Of a stretch of DNA of 64,000 nucleotides, positions 1-64,000 are shown one piece after another. The DNA comes from Devosia pacifica (lineage in GTDB: Bacteria; Pseudomonadota; Alphaproteobacteria; Rhizobiales; Devosiaceae), in NCBI RefSeq assembly GCF_014652635.1, contig NZ_BMZE01000005.1, forward strand, positions 40,001 through 104,000, in the 5' to 3' direction. The position numbers and the translations under genes are program-made. Numbering within the stretch: the stretch's first letter is position 1; every line of letters begins with the position of its first letter. The notes below the pieces were generated by a model. It saw only the letters and a program-made list of their open reading frames with translations. It ran no database searches and was not told where the DNA came from.

Positions 1-1631
1 TCGAAGCCGGCATTCGCGAAGTCGTGGATGGGCGGGTGATTGTGCGAAACGAACCGTTCGTTCGTATCCGCGCCACTCTCGCCACTGCGGCCACGTCGCT
101 TTCGCAGGATGTCCCAAGGTATGATCCGGTCGCGATCCTCCAGGATCTGGAACCCGAGCGCACATCCTCGGGCGGCGAAGCCAACACGGATCTTTATGGC
201 GCGGAAGTCGAGGGCGAGATGATGGTGCGCCAGTCCGACATGCCGGCAAGCTTCGTGCCTGCCCGCGCAATTGGCGACGCCGCCGCGGCCCGCTTCGTAC
301 GCGCCACAGTCGAAGCCGCCTACTCAGACATCGAATCCGGATCGATGATGGCCTATGCATCCATGGGCCCGACAGTGCGCGAGATCGGCATCGGCGATCT
401 CGAAAGCGACACGCTCGTCTCCGGCATCGCCGAGAACGTGACTGTCGTCCCCAAGACCACGACGCCAGAAAGTCTGGCGCTCGGACGTACCGAGCGCATA
501 CTGACAATCAAGGAACCGAGCCCATTGGTCGAGGTGCTCCGGCGCAACGGCTTCACCGACACGATGATCGAGGCGATCAACGGCACCTTGCGCAACGTCT
601 TCCCCTCGATCGAACTGCCGCGCGGCGCACGCCTGCGCATTCTGTTCGGACCTGCGCGCAATGCCGATAGCGTTATTCCCTACCGTATGAGCATCTATCT
701 GCACGATCAGCAAAACGACTTGGACCGTCACGCGGTGACGGTGGCTTTGACCGACAACGGCAAATACGTCATCGGACTGGCGCCACCGGAGATGGATTTC
801 CCCGACGAGGACACCGAAGAGGTCAACGTCGCAACACTACCCTCCGTTTATCGCTCGATCTGGGAGACTGGTCGCAAGCACGATCTGTCCGACGAGACGA
901 TCCAGCGCATCGTTGCGCTTTACGCCTACGATGTTGACCTGACGCGCAGGATCGCCCCCGGCGATTCAATTGAGATTCTCAAAGCGCAGCCCGATGCGGA
1001 AGGCCACCAGGATCTGCTCTATGTCGGGCTGACGCTCGGTGACACAACCCGAAAGTTCTACCGCTTTGTCACGCCTGACGGGGCAGTGGATTATTACGGA
1101 CCGGATGGCGAAACCGGCAAGAGGTTCCTCATGCGCCGCCCGCTCGAGGGCGGCGGTCGAGTTGCGTCTCGTTTCGGCTATCGCGTGCACCCGATCTTCA
1201 AGAGCAGGCGCCTCCATACCGGCACCGATCTTGCAGCACCATCGGGAACGCCGATTTATTCGGCCGGCGACGGCGTAGTGGCATTTGCCGGACGTCAATC
1301 CGGCTACGGCAACAAGGTCGAGATTGAGCACGTCAATGGCTACGAAACCGGGTACGCCCACATGCGCGGATTTGCCGAAGGCATGCGGCCCGGCGTGCGG
1401 GTGCGCCAGGGCCAGTTGATCGGCTATGTAGGGTCGACCGGCTACTCCACCGGTCCTCATCTGCACTTCGAGATCAAGATCAATGGCAATTTCGTCGACG
1501 CCTTGAGCGTCAAGCTTCCACGCGAGAACGCGCTTCCGGAACAGTACCGGCCGCAACTCGAGCAGATGGTGGCGCAGGTCGATGGCCTGATGAACCGCGA
1601 CGCCCAACCGATGACCATTGCCTCGAACTAG
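1..1631 (+). CDS. M23 (LytM-type) peptidoglycan endopeptidase, 5' end missing
   Basis: C-terminal 542 codons of a secreted zinc metallopeptidase. The frame is open to the left edge, so the true start and probable signal or membrane anchor lie outside the window; the GTG at 24 is unlikely to be the start. The C-terminal third is a LytM/M23 domain: counted from the GTG at 24, the zinc ligands H398 and D402 (HTGTD) and the H479-L-H481 motif are all present, so it should be active. A LysM/OapA-like segment precedes it (around residues 160-230). Such enzymes cut peptide cross-links of murein in the periplasm. The following gene is on the other strand. The family is certain; the substrate is inferred. 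Confidence 0.9.
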   Translation, partial: EAGIREVVDGRVIVRNEPFVRIRATLATAATSLSQDVPRYDPVAILQDLEPERTSSGGEANTDLYGAEVEGEMMVRQSDMPASFVPARAIGDAAAARFVRATVEAAYSDIESGSMMAYASMGPTVREIGIGDLESDTLVSGIAENVTVVPKTTTPESLALGRTERILTIKEPSPLVEVLRRNGFTDTMIEAINGTLRNVFPSIELPRGARLRILFGPARNADSVIPYRMSIYLHDQQNDLDRHAVTVALTDNGKYVIGLAPPEMDFPDEDTEEVNVATLPSVYRSIWETGRKHDLSDETIQRIVALYAYDVDLTRRIAPGDSIEILKAQPDAEGHQDLLYVGLTLGDTTRKFYRFVTPDGAVDYYGPDGETGKRFLMRRPLEGGGRVASRFGYRVHPIFKSRRLHTGTDLAAPSGTPIYSAGDGVVAFAGRQSGYGNKVEIEHVNGYETGYAHMRGFAEGMRPGVRVRQGQLIGYVGSTGYSTGPHLHFEIKINGNFVDALSVKLPRENALPEQYRPQLEQMVAQVDGLMNRDAQPMTIASN

Positions 1632-1661
1632 CTAGCGGGTTCGCCTTGTATCGACGCGAAC

Positions 1662-2006
1662 CTAGTCAGCCTCACGATCGACATAGACGGCAAACTCGGT
1701 GCCACCAGGCTCCCGCGCGTGAAAGCGACGGCCGCCCGGAAAATCGAACTGTGCCCGCGTCACCACCCCGCCAGCCTTGCGCACCCGCGCTTCGGCAGTA
1801 TCAAGATCGTCAGTGCGGATCACAGGGAGCGGAACCGGCACGCGTTCTGCGGACGAATCGACACCGATATCAATGCCGGCGCCGCTCGCTCCTGAATATT
1901 CAGGGCCATAAGTGATGCGCTCCCATCCGAAAGCCTCAGCCAAAAATCGGCTGGTAGCGTCGCCATTACTGCTTGGCAGTTCCAGGTAGTCAAGCTTGAA
2001 TATCAC
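1662..2006 (-). CDS. VOC superfamily (glyoxalase/bleomycin-resistance-like) protein
   Basis: Single-domain 114-residue protein with the beta-alpha-beta-beta-beta vicinal-oxygen-chelate pattern: an N-terminal LDYLELPSSN strand, an FLAEAFGW helix, and a C-terminal REPGGTEFAVYVD strand that usually carries the metal-ligand Glu. Members are often annotated as glyoxalases, but most have unknown substrates and nothing here identifies one. It converges with the M23 gene (30 bp between the stops) and lies downstream of clpB in the same direction, separated by the clpB terminator, so it is probably transcribed on its own. Confidence 0.8.
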   Translation of the reverse strand: MIFKLDYLELPSSNGDATSRFLAEAFGWERITYGPEYSGASGAGIDIGVDSSAERVPVPLPVIRTDDLDTAEARVRKAGGVVTRAQFDFPGGRRFHAREPGGTEFAVYVDREAD

Positions 2007-2068
2007 GCCCTCCCGTTCTTGTTTCGTTCACAATCTAGCGGCATGAGACAAGCGCGTAAATACAAAAT

Positions 2069-2091
2069 GGCCGGCGATGATTTCGCCGGCC
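2069..2091 (-). terminator. Rho-independent terminator of clpB
   Basis: Read on the minus strand, GGCCGGCGA and TCGCCGGCC form a perfect 9-bp stem around a 5-nt loop, followed by ATTTTGTATTT. It lies 27 bp past the clpB stop. Confidence 0.8.
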
Positions 2092-2117
2092 AATGATTTT
2101 TTCAGCGTAGATGTGAC

Positions 2118-4736
2118 TTAGGCCGCCGCACCCGGCAATGCTTCTGCATCAGTGCGTCGAAGCACCAACCCTTCCGCACCGCTATCGACGATAACGGAAT
2201 CGCCGTCGGCAACTTCTCCCGACAGGATAGCATCGGCCAGGCGGTCCTGAACCTCGCGCTGAATCACCCGCTTGAGCGGGCGCGCACCGTAGGCAGGATC
2301 ATAGCCTTCATTGGCGAGCCAGGCGCGCGCCCCCTCGGTCAGTTCAAGATCGATATCCCGTTCTTCGAGAAGCTTTTTCAGGCGTTCCAGCTGAATGTCG
2401 ACGATGCCACCCATATGGCTGCGGTCAAGCCGATGGAACAGAAGCGTCTCATCGATCCGGTTGAGGAATTCCGGCCGGAAAGTCGCACGCACGATGTCGA
2501 GGACCTTGCCACGGGCCAGTTCAACCGACTCGCCTTCATTGAGGTTCACCAGATATTCCGCCCCCAGATTGGACGTCATGATGATAACCGTGTTCCTGAA
2601 ATCGACAGTGCGTCCCTGCCCGTCCGTCAACCTGCCGTCATCAAGCACCTGCAGCAGGACGTTGAAAACGTCGGGATGCGCCTTTTCGATCTCGTCAAAC
2701 AAGACGACCTGATAGGGCCGACGCCGCACAGCCTCGGTCAACACACCGCCTTCATCATAGCCAACATAGCCGGGAGGCGCGCCGATCAACCGGGCGACCG
2801 AGTGCTTCTCCATGAACTCCGACATGTCGAGCCGCACCATCGCGGTTTCATCGTCGAACAGGAACTGCGCCAGTGACTTGGTCAGCTCGGTTTTGCCGAC
2901 GCCGGTCGGACCGAGGAAGATGAACGAGCCGATTGGCCGGTTCGGATCCTGAAGACCGGCACGTGCGCGCCGCACCGCTTTTGAAACGGCCGCCACTGCT
3001 TCGTCCTGTCCGATCACGCGAGCACCGAGCGTGTCTTCCATGTGCATCAGCTTCTCGCGTTCGCCTTCCAGCATCCGGTCCACCGGAATACCAGTCCAGC
3101 GGGAGACGACCTGCGCGATGTGCGTCGGCGTCACGACTTCTTCGACCATCGGTCCAGCCGCCGACTCGCCCTCCGCTCCTTCAGCGACATTGATGCGCTT
3201 TTCAAGATCGGGGATGACACCGTAGGCAAGTTCGCCCGCCCGGCCGAGATCACCGCGCCGCTGCGCAATTTCGAGTTCGCTGCGGGCCTTGTCGAGTTCT
3301 TCCTTGAGCTTCTGGCTGCCGCTCAGGCGCTCCTTTTCGGCCAGCCATCTGGTTGAAAGGGTTTGCGCTTCATCTTCGAGATCCGCCAGATCCCCCTCAA
3401 GACGCTCGAGCCGCTGCCGAGACGCGTCATCGGTCTCCTTCTTCAGAGCTTCCCGCTCGATCTTCAGCTGCATGATGCGCCGGTCGAGCTCGTCGAGAGC
3501 CTCTGGCTTGGAATCGACAGCCATACGCAGACGCGCCGCCGCCTCGTCCATGAGGTCGATGGCCTTGTCCGGCAGGAACCTGTCGGTAATGTAGCGGTTG
3601 GAAAGCGTTGCAGCACTAACAAGCGCCGAGTCCGAGATGCGGATGCCGTGATGCAGCTCGTATTTTTCCTTGAGGCCGCGAAGCACCGAAATCGTGTCCT
3701 CGACTGTTGGTTCGTCGACGAATACCGGCTGGAAACGACGTGCAAGTGCAGCGTCCTTTTCAACGTGTTTGCGATATTCATCGAGCGTTGTCGCACCCAC
3801 GCAGTGCAGTTCGCCCCGGGCGAGTGCAGGCTTCAATAGGTTCGAGGCGTCCATTGCGCCATCTGCCTTACCCGCGCCGACAAGCGTGTGCATCTCATCA
3901 ATGAACAAGATGATCTGCCCGTCCGCCGCCGTAATTTCGCTGAGAACGGCCTTCAGGCGCTCTTCGAACTCACCGCGATATTTGGCACCGGCGATCAGCG
4001 CACCCATGTCGAGCGCCATCAGCGACTTGTTCCTGAGCGATTCCGGCACGTCACCGTTGACGATCCGGATCGCCAAACCTTCAGCAATGGCGGTTTTGCC
4101 GACCCCTGGCTCGCCAATCAAAACCGGGTTGTTCTTCGTACGGCGGCTCAGCACCTGAATAGTGCGGCGAATCTCTTCGTCACGACCGATCACCGGGTCG
4201 AGCTTGCCCGCGCGCACGTCTGCGGTCAGATCGCGGGCATACTTCTTCAGGGCGTCGTAGGCGTTCTCAGCGGATGCCGAGTCTGCAGTGCGACCCTTGC
4301 GGATCTCCTCAATGGCAGCATTGAGGGTCTGCGGCGTCACACCGGCGGCAGCGAGAACTTTACCGGCATCCGTGTCTTTTTCCATCACCAGCGCAAGCAG
4401 CAACCGCTCGACGGTGACGAAAGAATCACCCGCCTTTTGAGCCGCGCTCTCCGCCGTCTCGAATACCCGCGCCAATTCACGGCCCAGATATAGCTGGCTG
4501 GCGCCGCTGCCCGACACTTTGGGAATCTTATTAATGGCGGCTTCAGTTTCAGCACGCGCCATACGCGGATCGCCGCCGGCGCGCTCGATCAGCCCGCTGG
4601 CCATGCCTTCAGTATCGTCGAGCAGCACCTTCAACAGGTGAATGGGGGCGAACTGCTGATGCCCCTGCCCGAGAGCCATGGTCTGCGCGCTCTGGATGAA
4701 CCCGCGTGCCCGCTCTGTGTACTTTTCGATATTCAT
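2118..4736 (-). CDS. clpB: ATP-dependent disaggregase ClpB
   Basis: Hsp100 chaperone that, with DnaK, extracts polypeptides from aggregates in the cytoplasm. The 872-residue length is typical. It has an N-terminal Clp repeat domain (1-150), AAA-1 with Walker A GEPGVGKT at 208-215, a coiled-coil middle domain (about 410-530), AAA-2 with Walker A GPTGVGKT near 605, and a C-terminal D2-small domain. The frame opens 34 codons earlier, but the ATG at 4736 (MNIEKYT) matches the family start and has GGAAAGGAGAG just upstream. A sigma-32-like promoter lies about 105 bp upstream and a strong terminator follows, so it is probably a single-gene heat-shock unit. Confidence 0.97.
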
Positions 4737-4841
4737 CGTCTCTCCTTTCCGCCCGCCGGTTCGCCTAAACAGCACGTAACGCGACGTCGGTCCTTGATCA
4801 GGCGCAAACCTGCTTGGCAGCATTTGCGCTCTCGACATTGG

Positions 4842-4869
4842 ATATAGGGCGGCAAGAAGAAACGAAAAG
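4842..4869 (-). promoter_or_regulatory. Candidate heat-shock (sigma-32) promoter of clpB
   Basis: The minus strand reads CTTT, 17 nt, CCTATAT. This fits the alphaproteobacterial RpoH consensus (CTTG, 17-18 nt, CYTATNT) with one -35 mismatch, about 105 bp before the clpB start. clpB is a standard RpoH target. The match was found by eye. Confidence 0.4.
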
Positions 4870-4884
4870 ATGCCTCAACAACGA

Positions 4885-4910
4885 AAAGGCCGGGCAATTG
4901 CCCAGCCTTT
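4885..4910 (-). terminator. Rho-independent terminator of the DUF4167 gene
   Basis: On the minus strand AAAGGC-GGGCAATTGCCC-GCCTTT folds into a long stem with single mismatches between the two arm blocks, followed by TTTTCGTTGTT. It begins 28 bp past the stop of the upstream gene. Confidence 0.75.
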
Positions 4911-4938
4911 CAGATGCATGAACGGATATATCGCCGTA

Positions 4939-5628
4939 CTATTCGGCGGCTGCAGGGCTGCCCGATGTGATGAAGGCCGGCAGTTCCCCGGTATCCGCAG
5001 CTTTTGAGGTTTCGCCGCTTTCGCCAGTCGGTTCCGATGAAGCCCGCCGACGGCGCGGACGCCGCTTGCGCGGAGACTCTTCACCTTCATCGCTCGACGA
5101 CGCCGATTGTGGCTGCTCTGCAGCATCAGCGGGTTTTGCTTCCGCCACTGCCTCGGGAGGATTCTCGCTGGCCTCGGCCTTTTTCGCCTCGGCAGACCGG
5201 CGCTGGCGCGGTGCACGCGGCTGAGGCTGCGGCGCGGCTTCTGCCTGTTCTTCGGTTTGCACCCGAGGCCGCTCAGGCTGCTGCTGATGCCCGACATTCG
5301 AGTTAGCGTTCGCTGTCTCGTTGCCGTCCTCAGATTCGTCGGAGTCATTGTCCTGATTGTAATCAGGGCGCTGCTGCGGCTGTGCCGCCATGACGATCCG
5401 GAAATAGTGCTCGGCATGCTGGAGATAATTCTCCGCCATTACCGAATCTCCCGAGGACACCGCATCCCGGGCCAGTTGCTGGTATTTTTCGGCAATATGC
5501 GAGGCATTGCCGCGCACCTTCACGTCCGGCCCGTTGCTTTCATAATTACGGGACAAGGGATTAACGTGCTTGCGTCCACCGTTCCGGCCACGCGAGCGGT
5601 TCTTGTTGTTCTGCTGATTTGGTCTCAT
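4939..5628 (-). CDS. DUF4167 domain protein
   Basis: 229 residues. The N-terminus is very basic and Asn/Gln-rich (MRPNQQNNKNRSRGRNGGRK), followed by the conserved DUF4167 block around residues 20-85 (NPLSRNYESNGPDVKVRGNA, then AENYLQHAEHYFRI). The remaining 140 residues are low-complexity acidic and Pro/Glu/Ala-rich with an Arg-rich cluster (RKRRPRRRR). The composition suggests nucleic-acid or ribosome association, but that is inference; the function is unknown. It is widespread in Hyphomicrobiales, often near prmC-prfA as here. It has its own terminator. Confidence 0.85.
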   Translation of the reverse strand: MRPNQQNNKNRSRGRNGGRKHVNPLSRNYESNGPDVKVRGNASHIAEKYQQLARDAVSSGDSVMAENYLQHAEHYFRIVMAAQPQQRPDYNQDNDSDESEDGNETANANSNVGHQQQPERPRVQTEEQAEAAPQPQPRAPRQRRSAEAKKAEASENPPEAVAEAKPADAAEQPQSASSSDEGEESPRKRRPRRRRASSEPTGESGETSKAADTGELPAFITSGSPAAAE

Positions 5629-5963
5629 CTGGTCGCTTTGTAACTCGTATAACTAAGCGTCACGAAATGGCGGACAGGATCATGCCCTGTCTGGCCGAGA
5701 GCGGGCGGCGCATTTAGCTGCCGCACAACGGTCTGGTTGGCTTCATGAAGACCTTAAAGCCGTCGGCGGAATGACGCCCCCAAACGTTGTTTTCATCACG
5801 CGCCACGCGGCCTAGCCGGTCTTCACGCTTCTGCGTGAGGCACTCCGATGATGATAAGGGGGCCATCTCCGTGGCGCCCATGATGCGCCGTGACAGCAAG
5901 GACACGCTATATGCTTCGGCGCTTCATTCCAAGCTAAAAATGCGCCACTCGCGTCGTCGTGCC
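5629..5963. other. 335-bp intergenic region with no convincing gene
   Basis: Lies between prmC (downstream end) and the DUF4167 start, so it should hold the DUF4167 promoter and the end of the prfA-prmC transcript. A 63-codon frame on the minus strand (5905 to 5714, GTG start) is open, but I recognise no family and see no good ribosome-binding site. I do not call it a gene. No clear terminator was seen after prmC. Confidence 0.5.
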
Positions 5964-6818
5964 CTAAAGATGTTTGCCCGACACGATACGATCAAGCCCC
6001 GCGAGGTCTTTTTCGATTATGACATCGGCGAATCCAGCCTCTTCGAACAGCGCCGATACCGCCTCGCCTTGATCGAATCCGATTTCGACAGCCAGCTTGC
6101 CCCGAGGACGAAGATACCGGCCGGCTTCAGCGGCAAGTTGACGATAGGCATCAAGACCGTCAGTACCGCCATCAAGCGCGAGTAAAGGATCGTGTTCGCG
6201 CACTTCGCGCGCAAGACCGGTGATGACATCGCTCTGGATATAGGGCGGGTTGGAAACGATCAGGTCGAATGAATGCAATTCGTCGAGCGCTCTAAACCAC
6301 TCTCCTTCGAGAAACTTCAGCCGGTCGGCGACACCGTGGCGGCGCGCATTGTCTGCGGCAACACGCAGCGCCTCGACGCTCAAGTCTGTCGCGACACCTG
6401 TTACACGCGGCAGGTTCGCAGCAATCGAGACGCCGATACATCCGGAGCCGGTGCCGAGATCGAGAAAGCGCGGCGCCTCTTGAGCGCCTAGCATTGCCAG
6501 CGCCAGATCGACCAAAGCTTCCGTTTCAGGACGCGGCACCAGCGTGGCAGGGGAGAGTTGAAACGCCAAGCCGTAAAACCATTGCTCATTGGTCAGCCGA
6601 GCCACAGGCATGCCGGAGGCGCGCTTTTCGATGAGCGAATTATAGAGAATTGTCGCTTGCTCGGGCGCCTCTTCACGCTCGCGCGTCGAAAGTTGCAACG
6701 CATCAAACCCGATCGCAAACTCGGCAAGCAGGCGCGCGTCGCGCGACGCGCCTTCGATCCCCGCAGCAGCCAGCCGATCACGTCCTGCGCGCCACATCGC
6801 GCCCAGCGTCACCGCCAT
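5964..6818 (-). CDS. prmC: Release factor glutamine methyltransferase PrmC (HemK)
   Basis: Uses SAM to N5-methylate the Gln of the GGQ motif in release factors RF1 and RF2, raising peptide-release efficiency. 284 residues: N-terminal helical domain (1-80), then a Rossmann methyltransferase domain with the SAM loop DLGTGSGCIG (120-129) and the catalytic NPPY at 190-193. Its ATG lies 2 bp after the prfA stop, so the enzyme is co-transcribed with its own substrate, as in many bacteria. Confidence 0.96.
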   Translation of the reverse strand: MAVTLGAMWRAGRDRLAAAGIEGASRDARLLAEFAIGFDALQLSTREREEAPEQATILYNSLIEKRASGMPVARLTNEQWFYGLAFQLSPATLVPRPETEALVDLALAMLGAQEAPRFLDLGTGSGCIGVSIAANLPRVTGVATDLSVEALRVAADNARRHGVADRLKFLEGEWFRALDELHSFDLIVSNPPYIQSDVITGLAREVREHDPLLALDGGTDGLDAYRQLAAEAGRYLRPRGKLAVEIGFDQGEAVSALFEEAGFADVIIEKDLAGLDRIVSGKHL

Positions 6819-6820
6819 TG

Positions 6821-7897
6821 TCAGCCTTGCGCTTCCATCGCCGCCAGTTGTTCGGCCTGATCTTCGGTGATCAGCGCATCGATCAACTCATCAAGCGCTT
6901 CGCCCACCATCACCTTGTCGAGCTTGTAAAGGGTCAGGTTGATCCTGTGGTCGGTTACGCGCCCCTGTGGAAAATTGTAGGTGCGGATGCGTTCGGAACG
7001 GTCGCCCGACCCCACCTGGCCCTTGCGCGCCTCCGCGCGCGCGGAGTTGCGCTCGGCCTCCTGCGCATCAAACAGGCGGGCACGCAAAACCTGCATTGCG
7101 ATCGCCCGGTTCTGATGCTGACTTTTTTGCGCCGATGTCACGACGATTCCCGTCGGCAAGTGGGTGATACGCACGGCCGAGTCGGTGGTGTTGACGTGCT
7201 GCCCACCAGCGCCGGAGGCGCGCATGGTATCGATCCGGATATCTTCGGCGCGGATGTCGATGTCTATGTCCTCGACTTCCGGAAGAACTGCCACAGTCGC
7301 CGCCGATGTATGGATCCGGCCCGATGCTTCCGTTTCGGGCACACGCTGTACGCGATGAACGCCGCTTTCATACTTCATGCGCGCGTAAACGCCCTTGCCG
7401 GACATATTGGCGATGACTTCCTTGAAGCCCCCGGCCTCGCCAGGGCTATCTTCCATGATCGTCAGCTTCCACCCGCGTATTGCTGCATAGCGTTCATACA
7501 TGCGCAGCAGATCGCCGGCGAACAGAGCCGCCTCGTCGCCCCCAGTGCCCCCGCGAATTTCAAGGATGATGTTCTTTTCGTCTGCCGCATCCTTGGGAAG
7601 AAGGAGAACTTGGATGCGCCCGATCAATTCCTCGATCTGATCCTCGAGCGACTCGATCTCAAGTTCAGCCATCTCGCGCATTTCAGGATCGCCAGATTTT
7701 GCCAAGGCCCTGGCATCGGCGAGATCCTTCACGGCTTTCTTGTACTCGCCGATCGGGCCGACGATCGGGGCGAGGTCAGAATGCTCCTTGGAAAGCTTCA
7801 CATACTCGTCCGCCGACGCACCGCCCGACAAAGCTGCTTCTACGTATTGGAAGCGCATTTCGAGAGCGTCGAGTTTGTCGTGCGGAAGCGTCGCCAT
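6821..7897 (-). CDS. prfA: Peptide chain release factor 1
   Basis: Recognises UAA and UAG in the ribosomal A site and triggers peptidyl-tRNA hydrolysis. 358 residues, the normal length. The stop-codon-reading tripeptide is P187-E-T189 in the RF1-type context (RF2 would have SPF), and the GGQ motif is at 231-233 (GAGGQHVN). It is the promoter-proximal gene of prfA-prmC; ptsP lies 62 bp upstream in the same direction and may read into it. Confidence 0.97.
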
Positions 7898-7959
7898 ATC
7901 GATCCTGTTATAAGAGTATGCGAGCGCATTTAGGCTGCGCCGTCGTGTCGATCAAGTTG

Positions 7960-10224
7960 CTAGATCGGCAGGTTCTGCTTGTCTATCCACTCGGCGAGCA
8001 GATCGCGAATACCGACCCCATCGGCCCCGTCGGTCAGAGCGGCCATGACCGATTGATGCACCGGCTCAAGGTCGAGGTTCAGCACCAACTCCTTGATCGG
8101 GCCGATCGATCCCGGACCCATCGACAGCCGCGTCATGCCGATCGCCATCAGTGCGAGCGCCTCGACTGGGCGTCCAGCCAGTTCGCCGCACATCGTCACC
8201 GGAATATTATAGCGCCGGCCGGCATCGACCACGAGTTTTATTGCCCGCAGACGCGGCAAGGCGATTGGATCATAAGCCCGGGAAACCCGCGGGTTCGATC
8301 TGTCTGCGGCGGTGAGGAACTGCACCAGGTCATTCGAGCCGATCGAGACGAAATCCGTCTCGGGCAATAAACGATCGAGCTCGAACAGCAGTGAGGGCAC
8401 CTCCACCATCGCGCCGAGCTCAATGCGTTCCGGCACGGGTTCACCCGCCCGGCGCAAACGCTCGACCTCACGCTTGACGACGATCCGCGTCTGCGTGAAC
8501 TCGAACGTTTCGGTGACCATCGGCACGAGGATCTTCAAGGGACGCCCGGCCGCTGCGATCAGCAGCGCCCTGATCTGGGTGCGCAACAAACCCGGTCGAT
8601 CAAGGCCAAGCCGGATCGAGCGATAGCCCATGGCCGGGTTTTCTTCAGCGGTCGCGCGCAGATACGGCACCACCTTGTCGCCGCCGATATCCAGTAATCG
8701 GAAGACCAGGGGCCGATCGCCGGCGATGCGCATGGCCTCGGCGTAGAGATCTACCTGTTCCTGCAGGCGCGGCAGGCGCGAGGCGATCATGAATTGCAGT
8801 TCGGTGCGGAACAGCCCAACCCCGGCCGCGCCGGTGTCATTGAGCATGGGCAGATCCGCTACCAGCCCTGAATTGTGCAGCAGCGTGATCTCGGTGCCGT
8901 CACGCGTGACCGAAGGTTTCGACTTGAGCGCCGCATAATGGGCTTGACGGCGTGCGCTGATCCGGACCTTGTCGACATAGATCTGCTCGATATCAGGGGT
9001 CGGACGCAGATGGACCTGCCCTGCCTGACCATCGAGAATGATGTCGTCGCCGCTTTCAGACATCGAAACGATAGAGTCGGCCTGCCCGACAGCCACCAGT
9101 CCCAAAGAGCGGGCAACGATCGCCACGTGCGAAGTGCTGCCGCCCTCTTCGAGAGCAATGCCGCGCAGCTTTGTGCGATCATATTCGAGCAGTTCGGCAG
9201 GGCCCATATTGCGGGCCACCAAAATCGCATTATCCGGCAGATTTCGCCCCATCCCTTGATGGTCGCCGGTGAGGACACGCAGCAGGCGATTGGCCAGATC
9301 GTCGAGGTCATGCAGCCGTTCACGAATATAGGGGTCGGTCTGGCGCATCATTCGGGCGCGCGTGTCGTTCTGTACACGCTCGACCGCAGCTTCTGCCGTC
9401 AGACCATTATCAATGGCCTCGGTAATACGGTTCACCCAGCCGCGGTCATTGGCGAACATCCGATAGGTCTCGAGGATCTCGCGGTGGTCGGTCGAGGGCT
9501 GCATATCACCGCGGTCAAGCATGGCATCGATGGAGCCGCGCATCCGCTCGAGCGCCTGATCGAGCTTGAACTTCTCCTGGTCGGTATCTTCCGCGATAAA
9601 ATTGGTCACGACGACGCGCGGATCGTGCAGCACCACTGTGCCGAGCGCGATGCCCTCGGTGAGGCTTACGCCAGTGAACATGCGTGGCCGACGCAGATCG
9701 ATATCGGAGCCGGGCTTGATGAGATTGTCGAATTCCGATGTGGCGATCATTTCGGCGAGAATCGTCGCCGTCGTCTGCATCGCCTCGGTCTCATCCTCGC
9801 CGTAGACCCGGCGTTCAGCGTTCTGCACGACGAGCACGCCGAGCGTCTGGCCCGCCCTGAGCACCGGCACGCCAAGGAAGGACTGGTATTGTTCTTCACC
9901 CGTTTCCGGACGATAGGCGAACCCCGGATGACTGGGCGCATCGTCGAGCCGCAAGGGCTCGGCTTCAGCCGCGATCAAGCCGACAAGGCCCTCGCCCAGC
10001 CGCAGTGTCGTCATGTGTACGGATTCGGCCTTCAGGCCCTTCGTTGCGAACAGCTCCAGCGCGCCATCGTCGCGCAGCACGTAGAACGAGCAGACGTCGG
10101 TCTGCATGTTCTCGGCGATAAGGTTCACGATCTTGTCGAGGCGCTCCTGCGAAGCTAGCGGCTCCGCCATGGTCTCGCGCAGTTGCCGCAACAGCACGCG
10201 AGGGCCGCTGATCACTGTGGCCAT
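7960..10224 (-). CDS. ptsP: PTS-Ntr enzyme I (PtsP)
   Basis: Phosphoenolpyruvate-protein phosphotransferase of the nitrogen-related PTS, which passes phosphate from PEP to NPr and then EIIA-Ntr; it signals nitrogen or potassium status rather than importing sugar. 754 residues: N-terminal GAF domain (about 20-165), EI N-terminal helical domain (about 185-310), phosphohistidine domain with active H366 in GGSTSHVAI, and a C-terminal PEP-binding TIM barrel ending in GELAGRP and GMTRLSMGPGSI. The GAF domain separates it from sugar-PTS PtsI. It lies 65 bp downstream of lysC on the same strand, a common Hyphomicrobiales order. Confidence 0.95.
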   Translation of the reverse strand: MATVISGPRVLLRQLRETMAEPLASQERLDKIVNLIAENMQTDVCSFYVLRDDGALELFATKGLKAESVHMTTLRLGEGLVGLIAAEAEPLRLDDAPSHPGFAYRPETGEEQYQSFLGVPVLRAGQTLGVLVVQNAERRVYGEDETEAMQTTATILAEMIATSEFDNLIKPGSDIDLRRPRMFTGVSLTEGIALGTVVLHDPRVVVTNFIAEDTDQEKFKLDQALERMRGSIDAMLDRGDMQPSTDHREILETYRMFANDRGWVNRITEAIDNGLTAEAAVERVQNDTRARMMRQTDPYIRERLHDLDDLANRLLRVLTGDHQGMGRNLPDNAILVARNMGPAELLEYDRTKLRGIALEEGGSTSHVAIVARSLGLVAVGQADSIVSMSESGDDIILDGQAGQVHLRPTPDIEQIYVDKVRISARRQAHYAALKSKPSVTRDGTEITLLHNSGLVADLPMLNDTGAAGVGLFRTELQFMIASRLPRLQEQVDLYAEAMRIAGDRPLVFRLLDIGGDKVVPYLRATAEENPAMGYRSIRLGLDRPGLLRTQIRALLIAAAGRPLKILVPMVTETFEFTQTRIVVKREVERLRRAGEPVPERIELGAMVEVPSLLFELDRLLPETDFVSIGSNDLVQFLTAADRSNPRVSRAYDPIALPRLRAIKLVVDAGRRYNIPVTMCGELAGRPVEALALMAIGMTRLSMGPGSIGPIKELVLNLDLEPVHQSVMAALTDGADGVGIRDLLAEWIDKQNLPI

Positions 10225-10289
10225 CTCGTTCCCGGCGGCACCCGGCCGCCCCCCTGCCCGACCGGTGAATGATGCGAAAGCCGCTCCGG

Positions 10290-11555
10290 TCAGGCGTCCT
10301 TCATATCCAGACCGTAATACGTATGGAGCGTGCGAACCGCAAGTTCTGCGTATTCATCGTCGATCAATACCGAGGTCTTGATCTCGGACGTCGTGATCAG
10401 CTGGATATTGATGCCGCGGTCTGCCATCGCGCGGAACATCGTCGAAGCAACGCCAGCATGGCTTCGCATACCAACGCCCACAACCGAGATCTTGGCACCC
10501 CCACGCGAGCCGGTCAGATGCCGGAAATCGACCGCGCTGCGCGCGCCCTCAATGGCGTTGACGGCCTTGTCATACTCGGAATCGGGCACCGTGAAGGTGA
10601 TATCGGTCGATGCCCCGTCATCGGCAATGTTCTGCACGATCATGTCGACAACAATCGATTGGTCCGCCAGCGCACCAAACACCGCCGCCGCGACCCCCGG
10701 CTTGTCCTTGACACCGCGCAACGTGATCTTGGCTTCACCGCGCGCCAAGGTAATGCCCGAAACGATCTGCTTTTCCATGATCTCATCCTCGTCGCACACC
10801 AGCGTGCCGGGAACGCCCGGCAGCCCGTCCGGCCCTATCTGGGGCGCATCCGGATCCTCGAAACTCGACCGAACGACAAGCCGCACCTTATGCGCCATCG
10901 CCATTTCCACTGAGCGGATCATCAAGACCTTGGCCCCGAGCGATGCCATTTCCAGCATCTCCTCGAAGGCGATCTTGGAAAGCCGGCGCGCCCGTGAAAC
11001 GATTCGCGGATCGGTGGTGTAGACGCCATCGACGTCCGTATAGATGTCGCACCGATCGGCGCCGACGGCAGCCGCCACCGCCACCGCGCTTGTATCTGAT
11101 CCACCCCGACCGAGCGTTGTTACGCGGCCGCTCGGCGCAACGCCCTGGAAGCCGGTAATCACCGGCACCCAACCGGACTTCATGCGCTTGTCGAGTTCAC
11201 TCGGGTCGATCTCGGCGATGCGGGCTGCGCCATGTGCATCATCGGTTCGAATCGGAACCTGCCAGCCGGCGAACGAACGGGATTCAATGCCCATGTCGGC
11301 AAGAACAATCGCCATAAGCCCTGCGGTCACCTGCTCGCCGGAAGCGACTACGGCGTCATATTCGCGCGCATCATGAAACTTCGAGGCTTCATTGACCCAG
11401 CCGACCAGCTCATTAGTCTTGCCGGACATGGCGGAGACCACCACTGCAACTTCGTTGCCAGCGTCGACTTCGCGCTTAATGTGCCGGGCGGCATGACGAA
11501 TGCGCTCAACTGTGGCAACCGACGTGCCACCAAACTTCACAACGATGCGGGCCAT
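10290..11555 (-). CDS. lysC: Aspartate kinase
   Basis: Phosphorylates aspartate in the first step of the lysine, threonine, methionine and diaminopimelate pathway. 421 residues from the ATG at 11555, whose N-terminus MARIVVKFGGTSV is the classical kinase signature; the 49 in-frame codons further upstream have no family similarity. Kinase domain about 1-245 (VSAMSGKTNELV, GRGGSDTSAVA) and two C-terminal ACT domains (about 265-421), so feedback regulation by amino acids is expected. ubiG is divergent across 164 bp; ptsP follows. Confidence 0.96.
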   Translation of the reverse strand: MARIVVKFGGTSVATVERIRHAARHIKREVDAGNEVAVVVSAMSGKTNELVGWVNEASKFHDAREYDAVVASGEQVTAGLMAIVLADMGIESRSFAGWQVPIRTDDAHGAARIAEIDPSELDKRMKSGWVPVITGFQGVAPSGRVTTLGRGGSDTSAVAVAAAVGADRCDIYTDVDGVYTTDPRIVSRARRLSKIAFEEMLEMASLGAKVLMIRSVEMAMAHKVRLVVRSSFEDPDAPQIGPDGLPGVPGTLVCDEDEIMEKQIVSGITLARGEAKITLRGVKDKPGVAAAVFGALADQSIVVDMIVQNIADDGASTDITFTVPDSEYDKAVNAIEGARSAVDFRHLTGSRGGAKISVVGVGMRSHAGVASTMFRAMADRGINIQLITTSEIKTSVLIDDEYAELAVRTLHTYYGLDMKDA

Positions 11556-11719
11556 CTTTGTCCCCGAGGCGCATCGGGAAAAGCCCCGGCGCACTTTGCG
11601 TTCGGTGCGCGACATGCCACAAAGGCCGGCACCGATCAATGCTTTCGGCGCGAACCGCTGGGCCCTGCGATGCGTAGTGCATGAAGCGGCATCTGCGAGC
11701 ACGGCAAACAGGAGTTCTT

Positions 11720-12457
11720 ATGGCAGCCACAACCGTGAACCAGGAGGAAATCGCAAAGTTCTCGGCGATGGCCGAAGAATGGTGGAACCCGCACGGCAAG
11801 TTCAAGCCGATCCATAAGTTCCAGCCAGTGCGCTTGGGCTATATCCGCGAGAACGGCATCAGGCATTTCCAACGCGATGAGCAAAGTCTAAAGCCATTCG
11901 AGGGGCTTCGCATACTCGATGTCGGGTGCGGCGGAGGCCTTCTTTGCGAACCAATGGCGCGGCTCGGGGCGCAAGTGGTCGGCATCGACGCCGCGGAGCG
12001 CAACGTGAAGATCGCAAGCCTTCACGCGGAGCAATCCGGCCTCGAGATCGATTATCGTGCAACGACCAGCGAGGACCTCGCCGCCGCGGGTGAACATTTC
12101 GATATTGTGCTGAACATGGAAGTTGTCGAGCATGTTGAGGACGTGCCTCTCTACATGAAGAGCTGCGCCGACCTCGTCGCTCCGGGGGGCCTGATGTTCA
12201 CGGCAACGCTCAATCGCACGGCACGCGCCTGGGCACTGGCGATCATCGGCGCGGAATACGTGCTGCGCTGGTTGCCGCGCGGCACGCACGAGTGGAAGAA
12301 ATTTCTCACGCCCGAAGAGATCACAGCCCTTCTGCGCCGCAACGGCTTGCGCAAAGTCGATGAGACGGGAGTCGTCTACAACCCGATCGCGGATGAGTGG
12401 CGCAAGTCTGGCGACATGGCCGTCAACTACATGATCCTGGCGGAGCGCCCCGCCTAG
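11720..12457 (+). CDS. ubiG: Ubiquinone biosynthesis O-methyltransferase UbiG
   Basis: SAM-dependent enzyme that performs both O-methylations of ubiquinone synthesis, in the membrane-associated Ubi complex. 245 residues. The SAM-binding motif [18 protein letters not shown] follows the family N-terminus with [18 protein letters not shown], and the [10 protein letters not shown] motif is present. The ATG at 11720 has AGGAG 5 nt upstream and is preferred over an in-frame ATG at 11681. Its stop overlaps the convergent stop of the aminomutase gene by 4 bp, leaving no room for a terminator. Confidence 0.96.
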
Positions 12458-13512
12458 ACTTCTGAGCCTGGCGGGTAGAGATGCTCGCCGCCGCGATAAT
12501 CAGTGATGATGTGTTGGCGTTCGCCGGCGGGTCGCACCGCCGGCGCGCCGATATCCGTCTTGCCGTATCCGCCCGGGATATCGAGGACATATGTGGGCTG
12601 GCAGAGGCCCGACACCCTGCCTCTCAGATCAGCGACAAGCCGTTGACCCTCTTCAATCCCCAGACGAAAATGGCTGGTGCCCGGCGCGAGGTCGGGGTGG
12701 TGCAGGTAATAGGGTTTCACACCGGCTTCGACAAACCCACGCATGAGATCGGCCAACACCGCGACGTCATCATTGACCCCACGCAACAGCACCGACTGGC
12801 TGATGAGCGTGATACCAGCAGCTTTCATGCGCGCGCATGCTGCATGCAGATCCGGCGTCAATTCGCGCGGATGGTTGGCGTGGATCGCCACGTAAACCGC
12901 CTTGCCGCTGCCGGAGAGCGCATCGACGAGTTGCGCCGTCACTGCCTCGGGATCGACCACAGGCAGTCGCGTATGGATGCGCAGCACACGCACATGAGTA
13001 ATGTCCGAAAGCCGCTCCAGCAGCACCGCAAGCCGCCGTGGCGACAACACCAGCGGGTCACCGCCGGTCAGGATCACTTCCCAGATTTCGGGGTGAGCGT
13101 CGATATAGGCGAAGGCGGCATCAAGCGCACCAGCTGACAAAGTGCCGAGACCATCCGGCCCGACCATCTCGCGCCGAAAGCAGAATCGGCAATAGACCGG
13201 GCAGACATGAACGGCCTTCAAGAGCACCCGGTCTGGATAGCGGTGAACGATGCCCTCGACCGGAGAATGGCTGAGATCGCCAATCGGGTCAGCCATCTCA
13301 TCAATCGTTCGCTGGAGTTCCCTTGCATCCGGCACATATTGCAGCGCAATCGGGTCATCCGGATCGTCTCTGTCGATCAACCCGGCGATATGGGGCGTAA
13401 TTGCCGTGACATAGCGCGCCGCGACCGGCTCGAGGCTTTCGGCAAGCGTCTTGGTAACCAGACCCGCCGCGACCAGATCACCTGTCGATCTGAGAACTGT
13501 CGACATCGTCAT
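12454..13512 (-). CDS. epmB: KamA-family radical SAM aminomutase, EpmB-like (EF-P lysine 2,3-aminomutase)
   Basis: Probably isomerises L-alpha-lysine to (R)-beta-lysine, which EpmA attaches to elongation factor P. 352 residues. The radical-SAM cluster is C104-x3-C108-x2-C111 (CPVYCRFC), followed by TGGDPL; the C-terminal PGGYGK carries the PLP-binding Lys of the lysine 2,3-aminomutase family. The role is inferred from context: the ATG overlaps the epmA stop by 4 bp (ATGA), and efp is divergently transcribed beside epmA. A catabolic lysine 2,3-aminomutase is possible but less likely. Confidence 0.88.
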
Positions 13513-14573
13513 CGTGCCTCAGGGACTGGCGCCCACAGGATATCATCGATCCGGCGTGCTCCAGTGGCCAGCATCGCCAGGCGATCAAAGCCGAGCGCCA
13601 CGCCGCTGGCTGCGGGCATACATGATAAGGCTGCGAGAAAATCCTCGTCGATTGGATACCGCTCTCCGTAGACCCGCTGCTTTTCCAACATTTCCTGCTC
13701 AAAACGCGTCCGTTGCGTCGCCGGGTTGGTCAGTTCGCCGAATCCGTTCGCCATTTCGACCCCGCAGCAATAGACTTCAAAGCGCTCGGACAGGCGCAAA
13801 TCTCCCGCCAGCGGCCGTGCCAAAGCGGCTTCCGCTGAGGGGTATCGATCAAGAATAGTCGGACGACCGACACCGAGGTGGGGCTCCACCCGCTCGACCA
13901 GAACCCTGCTGAAGATATCAGCCCAGCCATCGTCATCGGCCACCCGGATACCGGCGGAACGTGCCTCTGCCGCGAGCGCTTCGCGGTCCGTCTCGCCATC
14001 TTCACCGAGAGAACATGCAAGATCGATTGCAGCCAAACGCTCGAAGGCCTCGACGACGCCAAGCCGCTCAGGCTCAGCGAACGGATCGCAACTTTGCTCG
14101 TTGTAGCTGAAGGTCTTGATCCCGGTTGTCTCTGAAGCCACGCGGATCAGAGCGACGACATCGTTCGTGATCACCTGATAGTCCTCACCGGCCCTGTACC
14201 ATTCTGCCATGGTGAACTCGGGGTGATGGAGCGGCCCCCGCTCGCGATTTCGCCAAACCGGCCCAAGGAAATAGATCCGTTCCTCACCGGCGCTGAGCAG
14301 TTTCTTGCAGGCGAATTCCGGCGAGGTGTGCAGGTATAGAAGCTGAGTTTGCCCGTCATAGCCGACCAGGTCAGTGGCGAAGCCATGCAGATGCGCCTCG
14401 TTGCCGGGCGAAACCGCGAGCGCTGCGACATCAGTCTCGATGAAGCCTTCAGCATCGAACCAGCTGCGCATTGCAGATTTAAGTCTGCTGCGCCCGACCA
14501 GAAACGGGCGCCGATCCGCATGCACTTGCCTGTCCCACCATGCCGAGGCGGGCGGCTGCGACTGTAAACTCAT
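13509..14573 (-). CDS. epmA: EF-P--(R)-beta-lysine ligase EpmA (GenX/PoxA)
   Basis: Paralogue of class II lysyl-tRNA synthetase lacking the anticodon-binding domain; it activates (R)-beta-lysine with ATP and ligates it to the conserved Lys of EF-P. 354 residues. Class II motif 2 is visible in [19 protein letters not shown] and motif 3 in [12 protein letters not shown]. No N-terminal OB-fold is present, which separates it from LysS. It is co-transcribed with the EpmB-like gene and divergent from its target gene efp across 148 bp. Confidence 0.94.
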
Positions 14574-14721
14574 CGACTGGCCCCAATTAGCTGAAACCGC
14601 GCACGGGACTGTGCAAACGCCCCGATATGCGATAGTTGCGGCATCGAAAACCAGTTTCGCGTCGCAGGGTCGTTCAGCCGGCTTCTACGATGCCCATATC
14701 GATCAAACAAGGAACTTGCTA

Positions 14722-15288
14722 GTGAAGGTCATCGCTTCATCGCTGCGCAAGGGCAACGTCGTCGAAGTCAACGACCAGCTCTACGTTGTCCTGACCGCCC
14801 AGAACTTCCACCCCGGCAAGGGCACTCCGGTGACCCAGGTGGACATGCGCCGCATTTCTGACGGCACCAAGGTGTCCGAGCGCTGGCGCACCACAGAACA
14901 GGTCGAGCGCGCCATTGTGGACGACCGTGAGTACACGTTCCTCTACGAGGACGGTGAAGGTTTCCACTTCATGAACCCGGAAAACTACGAGCAGATCGTG
15001 GTCACCGAGGACGTTGTGGGCGACCAGAAGCCGTATTTGAAGGAAAGCACTAATCTCATGGTGTCGACCTATAACGGCGTCGCCATCTCGATCGAACTGC
15101 CACAGCGCGTGTCGCTGGAAGTTGTCGAGACGGAACCTGTCGTCAAGGGACAGACCGCCGCGAGCTCCTACAAGCCCGCGATTCTCGAGAACGGCGTCAA
15201 GACCATGGTGCCCCCACATATCGCTGTAGGTACGCGCGTTGTGGTGATGACTGCGGATAATTCGTATGTCGAACGCGCCAAGGACTGA
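14722..15288 (+). CDS. efp: Translation elongation factor P
   Basis: Relieves ribosome stalling at polyproline stretches by binding between the P and E sites. 188 residues: KOW-like domain 1 followed by two OB domains. The beta-lysylation target is K33 in HPGKGTP. The start is a GTG at 14722 ([10 protein letters not shown], as in other Hyphomicrobiales EF-P) with AAGGAA upstream; the frame is open a further 116 codons upstream, but that part is antisense to epmA. The window contains proline-rich clients such as TolA. A strong terminator follows. Confidence 0.97.
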
Positions 15289-15308
15289 GTCCTAGTGCTC
15301 GACATGTA

Positions 15309-15341
15309 AAAAGGGCCGCCAGGTGAACTGGCGGCCCTTTT
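15309..15341. terminator. Bidirectional terminator between efp and the PRC-barrel-type gene
   Basis: AAAGGGCCGCCAG and CTGGCGGCCCTTT form a 13-bp stem around gtgaa, with a T-run on the plus side and a shorter one on the minus side. It serves efp and probably the convergent gene, whose stop lies at its edge. Confidence 0.85.
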
Positions 15342-15342
15342 T

Positions 15343-15714
15343 TTATTCAGCCTTCATCAGGTCTGACTTCTTGACGTTCAACACCACGCGGTCTCCGGTG
15401 ACGGAGCCAATCTGGTCGGGGGTGATGTAGCGATCTGCTGCGAACAGTCCATCGGCATCGAGACGGATGAAGCCCTCGCGCATCAGCCGCTCCTGGACTT
15501 CCGAGGACAATTGATCGGTCGGCGCAAATGCGCGCCCCAACGTATTGATCAGCGTATCCGGCTCACGTTGGTCAACGCTTGCAGCGCTCGTTTCGGGCCC
15601 AGGCTGATTGGGATCCTCGTCGCTGAACTGGTAGTCCTCGACAGTCCCGATCTCGTGATCTTCGCTGTCATAGACCTTCATGCCGTTGCGAATGTCTTTG
15701 GGAAGAGATTCCAT
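15343..15714 (-). CDS. PRC-barrel / DUF2171-like small protein
   Basis: 123 residues. The N-terminal part (IRNGMKVYDSEDHEIGTVEDYQF) and C-terminal part (ITPDQIGSVTGDRVVLNVKKSDL) are the two halves of a PRC-barrel or DUF2171-type fold, separated by an acidic spacer (about 37-75). The ATG at 15714 has GGAGG 7 nt upstream. Relatives appear in general stress responses and RNA or photosynthetic assembly, but no specific function can be given. It is probably monocistronic. Confidence 0.65.
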   Translation of the reverse strand: MESLPKDIRNGMKVYDSEDHEIGTVEDYQFSDEDPNQPGPETSAASVDQREPDTLINTLGRAFAPTDQLSSEVQERLMREGFIRLDADGLFAADRYITPDQIGSVTGDRVVLNVKKSDLMKAE

Positions 15715-15827
15715 GTCATGTCCTCCATGAGCTGCTGTCGAATAGTGTAGGGCGCGAAACGCCGGAGGCATTTCGCCTTTCTCACACTCTAAACGGCAGC
15801 GCGCGGACTGACGTTCCCCATGGCCAG

Positions 15828-17171
15828 TCAGGCACGCTCGAGAATAGCCGTTTCGATCTCTGCCACGATGCTTGTCACGAGATCGGCGTCGTCGCCTTCC
15901 CCCATCACGCGGATCACAGGTTCGGTGCCCGACTCGCGTATGACGAGACGCCCGGCGGGGCCAAGTCTTTGCTCGCTGTCGGCAATCAGCTTGCGGACGA
16001 TCTTGTCCTGCAGTGGCTTGCCCCCCTTGAACCGGACATTGCGAAGCAGCTGCGGCACGCGCTCGAACCGGGTGCAGACTTCCGATACGGTGCGCCCTTC
16101 TTCCTTTATCACGGAGAGCAGCTGCAAGGCCGCGACCAGTCCGTCACCGGTCGTGGTGAAATCCGACAGGATGATGTGGCCAGACTGCTCCCCGCCAACA
16201 TTGAACCCCTTTGAACGCATTGCCTCGAGAACGTATCGATCGCCGACCTTGGTGCGTTCGAGCGTCAGTCCAATCGAAGACAAATAGCGTTCGAGACCGA
16301 GGTTCGACATCACGGTCGCGACGATTCCGCCTCCAAGCAGCATGTTGCGGCGCAGCCAACTCTGGGCGATCACGGCCATGAACTGGTCGCCATCGACGAC
16401 ATTGCCCTTCTCGTCGATGATGATCACGCGGTCCGCGTCACCATCAAGTGCAATCCCGATGTCCGCCCGCAACTCCTTGACCTTCGCAGCGATGGCATCC
16501 GGCGCGGTCGAGCCCACTTTGTGATTGATGTTGAAGCCGTCCGGCCTGACGCCGACAGTGAAGACTTCCGCACCCAGTTCCCACAGCGCGGTCGGTGCAA
16601 CCTTGTAGGCAGCGCCGTTGGCGCAGTCGACAACGACCCTGATCCCGGACAGATCCATGCCCCGCGGCAATGTGCGCTTGGCGTATTCAATGTACCGGGT
16701 GCTCGCATCCTCGTCGCGATGGGCACGTCCGATTTCGCGGCCTTGTGCGAGTTTCGAAAGCATGTCCGAATCGATCAGCCGCTCGATCTCGGATTCGACT
16801 TCGTCCGAAAGCTTGTATCCATCAGGCCGGAAAAGCTTGATGCCGTTATCCTCAAACGGGTTGTGCGATGCCGAAATCATCACGCCAAGGTCGGCGCGAA
16901 GCGATCGGGTCAGCATCGCAACGGCCGGCGTCGGCATCGGACCGAGCAGATAGACATCCATCCCGACAGCAGTGAAACCCGCCGTCAACGCGTATTCGAT
17001 CATGTAACCGGAGCGTCGGGTATCCTTGCCGATCACCACACGATTGCGGTGGTCGCCCCGCACGAATTTCAGCCCGGCGGCCATGCCGACCTTGAGCGCA
17101 AGTTCCGGCGTGAGCTTCGGCCCATTGGCCTCGCCACGGATACCGTCGGTTCCGAAATATTTCCTGGTCAC
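15828..17171 (-). CDS. glmM: Phosphoglucosamine mutase
   Basis: Converts glucosamine-6-phosphate to glucosamine-1-phosphate for UDP-GlcNAc, the precursor of peptidoglycan and lipid A. 447 residues from a GTG at 17171 ([12 protein letters not shown]) with GGAGGG about 9 nt upstream. The active phosphoserine is S102 in [12 protein letters not shown], the metal loop is DGDADR, and the C-terminal phosphate-binding loop is [12 protein letters not shown]. It lies downstream of ftsH on the same strand, past a terminator, in the classical ftsH-glmM order. Confidence 0.96.
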
Positions 17172-17309
17172 TCGGGTGCACCCTCCGCTGAATCGGCGCT
17201 TGATCCGTACGCCCGCTACGAAGAGCACTATACAACTTTCGAGCGAGCCGACGAAACTCTAGCGCGTGAAGCGTTAATGCCCGTTTTCGGCGGCATTGCG
17301 TCAAAACAA

Positions 17310-17333
17310 AAGGGGCCGCCGAAGCGACCCCTT
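17310..17333 (-). terminator. Rho-independent terminator of ftsH
   Basis: Minus strand AAGGGGTCGC-TTCG-GCGGCCCCTT with a UUCG tetraloop and one G-U pair, followed by TTGTTTT. It lies just past the ftsH stop, 138 bp before glmM. Confidence 0.85.
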
Positions 17334-17339
17334 AAAGAT

Positions 17340-19277
17340 TTAGCTGCCAGGCTGTGGCTCGAGCCCGCCATCAGGCTCCGGTCCCGGCCGCTTCTTGTTC
17401 GACTTGCCGGCACTCGGCACGCTGGACGATTTCGGCGCTGGGGGCGCTCCATCGTCGTCCGGGCGAACGGGCGGCTTGCCATCCATCAACTCGCGCAGTT
17501 CATCGCCTGTCAGCGTTTCAAACTCGAGCAGGGCCTGTGCAATAGCCTCGAACTGTTCGAGATTGCCGGTAATCGTTTCGCGGGCGGAGCGCTCACCGTC
17601 CTCGATCAGGCGCCGCACTTCCTCGTCGATGATCTTGGCGGTCTCGTCAGACATGTGCTGCGATTGCGTCACAGAATGCCCAAGGAAAACCTCTTGGTCG
17701 TTCGACTTGTAGCGCACGCGCCCAAGCTTTTCGGACATGCCCCATTCCATGACCATGGAACGCGCGAGGTTGGTCGCCATCTGGATATCGCCGGCGGCGC
17801 CGCTCGTGACCTTTTCAGGCCCGAACTTGTAGATCTCCGCTTCGCGGCCACCGAACAGCATGGCAAGGCGCGAAACGGCCTTCTCACGGCTGAACGAATA
17901 GCTGTCGCTCTCCGGCAGCGTCATCACCATCCCAAGTGCACGGCCGCGCGGGATGATCGTCGCCTTGTGGATCGGGTCAATACCCGTCAGCTTCAATGCA
18001 ATCAGCGCGTGTCCCGCCTCGTGATAGGCAGTGAGCTTCTTTTCGTCCTCGGACATTGCCATGGTGCGGCGCTCGGCGCCCATCATGATCTTGTCCTTGG
18101 CGTCCTCGAACTCCTGATGCGTGACGAACCGCTTGTTCTTGCGCGCCGCCATGAGCGCGGCCTCGTTCACAAGGTTCATAAGATCGGCACCGGAGAACCC
18201 GGGTGTACCGCGAGCCAGAATGCGTAGATCGACATCGGGAGCCAGCGGTACCTTGCGCGAGTGGACCTTCAGCACCTTCTCGCGGCCGGAAACGTCCGGA
18301 TTTGGCACGACAACCTGACGGTCGAAACGGCCCGGACGCAGCAGTGCCGGATCGAGCACGTCGGGGCGGTTGGTGGCGGCAATCAGGATCACGCCCTCAT
18401 TGGCTTCGAACCCGTCCATCTCCACCAGCAGCTGGTTGAGAGTCTGCTCGCGCTCATCGTTGCCGCCGCCAAGGCCCGCACCACGCTGGCGACCGACGGC
18501 GTCGATTTCGTCGATGAAGATGATACACGGCGCGTTCTTTTTCGCCTGCTCGAACATGTCACGCACGCGGCTTGCACCGACACCGACGAACATTTCGACG
18601 AAGTCGGAACCGGATATCGTGAAGAACGGCACGTTGGCTTCGCCGGCAACAGAGCGTGCAAGCAGCGTCTTACCGGTACCAGGAGGGCCAACCAGAAGCA
18701 CACCGCGCGGAATACGGCCACCCAGACGCTGGAACTTGCCCGGATCACGCAGGAACTCGACGATCTCCTCGAGGTCCTGCTTGGCCTCATCAACGCCAGC
18801 GACGTCTTCAAACGTGACCTTGCCTTGGGCCTCTGTCAGCAGCTTTGCGCGCGACTTGCCAAAACCCATGGCACCGCCCTTGCCGCCACCCTGCATCTGC
18901 CGGATGAAGAAGAACCACAAACCGATGATGATCAGGAACGGCAACCAGGAGCTGAGGAGGATCGACCAGAACGGCGAGCCCTCGGCGGCACGTGCCGTGA
19001 TCGAGACATTCCTGTCCTCGAGGCGGCTGACCACGTCCGCGCCTTCCGGCACAACGGTTTCAAAGCGCGATCCGTCGCGCAGCGTACCTGTCACCACGTT
19101 GTCGGTGATGGTCACACTCTGCACGCTGCCTGCTTCAATGTCGGACACGAACTGGCTGTAGCTCTTGTCGGCGACAGATATCGATCGTGTAGAAGACTGG
19201 AAGACCTGGAACAGGCCCATCAGCATGAAAAGTATGACGAGCCAGATGGCAAAGTTTCGGAATTGTCCGTTCATCAA
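17340..19277 (-). CDS. ftsH: ATP-dependent membrane zinc metalloprotease FtsH
   Basis: Membrane-bound AAA+ protease that degrades misassembled membrane proteins and regulators such as sigma-32 and LpxC. 645 residues: two transmembrane segments (about 9-27 and 105-125) flank a periplasmic domain; AAA domain with Walker A GPPGTGKT at 197-204 and the second region of homology [20 protein letters not shown]41 peptidase domain with HEAGH near 420. The C-terminus is Pro/Ser-rich. A sigma-32-like promoter and a terminator flank it, so it is probably its own unit within the tilS-ftsH-glmM order. Confidence 0.97.
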
Positions 19278-19319
19278 TCCTGTCCCGGAGCGCCAGCATT
19301 GCCGGCAAGGTTGGCTCGA

Positions 19320-19348
19320 ATGTATGGCCGGCTATTGGGCGTTACAAG
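19320..19348 (-). promoter_or_regulatory. Candidate heat-shock promoter of ftsH
   Basis: Minus strand CTTG, 18 nt, CATACAT: a perfect -35 and a partial -10 against the alphaproteobacterial RpoH consensus, about 45 bp before the ftsH ATG. ftsH is a known RpoH target in related bacteria. Confidence 0.35.
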
Positions 19349-19447
19349 GGCATGAACTGCGGCGCTTTGCCGGTTTCGTCCAGTCCTAGCCTCACATTGC
19401 AGTTAATACGCGGTGATGCGCGAAAGGGTTCAACCCTGCTATCTCAC

Positions 19448-20722
19448 TCAATCAATGATTAATTCTACCGCAATGCGCGGATCGAACGACCATCCCCCAA
19501 GAGCCAGAACTTCGCCTTCACCATTTCGCACGATCGGTGCCGTTCGGATAGCCTCTGCAGGAGCGGTCACCTTGAAGCCAAGAAATTCCTGCAGTTTGTG
19601 CCGCGGCATGTAATCGGCGACCCCGGCTGTAAACCCGGCGGCATCAGAGACATTGCGGATACGAAAACGGTTGTCCCAGACAATCTCGGAGCCCGGGGCC
19701 AGCGGCAGGTCTGCAGGTGTGCTGCGGCCGAGTTCGCGCGCCACCACAATGCCGTGTTCATCCGCACGCACCACACAGCCCAGCAACGTCGTATTCTTGA
19801 GCGCAGACTCCGAGCCGATTGAATCGTGCAGTTTTTCTATCTGACCAAGCGCATGCGCTTTCTGATGACCGCCAACGTTCGCGAGGACCCGCGCCAGAAC
19901 TCTTGTCGCAACGGCCGAGCCGAGCGCGTCGTAGGCCACACGCTCGATGCGCGCGGCCCCGAACCCATCCAGCTTGACGAGATCATCGAACGCCGCGTCC
20001 GCGATCTTCGCCAAGGCTGCATCGGCATCTGCCATCCGACGCGACAGCCTCAGCAGCGTTGGAGGATCGATGCCGAGCGCGGTGAGCTGCGGCAGTGCCG
20101 CTCGCCAGCGCACGCGCTCATAGTGCTCGTCAGCATTTGAGGGATCGTTCACGGCCTCGACCCCGGCATCCGCAACGAGACCATGCAACTCCTTAGGATC
20201 CACATCCAGAAGTGGTCGGAATATCTTGAGGCCTTCGATTTCTGAGAAAGCCTGCATCCCCTTCAAGCCCTCGATGCCGCTCCCGTGCGCCAGCCGCATC
20301 AGGACGGTCTCAGCCTGATCGCTGATGTGGTGCGCTGTCAGCAGCAGCTCAGCTCCATCCTGGCGCATCGCCTCCCTTATGAGACGGTAACGCGCAGCGC
20401 GAGCCGCTTCCTGAATGCCCGTCGCGGGCTTGTCATCGCTCCAGACCAGGCCGCGTGCCGCCAGCCCGAGCCGTGCGGCAAGGCTCAGCACGCCATGCAC
20501 TTCGCCCGCTGCCTCGGGTCGCAGGCCATGGTCAACACTGTAAACGAAGATTGTCGGAGCATCGGGTGTTTCATCCGCCCATTGCTTGACCATCAGCATC
20601 AGGCCGACGCTGTCGGGGCCGCCAGACACACCAAGCCCGATGGCCTTATAGTCACGGAGGGGTGCGAACAGCTGCTCCCTCGCTTCCGGCGAAGTGAGTG
20701 GTGGCGTCAGGCGGGCGGGCAT
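19448..20722 (-). CDS. tilS: tRNA(Ile)-lysidine synthetase
   Basis: Ligates lysine to C34 of the CAU-anticodon tRNA(Ile), switching its identity from Met to Ile; essential. 424 residues with the PP-loop SGGPDS at 33-38 in an N-type ATP pyrophosphatase domain (about 25-215), followed by the central and C-terminal TilS domains. The ATG lies 16 bp inside the end of cpoB, so translation is probably coupled. The pal-cpoB-tilS-ftsH order is a standard alphaproteobacterial arrangement. Confidence 0.94.
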   Translation of the reverse strand: MPARLTPPLTSPEAREQLFAPLRDYKAIGLGVSGGPDSVGLMLMVKQWADETPDAPTIFVYSVDHGLRPEAAGEVHGVLSLAARLGLAARGLVWSDDKPATGIQEAARAARYRLIREAMRQDGAELLLTAHHISDQAETVLMRLAHGSGIEGLKGMQAFSEIEGLKIFRPLLDVDPKELHGLVADAGVEAVNDPSNADEHYERVRWRAALPQLTALGIDPPTLLRLSRRMADADAALAKIADAAFDDLVKLDGFGAARIERVAYDALGSAVATRVLARVLANVGGHQKAHALGQIEKLHDSIGSESALKNTTLLGCVVRADEHGIVVARELGRSTPADLPLAPGSEIVWDNRFRIRNVSDAAGFTAGVADYMPRHKLQEFLGFKVTAPAEAIRTAPIVRNGEGEVLALGGWSFDPRIAVELIID

Positions 20723-21753
20723 TCAGCCTCTTCCTGCTGCTGGTTGAGCCGGGTCTGGAAATCATCCGTCAGTTCAGCGAATCGATCCGGGATCGCGTTG
20801 AGGGTCCGGCACGCCGCATCGCGCTCGCCCTCGCGAGCAAGGGCCGTACTGAGCTGCAACAGCAGGTCAGGGGCACGTGGGCTTTCGGGCTGCGTCTCGT
20901 AGGCATCGAGCAACACCTCTGCCGCCTGCTGGTTCTCTCCCTGCTCAAGAAGCGAAGCGCCGAGCCAGTTCGCGGCCTCTGCAGAACGTTCGTCATCGGG
21001 ATAGAGGGCGACAAACTGTCTGAACTGATCCTCGGCAAACGCAAAATCGCCGCTCATCATTGCCTCATAGCCGGCATTGAACTGCGCCGATGCATCGGCC
21101 GACTGATCGATAGATGCGGGTGTAAAATTGAGATCAAGCGGCTGTTGCAAGTCCCGCTCCACCGGCAGGTCACCAAGTGTCGCGATGCCGGCCTGTCCGG
21201 TACCGATCAGCGGATCCGCCGAGACCTCATCGGGGCTGACCGCTCCGAGATCCTCGTTCAGCTGCTCGTAGTCCTGGTCGGACGGCAAAGGCTCGCTGCC
21301 ATCGTCGAAACGCGGATCAAACTCGATCTCGCCTGGCAGCGGAACCACGCCCTGCTCGGGAATGTCGGTGTTCGGCACTTCGATCTCGACGCCTTGACCG
21401 TCGGGCGCCGGCAGCTGCTCCGTTACCGCCGGAGGCGCACCGCCGCCACCCTGCATCTGGCGGAACAACTGCGCGTTTTCTTCCTGCAGCCGTTCGAGCA
21501 GCGTCTGCATCTGCGTAACCTGAAAGCTCAGTCCTTCAACCTGCCCGGTCAGCGTGCGGATTTGCTCTTCAAGCTGCTGGATGCGCAGCGCGAGCTGAGC
21601 CTCCTGCTGCGTCTGGGCGACAAGGACACGATCGGTCTTTGGCGGCTGCTGCTGGCCACCGCTCACGGTAAGGGCTGCATGTGCAGGAATCGTCGGAAGC
21701 AATAGACCGGCGACAACGAGTGCCCGCCAGCTCAGATTTAGATTTGGCTGCAT
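20707..21753 (-). CDS. cpoB: Cell division coordinator CpoB (YbgF), Tol-Pal associated
   Basis: Periplasmic protein that links Tol-Pal outer-membrane constriction to septal peptidoglycan synthesis. 348 residues from the ATG at 21753, which has GGAGG immediately upstream and begins a good signal peptide (LVVAGLLLPTIPAHA). An N-terminal coiled coil follows (about 50-95, LALRIQQLEEQIRTLTGQVE), then an acidic/Pro linker and C-terminal TPR repeats (about 225-340, YPDDERSAEAANWLGASLLE). An in-frame upstream ATG at 21864 is rejected because it runs into the pal terminator. Confidence 0.9.
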   Translation of the reverse strand: MQPNLNLSWRALVVAGLLLPTIPAHAALTVSGGQQQPPKTDRVLVAQTQQEAQLALRIQQLEEQIRTLTGQVEGLSFQVTQMQTLLERLQEENAQLFRQMQGGGGAPPAVTEQLPAPDGQGVEIEVPNTDIPEQGVVPLPGEIEFDPRFDDGSEPLPSDQDYEQLNEDLGAVSPDEVSADPLIGTGQAGIATLGDLPVERDLQQPLDLNFTPASIDQSADASAQFNAGYEAMMSGDFAFAEDQFRQFVALYPDDERSAEAANWLGASLLEQGENQQAAEVLLDAYETQPESPRAPDLLLQLSTALAREGERDAACRTLNAIPDRFAELTDDFQTRLNQQQEEAECPPA

Positions 21754-21831
21754 AACACCTCCACAAGCTCTGGGTGTGGCCACAACGAGGTAGGAAGCAA
21801 GCAGATAGAACACAAATTTGGTCAAAACAAA

Positions 21832-21860
21832 GCGCCGCGACCACGATGTGGTCACGGCGC
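21832..21860 (-). terminator. Rho-independent terminator of pal
   Basis: Minus strand GCGCCGTGACCAC-atc-GTGGTCGCGGCGC forms a 13-bp stem with one mismatch, then TTTGTTTTG. It separates the tolQRAB-pal transcript from cpoB-tilS, implying a promoter for cpoB between 21753 and 21832. Confidence 0.85.
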
Positions 21861-21920
21861 TCATTGCCTCCAGTATTACCTGGATGTCGGCCCGCAGTCA
21901 CCCGGGCCACATAGCTGACC

Positions 21921-22412
21921 TTAGCGGACCACAGTCACCGCGCGGCGGTTCTGGCTCCAGCACGAAATATCGTTACAGATGGCGACCGGACGCTCCTTGC
22001 CGAACGATTGGCTCTGGATGCGATTGGCGCCGACACCACGCGAAACGAGATAATTCACCACAACGGAAGCACGACGGGCACCCAGCGCAATATTGTACTC
22101 GCGCGTGCCGCGTTCGTCGGCATGGCCTTCGATCATGATCTGGTAGTTCTGGTAGCGGTTCAGCCATTGCGCCTGCTTGTCGAGCGTCGCCTGGGCTTCC
22201 GAAGTCAATGACGACGAGTCGGTTTCAAAAAACACCCGATCGCCGACGCTGACCAGAAATTCCTGCTGGCTGCCGGGCGCACCCGCGCCCGCTGCATTGC
22301 CGACACCTGTCGGCATGGTGTCTGGGGTCCGCGAACACGCCGCCACTGCGACGACGAGTGTGGCCAGTGCCAGATAGCGCACGGCCTTGGCGATGGAAGC
22401 AAAGGTCTGCAT
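21921..22412 (-). CDS. pal: Peptidoglycan-associated lipoprotein Pal
   Basis: Outer-membrane lipoprotein that binds diaminopimelate in murein and interacts with TolB and TolA during envelope constriction. 163 residues with a signal peptide and lipobox ending at C26 (VAVAAC), then an OmpA-like domain from about residue 50 with the murein-binding region GHADERGTREYNIALGARRA and the C-terminal NRRAVTVV. It is the last gene of the tol set before a strong terminator. Confidence 0.96.
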   Translation of the reverse strand: MQTFASIAKAVRYLALATLVVAVAACSRTPDTMPTGVGNAAGAGAPGSQQEFLVSVGDRVFFETDSSSLTSEAQATLDKQAQWLNRYQNYQIMIEGHADERGTREYNIALGARRASVVVNYLVSRGVGANRIQSQSFGKERPVAICNDISCWSQNRRAVTVVR

Positions 22413-22587
22413 CCGGAGAAGCTCCTAAAGGGCAAAATCGTTAGGTTCGAATTTACCCTGCTTAGTGTTAAGGGCGCGTGAGCGCGTTTGGTTAATCGAG
22501 TGCTAGTGCGGCGCGAATGTGGCGCAAAGGCTGAGTTTTTCTCGGCGTTGCGCAAAGTCCACACAGCTGCTCCCACGCGCCTTAGGG

Positions 22588-23895
22588 TTAAGAGCGCAGC
22601 GCCGACCAGGACGGATCAGAGGCATAGCTGTCCGTCGGTATCCGCAAAAGATTGCGGCCCCAGATATCGATCGAGTGCAGACCCGGACCTTCATTGCCGC
22701 CTGGGTCCTGAAAGAACATGATGACACGACCGTTCGGAGCCCAGGTTGGCCCTTCTGCGTGAAAGCTCGTCGTCAGCAGACGCTCGTTCGACCCGTCCGG
22801 CGCCATTGTGCCGATCGAGAACTGGCCACCAGATTGCTTGGTGAAAGCGATGAGATCACCCGTTGGCGACCACACAGGCGTTGAGTAGCTGCCACTGCCG
22901 AAACTGATGCGCTGAGGCTCGCCGCCACCGGCACCCATCATGTAGATCTGCGGAGAGCCACCGCGATCGGATTCAAAGATCAACCGGCTTCCATCGGGAG
23001 AGTAGCAGGGGCTGGTATCGATCGCCCCGCCTGAAGTCAGCTGAACTGGCTGGCCAGATCCGATATCGAGCGAATAGATGTTTGTGGCGCCGCCCTGTTC
23101 GACCGAAAACGCCAGCCGCTGGCCGCTTGGCGCAAACCGCGGAGCGAACGTCATCTGCCCGAAATTGCCGACTTGCTGCTGCTGGCCGCTCGCGAGATGC
23201 AGGACATAGACCTGCGGATTGCCAGTGTCGTAGTTCATGTAGGCGACGTAGTCATTGTTGGGCGAGAACCGCGGCGTCACAGCAAGCGAATTGCCTTGCG
23301 TGAGATACTGCACGTTGGCTCCGTCCTGATCCATGATCGCAAGCCGCTTGACGCGGTTCGCCTTCGGGCCTGTTTCGGCGACGTAAACAACCCGGGTATC
23401 GAAATAGCCTGTGCCGCCTGCAAGCGACTGGTAGATCGCATCGGAAACAATATGGCCGATCCGGCGCCAGTTCTGTGCGTCGGTGGCAAGCTGCTGGCCG
23501 ACTACCTGCGCCTGTTGGCGCGTGTCCCAGACGCGGACCGAGGCCTGGATCTGCGCCCCGCGCTCCACCTGCCCCATAACCACGCCGTCGACATTGACGG
23601 CGCGCCACGAGGGAAAGTCTGGCTGCGCATTCACGTCGCCAACCTGCTGCGGCAGGCTTGCGACATCGAGCGGCAGGAACAGGCCGGAACGCCTCAGATT
23701 GTTGCGCACGATCTCCGCCACGTCGCGTCCGAACTGCGGGTCCGAAGAGGCGAAATCCGGAATTGCGATCGGCAAGGGCTGAAAATTGGCGCCCTCGACG
23801 ACGATCTCGAGCTGTGCGAGTGCGGGACCGGCAGCCAGCAATGCGCCGCCTGCAAGCCCCAGCTTCAGCGCCGCGCGCCGATTCAGAAGTGTCAT
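22588..23895 (-). CDS. tolB: Tol-Pal system beta-propeller protein TolB
   Basis: Periplasmic six-bladed beta-propeller that shuttles between Pal and TolA. 435 residues from the ATG at 23895 (GGAGACG upstream); an earlier ATG at 24009 lies within tolA and is rejected. The N-terminal TolB_N domain (about 30-140) is followed by PD40/WD40-like repeats with blades such as FSPNNDYVAYMN, YSPDGSRLIFES and WSPTGDLIAFT. The signal has twin arginines (NRRAALKLGLAGGALLAAG), so Tat export is possible. It lies 41 bp downstream of tolA; pal follows 175 bp later. Confidence 0.96.
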   Translation of the reverse strand: MTLLNRRAALKLGLAGGALLAAGPALAQLEIVVEGANFQPLPIAIPDFASSDPQFGRDVAEIVRNNLRRSGLFLPLDVASLPQQVGDVNAQPDFPSWRAVNVDGVVMGQVERGAQIQASVRVWDTRQQAQVVGQQLATDAQNWRRIGHIVSDAIYQSLAGGTGYFDTRVVYVAETGPKANRVKRLAIMDQDGANVQYLTQGNSLAVTPRFSPNNDYVAYMNYDTGNPQVYVLHLASGQQQQVGNFGQMTFAPRFAPSGQRLAFSVEQGGATNIYSLDIGSGQPVQLTSGGAIDTSPCYSPDGSRLIFESDRGGSPQIYMMGAGGGEPQRISFGSGSYSTPVWSPTGDLIAFTKQSGGQFSIGTMAPDGSNERLLTTSFHAEGPTWAPNGRVIMFFQDPGGNEGPGLHSIDIWGRNLLRIPTDSYASDPSWSALRS

Positions 23896-23936
23896 CGTAT
23901 CGTCTCCATCTCGGTGTCGCTCAAGCGACTGAATTT

Positions 23937-25112
23937 CTATGGCCTCAGCGTAACGTCGAGTTCCTGCCACTGGGCATATGAGGCCTCTGAAAGGCTGTAG
24001 GGGCCGCACTCCATCACGGCACTGACCGCAGCGCGGGCAATGGACTGGCCGGAGGCGGATTGGTCGGCCTCGATCACCATCGGCTGGCCAGCAACCGTTC
24101 CATCCCTGTTCATGCTGACCAGCAGCCTGACGCTGAGGCCGGAATTAATCTCGCTCGGCAACAGGTCCCAGCAGGTTCTGATCTTGGCGATCAGCCCGTC
24201 AATCTCGGAACGACTTAGCGTCGAGGCCGCACCGTCTGTATCTCCCAAAGTCGGCGAGCCACCGCTACCGGTCGTTGCACCCGTCGTATCATTGTTGTTG
24301 ATCAACGCGGAAATATCATCTGCCGGGGCAACGTCCGAATCCTGGCGCGATTGCTCGGCGACCCGTTCGGCTTCTTCTGCCTCACGTGCTGCCGCTTCGC
24401 GCCGCTCACGCTCTTCTTCTTCGCGGCGACGTTGCTCTTCAGCCTCTGCCTGACGCTGACGCTCTGCCTCTTCCTGCTGGCGCGCATAATCTGCGCGGGC
24501 GCGATCGAGCGCTGCGGTGCGCGCTACTGGCTGTGGCGCGACCGGCTGCGGCTCTTCCGGCTCGGGCTCCGGTGTTGGCTCGGGCTCTGGCTCTGGCTCT
24601 GGCTCAGGCGCTGGTTCTGGTGCCGGTTCTGGCTCAGGCGCTGGTTCTGGCGCCGGTTCTGGAGCCGACTCGGGTTCCGGTTCGGGGGGAGGTTCCGGCC
24701 GCGGCGCAGGCTCTGGCGGTGCCGGCTCTGGTTCGGGCGCTGGCTCGGGCTCGGGCTCGGGCTCTGGCTGCGGTTCTGGCGCCGCCTCCGGCAGCGGCGC
24801 TTCGTTGGTCACTGGCACCGGGGTCGGGCTGTCCGCCTCCGAAGGCGTTGGCTGCGGCTCCTCGGTATTTCCAGCTGGCTGATCAGGCACGGCGGGCGCT
24901 TCGGACTCGACTGGCGAGGGCGCCTCCGTCTCGACCACTTCGCTGTCGAGCGACCCAACCCTTATGTTGGAGAACTCCTCGATCGGTACGATGTCGACAG
25001 CAATCGACTGGGTCACGGGGGTCTCAATGCTACGCGCCGGCAACAGGCCGAGCACCCCGATCGCCATCAGCGTCGCGTGCAAACCGACCGAGACTGTAAG
25101 ACCCGTCTTCAC
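23937..25112 (-). CDS. tolA: Energy-transducing protein TolA
   Basis: Inner-membrane protein that uses the TolQR motor to contact TolB and Pal at the outer membrane. 391 residues: one transmembrane segment (about 5-25), a long Pro/Glu repeat region (about 75-190), a charged Glu/Arg/Ala-rich helix (about 195-260) and a C-terminal TolA-III-like domain (about 300-391, with [16 protein letters not shown]). The Pro/Glu tract contains DNA-level tandem repeats and may make synthesis depend on EF-P, which is encoded in the same window. It lies between tolR and tolB. Confidence 0.92.
24601..24660 (-). repeat. 30-bp tandem duplication inside tolA
   Basis: 24601-24630 and 24631-24660 are identical except for one base (t/c at unit position 21). 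Each unit encodes ten residues of the Pro/Glu/Ala tract. The surrounding 200 bp are shorter degenerate repeats of the same kind. Confidence 0.9.
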
Positions 25113-25131
25113 CGTGCTTGTAGACCTTGTC

Positions 25132-25584
25132 CTACTGCGCTTCCTGCGCCGTGATCAGACCGATACGCGTATACCCTGCCCCGGACAGCAGCCCCATCAC
25201 CCGCATCACCGCGCCGTAATTGGCGTTGGTGTCGCCGCGCACATAGATGCGCTCTTCTGGCCCGTTTTCCGCCCGCGCGTTGATCGTGCCGGCTAGACTC
25301 TCATAGGGAATTTGTTCGTCATCGATGAAGATCAGCCCATCAGGGCTGACCGTTACCGTGATCGGCTCGCTCTCGGTGTTCATCTCGCGAGCCTGCGTCT
25401 CAGGCAGGTCGATCGGCACCCCAACAGTCATCAGAGGCGCAGCGACCATGAAGATGATCAGCAGCACCAGCATAACGTCGACCATCGGTGTGACGTTGAT
25501 CTCGCTCATCAGGGCACCGGAATGCCGTCCCCTGCGTCCTCGCCGTCGACCGCCTCCAGCCGCGCTGGGCCCACCCATCGCCAT
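25132..25584 (-). CDS. tolR: Biopolymer transport protein TolR (ExbD family)
   Basis: Inner-membrane stator component that forms the proton-driven motor with TolQ. 150 residues. A Gly/Arg-rich cytoplasmic N-terminus is followed by [19 protein letters not shown], where the Asp in MVDVML is the proton-binding residue of the ExbD/TolR transmembrane helix (about 30-52), then a periplasmic domain. The ATG overlaps the tolQ stop by 1 bp (TAATG). Confidence 0.95.
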
Positions 25585-26297
25585 TAGCGGCCGCCCCGCG
25601 CCTCAAGCTGGCGCGAGAGGATCGTTGAGAACTCGTCCGCAAAACCTTCGAGGCGCGAGATCAGCTTGCCCGCGTCAGACGACAGCTTGTTGTAGGCGAT
25701 AACCGCCGGAATGGCTGCGATCAGACCAATTGCGGTTGCAAACAGTGCTTCGGCGATCGGCCCGGCAACAACCGTCAAATTGGTGCTGGCTGCCTGAGCG
25801 ATTCCTGTAAATGCGTTCATGATGCCCCATACCGTGCCAAAAAGGCCAATAAATGGTGCTGCAGAGCCAACTGTGGCGAGAAAGCTCAACCGCTTCTCAA
25901 GGTTTTCGCTCTCACGGGCAATTGCCACATCGAGCACTTTTTCGAGACGAGCCTGTACCCCGAGATAGCTGGCAGCATTCTGCTCGTGACTGCGCTTCCA
26001 TTCCTTCATGGCCGCAACGAAAACGGCACTCAGCCCGGTCTGTGGCTGTTGGGATTGCTCCTGATAGAGCTCTTCAAGAGACTGGCCCGACCAGAACACC
26101 CGTTCGAAGCGGTTCATCGCGCTTTTCGTCCGGCGGTACTGGATTGTCTTGTCGACGATGATCGCCCAGCACCAGATCGAGGCACCGAGCAGGCCGAGCA
26201 TCACCGATTTCACGACCAGGTCTGCCGCCCAGAACAGCCCCCAGATCGAAAAATCCGTGTGGGCCGCAGCCGTACCCACGGCGTCCATCGCTTCCAT
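25584..26297 (-). CDS. tolQ: Tol-Pal motor protein TolQ (ExbB family)
   Basis: Polytopic inner-membrane protein with three transmembrane helices that conducts protons with TolR. 237 residues from the ATG at 26297, which has AAGGATC upstream; an in-frame ATG at 26399 adds 34 residues without family similarity. The conserved MotA/TolQ/ExbB block VGSAAPFIGLFGTVWGIMNA is present, with the C-terminal TM around LFATAIGLIAAIPAVIAYN. It is the first gene of tolQRAB; a 170-bp upstream region holds phased repeats. Confidence 0.96.
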   Translation of the reverse strand: MEAMDAVGTAAAHTDFSIWGLFWAADLVVKSVMLGLLGASIWCWAIIVDKTIQYRRTKSAMNRFERVFWSGQSLEELYQEQSQQPQTGLSAVFVAAMKEWKRSHEQNAASYLGVQARLEKVLDVAIARESENLEKRLSFLATVGSAAPFIGLFGTVWGIMNAFTGIAQAASTNLTVVAGPIAEALFATAIGLIAAIPAVIAYNKLSSDAGKLISRLEGFADEFSTILSRQLEARGGR

Positions 26298-26432
26298 GTC
26301 GTGATCCTTCTCGGTTCGGTCCCAATAACCGACCCCGCTGGGCACCGGATGGGGTCGAAATTTGTCAAATTTAAGAGAAATATACCGCTGTATCGCCAAG
26401 TGCCGAGGGTGCTGCAGGCCATTCGCACTATG

Positions 26433-26460
26433 GTCAACAACAGGTTAACTTTGCGTCAAC
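26433..26460. promoter_or_regulatory. Three 11-bp-phased GTYAAC repeats upstream of tolQ
   Basis: GTCAAC (26433-26438), GTTAAC (26444-26449) and GTCAAC (26455-26460) recur with an exact 11-bp period, separated by 5-nt spacers. Tandem direct repeats on one helix face are the usual target of OmpR-family regulators. They lie about 135 bp before the tolQ start, just past ybgC. The regulator is unknown. Confidence 0.45.
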
Positions 26461-26467
26461 TGCCCAC

Positions 26468-26860
26468 TCACGCTGGGTTGATTGCTGAGCGAAGACTTTC
26501 CGGTAGTCGCGTGGCCGAGCCGGTATCGAGACGAATGACGACGATGCTCAGGCTTGCTCGTGTCAGGACATCGCCGTCGCGGGAAATGTTCTGATCGAGC
26601 AAGAGCCGCGCGCCGCGCATTTCACTGAGCCGCGTGCTCACGCTCAATAGGTCATCGATATGGGCCGGCTTGTGGAAGGTGATCTGCATATCCCGCACAG
26701 CAAAGGCGAGGCCTGTCTGAGCAAGTTCGGCGTGGCCTATTCCGAGCGCACGCAACCATTCCGTACGGGCCTGCTCAAGAAACTTGAGATAGGCAGCGTG
26801 ATAGACATTGCCGGAAAAATCGGTGTCCTCGTAATAGATACGGACCGTGAACGTGTGCAT
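26468..26860 (-). CDS. ybgC: Tol-Pal-associated acyl-CoA thioesterase YbgC
   Basis: Hotdog-fold thioesterase acting on short or long acyl-CoA or acyl-ACP, linked genetically to the Tol-Pal cluster and to phospholipid metabolism. 130 residues. The catalytic motif YYEDTDFSGNVYHAAYLKF is at 9-27, with the active Asp in DTD. In many alphaproteobacteria ybgC follows ruvB directly; here the phytochrome cassette lies between them, and the single-domain response regulator ends 13 bp upstream. Confidence 0.93.
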   Translation of the reverse strand: MHTFTVRIYYEDTDFSGNVYHAAYLKFLEQARTEWLRALGIGHAELAQTGLAFAVRDMQITFHKPAHIDDLLSVSTRLSEMRGARLLLDQNISRDGDVLTRASLSIVVIRLDTGSATRLPESLRSAINPA

Positions 26861-26873
26861 TGCGCTCCGCAGA

Positions 26874-27239
26874 TCAGCGCTGCAGCTGGCGCTGTATCAC
26901 CTTGCCCAACTTGTCGAAGTCGTAGGGTTTCTCAAAGAACACGGCACCCTTTGGCAACTCGTCTGCATCCGGTCGGATCTTGCCCGAGCAGACGATGACG
27001 GGCAAGTCGGCAATCAGACCACTTGCATGACGGGCCAGATCAAGACCGTCAAGCGTTCCCGGCATATGGATATCGGTGACGATCAGGTCCACCTGCTGCC
27101 CATCGTCCATCAGTGCTTTCGCCTCATCTGCGGTACCGACTTCCAACGGTGCATTGCCTTGTTCTTCAACGAGCGATGCGAGGCACATGCTGATCAACGG
27201 CTCATCCTCGACGATTAAAATTCTAGCCGTTCTAGCCAC
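26874..27239 (-). CDS. Single-domain response regulator (CheY-like)
   Basis: Receiver-only protein of 121 residues. The acidic pair is E11-D12 (VEDE), the phosphoacceptor is D56 (VTDIHMP), the Thr/Ser position is in VIVCSGK and the conserved Lys in FEKPYDF. The start is GTG with AGAAGGAG upstream. It has no output domain, so it acts by protein contact or as a phosphate sink. It lies 78 bp downstream of the hybrid kinase, and C-terminal FEKPYDFDKLG resembles receivers of hybrid kinases. Phosphorylation by that kinase or by the phytochrome is inference. Confidence 0.88.
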   Translation of the reverse strand: MARTARILIVEDEPLISMCLASLVEEQGNAPLEVGTADEAKALMDDGQQVDLIVTDIHMPGTLDGLDLARHASGLIADLPVIVCSGKIRPDADELPKGAVFFEKPYDFDKLGKVIQRQLQR

Positions 27240-27317
27240 TCGAAACTCCTTCTTGGGTCAGCAAGGCTCAATGGCCCGCCTACTGAAGCAGTTCCGCCAA
27301 GGAGAAAAAGTGATCGC

Positions 27318-29687
27318 TCAAGAAGAGATCAGCTTTCTGATCACACTGGCAACGTCTTCGGCTCTGAAAGGCTTTGAAAGCATTGCCATTCCCGAATCCA
27401 GGTATTCGGCGCGTCGCTCGGCACCATGTGCATAGCCGGTGACGAACAATACGGGCATGTCGGGTCGTTTCTCGCGAATACGCTCTGCGAGTTCCCGCCC
27501 GTTCATGCCTGGCAAGCCGACATCAGAGATCACCAGGTCAATTCGCCGATCCGAGTTGACGATCGGCAGAGCCGATTGGGCATCGCTCGCCTCAATGCTG
27601 TGATAGCCAAACTGGTCGAGGATCTCGAGCATGAGCATGCGCACAGCCGAGTCATCCTCGACAACCAGCACCACTTCTTCCTCCCGGGCGCGCTCGATAT
27701 CTTCGGCAGCGATCATGCTGTCTGCCGGAGTTTCCTCTTCCGCCCGGCGCAAATAGAGTTCGATATTTGTGCCTTTGTCGAGCACCGAGCGAATCCGCAC
27801 CTGCCCACCAATCTGGCGCACGAAGCCATAAACCATTGAAAGGCCGAGCCCGGTGCCCTGGCCAATCGGCTTGGTGGTGAAGAACGGATCGAAAGCTTTG
27901 GAAATCGTCTCTTCGGACATGCCTTCGCCAGTGTCCGACACCCGCACCAGAATATAGTCGCCCGGCTCGGCGCCTTCGATATCGCGGTTCGCGGTTTCGG
28001 CCGGCACATTGGCCGTTTCGATGCGCAGAACACCGCCATCGGGCATGGCGTCGCGCGCATTGATCGCGAGATTGAGGATAGCGCTTTCCAGCTGGTTGGG
28101 ATCAGTATAGCCGAACCAACCATCGGGCTGCATCACCAGCTCCAACTTGATATTTTCGCCGAGCGTCCTGCGCAGCAGATCCTCCATCGACATGATGCTC
28201 TTGTTGGCGCTGACAGACTGAACATCAAGCGACTGCCGTCTCGAAAACGCCAGCAGCCGTTGCGTCAGAGAAGCCGCGCGATGAGCAGAACTTTGAGCGG
28301 CGCTGAGAAAACGTTCAACATCGTCATAGCGCTGATTGGCGATACGGCGCCGCAATACGTCCATCGCGCCCACAATGCCCGCGAGGAGGTTGTTGAAGTC
28401 GTGTGCGATTCCGCCGGTCAACTGACCGATCGCCTCCATTTTCTGCGCTTGGCGCAGCACGTCCTCCATCTGCTTCACACGCTCTTCCGCTTCACGCTCC
28501 TCGGTGCTGTCGCGGCCATTGGCGTAGATGACCCCCATCTCGTCGATAGTGGCACTCCAGGATATCCAGCGGCTGCTCCCATCCTGATGCGTCAGCCTGC
28601 ACTCGAACTGGATGGGCAGTTGCGGGATCGCCTCTCGAAGAGCGCGTTCCATTTCATCGCGGTCGTCATCATGGGTGAAATCGATAAATCTCTTGCCGAT
28701 GACCTGCTCCGGTCCGTGTCCCAGAATGCGTTGCCATGATGGCGCGATATCGCGCAGGCGCCCGTCGGCGCCGAGGACCAAGAGAAGGTCCTGTGAATTG
28801 CGCCACAGCAGATGGCGCTCCATTGCCTGCTGTTCGACACTAGCCTCTAGTGAGGCCGTGCGGTCGAGAAGCGCCAATTCTGCAGTCTTTTCGTCACTGA
28901 TGTCGCGAACAACCCCGACAAGACGAACGCACTTGGACCCGCTGTAGATTCCACTCCCAATGCTCTCGATCCAGCGAATTTCATCATCTGCAAGAAGCAC
29001 ACGAAACTGTTCGTTGAAATCCGGATGCTCGGGCCCTCCGGTGGCACGCCGAACCGCCGCATCGACGCGCTCGCGGTCGTCCGGATGCAAGGATGACAGG
29101 AATAGCTCGTACGCGACCCTCGTCGTCTGCGGCACGCCGAAGAGCGCATGGCAGCGGGCGTCCCAAACCAGTCGATTGCGCAGCAGGTCGAAGTCCCAGC
29201 CGCCGAGGCGAGCTGCACGCAACGCGATGCGGCTACCAACTTCGCTTGCCCGCAGCGCTGACTCCATCGCCTCGCGCTGGCGACGCTCCTGTGCCTGGTA
29301 CATCGCGCGGCTGACAGCGACGTGCAGCCGTCGAAGATTGCGTTTGGTGACATAATCGCTGGCGCCCTGCTGCAGGGCCTGAGTCGCGAATTCTTCACCA
29401 ACAACCCCGGATACGAAGATGAACGGCAACTGGGGGTGCAAGGCGCGCGCGATTTCAAGCGCGCGCAGGCCATCAAAGCCGGGCAGTGAGTAATCTGCGA
29501 GGACCAGGTCCGGCTCGTCGCGAAGCGCCTTCTCGTAATCCTCGCGCGTGGTGACGCGCTCGAGCTCGAAGCCAAACGGGCCGCTTTGAAGATGAGATTC
29601 AATGAGGTCAGCGTCGATATCACTGTCCTCGAGCATGACGATTCTGTAGTGGACGCGCTCCGCCTCGCCAGCGGGTTCAGCGTGCAT
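27318..29687 (-). CDS. Hybrid sensor histidine kinase (REC-PAS-PAS-HisKA-HATPase-REC)
   Basis: Cytoplasmic, with no transmembrane segment. 789 residues: N-terminal receiver (about 13-130, D65, K115), PAS (about 155-270), PAS (about 295-405), HisKA with H429 in GGIAHDFNNLL, HATPase (about 525-650, N box INARDA, G boxes DTGEGM and GTGLGLS), and C-terminal receiver (about 671-789, D722, K772). A kinase starting and ending with receivers can both accept phosphate and respond to it. The ATG has GAGGTAATC upstream and overlaps the upstream response-regulator gene by 11 bp, so it is downstream of phytochrome in one operon. The PAS ligands are unknown. Confidence 0.93.
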   Translation of the reverse strand: MHAEPAGEAERVHYRIVMLEDSDIDADLIESHLQSGPFGFELERVTTREDYEKALRDEPDLVLADYSLPGFDGLRALEIARALHPQLPFIFVSGVVGEEFATQALQQGASDYVTKRNLRRLHVAVSRAMYQAQERRQREAMESALRASEVGSRIALRAARLGGWDFDLLRNRLVWDARCHALFGVPQTTRVAYELFLSSLHPDDRERVDAAVRRATGGPEHPDFNEQFRVLLADDEIRWIESIGSGIYSGSKCVRLVGVVRDISDEKTAELALLDRTASLEASVEQQAMERHLLWRNSQDLLLVLGADGRLRDIAPSWQRILGHGPEQVIGKRFIDFTHDDDRDEMERALREAIPQLPIQFECRLTHQDGSSRWISWSATIDEMGVIYANGRDSTEEREAEERVKQMEDVLRQAQKMEAIGQLTGGIAHDFNNLLAGIVGAMDVLRRRIANQRYDDVERFLSAAQSSAHRAASLTQRLLAFSRRQSLDVQSVSANKSIMSMEDLLRRTLGENIKLELVMQPDGWFGYTDPNQLESAILNLAINARDAMPDGGVLRIETANVPAETANRDIEGAEPGDYILVRVSDTGEGMSEETISKAFDPFFTTKPIGQGTGLGLSMVYGFVRQIGGQVRIRSVLDKGTNIELYLRRAEEETPADSMIAAEDIERAREEEVVLVVEDDSAVRMLMLEILDQFGYHSIEASDAQSALPIVNSDRRIDLVISDVGLPGMNGRELAERIREKRPDMPVLFVTGYAHGAERRAEYLDSGMAMLSKPFRAEDVASVIRKLISS

Positions 29688-30129
29688 GATTACCTCGCGG
29701 CGGGGGCTCGTTCAGCACAGCCCAGAACATGCCAAGGTCCTGGATCGCCTCGAAGAACGCGTTGAAGTCGACCGGCTTGACGACGTAGGCGTTGACGCCC
29801 TGCTCGTAGCTCAAGAGGACGTCCCGCTCCTCGCGCGAGGCGGTCAGCATCACCACCGGAATCTGGCGCTGCATCGGATCCGACTTAATCTTTTCGAGAA
29901 CCTCGAGGCCATCGACTTTCGGCAGCTTCAGATCAAGCAGCACTACAGCCGGATTCCCTGGGTCACGCCCTTCGTGCTCGTTTCGCGCATACAGGTAATC
30001 GAGCGCCTCTGCACCATCGCGTGCAACGACGATGTCGTTGGCGAGCTGGCACTTGGCAAGAGCCGCCATCGTCAGTTCCAGATCTCGCGGATTGTCTTCG
30101 ACCAACAATATCGGACGCAGGTCTGCCAA
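29677..30129 (-). CDS. Rcp1-type response regulator of the phytochrome
   Basis: Receiver-only protein of 150 residues with the longer loops typical of the Rcp1 group that partners phytochrome kinases: LLVEDNPRDLELT at the N-terminus, an insert around LYARNEHEGRDPGNP, phosphoacceptor D66 (LLDLKLPKVDGLEV) and the Lys in YVVKPVDF. It starts 3 bp after the phytochrome stop, which strongly suggests it takes phosphate from that kinase. No output domain. Confidence 0.92.
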   Translation of the reverse strand: MADLRPILLVEDNPRDLELTMAALAKCQLANDIVVARDGAEALDYLYARNEHEGRDPGNPAVVLLDLKLPKVDGLEVLEKIKSDPMQRQIPVVMLTASREERDVLLSYEQGVNAYVVKPVDFNAFFEAIQDLGMFWAVLNEPPPRGNHAR

Positions 30130-30132
30130 TTC

Positions 30133-32307
30133 TCAACGCTCCTTGTCGGTCAGCGGCAACAGGATGCTGAACACCGCGCCCTCATTCACCTTGCCACGGG
30201 CTTCCACCCTGCCACCATGCCGGTCGACGATACGCTTTACGAGCGCAAGGCCGATGCCCGTGCCCGGAAAGTCTTCAACACGGTGCAGCCGCTGGAACAC
30301 CCCAAACAACTTCTCTACGTAGGTCATGTCGAAGCCGACACCGTTGTCGGCAATCTCGTAACGAACGGTGTTTCCTTCAACATCACCACTGATGCGAATA
30401 ACCGCCGGATCGCGGTTCTGCGAGTACTTGAGAGCGTTGTCCACGAGGTTGTGAAGAGCCTGACGCAGCAGTGAACCATCGCCAAAGGCGCGAGGGAGAT
30501 CGCCAACATCCCATCGGACATTGCGGCCATTAATGTCGGGCTCGAGTGAGCGCTGCACCTCGCTCACAAGCTTGTTCATGTCTACGCGGCTCTTTTCGAC
30601 CCTGGCGCGACCAAGTTGCGAGAAACTCAGCAAATCATCGACCAAACGCCCGGCGGAAAGTGCGGCATCGGTGATGTTCTGCAAATAGTGCCGGGACTTC
30701 TCGTCAAGGTTCCGCTCACGCTCCATCAGCAGTTCAGCGAACCCGACGATATGACGGAATGGCGCCCGCAGATCGTGCGAGACCGAATACGAAAACGACT
30801 CCAGTTCCTTGTTCGAGCGCTCGAGCTCATTGCTGAGTTCAGCACGCTCTTCGGCACGCAGAAGAATGAAATTGAGCAGCGCATTGCGAAAGTCATCTGC
30901 GCTCTCGGTTTCGGCATTTGTCCAGGGAACGGATGTGCCCGTCACCTCCTGCTTCCACTGCGCAAAAGACGTGCGCGGCGTGAGGGTCTTGGCGTCCATC
31001 GGCTTTCGCGGATCGCCGCCCCAGGTTACCGTACTGACGACCTCGGGACGAAACCACATTACGAACGACGGGTGCAGTTGCGAGATTGGAATAGCTAGGA
31101 GGCCGCTTGCGGTGTCGGTTACGTCTGCCCCCTCGGCCCAGTGGTCCCCCAGATGTTCGGTTGCGAACACACCATTGATCTCTTGCCCGCCTAGCCAGTC
31201 CGCAAGCCTGACCAGCGTATCGAGCGGCGGTACCGCACCAGCGGTGCGCACGCTTTTTTCGGTGACTACAGCGGCACCTGTGGCGCCGGTCAATGCCAGC
31301 CAAGGCCGACCGTTCTGAGCAAGAGCCTCGGGAATGTCGCGCGCTGCAGAAAGCCGGGCGACGAGTTCCGTTTCCTGACGCTTGAGCTCGATCCTGCGCG
31401 CGGCGTGTGCGCCACGTACGACAGAGCTGATGCGCAACGAGGCGAGTTTGGCGATGAAATTGCACGCCGCGCGCACCTGCGGCGAGACCCGCTTCGACTC
31501 CAGGCTATGGCACGAGATCAACCCCCAGAGCTGATCATCCACGATGATCGAGACTGACATCGAAGCGTATGTGCCCATATTGCGCATATATTGCAGGTGA
31601 ATGGGAGAAACGCTTCTTAGTCCGGCAAAACTCAAATCGAGCGGCCGACCGTCAGTGGGATTGAGTACCGGATCCAGCGGAACTGGCTCGTAATTGGCGT
31701 CAGGTATGATGCGCAGCGGGTTAGTTCGATACAATTCGCGCGCCTGTGCCGGAATGTCCGAGGCAGGGAACCGCAGGTCCAAGTAAGATTCGAGGGCGCC
31801 ACCAAGACTTTCGGCGATGACCGTTCCGTGCCAATCGCGATCGAAGCTGTAGACCATGACCCTGTCATAGCCGATGATGTCGCGGACCTCATCGGTGACG
31901 ATCTGTGCCACTTCGCCGAGATCTTCGATCTGTCCGATCGCATCGGCCAAGCTCTGCAGTCTAGGGTAGATCTTATCCAGCGCCGCTGCTTCATCGTCTG
32001 GCGGACTCTCAAACTCGACAATCAGTCCCTGATCGCTACGATGCCCTGACACCTGAAAATTACGGTCGCGATACGAGATAGACTGCAGCAATGTCGACGT
32101 ATCGCTATTGGCCCATTCGCCGACAACGTCCGGCAACTCGTCAAGCTTGGTAACCTCGCCGTCCAGAAATTCCGCTGCATTAGCACTGCGTTGAATTATA
32201 CGGCCGCCGGGTCCGATAACCAGAAGCGCGCCATGCGGCTGAATTCCTCCGGGAACGCGAATGGGCTCCGCAGCGCAATTGTCGACAGTTACGCTCGCCG
32301 AACTCAT
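30133..32307 (-). CDS. bphP: Bacteriophytochrome histidine kinase (PAS-GAF-PHY-HK)
   Basis: Red/far-red photoreceptor with a biliverdin chromophore. 724 residues: PAS (about 10-110) with the chromophore-attachment Cys C11 just before the PIRVPGGIQPHG motif; GAF (about 130-300) with PASDIP at 181-186 and H267 next to the chromophore; PHY (about 315-480) with its tongue motif P444-R-T-S-F448; HisKA with H511 (SVSHDLRAP); HATPase with NLVDNALKYS, DNGVGFD and GTGIGLALV. All key residues are present, so photoactivity is likely. The gene overlaps heme oxygenase by 4 bp (ATGA) and precedes its response regulator by 3 bp. Confidence 0.97.
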   Translation of the reverse strand: MSSASVTVDNCAAEPIRVPGGIQPHGALLVIGPGGRIIQRSANAAEFLDGEVTKLDELPDVVGEWANSDTSTLLQSISYRDRNFQVSGHRSDQGLIVEFESPPDDEAAALDKIYPRLQSLADAIGQIEDLGEVAQIVTDEVRDIIGYDRVMVYSFDRDWHGTVIAESLGGALESYLDLRFPASDIPAQARELYRTNPLRIIPDANYEPVPLDPVLNPTDGRPLDLSFAGLRSVSPIHLQYMRNMGTYASMSVSIIVDDQLWGLISCHSLESKRVSPQVRAACNFIAKLASLRISSVVRGAHAARRIELKRQETELVARLSAARDIPEALAQNGRPWLALTGATGAAVVTEKSVRTAGAVPPLDTLVRLADWLGGQEINGVFATEHLGDHWAEGADVTDTASGLLAIPISQLHPSFVMWFRPEVVSTVTWGGDPRKPMDAKTLTPRTSFAQWKQEVTGTSVPWTNAETESADDFRNALLNFILLRAEERAELSNELERSNKELESFSYSVSHDLRAPFRHIVGFAELLMERERNLDEKSRHYLQNITDAALSAGRLVDDLLSFSQLGRARVEKSRVDMNKLVSEVQRSLEPDINGRNVRWDVGDLPRAFGDGSLLRQALHNLVDNALKYSQNRDPAVIRISGDVEGNTVRYEIADNGVGFDMTYVEKLFGVFQRLHRVEDFPGTGIGLALVKRIVDRHGGRVEARGKVNEGAVFSILLPLTDKER

Positions 32308-32903
32308 GCTGCCACCCTCTGCCCGTCACCCAGCCAGCGATACATCAATTCAAAGCAGGAATTTGCGCCGGCAATTGCCTGCGTCTGCTCCGCACGCCCC
32401 GAAAGAGCGTTCAGGCGAACGGTAAAGTCTCGCCACATCGGCCCGGTCTCTTCCTGGTAGGGATCAAAATAGCTGGCTCTCGTAATGGGCCAATCCGCCT
32501 GCCGCTTCAATGCCTTGGTGATCACCTTGCCCCCGAGCGTAGAGCCTTCGAGGACGTACATAACACCGAACGCACTACCCCGCCCCTGGACCAGGTCTGC
32601 AGCCGCGCTGCACCTCGGCAGAGCGTTAAGGCTGGCATCGTCATGGCCGAGGTCGAGAAGGTCATTACGCAACAGCGCAGCCTTATGGCAACGCGCCGCA
32701 AGGTCGGCAGGCAGGTTGCGCCGGAGCTGGGATTCCAATGCGCCAACCATGCCGTGAAAGCGCTCGAGCATGCGCGTCGCAATCTCGACACTTGGCTGCG
32801 TGAGATCAAAGCCGACGACAGCTTCGAGACGCTCATGGGCTTCATGTGTCTCTGTTCGGAGCAGTTCAGATAGTCTTAGTTCAGAAACGTCAGGCGAGGG
32901 CAT
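32304..32903 (-). CDS. bphO: Biliverdin-producing heme oxygenase BphO
   Basis: Opens heme to biliverdin, the chromophore of the downstream phytochrome. 199 residues with the helical heme-oxygenase fold. The proximal heme ligand should be a His in ETHEAHERLE (H20 or H23), and the distal-helix motif reads YVLEGSTLGGKVI with the family's flexible Gly pair. It is first in the bphO-bphP-regulator-kinase operon, 81 bp after the NUDIX gene. The ribosome-binding site is weak (GGACCCCGA). Confidence 0.93.
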   Translation of the reverse strand: MPSPDVSELRLSELLRTETHEAHERLEAVVGFDLTQPSVEIATRMLERFHGMVGALESQLRRNLPADLAARCHKAALLRNDLLDLGHDDASLNALPRCSAAADLVQGRGSAFGVMYVLEGSTLGGKVITKALKRQADWPITRASYFDPYQEETGPMWRDFTVRLNALSGRAEQTQAIAGANSCFELMYRWLGDGQRVAA

Positions 32904-32984
32904 TCGGGGTCCGGGTAGCGTTTAAGCATTGGTGTAATCCTTTTGCCTCACTACCAGTTGCATTTGGCAGGGACTGCGGGCCAA

Positions 32985-33494
32985 TCAGCTAAGATAATCC
33001 GCGATGACGTGTTTCGTCGAGGAGGCATCAAGACCTTCGATATCCGGCAGGGTATTCGCCAACCATTCCGGCAACAAACGCACCTTGTAAAGTGCGCCGG
33101 CCTCAAGTGGGACCCAGTCGAAGTATAGTTGATGGCCCTCATCCTCGCGTTCTAGCCAGGGACTGCGCCCGTCCGGACGCGCACTCTGAGGCAATCGGGC
33201 AGCATAAAAGATACCGAGTTCGTGAAAGGCTTCCCCGTCGCGGCGATAAAGGGTCTCAGAGGTCAGTATCAGCTCACCGATTGCTGCCTCATATCCGGTC
33301 TCTTCGCGTAATTCTCTTTCCAGCGCGAGGCTGCTTGTCTCGCCCAACTCCACCCGTCCGCCGGGCAGCATCGTGTAGTCGTCATCGTCCTCTCGCGAGA
33401 CCAGAAGATGTCCCTCGACAATGATGATGGCGGCGACCCGATAGTTGAACCGCATGCCATCGAGCGGGAAGCTCAGCATCTGACGCGGGATCAT
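32985..33494 (-). CDS. NUDIX hydrolase
   Basis: 169 residues. The NUDIX box [25 protein letters not shown] fits Gx5Ex7REUxEExGU, so a Mg-dependent pyrophosphohydrolase acting on a nucleoside diphosphate linked to another moiety. The substrate cannot be told from sequence. The ATG overlaps the ruvB stop by 4 bp, so it is the last gene of ruvC-ruvA-ruvB-nudix, in which every junction is a 4-bp overlap; a housecleaning role alongside DNA repair is plausible but inferred. Confidence 0.9.
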
Positions 33495-34525
33495 TCATCC
33501 TCCGAAAAGAGACTGCTCTGCAGGCCGACGAAGCCCTGAGGTACCTGTCGGCCGAGATGCTGGAAAGCCAGCGCCGTCAGCAGGCGACCCCGCGGAGTGC
33601 GCTGGATAAAGCCCTGTTGCAACAGATAGGGCTCGACAATTTCCTCAATGGCGTCGCGAGGCTCTGACAGCGCTGCCGCTATGGTTTCGATACCGACCGG
33701 CCCGCCGCCATAAAAATCGACAATGGTATCGAGATATCGCCGATCGAGCTGGTCGAGGCCACGTGCATCGACATCGAGCCTCAGCAGCGCCTTGTCGGCA
33801 ATGGCCCGATCGATCGTTGCAACGCCATCGACCTGAGCAAAGTCCGCCACCCGCCTGAGCAACCGTCCGGCGATACGCGGTGTGCCGCGAGAGCGCCTGG
33901 CCACCTCCATAGCGCCATCAGGACTCATCGCCATGCCCATCAGACGCGCACCGCGCTCGACGATCCTCACCAGTTCTTCGGGGGTATAAAAATTCAGCCG
34001 CACAGGTATGCCGAACCGGTCCCGCAGCGGCGTGGTTAAAAGACCAGCTCGGGTGGTAGCACCCACCAATGTGAACTTGGCGAGATCGATGCGGACGGAG
34101 CGGGCGGCGGGCCCCTCGCCAATGATCAGATCGAGCTGGAAATCCTCCATCGCCGGATAGAGAACCTCCTCGATCGCAGGATTCAGCCGATGGATTTCGT
34201 CGATGAACAGCACATCGCGGTCTTCGAGATTGGTCAGAAGCGCCGCAAGATCTCCGGCCTTGGCAATGACCGGACCGGACGTTGCCCGAAACCCCACGCC
34301 AAGCTCCTTGGCGATGATCTGCGCGAGGGTGGTCTTGCCGAGGCCAGGCGGGCCGACGAACAGCACGTGATCAAGCGCCGCCTGGCGCTGCCGAGCCGCC
34401 GAGATGAAGACTTCGAGGTTTGCTCGTGCCGCGGACTGGCCGATAAAATCGCCAAATCCCGAGGGTCGCAGCGACACATCAAGCGCATCGTCGCGGCCAG
34501 CTTCGGCAGAGGTCATGGAAGTCAC
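33491..34525 (-). CDS. ruvB: Holliday junction branch-migration helicase RuvB
   Basis: AAA+ motor that drives branch migration with RuvA during recombinational repair. 344 residues: Walker A GPPGLGKT near 58-65, Walker [10 protein letters not shown], sensor [18 protein letters not shown], and a C-terminal winged-helix domain. It starts at GTG 34525, overlapping the ruvA stop (GTGA); an in-frame ATG three codons later is the alternative. Confidence 0.97.
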
Positions 34526-35139
34526 GCGCTGAGCTCCTTCAATCCGAGACGGATCAGCTTGTCGGTTGCGATGTCATCGCCGTCGCGCGCAACGATGCGG
34601 GCAATTGCGCCCGAGGCCTGCGCGCTCGAATACCCAAGATTGACGAGCGCCGAGACGGCGTCGGCGGCAGATCCCGTTGCTGTGCCCTCGCCGATAGAAG
34701 ATTGCAGCCCCAGGACCGAAGGATCGACCGCTCCAATTGCGGGAATCTTGCCTTTGAGTTCGCTAAGGATGCGCTGAGCCAGCTTCGGCCCGACGCCACT
34801 CGCCCGACCGATCATTGTCTTGTCCTGCAAGGCGATGGCGCTTAGCAGTTCGGATGGTGAGGCCGTCCCCAGAATGGCAAGGGCCACGCGCGAGCCGACC
34901 CCCTGCACGGTCATCAACAAGTGAAACCAGGATTTTTCGGCCTCGGTGGCGAAGCCGAATAGCCTGATCATGTCTTCTCGTACGTAAGTCTCGATATGGA
35001 GCACCGCGCTTTCGCCGACACGCGGCAGCGCCCGAAGGGTCCGGCTTGAGCAAAAGGCCTCGTAGCAAACCCCACCAACATCGATCAGCACACGGTCATC
35101 GCCGAAACTGTCGATCTGACCCTTGAGCTTTCCGATCAT
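34522..35139 (-). CDS. ruvA: Holliday junction branch-migration protein RuvA
   Basis: Tetrameric four-way-junction-binding subunit that loads RuvB. 205 residues: N-terminal OB-fold ([13 protein letters not shown]), helix-hairpin-helix region ([14 protein letters not shown] and [16 protein letters not shown]) and a C-terminal UBA-like RuvB-binding domain (about 155-205). The ATG at 35139 overlaps the ruvC stop (ATGA) and is preferred over an upstream ATG inside ruvC. Confidence 0.96.
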
Positions 35140-35630
35140 GCCAGAGCTTTCACGCGAGCCGCGGCAACGCGATGATGGGCGTGGCATATGGCGACTGCCA
35201 GCGCATCCGCAGCATCGGCGTCACCGGCTTTGGATCCCGGCAACAAGGTCTTGACCATAAGCCCGATCTGGTCCTTTGCCGCATGGCCAGTGCCAACCAC
35301 GGACTTTTTCACAAGATTGGCTGCGTATTCCGCTACCGGCAACCCGCGGATTGCGGGTGTCAGCAGGACGACGCCGCGTGCCTGTCCTAGGGTCAATGCC
35401 GAGCGCGGGCCTTTGTTGACGAAGGTTTCCTCAACAGCAGCTTCGAGCGGCCTCATGCGCCCGAGAACGGCATCAAGTTCACGATGCAGAACCGCCAGGC
35501 GCTCCGCGAGCTCTCCCTCGGTCGGAGGGCGGATCGTGCCACACTCAACAAAGCTGAGCCTGCTGCCCTCTACCTCGATCACTCCCCAGCCACAGCGCCG
35601 CAGCCCCGGATCGATGCCAATGATTCTCAT
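35136..35630 (-). CDS. ruvC: Holliday junction resolvase RuvC
   Basis: Dimeric endonuclease that cuts Holliday junctions symmetrically. 164 residues with an RNase-H-like fold; the first catalytic Asp is D7 in [14 protein letters not shown], the conserved Glu is in EETFVNKGP, and the C-terminal acidic pair is in [11 protein letters not shown]. The ATG at 35630 gives the family N-terminus; 27 in-frame upstream codons are ignored. The gene opens the ruvCAB-nudix operon; two diguanylate cyclases separate it from yebC. Confidence 0.96.
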
Positions 35631-35819
35631 TTCGCTTGCCTCGGTATCATGGCGCACCTCTAACTCCAGATCGCCAAGCATCCAAGACAGAAGCGAACAA
35701 AAAGAAAACATTGCATGGCGTGTCGGACGGCATTTACCGGATCGAAACCACGGCCGGCAGGCTAGTGTAAACTTCTGACCAATACTCTGTGCTCATTCAA
35801 GGACTTAACGGAGATCATC

Positions 35820-36584
35820 ATGACAGCCGCCGGCACGTCCCTTCCGCCGCAGGCATGGTCGCGAATTCGGGTGATCTGGTTGATCATGACCGTAGTCTCG
35901 GTGGTCGTCTCCGTGTTGCTTACCACATTGATCCTCAATCGCTTCTCGGCCGGCATCAGCATTGCCGGACTTATGGCCGCCACGGTGATGCCGCTGACGC
36001 TGGGGAGCCCGTTGATATTTTACATGACACTCAAGCACGAGCAGATCAGGCATGCCAATGCACGGCTCACGGTTCTTGCGACGATTGACTGGCTGACCGG
36101 TTGCCTCAACAGGGGAGCCTTCAGCGATCGCGTCGAGACGGAACTGGCGACCGGCGTCAATGGCGCGCTGCTGATCGCCGATGCCGATGCTTTTAAGCTT
36201 GTGAACGACAAGTTCGGCCACCAACAGGGCGATGTGGCGCTCCGCTTGATTGCAGACGCGATCAAATCCGCAGTACCGCAGACAGCTCATGTCGGCCGCC
36301 TCGGCGGCGAAGAATTCGGGGTGTTCGTCGCCGGGACAACGGCTGAGGAAGCTCGAGAGCTCGCCGCCGATATCAGCCATGCCGTAAGGTCCGCACACTT
36401 CGCGCCCACTGAAAGAGACTGGCCGCTATCGATCAGCATCGGCATCGCACAGTCGCACAAGGGACTCATGTTCGATGAATTGTATCGTCTTGCCGACGCC
36501 GGCCTTTACGCGAGGAAAGCCGAGCGCGCGCTGATCCGAACGAGCGAGGCCGCCAGTGCCTCGCTCGAACGCGACGCAGCCTGA
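35820..36584 (+). CDS. Membrane-bound GGDEF diguanylate cyclase (first of a tandem pair)
   Basis: 254 residues: two transmembrane helices (about 17-39 and 48-70) with almost no periplasmic loop, then a GGDEF domain (about 85-245) with DADAFKLVNDKFGH for metal and substrate and the active loop GGEEF at 162-166. It should make c-di-GMP from two GTP. The RxxD inhibitory site expected five residues before GGEEF is absent (PQTA), so product inhibition should be weak. It is paralogous to the next gene and divergent from ruvC. No sensory domain is visible beyond the membrane anchor. Confidence 0.92.
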   Translation: MTAAGTSLPPQAWSRIRVIWLIMTVVSVVVSVLLTTLILNRFSAGISIAGLMAATVMPLTLGSPLIFYMTLKHEQIRHANARLTVLATIDWLTGCLNRGAFSDRVETELATGVNGALLIADADAFKLVNDKFGHQQGDVALRLIADAIKSAVPQTAHVGRLGGEEFGVFVAGTTAEEARELAADISHAVRSAHFAPTERDWPLSISIGIAQSHKGLMFDELYRLADAGLYARKAERALIRTSEAASASLERDAA

Positions 36585-36634
36585 GTACAATTTTATCGGT
36601 GCTTTGAAATCGCTGTTATCGCCTCATCAGCTAG

Positions 36635-37429
36635 ATGGGGATATTCGGACTGGATGCTTTCACCTTGCAACGTTCCTCCTTTTCCCTGCCGCGTTGGGCC
36701 TCGATCAATCGCTGGGCGATCGTTGGACCGCTGATATGCGTGGTGCTGACGCTCATCTTCAACTCGATGCTGTTTGCCGATCTTGGCGAGCAAGCGCTTG
36801 AGCGGGCGCTGATCAGCAGCATCGTCGTGCCTTTGGCGATCGCATTGCCGTTCTTCACTCTTGTGGGCGCAAAGATGCGGTCCATGGCCATCGCCAACTC
36901 CCGACTCAGCATTATTGCCCGGACAGATACGCTGACCGCCTGCATGACCAGGGCCGCCTTCACCCGGCAGGTCGAGGACATGCTGGACAACCGTGCCGGT
37001 ATGACTGGCGCCCTGCTGATGCTGGACGCAGATTTCTTCAAGGCAATTAATGATCAGTACGGCCACCCGGCCGGGGATCAGGCACTGTGCCTTATCGCAC
37101 GATCGATTCGCACCACGGTGCGCCGGGGCGACCTCGTCGGTCGCATGGGCGGCGAAGAGTTTGCAGTCTTCATGCCTGGCGCCAGCAGCCAGGACGCGGA
37201 ACAGGTGGCGGAGCGAATCCGAAGATCGGTCCGGCTTGCCATGTTCACGCCGGACGGGAGTCCGCGCTCGCTCAGCGTCAGTATCGGTGGCGCCAGCCTC
37301 TCTGAGGCGTCAGGATTTAGTGAGTTGGTGCGTACCGCTGACCGGCAATTGTATCTGGCGAAGCAGGCAGGACGCGACAGTATCCGCATCGCGTCCCTGT
37401 CCAGTGAGCTTTCACCCGATGTAGCTTGA
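36635..37429 (+). CDS. Membrane-bound GGDEF diguanylate cyclase (second of a tandem pair)
   Basis: 264 residues with the same layout as its neighbour: transmembrane helices about 27-47 and 58-80, then GGDEF with DADFFKAINDQYGH and GGEEF at 172-176. Unlike the upstream paralogue it keeps the allosteric I-site R163-R-G-D166, so c-di-GMP should feed back on it. It starts 50 bp after the first gene and its stop is 2 bp from the convergent yebC stop. The pair probably arose by tandem duplication. Confidence 0.92.
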   Translation: MGIFGLDAFTLQRSSFSLPRWASINRWAIVGPLICVVLTLIFNSMLFADLGEQALERALISSIVVPLAIALPFFTLVGAKMRSMAIANSRLSIIARTDTLTACMTRAAFTRQVEDMLDNRAGMTGALLMLDADFFKAINDQYGHPAGDQALCLIARSIRTTVRRGDLVGRMGGEEFAVFMPGASSQDAEQVAERIRRSVRLAMFTPDGSPRSLSVSIGGASLSEASGFSELVRTADRQLYLAKQAGRDSIRIASLSSELSPDVA

Positions 37430-37431
37430 GC

Positions 37432-38178
37432 CTAGGCCTCGATCTTGGCCCAGTCCTCGTCGCTCATCTCGAAATTGGCGTAAACGTTCTGAACGTCATC
37501 GTCTTCTTCGAGCGTCGAAATCAGCTTGAGCAGGGTCGAACCCTTATCGGCATCGATCGGCGTGTTGTTCTGCGGCTTCCAGACTGCCTTGACTGATTCC
37601 GCCTCGCCGAGCTTCTCCTCGAGCACGCTCGATACATCGCTCATGGCTTCGAATGTCGTATAGATGACATGCCCGTCTTCGGAGCTTTCGACATCGTCCG
37701 CGCCAGCCTCGATAGCGGCCTCCATGACGGATTCCGCGTCCCCGGCTGTCGCCGGATATTCAATCTGACCGACCCGGTCGAACATGAAGGCGACAGAGTT
37801 GGTTTCGCCCATGGCGCCGCCGTTCTTGGAGAAATACGAACGCACGTTCGATGCCGTGCGATTGCGATTGTCGGTCAACGTCTCGACGAGAACCGCAACC
37901 CCGCCGGGCCCGTAACCCTCATAGCGGATCTCGTCGTAGTTCTCGGCATCGCCGCCCGCAGCCTTCTTGATCGCCCGCTCGATATTGTCTTTCGGCATCG
38001 ACTGGGCCCGCGCGTTTGCGATTGCCAGCCGCAAGCGCGGATTCATGGACGGGTCAGGCACGCCGAGCTTTGCAGCAACCGTGATTTCACGCGCCAGCTT
38101 GGAAAAGACTTTCGAGCGGATCGCATCGCTCTTTCCCTTGCGGTGCATGATATTCTTGGCGTGTGAATGGCCGGCCAT
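37432..38178 (-). CDS. yebC: YebC/PmpR family protein
   Basis: 248 residues, beginning [19 protein letters not shown]. Long annotated as a transcriptional regulator; family members have more recently been implicated in relieving ribosome stalling at proline-rich sequences. The ATG at 38178 has GAGGATACGT upstream; an open frame extends 96 codons further but runs into fba and is not coding. In alphaproteobacteria yebC usually sits directly next to ruvC; here two diguanylate cyclases intervene. Confidence 0.95.
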
Positions 38179-38293
38179 ACGTATCCTCGGATGGTCAATT
38201 TCGGAATTGCGCCGCGTTATAGTGGTGCAACGGACAAAAATAAAGATCTTGCGACGGTCTTGCCTTCGCTGGCGAGCGTGGGCACACGTGAAA

Positions 38294-38322
38294 AATGCCC
38301 GGACCGTTTCGATCCGGGCATT
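38294..38322 (-). terminator. Rho-independent terminator of fba
   Basis: Minus strand AATGCCCGGA-tcgaaacgg-TCCGGGCATT followed by TTTCACG; perfect 10-bp stem, 24 bp past the aldolase stop. Confidence 0.8.
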
Positions 38323-38345
38323 GACGTTTCGCTCCTGCCGCAGCG

Positions 38346-39380
38346 CTATGCAGCGACCCGGTCGACTTCCGGAGTCCATTCTCCCGACGCAGCGAGTGAG
38401 TTCATCTTCGCACGATGCGTGAAGGCTGCCTGCGCCTGCGCAAAGTTCTCGCGCCGCCCAGCCCACAGGCGCAGCGCAACGTTCTGCAGGGCGCGGCCAT
38501 AAGAGAAGGTGATTGGCCAGGGCTTGTTCTGGATCTTGTTGATTGCCGAAAGATGCGCGGTAGCTTCTTCGTCCGTCTGTCCGCCAGACAAAAACGCAAT
38601 GCCAGGCACGGCCGCGGGCACCTGCTCGCGCAGGACCTCGTAGGTGCGCTGCGCGATATCGTCGACACTCGGCCGGTCGCGCGAGTTAACGCCAGGCAGA
38701 ACCATGTTCGGCTTCAAAAGCATGCCGGACAGATCGACGCCGGCGAGGCGCAGTTCCTTGAAGACGTTCTCGAGGACGTCACCCGTCACTTGGGCGCAGC
38801 GCTCGAGCGAGTGATTCCCGGGATCGCCGTCGCCGACCACCTCGGGCTCGACCACCGGCACGATGCCTGCTTCCTGGCACAGGATCGCGTATCGCGCCAG
38901 CGCATGGGCATTGGCACGGATGTTGTTACGGGTCGGCGCGATATCGTTGATGGTGATCACCGCGCGCCACTTGGCAAAGCCGGCACCAAGTCGAGCATAT
39001 TCTTCAAGCCGCTGACGCAGACCATCGAGGCCCTCGGTGATCTTCTCGCCCGATTCGCCGGGCATCGGGAACGCACCACGATCGACCTTGATCCCGGGGA
39101 TCACGTCCTCATCGGCCAGAATGGCCCGGAAGGGCGTTCCGTCTGCCGCTTCCTGCTTCAACGTTTCCTCGGTGAGAATAACGCCAGAGATGTAGTTGGT
39201 CATTGCGTGGCTGGAGCGAAATAGCATCTCGCGATAGTCTCTGCGCAATTCGAGGGTCGAGGGTAAATTGATCTTCGCAAACCGCTTCTCGATCGTAGGT
39301 TCGGACTCGTCCGCAGCAAGAATCCCCTTACCCGGTTCCATCAGTTTTTGGGCGATCGCGTTCAACGACATCGCTGGCAT
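38346..39380 (-). CDS. fba: Class I fructose-bisphosphate aldolase
   Basis: Schiff-base aldolase splitting fructose-1,6-bisphosphate into DHAP and glyceraldehyde-3-phosphate. 344 residues, eukaryote-like class [11 protein letters not shown] near 18-27, Lys-containing [12 protein letters not shown] for the Schiff base, [12 protein letters not shown] and FSYGRALQ. No class II zinc motif. The start may be the ATG at 39380 or, with better spacing to AAGGA, the ATG at 39371. It belongs to the tkt-gap-pgk-fba central-carbon run. Confidence 0.95.
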
Positions 39381-39481
39381 TCCTTGTTCCCACTCCTGTT
39401 GCCTAGAGAGACGCGAAGATAGGATATTGGGTTCCGGACGGTCGATTAGACCAAGGGATATGAGACGAAAGGCGGGCTTGT

Positions 39482-39928
39482 ATGGTAGATTCTCCCAACC
39501 GGAGTAGCGCCGGTCACGGCCAGTTTGGCGAACTCATTGCCCAAGCTGCCGCGAGTCTTCGCCCGCATTATGCCGGCGACCGTCTGTGCGGCGACGTTGC
39601 GTCGGTTGTGGTCGCATCAGATGGACAACGCTTTTGCGGCGTTTGCGTCGACACAGCGAGCTGGGGACTGTGTGCGGAACGCAGCGCCCTCGCCGCCATG
39701 ATCGCCACCGGAACCTACAGCTTCACCGAAATCGTCGCTGTCTGCAGGGAGGCGACGACGGGCCGTCTGCATGTTCTGCCGCCATGCGGAATCTGCCGCG
39801 AATTCATGCAGCAGATTGATGCCAGAAATCTCGATGCACGCGTGGTCTTGGGTGAAGGCGAAGCCGTGCTCCTGCGTGACCTGTTGCCGCGCAATGCCTG
39901 GCCCGACCCATTGCCAGAGGGCTACTGA
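39482..39928 (+). CDS. cdd: Cytidine deaminase-like protein
   Basis: 148 residues with zinc and catalytic signature C64-A-E66 and P101-C102-G-I-C105, the HAE/PCxxC pattern of the CDA fold (with Cys in place of His). Probably deaminates cytidine and deoxycytidine for pyrimidine salvage; some CAE-type relatives act on modified nucleosides such as blasticidin S, so the substrate is not certain. It is opposed to its neighbours; its stop abuts the pgk stop with no gap. Confidence 0.85.
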   Translation: MVDSPNRSSAGHGQFGELIAQAAASLRPHYAGDRLCGDVASVVVASDGQRFCGVCVDTASWGLCAERSALAAMIATGTYSFTEIVAVCREATTGRLHVLPPCGICREFMQQIDARNLDARVVLGEGEAVLLRDLLPRNAWPDPLPEGY

Positions 39929-41137
39929 CTACTCGGATGTCTCGAGTACGGCGACGCCCGGAAGCGTCTTGCCTTCCATCCATTCGAGGAAAGCGCCGCC
40001 GGCGGTTGATACGTAGGTGAACTTGTCCTTCACTCCAGCGCGCGCGAGAGCGGAAACGGTATCGCCGCCGCCGGCGATCGAGGTGACGTGACCGGCCTTG
40101 GTGCGTTGCGCCACATATTGCGCGACTTCCACAGTGCCCTTGTCGAACGGTTCGATCTCGAACGCGCCTAGCGGACCGTTCCATACGACGGTACGCGCAT
40201 CGTCAATCGCTGCCTTGATCCGCTCGATCGAGCCGGGTCCGACATCGAGCACCATTCCATCGGGATCGAGGCTGTCGACACCATAGAGGCGATGCGGCGC
40301 ATTGGCTTCGAAATGCCAGGCCACGGCCGCGTCGATCGGCAGGATGATGGCGCAGCCGGACTTGTCGGCGCGCTCAAGAATCCGATTGGCCGTCTCGGCC
40401 AGATCCTTTTCAGCAAGCGACTTGCCGATGCCGTAACCCATGGCGTGAAGGAACGTGTTGGCCATTCCACCGCCGATTACCAAAGCGTCGACCCGCTGCA
40501 CGAGATTCTCGAGCAGATCGATCTTGGTCGACACTTTCGCGCCACCGACAACCGCGATGACCGGGCGCGTCGGTTTGCCGAGACCGGCCTGCAGGGCTTC
40601 GAGCTCGGCCTGCATCGCGAGGCCTGCGGCGGACGGCAGCAGCCGTGCCACCCCTTCGGTCGAGGCGTGTGCACGGTGAGCCGCCGAGAATGCGTCGTTG
40701 ACGAACACGTCGCCCAGGCTCGCCATACGCTTGGCAAGATCCTCGTCGTTCTTTTCCTCGCCGGGATGAAACCGCGTGTTTTCGAGAACAAGAACGCTTC
40801 CGGGCGCTGCAGCCTCGATCGCCTTTTGCGCCGCCGATACGTCTGTCCAGTCCGTTTCGACAAACTGCGCATCGTGTCCGGTGGCTTTCGCCACCGCCGG
40901 TGCCACGATGCGCAATGAGAAATCTTGATCGACCTTGCCCTTGGGCCGGCCGAAATGGCTGAGCAGAATAACCTTTGCGTCTGTCTTCACGAGCTCACGG
41001 ATGGTCGGAACAATGCGCTCGATGCGGGTCGCGTCGGTCACCTCGCCGCCTGAAACCGGCACGTTCAGATCGGCGCGCAGCAGCACGCGCTTGCCGGCAA
41101 AATCGATGTCTTCGAGGGTCTTGAACGCGTTGCTCAT
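39929..41137 (-). CDS. pgk: Phosphoglycerate kinase
   Basis: Transfers phosphate from 1,3-bisphosphoglycerate to ADP in glycolysis, or the reverse in gluconeogenesis. 402 residues. N-terminal substrate-binding [11 protein letters not shown] and SHFGRPKG, hinge and C-terminal nucleotide-binding GGAKVSTK, and C-terminal [12 protein letters not shown]. Its own promoter should lie in the 148 bp shared with the divergent MerR/P-loop gene. Confidence 0.97.
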
Positions 41138-41285
41138 GAAAGCCTCCGGATCGCATTGTTGCTGTGGCCTAGCAGAGTACCGCCGAGCGCGAAAGCGCTT
41201 CCCGCAAGTTTTCGCACGAGGGGCTTGACCTGCCCCCAGGAGATGCCCGGCATGGATATGCGGTCAGCAACAATCGAGGTGAGTC

Positions 41286-42284
41286 GTGAACGCTCCCGCC
41301 CAACACCTTTCGCCCTCGGAGGCTTCATCAGCACTCGGGATCTCTATCAAAGCCCTGAGGCTTTACGAGGAGTACGGTCTGCTGCAACCCGCGCGCACGC
41401 TTTCCGGCTGGAGGGTGTATGGCCCTGCCCAGATCGCAAGAGCCCGTTCCATAGTGGCTTTGCGGCGGCTCGGCATGAGCCTGCGCCAGATTGAGAAGGT
41501 CCTCGATGGCGATGCTGAGACCGCTCGGGAGGCGCTCGCAGTCCACAGAGACTCTCTCGAGCGTGAGCTTGAAAAGCTTGCGGGGGCTCACTCAGCGATC
41601 GGAGCCGTTTCAGATCGTCTCGACAAGGACACTATGCACGCAGCCGATGCCATAGGCGATGTTGTGACGCATGAACCAGAGCTGAGCCTGCACCTGCCTT
41701 GGCCCTGGGCAGGCGAGAGGTTCGAAATCGCTCAGATATTGCCGCTGACTTACATCGTGGGGCCACTTGGCAGTGGCAAGACGCGCCTCGCCGGCTCTAT
41801 CGCAAGCGCTCTCGGGGCCGAGTTTGTAGGCATGGATCGCCTGGAAAAGCAGCCTGAACTGTCGAGTTCTGATGTGAACACGGCCATGGCGTGGTTGGTG
41901 AGGGAGGGTGCCAGCGCTTCACCGGCGCTTGGTGCTCTTGTGGCGGCGCTTTCGACCGGAGCCAGCGCCTATGTCATCGATTATATCGAGGCCGAACTTG
42001 ATTCCGCCTCCCAGACTGCACTTGGTCTCTGGCTTCGCCAACGCGGCAAGGCAGCACCGCCGATCTTTCTGACGACACGTTCAACCGCTATTCTGGACCT
42101 CGAAGCGACTGGGCGCGACCAGTGCCTCGTCTACTGTCCGGCCAATCACGCACCGGCTCATGTCGTGCTTCCTTATCAAGGCGCGCCGGGTTTCGAGGCG
42201 TTGAGCCTGTGCCTCGCAACGCCGCAAGTGTGGGCGCGGACGAAGGGGATGCATGTCGTCGTATCCGGAACAGGTGCCCGCTAG
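41286..42284 (+). CDS. MerR-family regulator fused to a P-loop ATPase-like domain
   Basis: 332 residues, much longer than a plain MerR protein. Residues 8-75 are a MerR winged helix (ISIKALRLYEEYGLLQPART, then LRRLGMSLRQIEKVL), followed by a dimerisation helix (about 80-115). From about 130 on comes a second domain with Walker A GPLGSGKT (159-166), a possible Walker B ASAYVIDYIEAELD (D232) and a later FLTTRSTAILDL strand that resembles the distal part of ABC- or SMC-like ATPases. There is no Cys-rich metal-binding loop. GTG start with GAGGTGA upstream. The target is unknown; it is divergent from pgk and convergent with gap, so control of these glycolytic genes is possible. Confidence 0.85.
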   Translation: MNAPAQHLSPSEASSALGISIKALRLYEEYGLLQPARTLSGWRVYGPAQIARARSIVALRRLGMSLRQIEKVLDGDAETAREALAVHRDSLERELEKLAGAHSAIGAVSDRLDKDTMHAADAIGDVVTHEPELSLHLPWPWAGERFEIAQILPLTYIVGPLGSGKTRLAGSIASALGAEFVGMDRLEKQPELSSSDVNTAMAWLVREGASASPALGALVAALSTGASAYVIDYIEAELDSASQTALGLWLRQRGKAAPPIFLTTRSTAILDLEATGRDQCLVYCPANHAPAHVVLPYQGAPGFEALSLCLATPQVWARTKGMHVVVSGTGAR

Positions 42285-42297
42285 AGCCTGAACAAAA

Positions 42298-42322
42298 AAG
42301 GCAGGGCCATCGGCCCTGCCTT
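42298..42322. terminator. Bidirectional terminator between the MerR/P-loop gene and gap
   Basis: AAGGCAGGGCC-atc-GGCCCTGCCTT, perfect 11-bp stem flanked by TTAAAAA on one side and an A-run (T-run on the minus strand) on the other. Confidence 0.85.
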
Positions 42323-42346
42323 AAAAACGCTGAGCGTTCGAAAGCG

Positions 42347-43354
42347 TCAGATCGCCTTGCCGAGGGCTACGGCCGTATCGACCATGCGGTTCGAGAAGCC
42401 CCACTCGTTGTCGTACCAGCTGAGAACCGAGACGAACGTGCCGTCCATCACCTTGGTCTGGTCGAGCGCCATGGTCGAAGAGTGCGGATCATGGTTCAAG
42501 TCGATCGAGACATTGGGGTGCAGCGTGTAGTTCAGGATGCCCTTCAGGCTGCCTTCGGCGTATTCCTTGACGATATTGTTGATCTCGTCAGCCGTCGTAT
42601 CGCGCTTGGTGATGAACTTGAAATCCACCAGCGAGACGTTTGGCGTCGGCACACGCACCGAAACGCCATCCAGCTTGCCTTTGAGTTCCGGCAACACCAG
42701 GCCGATTGCGCGCGCGGCACCGGTCGAGGTCGGGATCTGCGACAGCGCCGCTGCGCGGGCCCGGTAAAGATCCTTATGCATGGTGTCGAGGGTCGGCTGA
42801 TCACCGGTATAAGAGTGGATGGTGGTCATCATCCCGCGCTCGATGCCGACGGTCTCGTTGAAGACGTAGGCCAGCGGCGCCAGGCAGTTGGTGGTGCAAG
42901 ATGCGTTCGAGATGACCGTGTGGCCTTTCTCGATCTTGTCGTGGTTGATGCCGTAGACGACCGTCAGGTCAGCGCCATCGCCGGGTGCGGAAATCAATAC
43001 TTTCTTGGCGCCGGCCTTGAGGTGCGCCGAGGCCTTCTCCTTGGAGGTGAAAATACCCGTGCACTCGAGGACGATTTCGACGCCCATATCGCCATGCGGA
43101 AGCTCTTCGGGATTGCGCACCGCAGTGACCTTGATCGGGCCACGACCGACATCGATCGTATCGCCATCGACTGTAACGGTGCCGGGGAAACGACCATGCA
43201 CGCTGTCAAAGCGGATCAGGTGAGCATTGGTCTCGACCGGACCAAGATCGTTGATTGCAACAACCTCGATATCGGTGCGGCCCGACTCGATGATCGAACG
43301 CAGCACATTGCGGCCAATGCGGCCAAACCCATTGATGGCGACACGAACTGCCAT
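42347..43354 (-). CDS. gap: Glyceraldehyde-3-phosphate dehydrogenase
   Basis: NAD(P)-dependent oxidative phosphorylation of glyceraldehyde-3-phosphate. 335 residues: N-terminal Rossmann motif [14 protein letters not shown], catalytic Cys in [12 protein letters not shown], and [12 protein letters not shown] near the C-terminus. It has an AAGGAGCG ribosome-binding site and lies 49 bp downstream of tkt, so tkt-gap are probably co-transcribed and end at the terminator at 42298-42322. Confidence 0.97.
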
Positions 43355-43403
43355 TTAACGCTCCTTGAAAGACAAGGTTATTGGGAGGAGGGACGGCGCC
43401 CTA

Positions 43404-45380
43404 TTACATCTGCGATACGACAGCTTCAACAATTGCCTCGGCGGTGATGCCGAAGAAGCTGTAGAGGTCTTCGATCTTGCCCGAAGCGCCGAACCCGGTC
43501 ATGCCGACGAACTTGCCCTTGTCGCCAAGGAAGCGCGCCCAGCTCATGCCAACCCCAGCCTCGATCGCAACGCGTGCCTTGGCACCGCCGAAGATCTCGT
43601 CCTTATAGCCATCGGGCTGCTCTTCGAAGAGCTCCATCGACGGAACCGACACGACCCGTGCCGAGATACCCTTCTGCTCCTCAAGCATCTTCATGCCTTC
43701 AAGGGCGATGGTCACTTCAGAACCTGATGCAAAGATGACGACATCCGCCTCGGGGCTGCCGGCGACAGTATAGGCGCCGCGGCGAGATTTGTTTTCCATC
43801 GCGTAGTCCGGGCGAACCGACGGCAGGCCTTGCCGGGAGAGCGCCAGCACCGACGGACGCGCCTCGCTTTCAAGGGCAATCTGCCAGCACTCGAGCGCCT
43901 CGGTGGCATCCGCCGGACGCAACACCAGAAGGTTGGGAATGGCGCGCAACGCGGAAAGATGTTCAACCGGCTGGTGCGTCGGCCCGTCTTCGCCAAGACC
44001 AATGGAATCGTGGGTCATCACGTAGATGACGCGGATGCCCATCAGTGCTGAGAGGCGGATCGAGGGACGGGCGTAATCGGTAAAGCACAGGAACGAGCCG
44101 CCGTAAGGAATAAGCCCGCCATGCAGCGCAATGCCGTTCATCGCGGCAGCCATGCCGTGCTCGCGAATGCCGTAATGCATGTAGCGCCCGCTGCGATCAT
44201 CAGCGGTGAACGGCTTGGTCTGCGAGGTATTGGTATTGTTCGAGCCGGTCAGGTCCGCCGAACCGCCAAGCGTCTCGGTCAGAGCGCCATTAATGACTTC
44301 GAGCGCGTTCTGGCTCGATTTGCGGGTGGCCAGCTTCGGCTGCTCCTCGGCGAGCTGCTTCTTGAACCCATCGAGGGCCTCTGCAAAGCCAGGCGCGAGT
44401 TCGCCGGCCATCCGGCGCTCGAATTCGGCCCGCTTGTCTGACGCCTCGAGACGCTCGAGCCATTCGGCACGAACCTGGCTGCCGCGCGCACCGGCAGAGC
44501 GCCAGGCCGAGATCACATCCTGCGGCACTTCGAACTCAGGATATTCAATACCAAGCGCCTGCTTGGCAGCCTTGAGTTCATCAGCGCCGAGCGGCGAGCC
44601 GTGAACACCGGCCGTGCCGGACTTTTTGGGAGCGCCGTAGCCAATGGTGGTCTTGGCGGCAATGAGCGTCGGCTGGTCGTTCTGCTTGGCTTCGATCAGT
44701 GCCTTCTCGATCGCGTCCTGATCGTGTCCATCAACCGAAATCGTCGCCCAACCGGAAGCTTCGAAGCGCTTCAGCTGATCGGTCGAGTCGGCGTTGCTCA
44801 CCTTGCCGTCGATGGTGATGCCGTTATTGTCCCAGATCACGATCAGCTTGTTGAGCTTGAGGTGACCGGCAAGGCCGATGGATTCCTGCGAGATGCCTTC
44901 CATCAGGCAGCCATCGCCGGCAAGCGCATAGGTGTAGTGGTCAACGAGGTCGGAGCCGAACTCCGCAGCGAGTTTAGCTTCCGCGATCGCCATGCCGACG
45001 GCATTACCTACACCCTGCCCCAACGGGCCGGTCGTGGTCTCGATGCCCTGGGCGAAGTGATACTCGGGGTGTCCAGCAGTCTTCGAGTTGACCTGGCGGA
45101 ATTCCTTGATCTGCTCGATCGTCATGTCCTTATAGCCAAGCAGATACAGCGAGGCATAAAGCAGCATCGAGCCGTGTCCGGCGGACAGCACGAAACGATC
45201 CCGATCGGCCCATTTGTGGTCCTGCGGATCGAACTTCATGATCTTGGTGAACAACACCGTCGCAATGTCGGCGCAGCCCATCGGCAGGCCAGGGTGTCCG
45301 GACTGCGCCTTTTCCACCGCATCCATAGCAAGGGACCTGATGGCGTTTGCCAGATCGTTCTGCTGGGCTGTATTGCTCAT
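43404..45380 (-). CDS. tkt: Transketolase
   Basis: Thiamine-diphosphate enzyme moving two-carbon units between sugar phosphates (pentose phosphate pathway, or Calvin-type cycles). 658 residues: N-terminal [12 protein letters not shown], the ThDP/Mg motif [12 protein letters not shown]...NN, the pyrimidine-domain [14 protein letters not shown], and a C-terminal domain. It heads the tkt-gap unit; the DUF4164-zapA pair is divergent across 181 bp. No Calvin-cycle genes are visible, so the pentose phosphate role is the simplest reading. Confidence 0.97.
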
Positions 45381-45561
45381 GATTTCCCGCTCTCAAAATC
45401 GCTTGAATCTGTGCACAGGAGGGTGCACTTGGCCTTTCGCCGAAGGCGGTAAGGGCATAACAGGTTCCGATACCCTGTCAATGCGCGCCGGTTGCAATGT
45501 ATCCTGTGCTACGGCTTACTGAACCTGCCGGAATCGGCGAGCATCGAGGACCATAGCGCCA

Positions 45562-45843
45562 ATGGGTGACAATCAGCACGAAGACGGAATGGATGCGGCA
45601 ATCGCCCGGTTCGATCGCGCCATGGGGCGCCTCGAGGCAAGTGTGCGCAGCCTCAACGGACGTATGCGGACGCTGAACCGGATCGAGGTTGACACGCAGC
45701 GCCTGATCAATGAGCGCGCACGCCTGGCAGCAGATCTGGACAAAGCCTCGGCACGGGCGAAGCGCCTTGATGATAGTGCGCACGAGGTATCGCGCAGGCT
45801 GGTCGATGCCATGGAAACGGTACGCCACGTACTGGCGAAGTAA
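45562..45843 (+). CDS. DUF4164 coiled-coil protein
   Basis: 93 residues, almost entirely helical with heptad character (AIARFDRAMGRLEASVRSL, then RLINERARLAADLDKASARA). No enzymatic motif. DUF4164 proteins in Hyphomicrobiales consistently sit directly before zapA, as here (42 bp upstream), which suggests a role in division or in ZapA function, but this is inference. No signal peptide or membrane segment. Confidence 0.85.
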   Translation: MGDNQHEDGMDAAIARFDRAMGRLEASVRSLNGRMRTLNRIEVDTQRLINERARLAADLDKASARAKRLDDSAHEVSRRLVDAMETVRHVLAK

Positions 45844-45885
45844 TATGTGTGCCGACTTGTTCGGCAAGGCTAGGGAGTTGCAGCG

Positions 45886-46269
45886 GTGCCCGAGGTGAAC
45901 GTCGAGATCAATGGCCGTCGATACCGCATGGCCTGCGAGGACGGACAACAGCAGCATCTGATCGGCCTTGCTGAGCGCTTCAACCGTCAGGTTGAAGATC
46001 TCAAGGGCGTTGTCGGTGAGATCGGTGATGGCCGGCTGACCGTCATGGCCGGCATTGCCGTGCTCGATGCCTTGTCGGATTCAGAAAGGCGGATCGCTGA
46101 ACTCGAACGGCATGTGACGGACCTCACCGATGCAGGAGAGGCGTTGTCCAACGATCTCGAGCGCATGGAAGAGCGATTTGCAAGCAAGCTCGGAGAAGCG
46201 GCGCGCAAGCTAGAGGCCGTGGCGACCGCCATCGATGAAACCGGCGTCCAGTCCGGCCAGCAGTCCTAG
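45886..46269 (+). CDS. zapA: Cell division protein ZapA
   Basis: Small coiled-coil protein that bundles FtsZ protofilaments at the Z-ring. 127 residues: N-terminal ZapA fold (VNVEINGRRYRMACEDGQ) and a C-terminal coiled coil (about 65-115). GTG start at 45886 after AGGGAG. Its stop overlaps the convergent stop of the lytic transglycosylase. In many bacteria zapA is followed by the 6S RNA gene and the 5-formyl-THF cyclo-ligase gene; both are found here beyond the transglycosylase. Confidence 0.93.
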   Translation: MPEVNVEINGRRYRMACEDGQQQHLIGLAERFNRQVEDLKGVVGEIGDGRLTVMAGIAVLDALSDSERRIAELERHVTDLTDAGEALSNDLERMEERFASKLGEAARKLEAVATAIDETGVQSGQQS

Positions 46270-47228
46270 TCGTTCTTTTGGACGATGCAGTTGCCGCCGG
46301 CAGCGAGCAGATCGCTGCATAAGGCTTGGGCTGCCTCGCGGGACGAACGTCCGACCATGGCTGAATAGCGGGCCCGCGGGCCGAAGTTCGGATTCCTTAC
46401 CGTCAGCATCATCAACTGCTCGTCCCCGAGGACTGATGAGAAGCGGGCCTGGGCCTGCTCAAATCGCTGCCGTGCCGTCGCGGGCGAATAGTTCTGCGCA
46501 ATAAGGATGCCCCAGGGCTGCCACGCTCCCGGGCTGGGCGTCGGGTCGCGCAGCGGTATCGCTGCCGCCATATCCCGGCATGCCTCGTCGAACGGCAGGT
46601 CCTCATCGAGCGCGAAATCCACCTCACCCTCAGGCATTGCGAGCCAGTACTCGACTGACTGTCCGGTGATGATCTCGACATAGCCGCGCGTTTCGAGAGG
46701 CGCTCCGGCCCGCCCGGCCAGTATGCGTGCGGCACGCCCCTCCCCCGCATTATAGGCGACAGCGGCAAGACCGAGATTGCCGAACTGCTCGGCCAGCGCC
46801 GACAGATATTCCGCCGAGTAGGCCAAGGCCGAGGCACTATCGAACGGGTTCGCTAGCGCCCTCAGCCTTGCCGTACCCGGCATGAACTGGGCGATGCCCT
46901 GAGCGCCTGCGGGACTGATCGCTTCCGGATCAAACCGGCTCTCCTGCCAGATCAGACGCGCGAAGAACGCCGGCGGCAAATTCCAGCGATCCGCAAAGCT
47001 GGCGATCGCGACACAGGTATCGCCAACAAAATTGTCCCGGGTGATGCAGATGCGCTCCCCGGAATGGTTTGTGCAGGACTGGCTGGTTTCTGACTTTGCC
47101 TCCGCCGCCAAACTGGCCGAGCACCATAGCGAAGCTAGGCCCACCATCAGCAGCAATCGCGAAAAGCGAAGAAAGAGTCTGCGCTGAGACCATGAACGGA
47201 ATCGAGACTGTGTAGAGGCAAGGTTCAC
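46266..47228 (-). CDS. Lytic murein transglycosylase (SLT domain)
   Basis: About 320 residues with a signal peptide (RLLLMVGLASLWCSASLAA) and an SLT/lysozyme-like domain (about 60-170) showing the catalytic Glu in IWQESRFDPEAISPAGAQG and the AVAYNAGEGRAARI motif. It cleaves the glycan strand of murein to anhydro-MurNAc products. The last 45 residues (RYSAMVGRSSREAAQALCSDL) resemble a SPOR-like repeat, which would target denuded septal glycans, but this is uncertain. I chose GTG at 47228 (AAGGG upstream); TTG at 47234 or ATG at 47147 are alternatives. It separates zapA from the 6S RNA gene. Confidence 0.85.
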   Translation of the reverse strand: MNLASTQSRFRSWSQRRLFLRFSRLLLMVGLASLWCSASLAAEAKSETSQSCTNHSGERICITRDNFVGDTCVAIASFADRWNLPPAFFARLIWQESRFDPEAISPAGAQGIAQFMPGTARLRALANPFDSASALAYSAEYLSALAEQFGNLGLAAVAYNAGEGRAARILAGRAGAPLETRGYVEIITGQSVEYWLAMPEGEVDFALDEDLPFDEACRDMAAAIPLRDPTPSPGAWQPWGILIAQNYSPATARQRFEQAQARFSSVLGDEQLMMLTVRNPNFGPRARYSAMVGRSSREAAQALCSDLLAAGGNCIVQKND

Positions 47229-47243
47229 GGCCAATATCGCCCT

Positions 47244-47271
47244 TTGCAGCGGCCGGCAAAGCGCCTATATC
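47244..47271 (+). promoter_or_regulatory. Candidate sigma-70 promoter of the 6S RNA
   Basis: TTGCAG (47244-47249), 16 nt, TATATC (47266-47271). The predicted start, about 7 bp downstream, coincides with the first paired base of the 6S closing stem. Confidence 0.55.
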
Positions 47272-47277
47272 TGTCGG

Positions 47278-47430
47278 GCTGCCCGGCGCGTGTAGGACTA
47301 TCATATCCCCGGGGCCTTATCGATCCTAAAGGGAGCTGTCCCTGACCGAGCCCGTGGGCTCGGACATATGGCGCCCACCTACTTATGTAGGTTCCCGGGA
47401 TCGTTTGTCCCACGGCCAGGGCGGCACAAG
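47278..47430 (+). ncRNA. ssrS: 6S RNA (ssrS) candidate
   Basis: Regulatory RNA that mimics an open promoter and sequesters housekeeping RNA polymerase. Evidence is position and fold. It lies directly upstream of 5-formyl-THF cyclo-ligase, near zapA. GCTGCCCGGCGCGTG (47278-47292) pairs with CACGGCCAGGGCGGC (47411-47425) with two bulges, extended by GGAC/GTCC; a second helix CGATCC/GGGATCG lies inside. The 3' strand of the central bubble carries a perfect hairpin ACCTAC-TTAT-GTAGGT, and the apical arm is CCGAGCC-CGTG-GGCTCGG. This closing stem, bubble with 3' hairpin and apical arm is the canonical 6S shape. The 3' end is approximate. Confidence 0.78.
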
Positions 47431-47453
47431 TTTCACGCCAACCCGCAGGCCGC

Positions 47454-48041
47454 ATGCTGGACGACACAATCGAACAGGCAAAGCAGGCTTTGCGCAATAA
47501 GGCCCGGGACCAGCGCGCAGCGCTCTCCGAGGACACCCGGGCACAAGCCTCGCGCAAGATCTGCGACAGGTTCTTCGAAGCCTTCGCGCCGACATCAGGC
47601 CAGATTGTCGCCGCTTACTGGCGCATTCGCGATGAAGTTGATTGCGAGCCGATCCTGGTGCGGCTGATGGATTCCGGCCAGCCTGTCTGCCTGCCAGTCG
47701 TCATGGGTGACGATCGCCCGCTCGATCTGAGGATCTGGGAGCCCGGCACGCCGCTATACCCCGCTGGTTTCGGGACCCTGGCACCCGAGGCGCTGGCACC
47801 ACGTGCCGAACCAGATATCATTCTCGTGCCTCTCCTCGGCTTCGACGACACCGGAACTCGGCTCGGCTATGGCGGCGGCTTTTATGACAGGACACTGACC
47901 ATTCTCAGCAAACGACCGCTCCTTATCGGTCTCGCCTATGCCTGCCAGAAGCTCGAAACCGTGCCACGCGCGCCGCACGATGTTCCGCTTGATGCGGTGG
48001 TGACCGAAGATGGCGTCACCCGGTTCAGCGAGGCGCCATGA
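47454..48041 (+). CDS. fthC: 5-formyltetrahydrofolate cyclo-ligase
   Basis: ATP-dependent conversion of 5-formyl-THF to 5,10-methenyl-THF, returning folate to one-carbon metabolism. 195 residues: N-terminal helix with conserved KQALRNKARDQRAALS and the C-terminal nucleotide loop LGYGGGFYDRTL. It lies 24 bp after the 6S RNA candidate, the classical ssrS-ygfA linkage, so it may be read from the same promoter. Its stop overlaps the next ATG (ATGA). Confidence 0.94.
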   Translation: MLDDTIEQAKQALRNKARDQRAALSEDTRAQASRKICDRFFEAFAPTSGQIVAAYWRIRDEVDCEPILVRLMDSGQPVCLPVVMGDDRPLDLRIWEPGTPLYPAGFGTLAPEALAPRAEPDIILVPLLGFDDTGTRLGYGGGFYDRTLTILSKRPLLIGLAYACQKLETVPRAPHDVPLDAVVTEDGVTRFSEAP

Positions 48042-48856
48042 GATTACTGTTTCTGGGAGACGTCGTCGGCCGCGTCGGTCGCGACGCTGTCGCGGATCGG
48101 CTTGCCGGCCTGATCGAACGCCTTCGGCTCGATTTTGTCGTCGTCAACGGTGAGAACGCCAGCCACGGGCGCGGGCTGACCGAGCAGCATTTCGCACTGC
48201 TGCGCGACGCCGGCGCCGATGTGGTGACGCTTGGCGACCATGCCTTTGACCAGCGCGAGACGATATCCTTCATCGAGCGCGAACCGATGCTGCTGCGCCC
48301 GCTCAATTTTCCCGATGGCACGCCTGGACGCGGCGCGATGCTGGCGGAGGGCCGGAATGGGCATCGCGTACTCGTCGTGACGGCACTCGGCCGGGTGTTC
48401 ATGAAGCCAATTGATGATCCGTTCCGTGCGGTCGAGGCCGCCATCGCCGCCTGCCCGCTTGGCGAGCAGGCCGACGCCGTGGTGGTCGATTTTCATACTG
48501 AAGCGACGTCGGAAATTCAGGCTATGGGTCACTTTCTCGATGGGCGCGCCAGCCTCGTCGTCGGCACGCACACCCATATCCCGACATCAGACCACCGCAT
48601 TCTCGGGGGCGGCACTGCGCTGATGGCGGATGCCGGCATGTGCGGCGACTATGATTCCGTCATCGGTGTCGAGATGGACGAGCCAATCAATCGGTTCCTG
48701 ACGGGCCTTGCCTCTACCCGCTTCAACCCCGCCAATGGCGAGGCGACGCTGTCTGGCATTGTCATCGAGACGGACCCGAAGACCGGCTTGGCGCGCCGGG
48801 CAGAGCCGCTGCGCGTCGGCGGCAGCCTCTCCCAATGCATGCCCGATTTCGATTGA
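48038..48856 (+). CDS. YmdB-family metallophosphoesterase (TIGR00282 type)
   Basis: 272 residues. Binuclear-metal phosphoesterase motifs are clear: GDVVGRVGR with the first Asp, NGENASHG, LGDHAFD, DFHTEATSE and GTHTHIPT. Bacillus YmdB hydrolyses cyclic nucleotides, affecting biofilm and sporulation; the alphaproteobacterial substrate is not known. The ATG overlaps the fthC stop by 4 bp, so it is translationally coupled to folate recycling and possibly co-transcribed with the 6S RNA region. Confidence 0.9.
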   Translation: MRLLFLGDVVGRVGRDAVADRLAGLIERLRLDFVVVNGENASHGRGLTEQHFALLRDAGADVVTLGDHAFDQRETISFIEREPMLLRPLNFPDGTPGRGAMLAEGRNGHRVLVVTALGRVFMKPIDDPFRAVEAAIAACPLGEQADAVVVDFHTEATSEIQAMGHFLDGRASLVVGTHTHIPTSDHRILGGGTALMADAGMCGDYDSVIGVEMDEPINRFLTGLASTRFNPANGEATLSGIVIETDPKTGLARRAEPLRVGGSLSQCMPDFD

Positions 48857-48953
48857 CCATGGCGCACGCAGGCGTGAACAGAAACTTGCACTGACGCACC
48901 ATTTCTCGCCAAATTGCGCGGCCATAGAACCCCGCCAAACATTTCGGTTCGCG

Positions 48954-49541
48954 ATGTCAGCACAGTTATACCTTATCACTCCCGAGAATACCGACCCTGG
49001 GGCCTTCGGGACCCTGCTTGCCGGACTGGTCGAATCGGCTCCGGTTTCGGCGTTGCTCGTGCGCCGCAACGAACTGAGCGAGGCTGATTTCCGGGCGATG
49101 GTAAAGACTGCCTGCACCGTAGCGCAGCCGGGCGGATGCGCCGTGATCGTCGAGGACGATGCAGAAATGGCGCGCGAGTGCGGCGCCGATGGCGTTCACA
49201 TCACCGGCTCGCTCGAGGATGCACGCCTGGCCGCAAAGCAACTGAAGCCGCAGATGATCGTCGGCGCCGGCCCAAGTCCCAGCCGCCACCTCGACATGTC
49301 CCTCGGCGAACTCGAGATCGACTACCTGTTCTTCGGTTCGCTGGCAGAACCAGCACTCGAAGATGCGCGAGAACGCGGCGGCTGGTGGGCCGAAACGTTC
49401 GAGGTGCCCGCCGTGCTGCACGGAACACTCGATGGGGATGCCGCCGGGTGCGAATTCCTCGCGCTCGGATCAGACCTGTGGCGGCAGGAAGATCCGATTG
49501 CCGCCCTGCGTTCGCTGGCCGAGAGGTTGGAGGCAGCATGA
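48954..49541 (+). CDS. ThiE-like (thiamine-phosphate-synthase fold) protein with degenerate active site
   Basis: 195 residues with the TIM-barrel pattern of TMP synthase: N-terminal QLYLITPENTDPG, central CAVIVEDDAEMARECGADGVHIT and C-terminal YLFFGSLAE. Several usual ThiE residues (the IR-x-K strand, VNDR loop, HLGQ-D) are altered here (VIVEDD, HITGSL), so it may not make thiamine phosphate. The ATG at 48954 begins the conserved part; the longer frame from 48708 overlaps the phosphoesterase gene and is rejected. Its stop overlaps the Sel1 gene start. Confidence 0.7.
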   Translation: MSAQLYLITPENTDPGAFGTLLAGLVESAPVSALLVRRNELSEADFRAMVKTACTVAQPGGCAVIVEDDAEMARECGADGVHITGSLEDARLAAKQLKPQMIVGAGPSPSRHLDMSLGELEIDYLFFGSLAEPALEDARERGGWWAETFEVPAVLHGTLDGDAAGCEFLALGSDLWRQEDPIAALRSLAERLEAA

Positions 49542-50722
49542 AGCGACTGGTTGCACTGGCGCTTGCCAGCCTCATCGCCGCACAGGCGATGGCTGCGGAG
49601 ATGGCAAACGAGGCCGAAGAGGCCCGGCGCATCAGCGAATCTATCTTCGGCGCCGCAGACGTAGACGCCGAAAGCGTGGACGCTGAGCTGCCGACTGTGA
49701 CTTCCGACGGAGCTCCGGCAGATCTGGCCTATGGCGCCTATCAGCGCGGCTACTATCTGACGGCCCTTGATCGCGCCCTGCCGCGTGCCGAACAAGGCGA
49801 TGCGGTTGCGCAAACGCTTATTGCCGAAATTTACGCGAACGGCCTCGGCGTTGGGGTCAATCTGGAGCGCGCGGCCGGCTGGTACCGGCTCGCTGCCCGC
49901 AATGGCGACCCGATCGCGATGTTCGAACTCGCAAATCTTTATTACAACGGCACCGGTGTTGAGCAGGACCGCGAACGGGCGGCAGACCTGATGCGCCAGG
50001 CGGCCGAGGCGGGTAACAGCGAAGCCAAGTACAATCTGGCGCTACTGCATGTCGAAGGCATCAGCGTCAAGCCGAACCTGACCCGTGCAGCCGACTTGAT
50101 GCGGCAAGCAGCCGATTCGGAACTGCCTGAGGCGCAGTACGATTACGGCATCATGCTTCTGGAGGGCGCCGGCGTCATACCAGACATCGAGCAAGGCGCG
50201 ACCTATATCAGGGCGGCTGCCGAGGCAGGGCTGCAGGCGGCACAAGTCGATTTCGCGACCATGCTCTACCTCGGTCAGGGGGTGGAGAGAGACCTTGAGG
50301 CTGCGGTCGACTGGTACCGCAAGGCCGCCAATGCAGGCAATCCGGTTGCACAAAATCGCTATGCCAAGTTGCTTGCCGCCGGGGAAGGCACCAATCTCAG
50401 CCTTGAAGACGCCGCGATGTGGCGTGCGCTGGCTCGGCGCCAGGGGTTTTCAGACCCCGAACTCGATCGTCTGCTGATTTCCATTCCGCCGCAGATGCTG
50501 GCGCGTGCCGAAGAACGGGCGCGCTACTGGCCGGCACCGATTCCAGAAATCGATGCACCGGCATTTTACAGCGGCATGGGTCTTGGCAATTCGGAGTCTG
50601 CTGGCGCGTCCCCTGAGCTGGAGCCGGCGGCCGGTATAGAAGACGATGCCGCAGTATCAGCTGCCCCTATTCCGCGGCAACGCCCCAATTCTCTTGAACC
50701 TACAGGCGATGTGGGGCAATAA
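49538..50722 (+). CDS. Secreted Sel1-repeat protein
   Basis: 394 residues: signal peptide (MKRLVALALASLIAAQAMA), a short acidic region, then about six Sel1-like (SLR/TPR-type) repeats between about residues 85 and 310, each about 36 residues with the A-x-G-x-x-x-A pattern (for example GDPIAMFELANLYYNGTGV). The C-terminus is Pro/Glu-rich and ends in PRQRPNSLEPTGD. Sel1 repeats form protein-binding solenoids; periplasmic or surface location is predicted. Coupled to the ThiE-like gene by an ATGA overlap. The binding partner is unknown. Confidence 0.88.
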   Translation: MKRLVALALASLIAAQAMAAEMANEAEEARRISESIFGAADVDAESVDAELPTVTSDGAPADLAYGAYQRGYYLTALDRALPRAEQGDAVAQTLIAEIYANGLGVGVNLERAAGWYRLAARNGDPIAMFELANLYYNGTGVEQDRERAADLMRQAAEAGNSEAKYNLALLHVEGISVKPNLTRAADLMRQAADSELPEAQYDYGIMLLEGAGVIPDIEQGATYIRAAAEAGLQAAQVDFATMLYLGQGVERDLEAAVDWYRKAANAGNPVAQNRYAKLLAAGEGTNLSLEDAAMWRALARRQGFSDPELDRLLISIPPQMLARAEERARYWPAPIPEIDAPAFYSGMGLGNSESAGASPELEPAAGIEDDAAVSAAPIPRQRPNSLEPTGDVGQ

Positions 50723-50791
50723 GCACGCGGTTTGCCTTGGGCAAACGCTTCCCCGATCAGTTTCGACGATCGACGAGCCTATGGAGTTCCG

Positions 50792-51586
50792 ATGGCCCGC
50801 TCAGCCCTTTTGCACATCATGGTTCAGGCTGCCATCAAGGCCGGCCGCTCACTGACGCGAGATTTTGGCGAGGTCGAGAACCTTCAGGTTTCGCGCAAGG
50901 GCCCCGCTGACTATGTCTCCGCAGCCGACCGGCGCGCCGAGCAGATCGTTTTTGAGGCGCTGCAGAAGGCGCGTCCGACCTACGCTTTCCTTATGGAAGA
51001 AGGCGGCGAGGTCGCCGGGACTGATGGCCAGCACCGCTGGATTATCGATCCTCTGGACGGCACCACGAATTTCCTGCACTCGATCCCGCTCTTTGCAGTG
51101 GCGATCGCCCTTCAGCGTGGCGACGAGATCGTCGCGTCGGTCATCTACAACCCGGTGCTTGATGAACTCTACACCGCGGAAAAAGGAGGCGGCGCCTGGC
51201 TGAGCGATCGCCGCCGGCTGCGCGTCTCGTCCCGGCGACATCTTGCCGATTGCGTTGCCGTTACCGGCATCAAGACGCAGGGCACCGCCAATGACGGTCT
51301 CGAATTGCGCCAGGTCGCGGCAATCAACCCGGCAGTCTCGGGCATCCGCCGTTCGGGCTCTGCCTCGATGGACCTCGCCTGGCTCGCGGCTGGCCGCTAC
51401 GACGTCATGTGGGAAGCCGGACTCGCCCCTTGGGACGTGGCGCCTGGGCTTTTGATGGTGCGCGAGGCCGGTGGCACAATCACAGATTACGCTGGCACCG
51501 GCGGATCCATCTGGAATGGCCAGGTTGTTGCCGGTAACGAGACCGTACAGGCGCAATTATTGAAGGCCCTCAAGCCGATTCAGTAA
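50792..51586 (+). CDS. suhB: Inositol monophosphatase family protein (SuhB-like)
   Basis: 264 residues with the Mg-dependent Li-sensitive phosphatase signatures: SAADRRAEQ, EEGG, DPLDGTTNFLHS (motif A) and WEAGLAPWDVAPGLLM (motif B). Typical functions are inositol-1-phosphate hydrolysis or, for SuhB itself, a role in transcription antitermination and ribosome assembly; which applies here is not decided by sequence. The ATG at 50792 has GGAG 5 nt upstream. It precedes the MotA/MotB-like pair by 101 bp. Confidence 0.88.
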   Translation: MARSALLHIMVQAAIKAGRSLTRDFGEVENLQVSRKGPADYVSAADRRAEQIVFEALQKARPTYAFLMEEGGEVAGTDGQHRWIIDPLDGTTNFLHSIPLFAVAIALQRGDEIVASVIYNPVLDELYTAEKGGGAWLSDRRRLRVSSRRHLADCVAVTGIKTQGTANDGLELRQVAAINPAVSGIRRSGSASMDLAWLAAGRYDVMWEAGLAPWDVAPGLLMVREAGGTITDYAGTGGSIWNGQVVAGNETVQAQLLKALKPIQ

Positions 51587-51687
51587 TTGACCCAAGTTGG
51601 TTCGAACGGGTTTGTCATTGTCAGGCCAACCGGGGCTGACTACTGTTCGACCGAATTCCGGTACCGGAAGGCGAGGTATTCGCGACG

Positions 51688-52686
51688 ATGACGCAACGCT
51701 ATGATCCCTATCAGCTGTCGAGCCCGACCGTCTATCTGATCAAGATGGTGATATTTCTGGTGCTCGTCGCGCTGGTTGCGGCGATCCTGTTTACCACACT
51801 CGTCACCTTCTTCTGGGCCAATGCGTTCATCAACTCGCTGATCCTGTTTACGCTTGCGGTCGGCATATTCCTCAGCTTTCGGCAGGTCATGCGCCTGTTT
51901 CCGGAGGTCAAATGGGTCAACTCCCTGCAGGATGGTGAACTGACCGGAGTGCGCCCGCCGGTGCTGCTGGCGCCCGTGGCGGGACTGTTGCGTGAGCGGA
52001 TCGGCGAGACGGTGATCACCCCGTCTGCCATGCGCTCGATCCTCGATTCCGTGGGCAACCGGCTCGATGAAGCAAAAGACACCTCGCGCTATCTCACGGG
52101 GCTTCTGGTTTTCCTTGGCCTTCTCGGAACGTTCTTCGGCCTTTTGCAGACAGTCTCGTCGGTTGCAGGCGTGATCAACGCTCTCGATGTGACGACCGGT
52201 GATAGCGCCAGCCTCTTCTCAAATCTGAGGGATGGCCTGTCCGCCCCGCTCGGCGGCATGGCGACAGCCTTTTCCTCGTCGCTGCTGGGCCTTTCGGGAT
52301 CGCTCATCCTTGGTTTTCTCGATCTTCAGACCAGCCAGGCACAGAACGCCTTTTATACCGATCTCGAGGACTGGATGACTTCGATGACGGAACTCGATCA
52401 TCCCGTCACCTCGATGCAGGCCACAGGGCTTGGAGTTTCGGGCAACGAGATCCAGGCAATGCTGGAGCAACTCGGCACGACGATGCAGTCGTCGAACTCC
52501 TCCCAGAATGCCATTCGCGCCATGGCCGAACTGGCGCGCGGCATCGATAGCCTAGTCAAACACATCCGCACCGAGCAGGAAGATTTGCGCCACTATATCG
52601 ACGAGCAAAGCGAGACCAACCGGCGACTGCGGGAGCTGATCGAGGCGATGCTGACCGAGAACGAGCAAGACAGGCGGGATAGCTAG
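51688..52686 (+). CDS. MotA/TolQ/ExbB-like inner-membrane protein (non-flagellar)
   Basis: 332 residues with four predicted transmembrane helices (about 17-41, 47-65, 136-160 and 190-212). The MotA/TolQ/ExbB block is visible around TGLLVFLGLLGTFFGLLQTV. No flagellar gene is nearby. It forms a 2-bp-spaced pair with the following MotB/OmpA-like gene, the arrangement of an ion-driven stator. It is not ZorA: the long cytoplasmic tail and zorC/D/E genes are missing. The pair is conserved in Hyphomicrobiales, but its function is uncertain; a mechanical or envelope role is inference. Confidence 0.78.
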   Translation: MTQRYDPYQLSSPTVYLIKMVIFLVLVALVAAILFTTLVTFFWANAFINSLILFTLAVGIFLSFRQVMRLFPEVKWVNSLQDGELTGVRPPVLLAPVAGLLRERIGETVITPSAMRSILDSVGNRLDEAKDTSRYLTGLLVFLGLLGTFFGLLQTVSSVAGVINALDVTTGDSASLFSNLRDGLSAPLGGMATAFSSSLLGLSGSLILGFLDLQTSQAQNAFYTDLEDWMTSMTELDHPVTSMQATGLGVSGNEIQAMLEQLGTTMQSSNSSQNAIRAMAELARGIDSLVKHIRTEQEDLRHYIDEQSETNRRLRELIEAMLTENEQDRRDS

Positions 52687-52688
52687 CA

Positions 52689-53714
52689 ATGGCTCTTGCG
52701 CGCGCTCGCCGTCGCGATCAGCCGAACTATTGGCCGGGATTTGTTGATGCCCTGTCGAGCCTTCTGCTCGTCATCATCTTCATGCTCAGCCTGTTCATCC
52801 TCACTCAGTTTTTCCTGGGCCAGGAGATTCAGGGTCGCGATACTGCCCTGCAACGGCTGAACAGCCAGATCGCCGAGTTGACCGAGCTGCTGCAGCTTGA
52901 GCGTGCAAATTCCGACGATCTTGAGACCACCATCGCAACGCTGCAGGCGACCCTTTCAAGCGCTGAAACCGAGCGCGACCAGCTCGAGGACAACCTCGCT
53001 GGCATGGGGACCGGCCTTGAGGGCCGAGACGAAACGATCTCAAACCTGAGGACTGAGCTCGCCGATGCCCAGGAAGAGTCCGACGAGGCCAATGCCGCCG
53101 TTGCTCTCCTCAACCAGCAACTTGCGGCGCTTCGCTCGCAGCTCGGCGCCCTCGAGGCAGCGCTTGAGGCCTCTGAGCAGCGCGATGCTGAAAACCGGAC
53201 GGAGATTGCCGATCTTGGCCGGCGGCTGAACCTTGCCCTCGCGCAGCGCGTCCAAGACCTGAACCGCTATCGCTCGGACTTCTTCGGTCGCCTGCGCGAA
53301 GTGCTCGAAGGCCGGGCGGATGTTCGCGTGGTCGGCGATCGCTTTGTCTTCCAGTCCGAAGTTCTTTTCGATGCGGGGGAAGCGGATATTTCCGATTCCG
53401 GCATTGGGGAGCTTGATGCTCTGGCGGACGCCATCCTGCAATTGCAGGAGGAGATTCCCGACGACATCAACTGGGTATTGCGGATCGATGGGCATACTGA
53501 CAGCCGCCCCATCTCCAGCGTGCGGTTCCCGTCCAACTGGGAACTTTCGGCTGCACGCGCGATCTCGGTCGCGAAATACCTGGTAGACCAGGGCGTACCG
53601 CCGGCGCGGCTCGTCGCCGCCGGTTTCGGCGAGTTCAATCCGCTGGACCCAGCCGAAACCGAAGAAGCCTATCGCCGCAACCGGCGCATCGAGTTCAAGC
53701 TCACCGAAGGCTGA
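52689..53714 (+). CDS. MotB/OmpA-like peptidoglycan-binding protein
   Basis: 341 residues: short basic N-terminus, one transmembrane helix (about 18-42, FVDALSSLLLVIIFMLSLF, with D20 as a candidate ion-binding residue matching the Asp of MotB), a long coiled coil (about 48-175) and a C-terminal OmpA domain (about 215-341; LRIDGHTDSRPISS, NWELSAARA, RRNRRIEF) that should anchor to murein. With the preceding MotA-like protein it makes a stator-type complex. The coiled coil spans the periplasm. Confidence 0.85.
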   Translation: MALARARRRDQPNYWPGFVDALSSLLLVIIFMLSLFILTQFFLGQEIQGRDTALQRLNSQIAELTELLQLERANSDDLETTIATLQATLSSAETERDQLEDNLAGMGTGLEGRDETISNLRTELADAQEESDEANAAVALLNQQLAALRSQLGALEAALEASEQRDAENRTEIADLGRRLNLALAQRVQDLNRYRSDFFGRLREVLEGRADVRVVGDRFVFQSEVLFDAGEADISDSGIGELDALADAILQLQEEIPDDINWVLRIDGHTDSRPISSVRFPSNWELSAARAISVAKYLVDQGVPPARLVAAGFGEFNPLDPAETEEAYRRNRRIEFKLTEG

Positions 53715-53724
53715 TCACAGCAGG

Positions 53725-55545
53725 CTAACTGGCGATATCGTCGAGCCGGAACTGCAACCGCGCCAGTTCGGCATAACGACCGCCTTTCGTCACCAACTCG
53801 TCATGCGTTCCGTGGTCAACGATCTCGCCGTGATCGAGCACGAGAATGCGATCGGCATCGCGGATTGTTGCCAGCCTGTGCGCGATGACGAGGGTGGTTC
53901 GTCCTTCGCGCAAATTGTCGAGTGCGATCTGCACCAGCTGTTCGCTCTGGGCATCGAGAGCACTGGTCGCCTCGTCGAGCAGCAGGATCGGCGCATCCTT
54001 GAGAATGGCGCGTGCGATCGCGAGACGCTGCTTCTGCCCACCGGACAGCATTACGCCGCGCTCCCCGACAACCGTGTCGTATCCCGCCCTCAGTTCGGAA
54101 ACGAACTCGTCGACCAATGCCGCCTTTGCCGCGCCTCGCACTTGCTCGTCGCTGGCATCGGGTCGTCCGAACCGGATATTCTCCGCGATCGTTCCGGCAA
54201 AGATCGTCGGCTCCTGCTCGACATAGGCAAAGCGACGCCGCAGCGCTTGCGGGTCGAGTTCGCGCACATCGATCTCATCGACTTTCACGGCACCGCTCTG
54301 CACATCATAAAAGCGCTGAAGCAAAGCAAGGATAGTCGATTTGCCAGAGCCCGATGCCCCCACCAGGGCAACAGTCTCGCCCGGTGCGATTGAGAAGCTC
54401 ATATCGCGCAGCACCCGCTCTTCAGCGCCCGCACCATAGGCAAAGTTCACGGATTCGAACGCCACCTTTCCGAGAGGTGGTTCGGGCAGCGCCTTCGGGT
54501 TTTCGGCAATCTTGATGTCCGGCTGGGTCTCAAGGATTTCGATCAGCCGCTCGGTAGCCCCTGCAACGGTCTGCAAAGTCCCCATGACTTCCGAAAAGTT
54601 GGTCAGCGCTCCTGAGGCCATAAGCGCGTAAATCAGGAACTGCGCCAGCTGGCCGGCTGTTACCGAACCATCGAAAACTGAACGGGCACCCCACCACACC
54701 ATCAGAACGATCGCTGTGGTCGCAAGGAAGATCACAAGTGCAACAAGGGCAGAGCGCGCGAACAGGCGGGTGACTTCCGCCGTGAAGCTGGTTTCCGTAC
54801 GGTCGGCATAAATCCGCGCCTGCTCGTCTTCCTGTGTGAACGACTTTACCGTCCGGTTCGCCGAAAGCATCTCGGTCGCCATAGCCGAAAGGTCAGCCAG
54901 CGCATCCTGGGTGCGACGCGACATCCGACGCAATCGGCGTGAGTACGTGATCACGGGCAGAACGATCGCGGGTCCCGCGACAGCGGCAGCGAGCGTCAGC
55001 GTCGGACTCGTCAGCAGCATCATGATCAGCGCGCCGATGATGGTCACCAAAGACCGCAAGGCCAGCGACGCGCTTGAGCCGACGGCGGAGCGGATGACCG
55101 CGACATCACCATTGAGCCGAGACGTCAGCTCGCCCACCCGGTGCCTGTCGAAAAACCCCACATCGAGAGACAACAGATGAACAAAGACTGCCTGACGCAG
55201 ATCAGCCAGAACGCGTTCACCGATCACGGAGATGAAATAGAACCGTGCACCGCTGGCAACAGCCATGATCACCGCGATGCCGACAATCAGCCAGCCATAG
55301 GCGGCAACCTGGTCGAGGTTGCGCTCGAGAAACCCATCATCGATCACGCCGCCGAGCGCCGCTGGGATCGACAGCGAAGAGATCGCCGACACCAGAAGGA
55401 AAAGTATCGTTAGGCTCAGCCTTACCGGGTAGCGAAGGACAAACGGCAGGATCCGCTTGATAGGCTGCAATTTGCGAACTGGTGCCTCGGCACCGCGGAC
55501 GACTTTCTCCGCGGTGGCGCGAGCCGTAGCGGCTGGATCTGTCAT
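53725..55545 (-). CDS. ABC exporter, fused transmembrane and ATPase domains
   Basis: 606 residues, half-transporter likely working as a homodimer. Membrane domain (about 30-320, six helices) and nucleotide-binding domain (about 355-600) with Walker A GASGSGKS, signature LSGGQKQRLAIARA, Walker B ILLLDEATSALD and H-loop VIAHRLATI. Resembles the MsbA/ABCB group, so a lipid or hydrophobic compound exporter is possible, but the substrate is unknown. The ATG at 55545 is preferred; the frame is open 105 codons further but runs into the rpmE region. It is divergent from rpmE across 183 bp. Confidence 0.9.
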   Translation of the reverse strand: MTDPAATARATAEKVVRGAEAPVRKLQPIKRILPFVLRYPVRLSLTILFLLVSAISSLSIPAALGGVIDDGFLERNLDQVAAYGWLIVGIAVIMAVASGARFYFISVIGERVLADLRQAVFVHLLSLDVGFFDRHRVGELTSRLNGDVAVIRSAVGSSASLALRSLVTIIGALIMMLLTSPTLTLAAAVAGPAIVLPVITYSRRLRRMSRRTQDALADLSAMATEMLSANRTVKSFTQEDEQARIYADRTETSFTAEVTRLFARSALVALVIFLATTAIVLMVWWGARSVFDGSVTAGQLAQFLIYALMASGALTNFSEVMGTLQTVAGATERLIEILETQPDIKIAENPKALPEPPLGKVAFESVNFAYGAGAEERVLRDMSFSIAPGETVALVGASGSGKSTILALLQRFYDVQSGAVKVDEIDVRELDPQALRRRFAYVEQEPTIFAGTIAENIRFGRPDASDEQVRGAAKAALVDEFVSELRAGYDTVVGERGVMLSGGQKQRLAIARAILKDAPILLLDEATSALDAQSEQLVQIALDNLREGRTTLVIAHRLATIRDADRILVLDHGEIVDHGTHDELVTKGGRYAELARLQFRLDDIAS

Positions 55546-55728
55546 GATGCGACTGCCATTGATTGTGCCGCCCTTGTGTAGAAGGTTGTCCCCTGGCCTG
55601 CAACCGCACCCGGTGCGACCAATGGGCCGGCACTTGCGGAACCGCGCGGCTTTCTGTAGAACGCGCGCCAACACCTTTTCTGCAGGCTTTCCGGGCGCCA
55701 CGGCGCCCGTTTGATTTGAGGCGCCGCC

Positions 55729-55950
55729 ATGAAGACCGACACCCATCCGGATTACCACACCATCAATGTCGTCATGACCGATGGCACCACCTACCAAACC
55801 CGCTCCACCTATGGCAGCGAGGGCGATACGCTGCAGCTGGATATCGACCCCAAGACCCATCCGGCCTGGACCGGCGGCTCGGGCCAGCTGATGGACCGCG
55901 GCGGCCGTGTTTCGCGCTTCAAGGAGCGCTTCAAGGGCCTCGGCATCTGA
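55729..55950 (+). CDS. rpmE: 50S ribosomal protein L31
   Basis: 73 residues of large-subunit protein L31 ([19 protein letters not shown], then [12 protein letters not shown]). It has no Cys, so it is the zinc-independent form and needs no zinc for folding. Followed by its own terminator. Confidence 0.96.
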
Positions 55951-55976
55951 GCCGCGAACAAGCGCGATAGTCTTTC

Positions 55977-56005
55977 AAGGCCCGGCCCAGTGCCGGGCCT
56001 TTTCG
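55977..56005 (+). terminator. Rho-independent terminator of rpmE
   Basis: AAGGCCCGGC-ccagt-GCCGGGCCTT followed by TTCG; perfect 10-bp stem, 26 bp past the rpmE stop. Confidence 0.85.
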
Positions 56006-56021
56006 TATCTGGAGACGGTGA

Positions 56022-56342
56022 ATGCGCTTTTTGCTTTTCTTCGCAGCCGCCGGACTCGAAATCGGTGGCTGCTACCTGGTGTGGCTGGCGCTGCGCCAGC
56101 AGCTTTACTGGCTCTTGCTGCCGGCAGCGGCCGCCCTGCTCGCCTTCGGTCTGGCACTTGCGCTCGCCGGCACCGAGAGCGCCGGGCGTGCTTTCGCCGC
56201 CTATGGCGGCATCTATATCGGGGCCTCGATCGCTTTCATGGCCGGCGTCGAGCGCATCCGGCCCGAGACCAGCGATCTGGTCGGCGCAGGCCTATGCCTT
56301 GTCGGCGCGGCGATCATTTATTTTTCGCCGCGCATCGCCTGA
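56022..56342 (+). CDS. YnfA family membrane protein (UPF0060)
   Basis: 106 residues, four predicted transmembrane helices. The YnfA pattern is recognisable in AAYGGIYIGASIAF, DLVGAGLCLVGAAIIYFSPR and the N-terminal EIGGCYLVWLALR. Distantly like small multidrug resistance (SMR) transporters, but the physiological substrate is not established. GGAG ribosome-binding site; it lies just past the rpmE terminator and its stop is 4 bp from the convergent rcdA stop. Confidence 0.88.
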   Translation: MRFLLFFAAAGLEIGGCYLVWLALRQQLYWLLLPAAAALLAFGLALALAGTESAGRAFAAYGGIYIGASIAFMAGVERIRPETSDLVGAGLCLVGAAIIYFSPRIA

Positions 56343-56345
56343 GGT

Positions 56346-56912
56346 TTAACCGGCTCGCCCAAAGGCGGCCTTGAGCCGGTTGAACTGATCTGCAATGGAA
56401 TTGGCTGTATCCGGATCCATTTCCGGCACGCTGCCGCGGTCGAGCTTGTCGAACTGCATCACCCGCGCAAACAGGCGGTCCCCGTGTTCGATATATTGCC
56501 GCAGGCGCTCCGGCAGGTCTTCATAGCCGGGGCCGCCGCGCTGGGAAGGCGTTGCCGAGAACTTGACCTTCTCTTTTTCCGCACGGGCATTCTCAGGCGT
56601 AATCTCGCCCTCGTTTACCGCGCGCTGCAACAGCATCCACGACGCCAGCTGCATAAGACGCGTCGTCAGCCGCATCGATTCGGTTGCGTAAAGAAACGAG
56701 GCCTCGCGAGACAGCGCACTGCTTTCCTCACGGCCATCCCCGTCAAGATAGGCAGCGACATCCTCGATCAGCGCCATACCTTCGCGATAAAGCCGGTCAA
56801 AGCCACCGGACGCGATAATCCGTGGACCAATCGCCACCGTTGCATCGTTTTCGCTTGCGTCTGCCACGAACGCTCCGCTGCTTGTCTTCCTGATACGCCA
56901 ATCTAGCGCCAC
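56346..56912 (-). CDS. rcdA: RcdA-family (DUF1465) regulator of CtrA degradation
   Basis: 188 residues. DUF1465 is the RcdA family: helical adaptor that, with PopA and CpdR, delivers the master cell-cycle regulator CtrA to the ClpXP protease in Caulobacter. Helices include FDRLYREGMALIEDVAAYLD and MRLTTRLMQLASWML, as in the family. The C-terminal part (about 135-188) is divergent. A CtrA-type box and three GANTC sites lie upstream, consistent with cell-cycle control. The role in CtrA turnover in this organism is inferred from the family. Confidence 0.85.
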   Translation of the reverse strand: MALDWRIRKTSSGAFVADASENDATVAIGPRIIASGGFDRLYREGMALIEDVAAYLDGDGREESSALSREASFLYATESMRLTTRLMQLASWMLLQRAVNEGEITPENARAEKEKVKFSATPSQRGGPGYEDLPERLRQYIEHGDRLFARVMQFDKLDRGSVPEMDPDTANSIADQFNRLKAAFGRAG

Positions 56913-57005
56913 TGACGAGAAACGTCACCAGCTTGCCGCAAAGAGTCCCAAGACAGATTTAACGCCGCCGGGACCTGTAACGATTCCAGGACCGCAAAAA
57001 GAAAA

Positions 57006-57026
57006 AGAGCCGCGATGAACGGCTCT
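57006..57026 (-). terminator. Rho-independent terminator of the DUF1192 gene
   Basis: Minus strand AGAGCCG-ttcatcg-CGGCTCT followed by TTTTCTTTTT. It lies between the DUF1192 gene and rcdA and should separate their transcripts. Confidence 0.75.
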
Positions 57027-57102
57027 CGAAAGTTTACAGGGAGGCGTCAAACAGAGGGAGAAACCACTCTGACAACATTCAGAAAACTCTGAATAAGCTC
57101 AA

Positions 57103-57133
57103 CTTAACCAAGATTCATTAATGCCTGGTTAAG
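57103..57133. promoter_or_regulatory. CtrA-type box with GANTC site
   Basis: TTAATGCCTGGTTAA (57118-57132) matches the CtrA consensus TTAA-N7-TTAA exactly. CTTAACCA (57103-57110) and TGGTTAAG (57126-57133) also form an inverted repeat of the TTAACC half-site, and GATTC (57112-57116), a CcrM methylation site, lies between. Further GANTC sites are at 56943-56947 and 56982-56986. Location: between the DUF1192 gene and rcdA. Confidence 0.5.
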
Positions 57134-57145
57134 ATAAACAAGCTG

Positions 57146-57331
57146 CTAGAATTTGAAGACGTTGTCTGCGGCAGTGCGCGTCTCACCCTTGGCATCGATA
57201 GCCTTGCGCAACCGGTCGATCTCCTGTTCGAGAATGACGATGCGCTGCTGCAATTCCTCGACTGAAAGAACATCGAGCGGCATGCCGACTTCATGCAGTG
57301 CCGACTTGCGGGGGGTGTCATCTTCGAACAT
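57146..57331 (-). CDS. DUF1192 family small coiled-coil protein
   Basis: 61 residues from the ATG at 57331 (MFEDDTPRKSALHEVGMPLD), which matches the DUF1192 N-terminus; the frame is open 26 codons further but without similarity. The middle is a coiled coil (SVEELQQRIVILEQEIDRLRK) and the end reads ADNVFKF. Its genomic neighbourhood next to rcdA is common in Hyphomicrobiales; function unknown, possibly cell-cycle related. Divergent from the oxidoreductase gene across 98 bp. Confidence 0.85.
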   Translation of the reverse strand: MFEDDTPRKSALHEVGMPLDVLSVEELQQRIVILEQEIDRLRKAIDAKGETRTAADNVFKF

Positions 57332-57429
57332 GGTCCAGATCTCCTGTCGCGTCTTGTAACCCGCCAATATGGTCGCCACGCTACGCTGGGGCAACCAGCC
57401 TCGGATCACACATTAAGCAAGGAGTGAAC

Positions 57430-58449
57430 GTGTCTTCACCCACCGAGATGATGGCAGTCGAAATCCGCAATCCGGGTGGCCCTGAGGCATTGGCGCACAC
57501 AGGTGTTCCCGTGCCCTCTCCCGGTAATGGCGAGGTGCTGATCCGCGTGGCCGCCGCCGGAGTGAACGGGCCGGATCTTGCGCAACGCCGCGGCCTTTAC
57601 GCCCCCCCGCCTGGCGCTTCGCCGCTACCGGGCCTCGAGGTCGCCGGAGAGGTCGTGGCAATCGGTCCGGGTGCCGATGATTGGCGTCAGGGCCACCGGG
57701 TGATGGCACTGACCAATGGTGGCGGATACGCCGAATACGTTGCCGTGCCGCAAGGCCAGGTTCTTCCGGCTCCCGCTGGCTGGACTCTCCAACAGGCCGC
57801 CGCCGTGCCTGAAACCTATTTCACCATCGTCCAAACCCTGGTGATCCGGGCCGGGCTCGCCCCGGACATGACGGTGCTGATCGAAGGCGCTGCCGGTGGG
57901 CTCGGCGGCGCGGCAGTCGTCATCGCCCGTACCCTTGGCGCCACGCCGATAGCAGTCGTTTCCTCTCCGGCGAAGGCTGAGTATGCCCTCAGCCTGGGTG
58001 CTGCTCATGCCATTGATCGCTCGTTGGAAGACGTGGGCGAGCGCACCCTTGCACTGACCGATGGCCGTGGCGCGGACCGCATCGTGCACGTATCCGGGGC
58101 CGCAGGCCTGGCCGCCTGCATGAAGGCGGCGGCGCGGGGCGCGCATATTCTGGAACTGGCGACGCTTGGCGGGGCGAAGGCGGAAATCAACCTCGCAGAG
58201 ATCCTTTCCCGGCAGCTGACCATCTCCGGCTCGACCCTGCGGCCGCAGACGAGCGACACGAAGGCCGCGATCGCCAGAACCATCGCCGACAAGATCGCTC
58301 CTGCCATGGCAAATCCGGGCTTTCCGCGACCAGCCCTTCGCCCCTTCCCGCTTGCAGACGCTTCGCAAGCGCATGCCGCGATGGAAAGTGATCAGCACTA
58401 CGGCAAGATCGTTCTGATCACGGACTGGGGACGAACACAGTCGCACTGA
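57430..58449 (+). CDS. NAD(P)H quinone oxidoreductase, PIG3 type
   Basis: 339 residues of the zinc-free medium-chain dehydrogenase superfamily: GroES-like N-terminus (GEVLIRVAAAGVNGPDLAQRRG), then a nucleotide domain with EGAAGGLGGAAVVIARTLG. The zinc-ligand Cys set of alcohol dehydrogenases is absent, and the family reduces quinones with NADPH. GTG start at 57430 with AAGGAG upstream; the 44 in-frame codons before it are unsupported. Followed by an inverted repeat and trcR. Confidence 0.9.
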   Translation: MSSPTEMMAVEIRNPGGPEALAHTGVPVPSPGNGEVLIRVAAAGVNGPDLAQRRGLYAPPPGASPLPGLEVAGEVVAIGPGADDWRQGHRVMALTNGGGYAEYVAVPQGQVLPAPAGWTLQQAAAVPETYFTIVQTLVIRAGLAPDMTVLIEGAAGGLGGAAVVIARTLGATPIAVVSSPAKAEYALSLGAAHAIDRSLEDVGERTLALTDGRGADRIVHVSGAAGLAACMKAAARGAHILELATLGGAKAEINLAEILSRQLTISGSTLRPQTSDTKAAIARTIADKIAPAMANPGFPRPALRPFPLADASQAHAAMESDQHYGKIVLITDWGRTQSH

Positions 58450-58451
58450 GG

Positions 58452-58487
58452 AATATATTTGCGCTAAGAGCGCGCAATCCATATATT
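58452..58487. promoter_or_regulatory. Long inverted repeat upstream of trcR
   Basis: AATATAT-TTGCGC (58452-58464) and GCGCAA-tcc-ATATATT (58472-58487) form a 13-bp interrupted palindrome with a 7-nt loop and a 3-nt bulge on the right side. There is no T-run, so it is not a clear terminator for the oxidoreductase gene. It sits 80 bp before the trcR start and could be an operator or leader hairpin. Confidence 0.5.
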
Positions 58488-58567
58488 GGGAGCATTCCCC
58501 TCAGCACATGTCAAAGAGGCGGAGCGAGTCGGAGGAAAACCGGTCGCGCCCCCAGGAGAGATTCATC

Positions 58568-59290
58568 ATGGCTGCACAACTTCTTATGCCGAAGGCGACA
58601 GCGGTCTGGCTCGTGGACAACACCGCTCTGAGCTTCGACCAGATTGCCGCCTTCTGCACCCTGCATCCGCTCGAAGTGCAAGGCATTGCCGATGGCGACG
58701 TCGCAAACGGCATCATGGGTGCCAACCCGCTGCAGAACGGTCAGTTGACGCGCGAGGAAATCCAGAAGGGCGAAGCCAACCCGGCATACCGCCTGCGGAT
58801 GTCCGAGCCCAAGGTCCGCGTTGCTGCATCGAAGCGCAAAGGCCCGCGCTACACCCCGATCTCGCGTCGCAATGAGCGCCCCAACGCCATCAAGTGGCTG
58901 GTGCGCAATCATCCCGAGCTCAAGGACGCGCAGATCATGCGGCTCGTCGGCACCACCAAATCGACGATTGAATCGGTGCGCGACAATACCCACTGGAACG
59001 CCTCCAACCTGACTGCGATGGATCCGGTGACCCTTGGGCTGTGCAGCCAGATCGAGCTGGATCTCGAGGTCAAGCGCGCCTCGAAGGGCGCCCCGATGCC
59101 GGAAGAGTTGAACGAAGGCACGACGCTTCTGACGGCCGAGGAGGCGCTTGCGCGCGCCGGGCGGTCGGGCGAAGCAGCCGAAGGTCAGCACAACGATGAC
59201 AGTGAGCAGCGTCAGCCTTCCCACGAGTCTTACGATGCCGAGTCGGTTTTTTCGAAGCTCAAGTCGCTGCGCACGCAGGACGAGGAATAA
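58568..59290 (+). CDS. trcR: Cell-cycle transcriptional regulator TrcR (DUF1013)
   Basis: 240 residues of the DUF1013 family, described in alphaproteobacteria as a regulator of cell-cycle transcription. The conserved core runs from MAAQLLMPKATAVWLVDNTA through KRKGPRYTPISRR and WLVRNHPELKDAQIMRLVGT to NASNLTAMDPVTLGLCSQ, with a helix-turn-helix-like stretch (QIMRLVGTTKSTIESVRDNT); the last 60 residues are variable and acidic. The ATG at 58568 has AGGAGAG upstream. It is not GcrA, which has a different N-terminal HTH. Confidence 0.92.
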   Translation: MAAQLLMPKATAVWLVDNTALSFDQIAAFCTLHPLEVQGIADGDVANGIMGANPLQNGQLTREEIQKGEANPAYRLRMSEPKVRVAASKRKGPRYTPISRRNERPNAIKWLVRNHPELKDAQIMRLVGTTKSTIESVRDNTHWNASNLTAMDPVTLGLCSQIELDLEVKRASKGAPMPEELNEGTTLLTAEEALARAGRSGEAAEGQHNDDSEQRQPSHESYDAESVFSKLKSLRTQDEE

Positions 59291-59320
59291 CCAGAACATT
59301 CAGCGCGCAGGAGGCGCACA

Positions 59321-61174
59321 GTGGAAAGCAACCTCCTGCTCGCTATTTTCGGGCTCTTGGCCGCCAGTATCGTCTTCGTGGCCATCGCCAAGGCTCTGGG
59401 CCTCAGCACCGTACTGGGCTACCTCGCTGCCGGCGTTCTGATCGGCCCTTTCGGTCTCGGACTTGTCAGCGATGCCGAGACTATCCTGCACGTCGCCGAA
59501 TTCGGTGTCGTGATGATGCTGTTCCTGATCGGGCTTGAGCTGCAGCCGCGCGAATTATGGCGAATGCGCCATCGATTGATCGGCCTCGGCGTCACCCAGG
59601 TAGCGCTGACCAGCCTGCTGCTGACCGGGCTTCTTCTTGTCCTTGGGTTCAACTGGGTCACTGCAACTGTAGTCGGTCTCGCCCTTTCCCTGTCCTCGAC
59701 CGCCATCGCCATGCAAACGGTGGAACAGCGCGCGATCACACGCTCTGAAACCGGCCGGACCGGTCTTGCCATCCTGCTGGTTCAGGATGTGGCAGTCATC
59801 CCGATTCTTGCCGCGGTTCCCCTTCTTGCCGGCATGATGTACGCGCATCCCGCCTCACTGACGCAGGAGATTACCGAGGCAGCGGAGGCAATCGAAAACA
59901 CGCGCGATATCGTCACGCCACTGCTGATCGTTGGTGCCTTCGCCGGGGCGATCTTCGCCGGACGCTTCCTCGTCCGCCCAACGCTTCATCTTGTTGCGCG
60001 CACCCGCGTGCGTGAGGCATTTACCGCGATGGGTCTGGCGCTTGTCGTAGGTGCGGCGCTTATCACTCAGCTCTTCGGACTCAGCCCCGCCCTTGGGGCG
60101 TTTATCGGTGGGGTCCTGCTCGCCGACAGCGAATACAGCCACGAATTGCACAGCATCCTCGAACCATTCAAGGGCCTGCTGCTCGGGCTGTTCTTTACCT
60201 CGGTGGGTATGTCCATCAGCTTTGATGTACTGCTCGAGCAACCGCTTCGCCTGGGCGCGCTGGTGCTGGCGCTGGTCGGCGTCAAGATCGTGGTACTATT
60301 CGCGCTGACCAGCATCTTCAGGATGCATCTGGCAGACAAGCTGCTGGTCGCGGTGCTCCTCAGCCAGGCTGGCGAATTCGCGTTCGTGATCCTGCAGCTC
60401 GGCCTCGGCAGCGGCGCTATCTTCCAGCAGGACTATGATTTTTTGACAGCCACCGTCGCGATTTCGATGGCGACGACGCCACTGTTGCTTTTCGCCTTTG
60501 ATCGCCTGATCGCACCGCGCCTCGACACGCGAAAAATCGTCGAAGACAGCCCGGAAATCCCCGACCGTCAGCGCATAGTCGTGCTCGGCTATGGCCGGTT
60601 CGGCCAGATCGTCACGCGCATGCTGCGCGCGCAAGGGTTTGAAATGACCCTGATCGACGATGATCCGGTGCAGATCGAGTTGATGCGCCGCTACGGAGTG
60701 AAGGTCTTTTACGGTGATGCTTCCCGGCTCGAACTGCTGCATGCCGCACACGTGGAGCAGGCGCAGATCGTCGTGATTGCGGTGGCGAACGGGCCGCGGA
60801 TCGTCGAGATCGCCCGCCAGATCAGGAAACACTTTCCGCACGTCAAGATTGCCGCCCGCGCTGAAGATCGTGAGCATGCCCATCAGTTGATGGAAATGGG
60901 GGTCGAGGCGTTCGAGCGTGAACTGTTCCTGTCAGCGGTCAGCCTTGGCGCGCAGGCGCTCGAGCAGTTGGGCTACACAAAGGAGCAGGCGAAAAAACTC
61001 GCCGAGGCCTTCGAGCAGCACGACCGGCAATTGCTCTCCGATGCCTTCGAATTGCGCCACGACGCGGCTGCCTCCGCTGGACTCTACCGCCGGCGCGCGA
61101 TGGAATTGCTGGATCGCGCTATCGAAGCCGACATACCGGACATTGACAAACGCCCCTCGGACAAGTCCGAATAG
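59321..61174 (+). CDS. CPA2-family cation:proton antiporter with RCK domain (KefB/KefC-like)
   Basis: 617 residues: N-terminal antiporter domain with about 12 transmembrane helices (about 1-390), starting LLLAIFGLLAASIVFVAIAK and including GVLIGPFGLGLVSD and the cation-site-like FLIGLELQPRELW; then a cytoplasmic TrkA-N/RCK domain (about 410-530, IVVLGYGRFGQIVTRMLRAQ, a dinucleotide fold). This is the layout of K+ efflux/proton antiporters and quenching systems. GTG start with AGGAGGCGC upstream; 30 bp after trcR. Confidence 0.9.
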   Translation: MESNLLLAIFGLLAASIVFVAIAKALGLSTVLGYLAAGVLIGPFGLGLVSDAETILHVAEFGVVMMLFLIGLELQPRELWRMRHRLIGLGVTQVALTSLLLTGLLLVLGFNWVTATVVGLALSLSSTAIAMQTVEQRAITRSETGRTGLAILLVQDVAVIPILAAVPLLAGMMYAHPASLTQEITEAAEAIENTRDIVTPLLIVGAFAGAIFAGRFLVRPTLHLVARTRVREAFTAMGLALVVGAALITQLFGLSPALGAFIGGVLLADSEYSHELHSILEPFKGLLLGLFFTSVGMSISFDVLLEQPLRLGALVLALVGVKIVVLFALTSIFRMHLADKLLVAVLLSQAGEFAFVILQLGLGSGAIFQQDYDFLTATVAISMATTPLLLFAFDRLIAPRLDTRKIVEDSPEIPDRQRIVVLGYGRFGQIVTRMLRAQGFEMTLIDDDPVQIELMRRYGVKVFYGDASRLELLHAAHVEQAQIVVIAVANGPRIVEIARQIRKHFPHVKIAARAEDREHAHQLMEMGVEAFERELFLSAVSLGAQALEQLGYTKEQAKKLAEAFEQHDRQLLSDAFELRHDAAASAGLYRRRAMELLDRAIEADIPDIDKRPSDKSE

Positions 61175-61201
61175 CGCATTCTCTCCTTCGGACTGTTTTT
61201 C

Positions 61202-61957
61202 ATGCACGATCTGCTTTTCTGGGCCATCGCTGTGGCGACGGTGATCATTGTCGGCCTGTCGAAATCCGGGCTGCTCGGCAGCCTGGGCATGGTCGGCGTG
61301 CCGTTGCTATCGCTGGTCATGCCCGCACGAGACGCTGCCGGTATGATGTTGCCGGTGCTGCTGTGCATGGATGCGATCGCGGTCTGGAGTTACAGGCGAG
61401 AGGTAAACTGGCAGATCATCCGCATTATGCTGCCGGGCGCGGCGATCGGAATTCTCGTCGCCTGGGTACTGTGGTCAGCGATCAGTGATGACATGGTGCT
61501 GCTGTTCGTCGGCATCATCACCCTGTTGTTCATCCTCGATGCCATTTTGCCGCTGCGCAAGCAGCTGATCGATGCGCCACCATCGCGTCCCTGGGGCGTG
61601 TTCTGGGGCGGATTTGCCGGCTTCACCAGCTTCGTTAGCCATACCGGCGGCCCGCCATTCCAGATCTACGTTTTGCCGCGCCGTCTGTTGCCGCCGATCT
61701 ATGCCGGCACCACCGCGTACTTCTTCGCCATCGTGAACACGGCCAAGCTGCCGCCATACTATTTCCTTGGCCAGCTCAACCCGGCCAATCTTGCCCTTTC
61801 GGCGGCCTTGGCGCCTGTCGGCATCGTTTCGGTCATTGCCGGGGTCTATCTTGTGCGGCGGATCTCGGCCGCCTTCTTTTACAGGATCGCCTACTGGCTG
61901 GTTTTCCTTTTGGCTCTCAAGCTTATCTGGGACGGCGCCACCGGACTATGGGCATAA
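61202..61957 (+). CDS. TauE/SafE family anion exporter-like membrane protein
   Basis: 251 residues, about eight transmembrane helices. Family motifs: SKSGLLGSLGMVGVPLLSL near the N-terminus and FAGFTSFVSHTGGPPFQIY in the middle. Members export sulfite, sulfoacetate or other small anions; the substrate cannot be told here. It lies 27 bp after the antiporter gene, so both membrane proteins may be co-transcribed. Confidence 0.88.
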   Translation: MHDLLFWAIAVATVIIVGLSKSGLLGSLGMVGVPLLSLVMPARDAAGMMLPVLLCMDAIAVWSYRREVNWQIIRIMLPGAAIGILVAWVLWSAISDDMVLLFVGIITLLFILDAILPLRKQLIDAPPSRPWGVFWGGFAGFTSFVSHTGGPPFQIYVLPRRLLPPIYAGTTAYFFAIVNTAKLPPYYFLGQLNPANLALSAALAPVGIVSVIAGVYLVRRISAAFFYRIAYWLVFLLALKLIWDGATGLWA

Positions 61958-61960
61958 AAA

Positions 61961-61988
61961 AAGGCCGCGACTGGCGTGTCGTGGCCTT
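61961..61988 (-). terminator. Rho-independent terminator of the small YdcH-like gene
   Basis: Minus strand AAGGCCACGAC-acgcca-GTCGCGGCCTT followed by TTTTT; 11-bp stem. On the plus side it also lies right after the TauE/SafE stop. Confidence 0.85.
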
Positions 61989-62012
61989 CCTGCTAGCTGG
62001 GCGCGGTTCAGA

Positions 62013-62186
62013 TCACGCCGCGCCGCTTCTCGCTCGAGTCAATTCGTCCTTCACCACGAGCTTCTTTCGCTTGAGCGTTGAGATCAGCATGGGATCTTGC
62101 ATACGCCGGCCCGATTCAGCCTGGATTTTTTCATCCAGCTCACGGTGACGCCGCTCAAGTGCGGAGATGTGGCCCTCGGTCGTCAT
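62013..62186 (-). CDS. YdcH family small protein (DUF465), 57 aa
   Basis: 57 residues starting MTTEGHISALERRHRELDEK and ending LTRARSGAA. The YdcH signature is clear: ALERRHRELDEKI, then LISTLKRKKLVVKDELTR, a two-helix hairpin with the terminal K-K-L-x-x-K-D. Strong ribosome-binding site AAAGGAG 5 nt upstream of the ATG at 62186, and a strong terminator downstream. Function unknown; it is a divergent paralogue of the next gene. Confidence 0.9.
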   Translation of the reverse strand: MTTEGHISALERRHRELDEKIQAESGRRMQDPMLISTLKRKKLVVKDELTRARSGAA

Positions 62187-62334
62187 GGCAACTCCTTTCA
62201 GCAGGAAACACGAACAGCGTCACAAAAAATTCGTACGCTGTCGACTGCAATCGGAGCGCACGTGCAAAATCGGATGCAAAACCCGAAATGATCGGTTAAC
62301 GAGAAGAGCAACGCATAGGGCAAAGGCACGCCGG

Positions 62335-62553
62335 ATGACGCTGTCACTCACAAAGGATCAGGAGGCGAGGCTGGGCCTCGAACTGGCCGCAAAACGCCAG
62401 GAACACTCGGATCTCGACGCTGCCATCACGACGCTGACAGAGGCCCGCCTGGCAGACAGGATGCTGCTTCAACGGCTGAAGAAGCGCAAACTGGCGCTCA
62501 AGGATCGCATCGTCCAGCTCGAGCGCATTCTGCTTCCGGACATCATCGCCTGA
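62335..62553 (+). CDS. YdcH family small protein (DUF465), 72 aa
   Basis: 72 residues, MTLSLTKDQEARLGLELAAK to ILLPDIIA. The family pattern is QEHSDLDAAITTL, RLKKRKLALKDRIVQLERIL and PDIIA. The ATG at 62335 has AAAGG upstream; an earlier in-frame ATG overlaps the divergent paralogue and is rejected. Divergent from the 57-aa YdcH protein across 148 bp. Function unknown. Confidence 0.88.
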   Translation: MTLSLTKDQEARLGLELAAKRQEHSDLDAAITTLTEARLADRMLLQRLKKRKLALKDRIVQLERILLPDIIA

Positions 62554-62628
62554 GGCCCCCGCCAGCTTGAGTTGTGGCAGGACTTGGGCTAAACGCGCCC
62601 TTTGACGGCGCGCTGAGGGGAATCAGTC

Positions 62629-63126
62629 ATGCTCGCGACACCGCTCGTCGCTTTGGTGATGGGAAGCCAGTCCGATTGGCCGACCATGCGTCACGCCGCC
62701 GATACGCTGGACGCGCTCAAGATCGAGTATGAAGCACGTATCGTTTCCGCACACCGCACACCGCATCGCCTCGTCGACTTCTCAACGAACGCGCGGGAAG
62801 ACGGTTTTCGCGTCATCATTGCAGGTGCCGGCGGCGCGGCGCATCTGCCGGGCATGATCGCGGCAATGACGCCCTTGCCCGTGTTCGGCGTGCCGGTGGA
62901 ATCGAAGGCCCTGTCCGGCCATGACAGCCTTCTCTCGATCGTTCAGATGCCCGGCGGCGTCCCGGTCGGCACGCTTGCTATCGGCAAACCCGGTGCAATC
63001 AATGCCGCGCTTCTTGCCGCTTCTGTCCTGGCCCTCGGTGACGAGGAACTGGCAGACCGCCTCGACGCCTACCGCACCGCACAAACCGAAGCGGTCCCAC
63101 GCTATCCCTCCGACGACCAACACTGA
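62629..63126 (+). CDS. purE: 5-(carboxyamino)imidazole ribonucleotide mutase PurE
   Basis: Class I PurE, which shifts the carboxyl of N5-CAIR to C4, giving CAIR in purine synthesis; cytoplasmic octamer. 165 residues: [26 protein letters not shown] with the catalytic His, [16 protein letters not shown] and [14 protein letters not shown]. It pairs with purK (8-bp gap), which makes its substrate. Confidence 0.97.
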
Positions 63127-63134
63127 AAAGCACC

Positions 63135-64000
63135 GTGACAGATCTTTCTCCCCTGCCTCAGGGCTCTACCATCGGCATCCTCGGTGGCGGTCAACTTGGA
63201 CGCATGCTCGCACTGGCAGCGGCACGGCTTGGCATGAAGACCCACATCTTTTGCCCGGACCCGCAAAGTCCGGCGTTCGATGTAACGCCCTATCGCACAG
63301 TGGCCGAATACACTGATCAGGATGCGCTAGCTGCCTTTGCCGATGCGGTCGACGTCGTCACTTACGAATTTGAGAACGTACCGGTAGAGACCGCCGAATT
63401 CATCGCCTCACGCTGCCCCTTGCGGCCGGGTACGCGCGCTCTGGCCGTCGCGCAGGACCGCTTGGCAGAGAAGACGTTCCTGAGTGAGCACAATATTCCG
63501 ATCACACCGTATCGGGCGGTTCACACGGAAGCCGATCTCGACCGTGCGGGAACAGAACTCGGATTCCCCGGCGTTCTCAAGACCACGCGCCTCGGCTATG
63601 ACGGCAAAGGGCAGCGCACCGTTTCGTCACCGGAAGACGCGCGCTCTGCCTTCGCAGACCTTGAGCCAAAACCTCTCGTCTTCGAAGGCTTCGTCAGCTT
63701 CGACAAGGAAATCTCGGTGGTCGGCGCGCGCGACGCTTCCGGCCGTGTGCGCTGTTTCGAGCCGGCAGAGAATCTGCACCAGAATCACATCCTCAAGACC
63801 AGCACGGTGCCAGCCGGCATCTCCCCTGCGCTCGCCAAACATGCCGTGATGGCGACCACCGCCATTCTCGTGGCGCTGGACTATGTGGGGGTCATCGGCG
63901 TCGAATTCTTCGTGGCGAGTCGCGACGGTCGACCTGCCCTGCTGGTGAACGAGATCGCGCCCCGCGTTCACAACTCAGGCCATTGGACCGAAGCCGTGTG
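63135..64000 (+). CDS. purK: N5-carboxyaminoimidazole ribonucleotide synthase PurK, 3' end missing
   Basis: ATP- and bicarbonate-dependent synthesis of N5-CAIR from AIR, the step before PurE. First 288 codons, running off the right edge. GTG start at 63135; N-terminal IGILGGGQLGRMLALAAARL, then the ATP-grasp domain with GFPGVLKTTRLGYDGKGQR and ALLVNEIAPRVHNSGHWT, the diagnostic PurK signature. The ribosome-binding site is weak, so translation is probably coupled to purE, 8 bp upstream. Confidence 0.95.
   Translation, partial: MTDLSPLPQGSTIGILGGGQLGRMLALAAARLGMKTHIFCPDPQSPAFDVTPYRTVAEYTDQDALAAFADAVDVVTYEFENVPVETAEFIASRCPLRPGTRALAVAQDRLAEKTFLSEHNIPITPYRAVHTEADLDRAGTELGFPGVLKTTRLGYDGKGQRTVSSPEDARSAFADLEPKPLVFEGFVSFDKEISVVGARDASGRVRCFEPAENLHQNHILKTSTVPAGISPALAKHAVMATTAILVALDYVGVIGVEFFVASRDGRPALLVNEIAPRVHNSGHWTEAV

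Follow-up and report, generated by a model that had tools for sequence, protein, structure and literature searches.

The locus described here raises the question of how genes for red/far-red light sensing came to lie between ruvB with its nudix neighbour and ybgC, and of what this place means for their transcription. The window, i.e., the whole stretch of DNA analyzed, comprises 64,000 nt of Devosia pacifica (GCF_014652635.1, NZ_BMZE01000005.1, positions 40,001 to 104,000).

Gene content of the cassette and related modules

The cassette, nudix, ruvB and ybgC are all located on the minus strand, as are ruvC, ruvA and tolQ. In the direction of transcription, the open reading frames of ruvC (35136..35630, start read at ATGAGAATC) and ruvA (34522..35187) are followed by ruvB (33491..34525; reading frame and domain search) and by a nudix hydrolase gene (32985..33494; domain search and genus comparison), a common ruvB neighbour in the genus that here overlaps ruvB by 4 bp. 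An 81 bp spacer (32904..32984, same strand) forms the upstream junction with the cassette, which consists of bphO (32304..32903; Pfam heme oxygenase), bphP (30133..32307; bacteriophytochrome histidine kinase), rcp1 (29677..30129, TTG start; an Rcp1/BRR-like single-domain response regulator, Pfam receiver), a hybrid kinase gene (27318..29687; Pfam receiver-PAS-PAS-HisKA-HATPase_c-receiver) and, beyond a 78 bp spacer between the frames (27240..27317), a last single-domain receiver gene (26874..27239; Pfam receiver). The acyl-CoA thioesterase gene ybgC (26468..26860; score over the TIGR02799 cut-off) starts 13 bp further and precedes the tolQ reading frame (25584..26297). The names ruvC, ruvA and tolQ are our assumption, based on sequence and, for the latter two, also on position. 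As the sequence-only reading had stated, the first four cassette genes overlap (bphO/bphP by 4 bp, rcp1/hybrid kinase by 11 bp) or lie within 3 bp (bphP-rcp1), with a further receiver gene after them; its placement of the cassette between nudix and ybgC on one strand agrees with reading-frame coordinates and Pfam domains alike.

The two best PDB matches of the Rcp1/BRR-like regulator are 5brj (1.9e-62, residues 2-141), which we take to be AtRR1, and 5ic5 (6.1e-58, residues 4-146); both presumably act as regulators of bacteriophytochromes and form arm-in-arm dimers. There are also matches to chains named RcpA, Rcp1 and RcpB, and a C-terminal stretch FWAVLNE is present. The single receiver domain and these nearest solved proteins, presumed phytochrome regulators, assign the protein to the Rcp1/BRR type. 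In BphP, the PAS_2, GAF, PHY, HisKA and HATPase_c domains each score above the Pfam cut-off, which defines a bacteriophytochrome histidine kinase architecture; the score against the NCBIfam equivalog NF041576 is 307.3 bits, below the curated cut-off of 1040. The earlier claim that chromophore and kinase residues are complete was borne out, since all residue words searched for were located: NCAAEP with the biliverdin cysteine Cys11 (which aligns with a Cys in 8uph), PASDIP, SPIHLQYM, the phospho-acceptor His511, and the N and G boxes in BphP, as well as, in each of the four receiver domains, the conserved Lys and the phospho-acceptor Asp. These words cover the residues that we take to be essential; among such residues, the Cys and those at H+1 and H+4 are discussed in PMC8292422. 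The presumed identity of 5brj and 5ic5 fits that paper and PMC6848086.

The order of the four core genes is that of the putative hmuO-RtBphP1-RtBRR-RtBHK operon of Ramlibacter tataouinensis (heme oxygenase, bacteriophytochrome, CheY-type regulator and atypical hybrid kinase; PMC6848086), to which we liken the cassette by gene order. In that betaproteobacterium, strains lacking the hybrid kinase were similar in phenotype to those lacking either phytochrome; the available part of PMC6848086 makes no mention of a ruv or tol neighbourhood. The H-box of BphP (His511, followed by Asp at H+1 and Ala at H+4) and the related regulator (5brj) resemble the Agrobacterium Agp1-AtRR1 pair, for which the available part of PMC8292422 mentions neither a hybrid kinase nor a heme oxygenase partner. 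The bphO-bphP-bphR operon of Deinococcus radiodurans likewise joins heme oxygenase, phytochrome and regulator (PMC8363230), but in DrBphP the H+1 and H+4 positions are occupied by His and Glu, and the protein is a phosphatase (PMC8292422); ruvB and ruvC are absent from the main text of PMC8363230. The NCBIfam models of LvrA/LvrB (NF047465, NF047466) are matched by the kinase half of BphP (219.9 bits) and by the hybrid kinase (214.9 bits, in two stretches, the first receiver best), yet both lie under the curated cut-offs of 1200 and 500 bits and are not members. In LvrA/LvrB, a receiver-fronted kinase takes its input from a kinase upstream of it. The light-sensing module is already known and the cassette itself is ordinary; what stands out is its placement, an unusual genomic address.

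Near-full-length matches alone were used in the genus BphP search, with kinase-only and distant phytochrome matches set aside. Among the matches listed, two further members of the genus carry the four-gene module, at sites other than the ruv row. Identity to genomes G071 and G025 is 81-87% for the regulator, ~63% for BphP, 60-61% for the hybrid kinase and 43-44% for bphO. The succession of BphP, regulator and receiver-fronted kinase is retained in 15 of 16 further loci, in five of which bphO adjoins the module (>70 bits), and the same order was found in three of four loci from Bordetella, Niveispirillum, Caballeronia and Pseudoduganella. The pattern is modular: the phytochrome, the regulator and the receiver front of the kinase are constant, and the kinase output half changes (HWE vs hybrid HisKA). 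Comparison of flanking frames in the window, G071, G025, G460 and G300 revealed none in common outside the cassette. One flanking frame (75-77%) is common to G025 and G028, which carry different phytochrome clades.

The last receiver gene lacks a firm counterpart. It is 38% identical to the receiver that follows the hybrid kinase in G071, which is outscored by 23 matches in other genus genomes; next to the module in G025, G460 or G300, no match exceeded 70 bits. By its position, this gene belongs to the insertion, and its membership in the pathway is uncertain.

Transcription of the row

A new element of our analysis is a conserved LexA-box-like site before ruvC in the genus. In the window, it reads GTTT-N7-GTTC (35695..35709, minus strand), with one mismatch, in the left half, to the alphaproteobacterial LexA motif GTTC-N7-GTTC (PMC3323433). 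GTT[G/T]-N7-GTTC is present and aligned 5′ of ruvC in all 11 readable genus loci, window included, and the exact motif was found there in none of 14 genus loci. Exact sites do occur elsewhere in the genome, before lexA, ssb/uvrA, radA, dnaE and imuA, and putative LexA sites at ruvCAB have been reported in alphaproteobacteria (PMC3323433). The cassette probably sits in an SOS operon.

Strong terminators that would isolate the cassette from its neighbours did not emerge, as far as the scan reaches: the 11 terminator-like matches at 23-38 kb equal the chance level (11.4 expected), at which the scan is without power. A weak match on this strand (27342-27327; six pairs, three of them G-C) falls where the hybrid kinase gene ends, ahead of the last receiver gene. 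Folding of the three spacers shows no gain over shuffled sequences (z -0.32, 0.06 and 0.09). The proposal that light signalling shares transcripts with both neighbours is plausible on the ruvB/nudix side and for ybgC, which follows the cassette closely and with no standout terminator, and less likely for Tol-Pal. The window keeps elements that are conserved in relatives between ybgC and tolQ (26350..26450, minus strand; ~26428-26450 and 26350-26383), a probable tolQ promoter region, and with them tolQ need not rely on read-through. In Rhodobacter sphaeroides, CenR binds 5′ of tolQ and activates tolQRAB (PMC9275681).

The cassette may instead be transcriptionally autonomous, having brought its own promoter along, with its place in the ruv row a neutral accident of no regulatory meaning. 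We consider this a serious contender, if somewhat short of an even chance. In 30 of the 56 nudix-bearing genus loci read, nudix and ybgC are spaced by -5 to 8 bp, and since the 81 bp before bphO are wider than that, they could house a promoter. The module is also found at unrelated sites in other species and must therefore carry its own promoter or use local ones. Against autonomy, no promoter-like (or terminator-like) site was called on this strand of the spacer (32904-32984) by a scan without power, and no common element was visible by eye upstream of bphO in six genomes. GGGAAC-like words present there in some of the six were dropped as too weak.

Arrival in the ruv-ybgC row

The distance between ruvB and ybgC was measured in 73 genus genomes; it is 8-2200 bp in 72 of them and 6633 bp in the window alone. 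That ruvB usually lies close to ybgC in alphaproteobacteria proved correct: among 101 with both genes on one contig and strand, the distance is ≤300 bp in 90 and ≤2500 bp in 97. The cassette is counted as inserted, as the sequence-only reading had it, because the interval is too short to hold it in 72/72 other genus genomes measured; the same cassette is not found at this place in most relatives. It moved into the ruvCAB-nudix-ybgC row in one species among those searched.

The GC content of the five cassette genes (0.557-0.596) is slightly under the mean of 40 long window frames (0.612, sd 0.016), yet nudix, ybgC and tolQ (0.573-0.583) resemble them, and cassette GC3 (0.64-0.73) is close to the mean of long window frames (0.70, sd 0.05). 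Foreign composition was accordingly rejected; composition gives no sign of recent transfer and no proof against transfer either. Border repeats do not exceed chance (longest direct 9, inverted 10; mean 8.8 and maximum 13 in 200 shuffles). No tRNA was found in the window, no tandem repeats in 26-34 kb, no Rfam match at the gathering threshold in 20-40 kb, and no remnant in the window, at E 1, of the small frame seen between nudix and ybgC in relatives. A search for an own-genome copy of the left-flank gene of G071 gave just 44-47% matches to a 60-residue piece, and no clean empty site can therefore be named.

Decaying or non-functional cargo is improbable: although bphO is less conserved than the other three core genes, none of the five frames is interrupted, and every residue word looked for is in place. 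Slightly less credible still is an ancestral arrangement with loss of the cassette in most relatives. The BphP tree (G460,(window,(G071,G025))) fits descent within the family, but ancestral placement with later losses was rejected on the genus and alphaproteobacterial spacings, and it is already contradicted by the two closest genus carriers, which bear the cassette at other sites. An assembly artefact fusing two loci can practically be dismissed, as the locus, even in a draft genome of nine contigs, is interior to a contig of 125,622 bp, with reading frames extending to both junctions and composition near that of the neighbours.

Proposed working and meaning

We favour, at a probability of roughly 55%, a joint reading in which a complete red/far-red phosphorelay operon of known type was relocated into ruvCAB-nudix-ybgC and is at least partly co-transcribed with it from a probable LexA-controlled promoter, with tolQ keeping its own. 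The gene content, the rare insertion, the conserved module and the conserved LexA-like and tolQ elements are observations; the phosphate flow, the light response and all transcription we infer. BphO would convert heme to biliverdin, to be bound by BphP at Cys11. Judged by its H-box, which is as in Agp1, BphP would have kinase activity when dark-adapted and red-absorbing, and less of it after red light. Phosphate may pass from BphP to the Rcp1/BRR-like regulator, to the hybrid kinase's N-terminal receiver, or to both; at this receiver, it would set the hybrid kinase's own relay. The final target is encoded outside the locus. The probable LexA-controlled promoter would probably serve at least part of the cassette together with ruvCAB-nudix, ybgC would now depend on an internal promoter of the cassette or on read-through from it, and tolQ probably retains its own promoter.

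A bolder and rather unlikely extension is that the SOS operon has captured the receptor operon: damage would relieve LexA repression at ruvC, transcription would run from ruvCAB-nudix through the cassette into ybgC, and damaged cells would make more receptor and thioesterase and treat light as a signal to repair or to delay growth. A coupling of light and DNA damage would make sense because survival of D. radiodurans under continuous mitomycin C is affected by light and phytochrome (PMC8363230) and LexA control of a photoreactivation gene is predicted in alphaproteobacteria (PMC3323433). The unusual place, within a row of DNA-repair and envelope genes, could link light perception with the response to damaged DNA, and it makes testable the question of whether a landing site alone can bring a light receptor under the DNA-damage response.

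Position of the cassette between ruvB and ybgC

On the minus strand the genes run in the order ruvC, ruvA, ruvB, nudix, bphO, bphP, Rcp1-like regulator, hybrid kinase, receiver, ybgC and tolQ-R-A-B-pal (the names given to ruvC, ruvA and tol genes are putative), and this layout agrees with the sequence-only reading. Pfam assigns the five cassette proteins (26874-32903, minus strand) as a heme oxygenase; a PAS_2-GAF-PHY-HisKA-HATPase_c phytochrome (BphP), the sole PHY-domain match in its own genome; a receiver; a receiver-PAS-PAS-HisKA-HATPase_c-receiver kinase; and a receiver. The cassette itself is a member of an already known type. Back to back with ruvC stand two plus-strand genes (35820-37429), both of which we take to resemble diguanylate cyclases with membrane segments.

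The same reading held that ruvB usually lies close to ybgC in alphaproteobacteria and that the cassette is inserted between them; comparison of ruvB-ybgC spacing upholds both points. Of 75 genus genomes, 74 gave a RuvB match and 74 a YbgC match, and in all 73 that have both (G046 and G061 are left out of this count) the two genes are on the same contig and strand. The distance between them has a median of 723 bp; it is 8-2200 bp in 72 of the 73, and only the window's genome falls outside this range, at 6633 bp. The class sample comprised 134 alphaproteobacterial genomes (RuvB in 124, YbgC in 115, both in 110); the genes share one contig and strand in 101 and are on different contigs in 9. The distance was within 300 bp in 90 of the 101 and within 2500 bp in 97, the remaining four being 4059 bp, 6633 bp (the window's genome), 198 kb and 662 kb. 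The 4059-bp interval belongs to another alphaproteobacterium (G529:C1:706567-710625). Based on the genus and class spacings, we therefore conclude that the cassette is a derived insertion, which is real and unique within the genomes searched.

The nudix gene is present in 56 of 71 genus loci read between ruvB and ybgC; the other loci hold or add a gene that we take to be metallophosphoesterase-like, plus a few small genes. The nudix-ybgC gap is -5 to 8 bp in 30 of the 56 loci, 73 bp in 1, 201-211 bp in 14 and 498-909 bp in 11. One similar small protein was read in 6 of the 14 loci with the 201-211 bp gap, a longer frame being shown in its place in the rest. The nudix-ybgC interval is a tight gene row tolerating small additions, and the window's cassette is the biggest insert at ruvB-ybgC among the genus genomes measured.

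The last receiver gene (26874-27239, minus strand), located 78 bp after the hybrid kinase gene, is by its position part of the insertion and a possible member of the pathway. A receiver also follows the hybrid kinase in the same-genus genome G071; it is 38% identical to the window's, but 23 hits from elsewhere in the genus outscore it. Next to the module in G025, G460 and G300, no receiver match exceeded 70 bits.

Within the genus, YbgC has diverged furthest in the window (mean identity 59.7% against a median of 74.3%, across 56 genomes). The window's RuvB is also the lowest (88.4%, median 91.7%), and the divergence of YbgC exceeds the expectation from RuvB.

The module in other genomes

Among the matches listed, four of the 74 other genus genomes (G071 and G025, 63%; G024 and G028, 50%) carry a nearly full-length BphP relative with at least 50% identity. 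A search of 136 family genomes retrieved two more (G460, 60%; G488, 48%), and in an order sample of 397 genomes relatives with 49-54% identity occur in 9 genomes of other families. The regulator and then a receiver-fronted third gene come after BphP in 15 of the 16 loci read; the exception, G397, has a phytochrome that is a 35% relative. Among named-collection loci the third gene begins with this receiver in three of four (Bordetella, Niveispirillum and Caballeronia, not Pseudoduganella). A heme oxygenase match above 70 bits, a cut-off that misses weaker ones, precedes the module in 5 of the 16 loci (G071, G025, G460, G300 and G227). The first four of these carry all four genes, including a hybrid kinase that aligns from end to end.

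In the BphP tree (quick method, 21 rows) the window groups with G071 and G025, then with G460, on starred branches. The RuvB+YbgC tree is weak, with the window on a long branch. Among the frames compared, no flanking frame is common to the window, G071, G025, G460 and G300. This pattern would be consistent both with an old inheritance followed by repeated loss and relocation and with transfer within the family. One flanking frame near the bph loci of G025 and G028 (L085, L087) is common to both at 75-77% identity, despite which their phytochromes are from different clades.

Proposed signalling

BphO would supply biliverdin. The H-box of BphP is His511-Asp-Leu-Arg-Ala. PMC8292422 reports that the residues at H+1 and H+4 are Asp and Ala in Agp1, which is a kinase in its dark state, and His and Glu in DrBphP, which is a phosphatase. 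The window's BphP shares both residues with Agp1 and differs at both from DrBphP; by H-box pattern it should be Agp1-like, H+4 alone not deciding Agp1 activity according to the same text. The best solved-structure matches of the regulator are 5brj and 5ic5.

Ten third-gene proteins (loci L183, L185, L186, L188, L191, L086, L015, L182, L184 and L187) were scanned with Pfam and comprised five receiver-HWE, two receiver-PAS-HWE, two receiver-PAS-PAS-HisKA-receiver and one receiver-HisKA-receiver architectures. As can be seen, the first receiver is kept and the kinase half varies between HWE and HisKA-hybrid builds. Retention of this receiver in front of differing outputs suggests that it is the entry point of the phytochrome signal into the kinase. 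PMC6848086 describes an identical gene order in Ramlibacter, where a hybrid kinase mutant resembled phytochrome mutants in behaviour. Pfam found no DNA-binding output domain in the cassette, and the final target must therefore lie elsewhere. No paper joining bacteriophytochrome with Devosia was found among the openly licensed papers searched.

Possible transcription from and into the flanking genes

The 23-38 kb region was scanned for promoter-like (5 hits, 4.5 expected) and terminator-like (11 hits, 11.4 expected) sequences; both are at chance level, so the scan cannot decide. One weak same-strand terminator-like hit (27342-27327) is located where the hybrid kinase gene ends, and the three spacers showed no special folding, behaving like shuffled sequence. 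ybgC (26468-26860) would have little room for its own promoter, because the gap behind the last receiver gene is 13 bp here and that after nudix is -5 to 8 bp in 30 relatives.

The ybgC-tolQ spacer is 60-280 bp long in 18 of 30 loci given, the window included; the comparison excludes eight loci whose spacers measure 303-1367 bp and four unreadable ones. The 18 spacers have in common strongly conserved elements, TTAACC..TTGACCATAA and CATTTCTCTTAATTTTGACAGATTTCG, which are kept in the window with a few changes (region 26350-26450). One part resembles a CtrA site, and the elements are a possible target of CenR or CtrA. Tol-Pal is probably insulated from the cassette, given these elements, the reported enrichment of CenR upstream of tolQ and its activation of tolQRAB in Rhodobacter sphaeroides (PMC9275681), and the tolQ promoter named ahead of the tolQRAB operon in Sinorhizobium meliloti (PMC7327166).

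Upstream of ruvC lies a LexA-box-like site, GTTTTCTTTTTGTTC (35695-35709), with one mismatch to GTTC-N7-GTTC. The window holds 44 such one-mismatch matches (48 expected), a count uninformative alone. ruvC was found in 14 of the 30 ruvB loci given, three of them without the upstream stretch. In all 11 readable loci, the window included, GTT[G/T]-N7-GTTC is present 71-79 bp before ruvC and falls in one conserved block; exact GTTC-N7-GTTC occurs there in none of the 11. A search of the window's own genome, limited to the form with TT (GTTB-N5-TT-GTTC), retrieved 26 occurrences versus 12 for the reversed control. Thirteen of the 26 are of the GTTC kind, and six of these precede, by 38-225 bp, dnaE, ssb and uvrA, lexA, an SOS-associated peptidase gene, imuA and radA. 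Among the six, those before dnaE and imuA are flagged as lying within an overlapping frame; imuA itself matches below its curated cut-off, and the frames of dnaE and uvrA are truncated by the locus end. The remaining seven either fall inside frames or have prmA, a radical SAM gene or unnamed frames nearby. GTTC-N7-GTTC is the alphaproteobacterial LexA motif, with putative LexA sites at ruvCAB, according to PMC3323433. Judging from the conserved ruvC site, the own-genome sites before SOS genes and this report, the cassette probably sits in an SOS operon.

Among the openly licensed papers searched, and judged by title and abstract start, none of those naming both bacteriophytochrome and ruvB concerned this arrangement, and none dealt with LexA control of a phytochrome in its native genome. 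The earlier idea that the cassette may share transcripts with its neighbours is divided: sharing is plausible with ruvCAB-nudix and with ybgC, and is unlikely to matter for Tol-Pal. The probable LexA site, absent from the sequence-only reading, raises the interest of the transcript idea.
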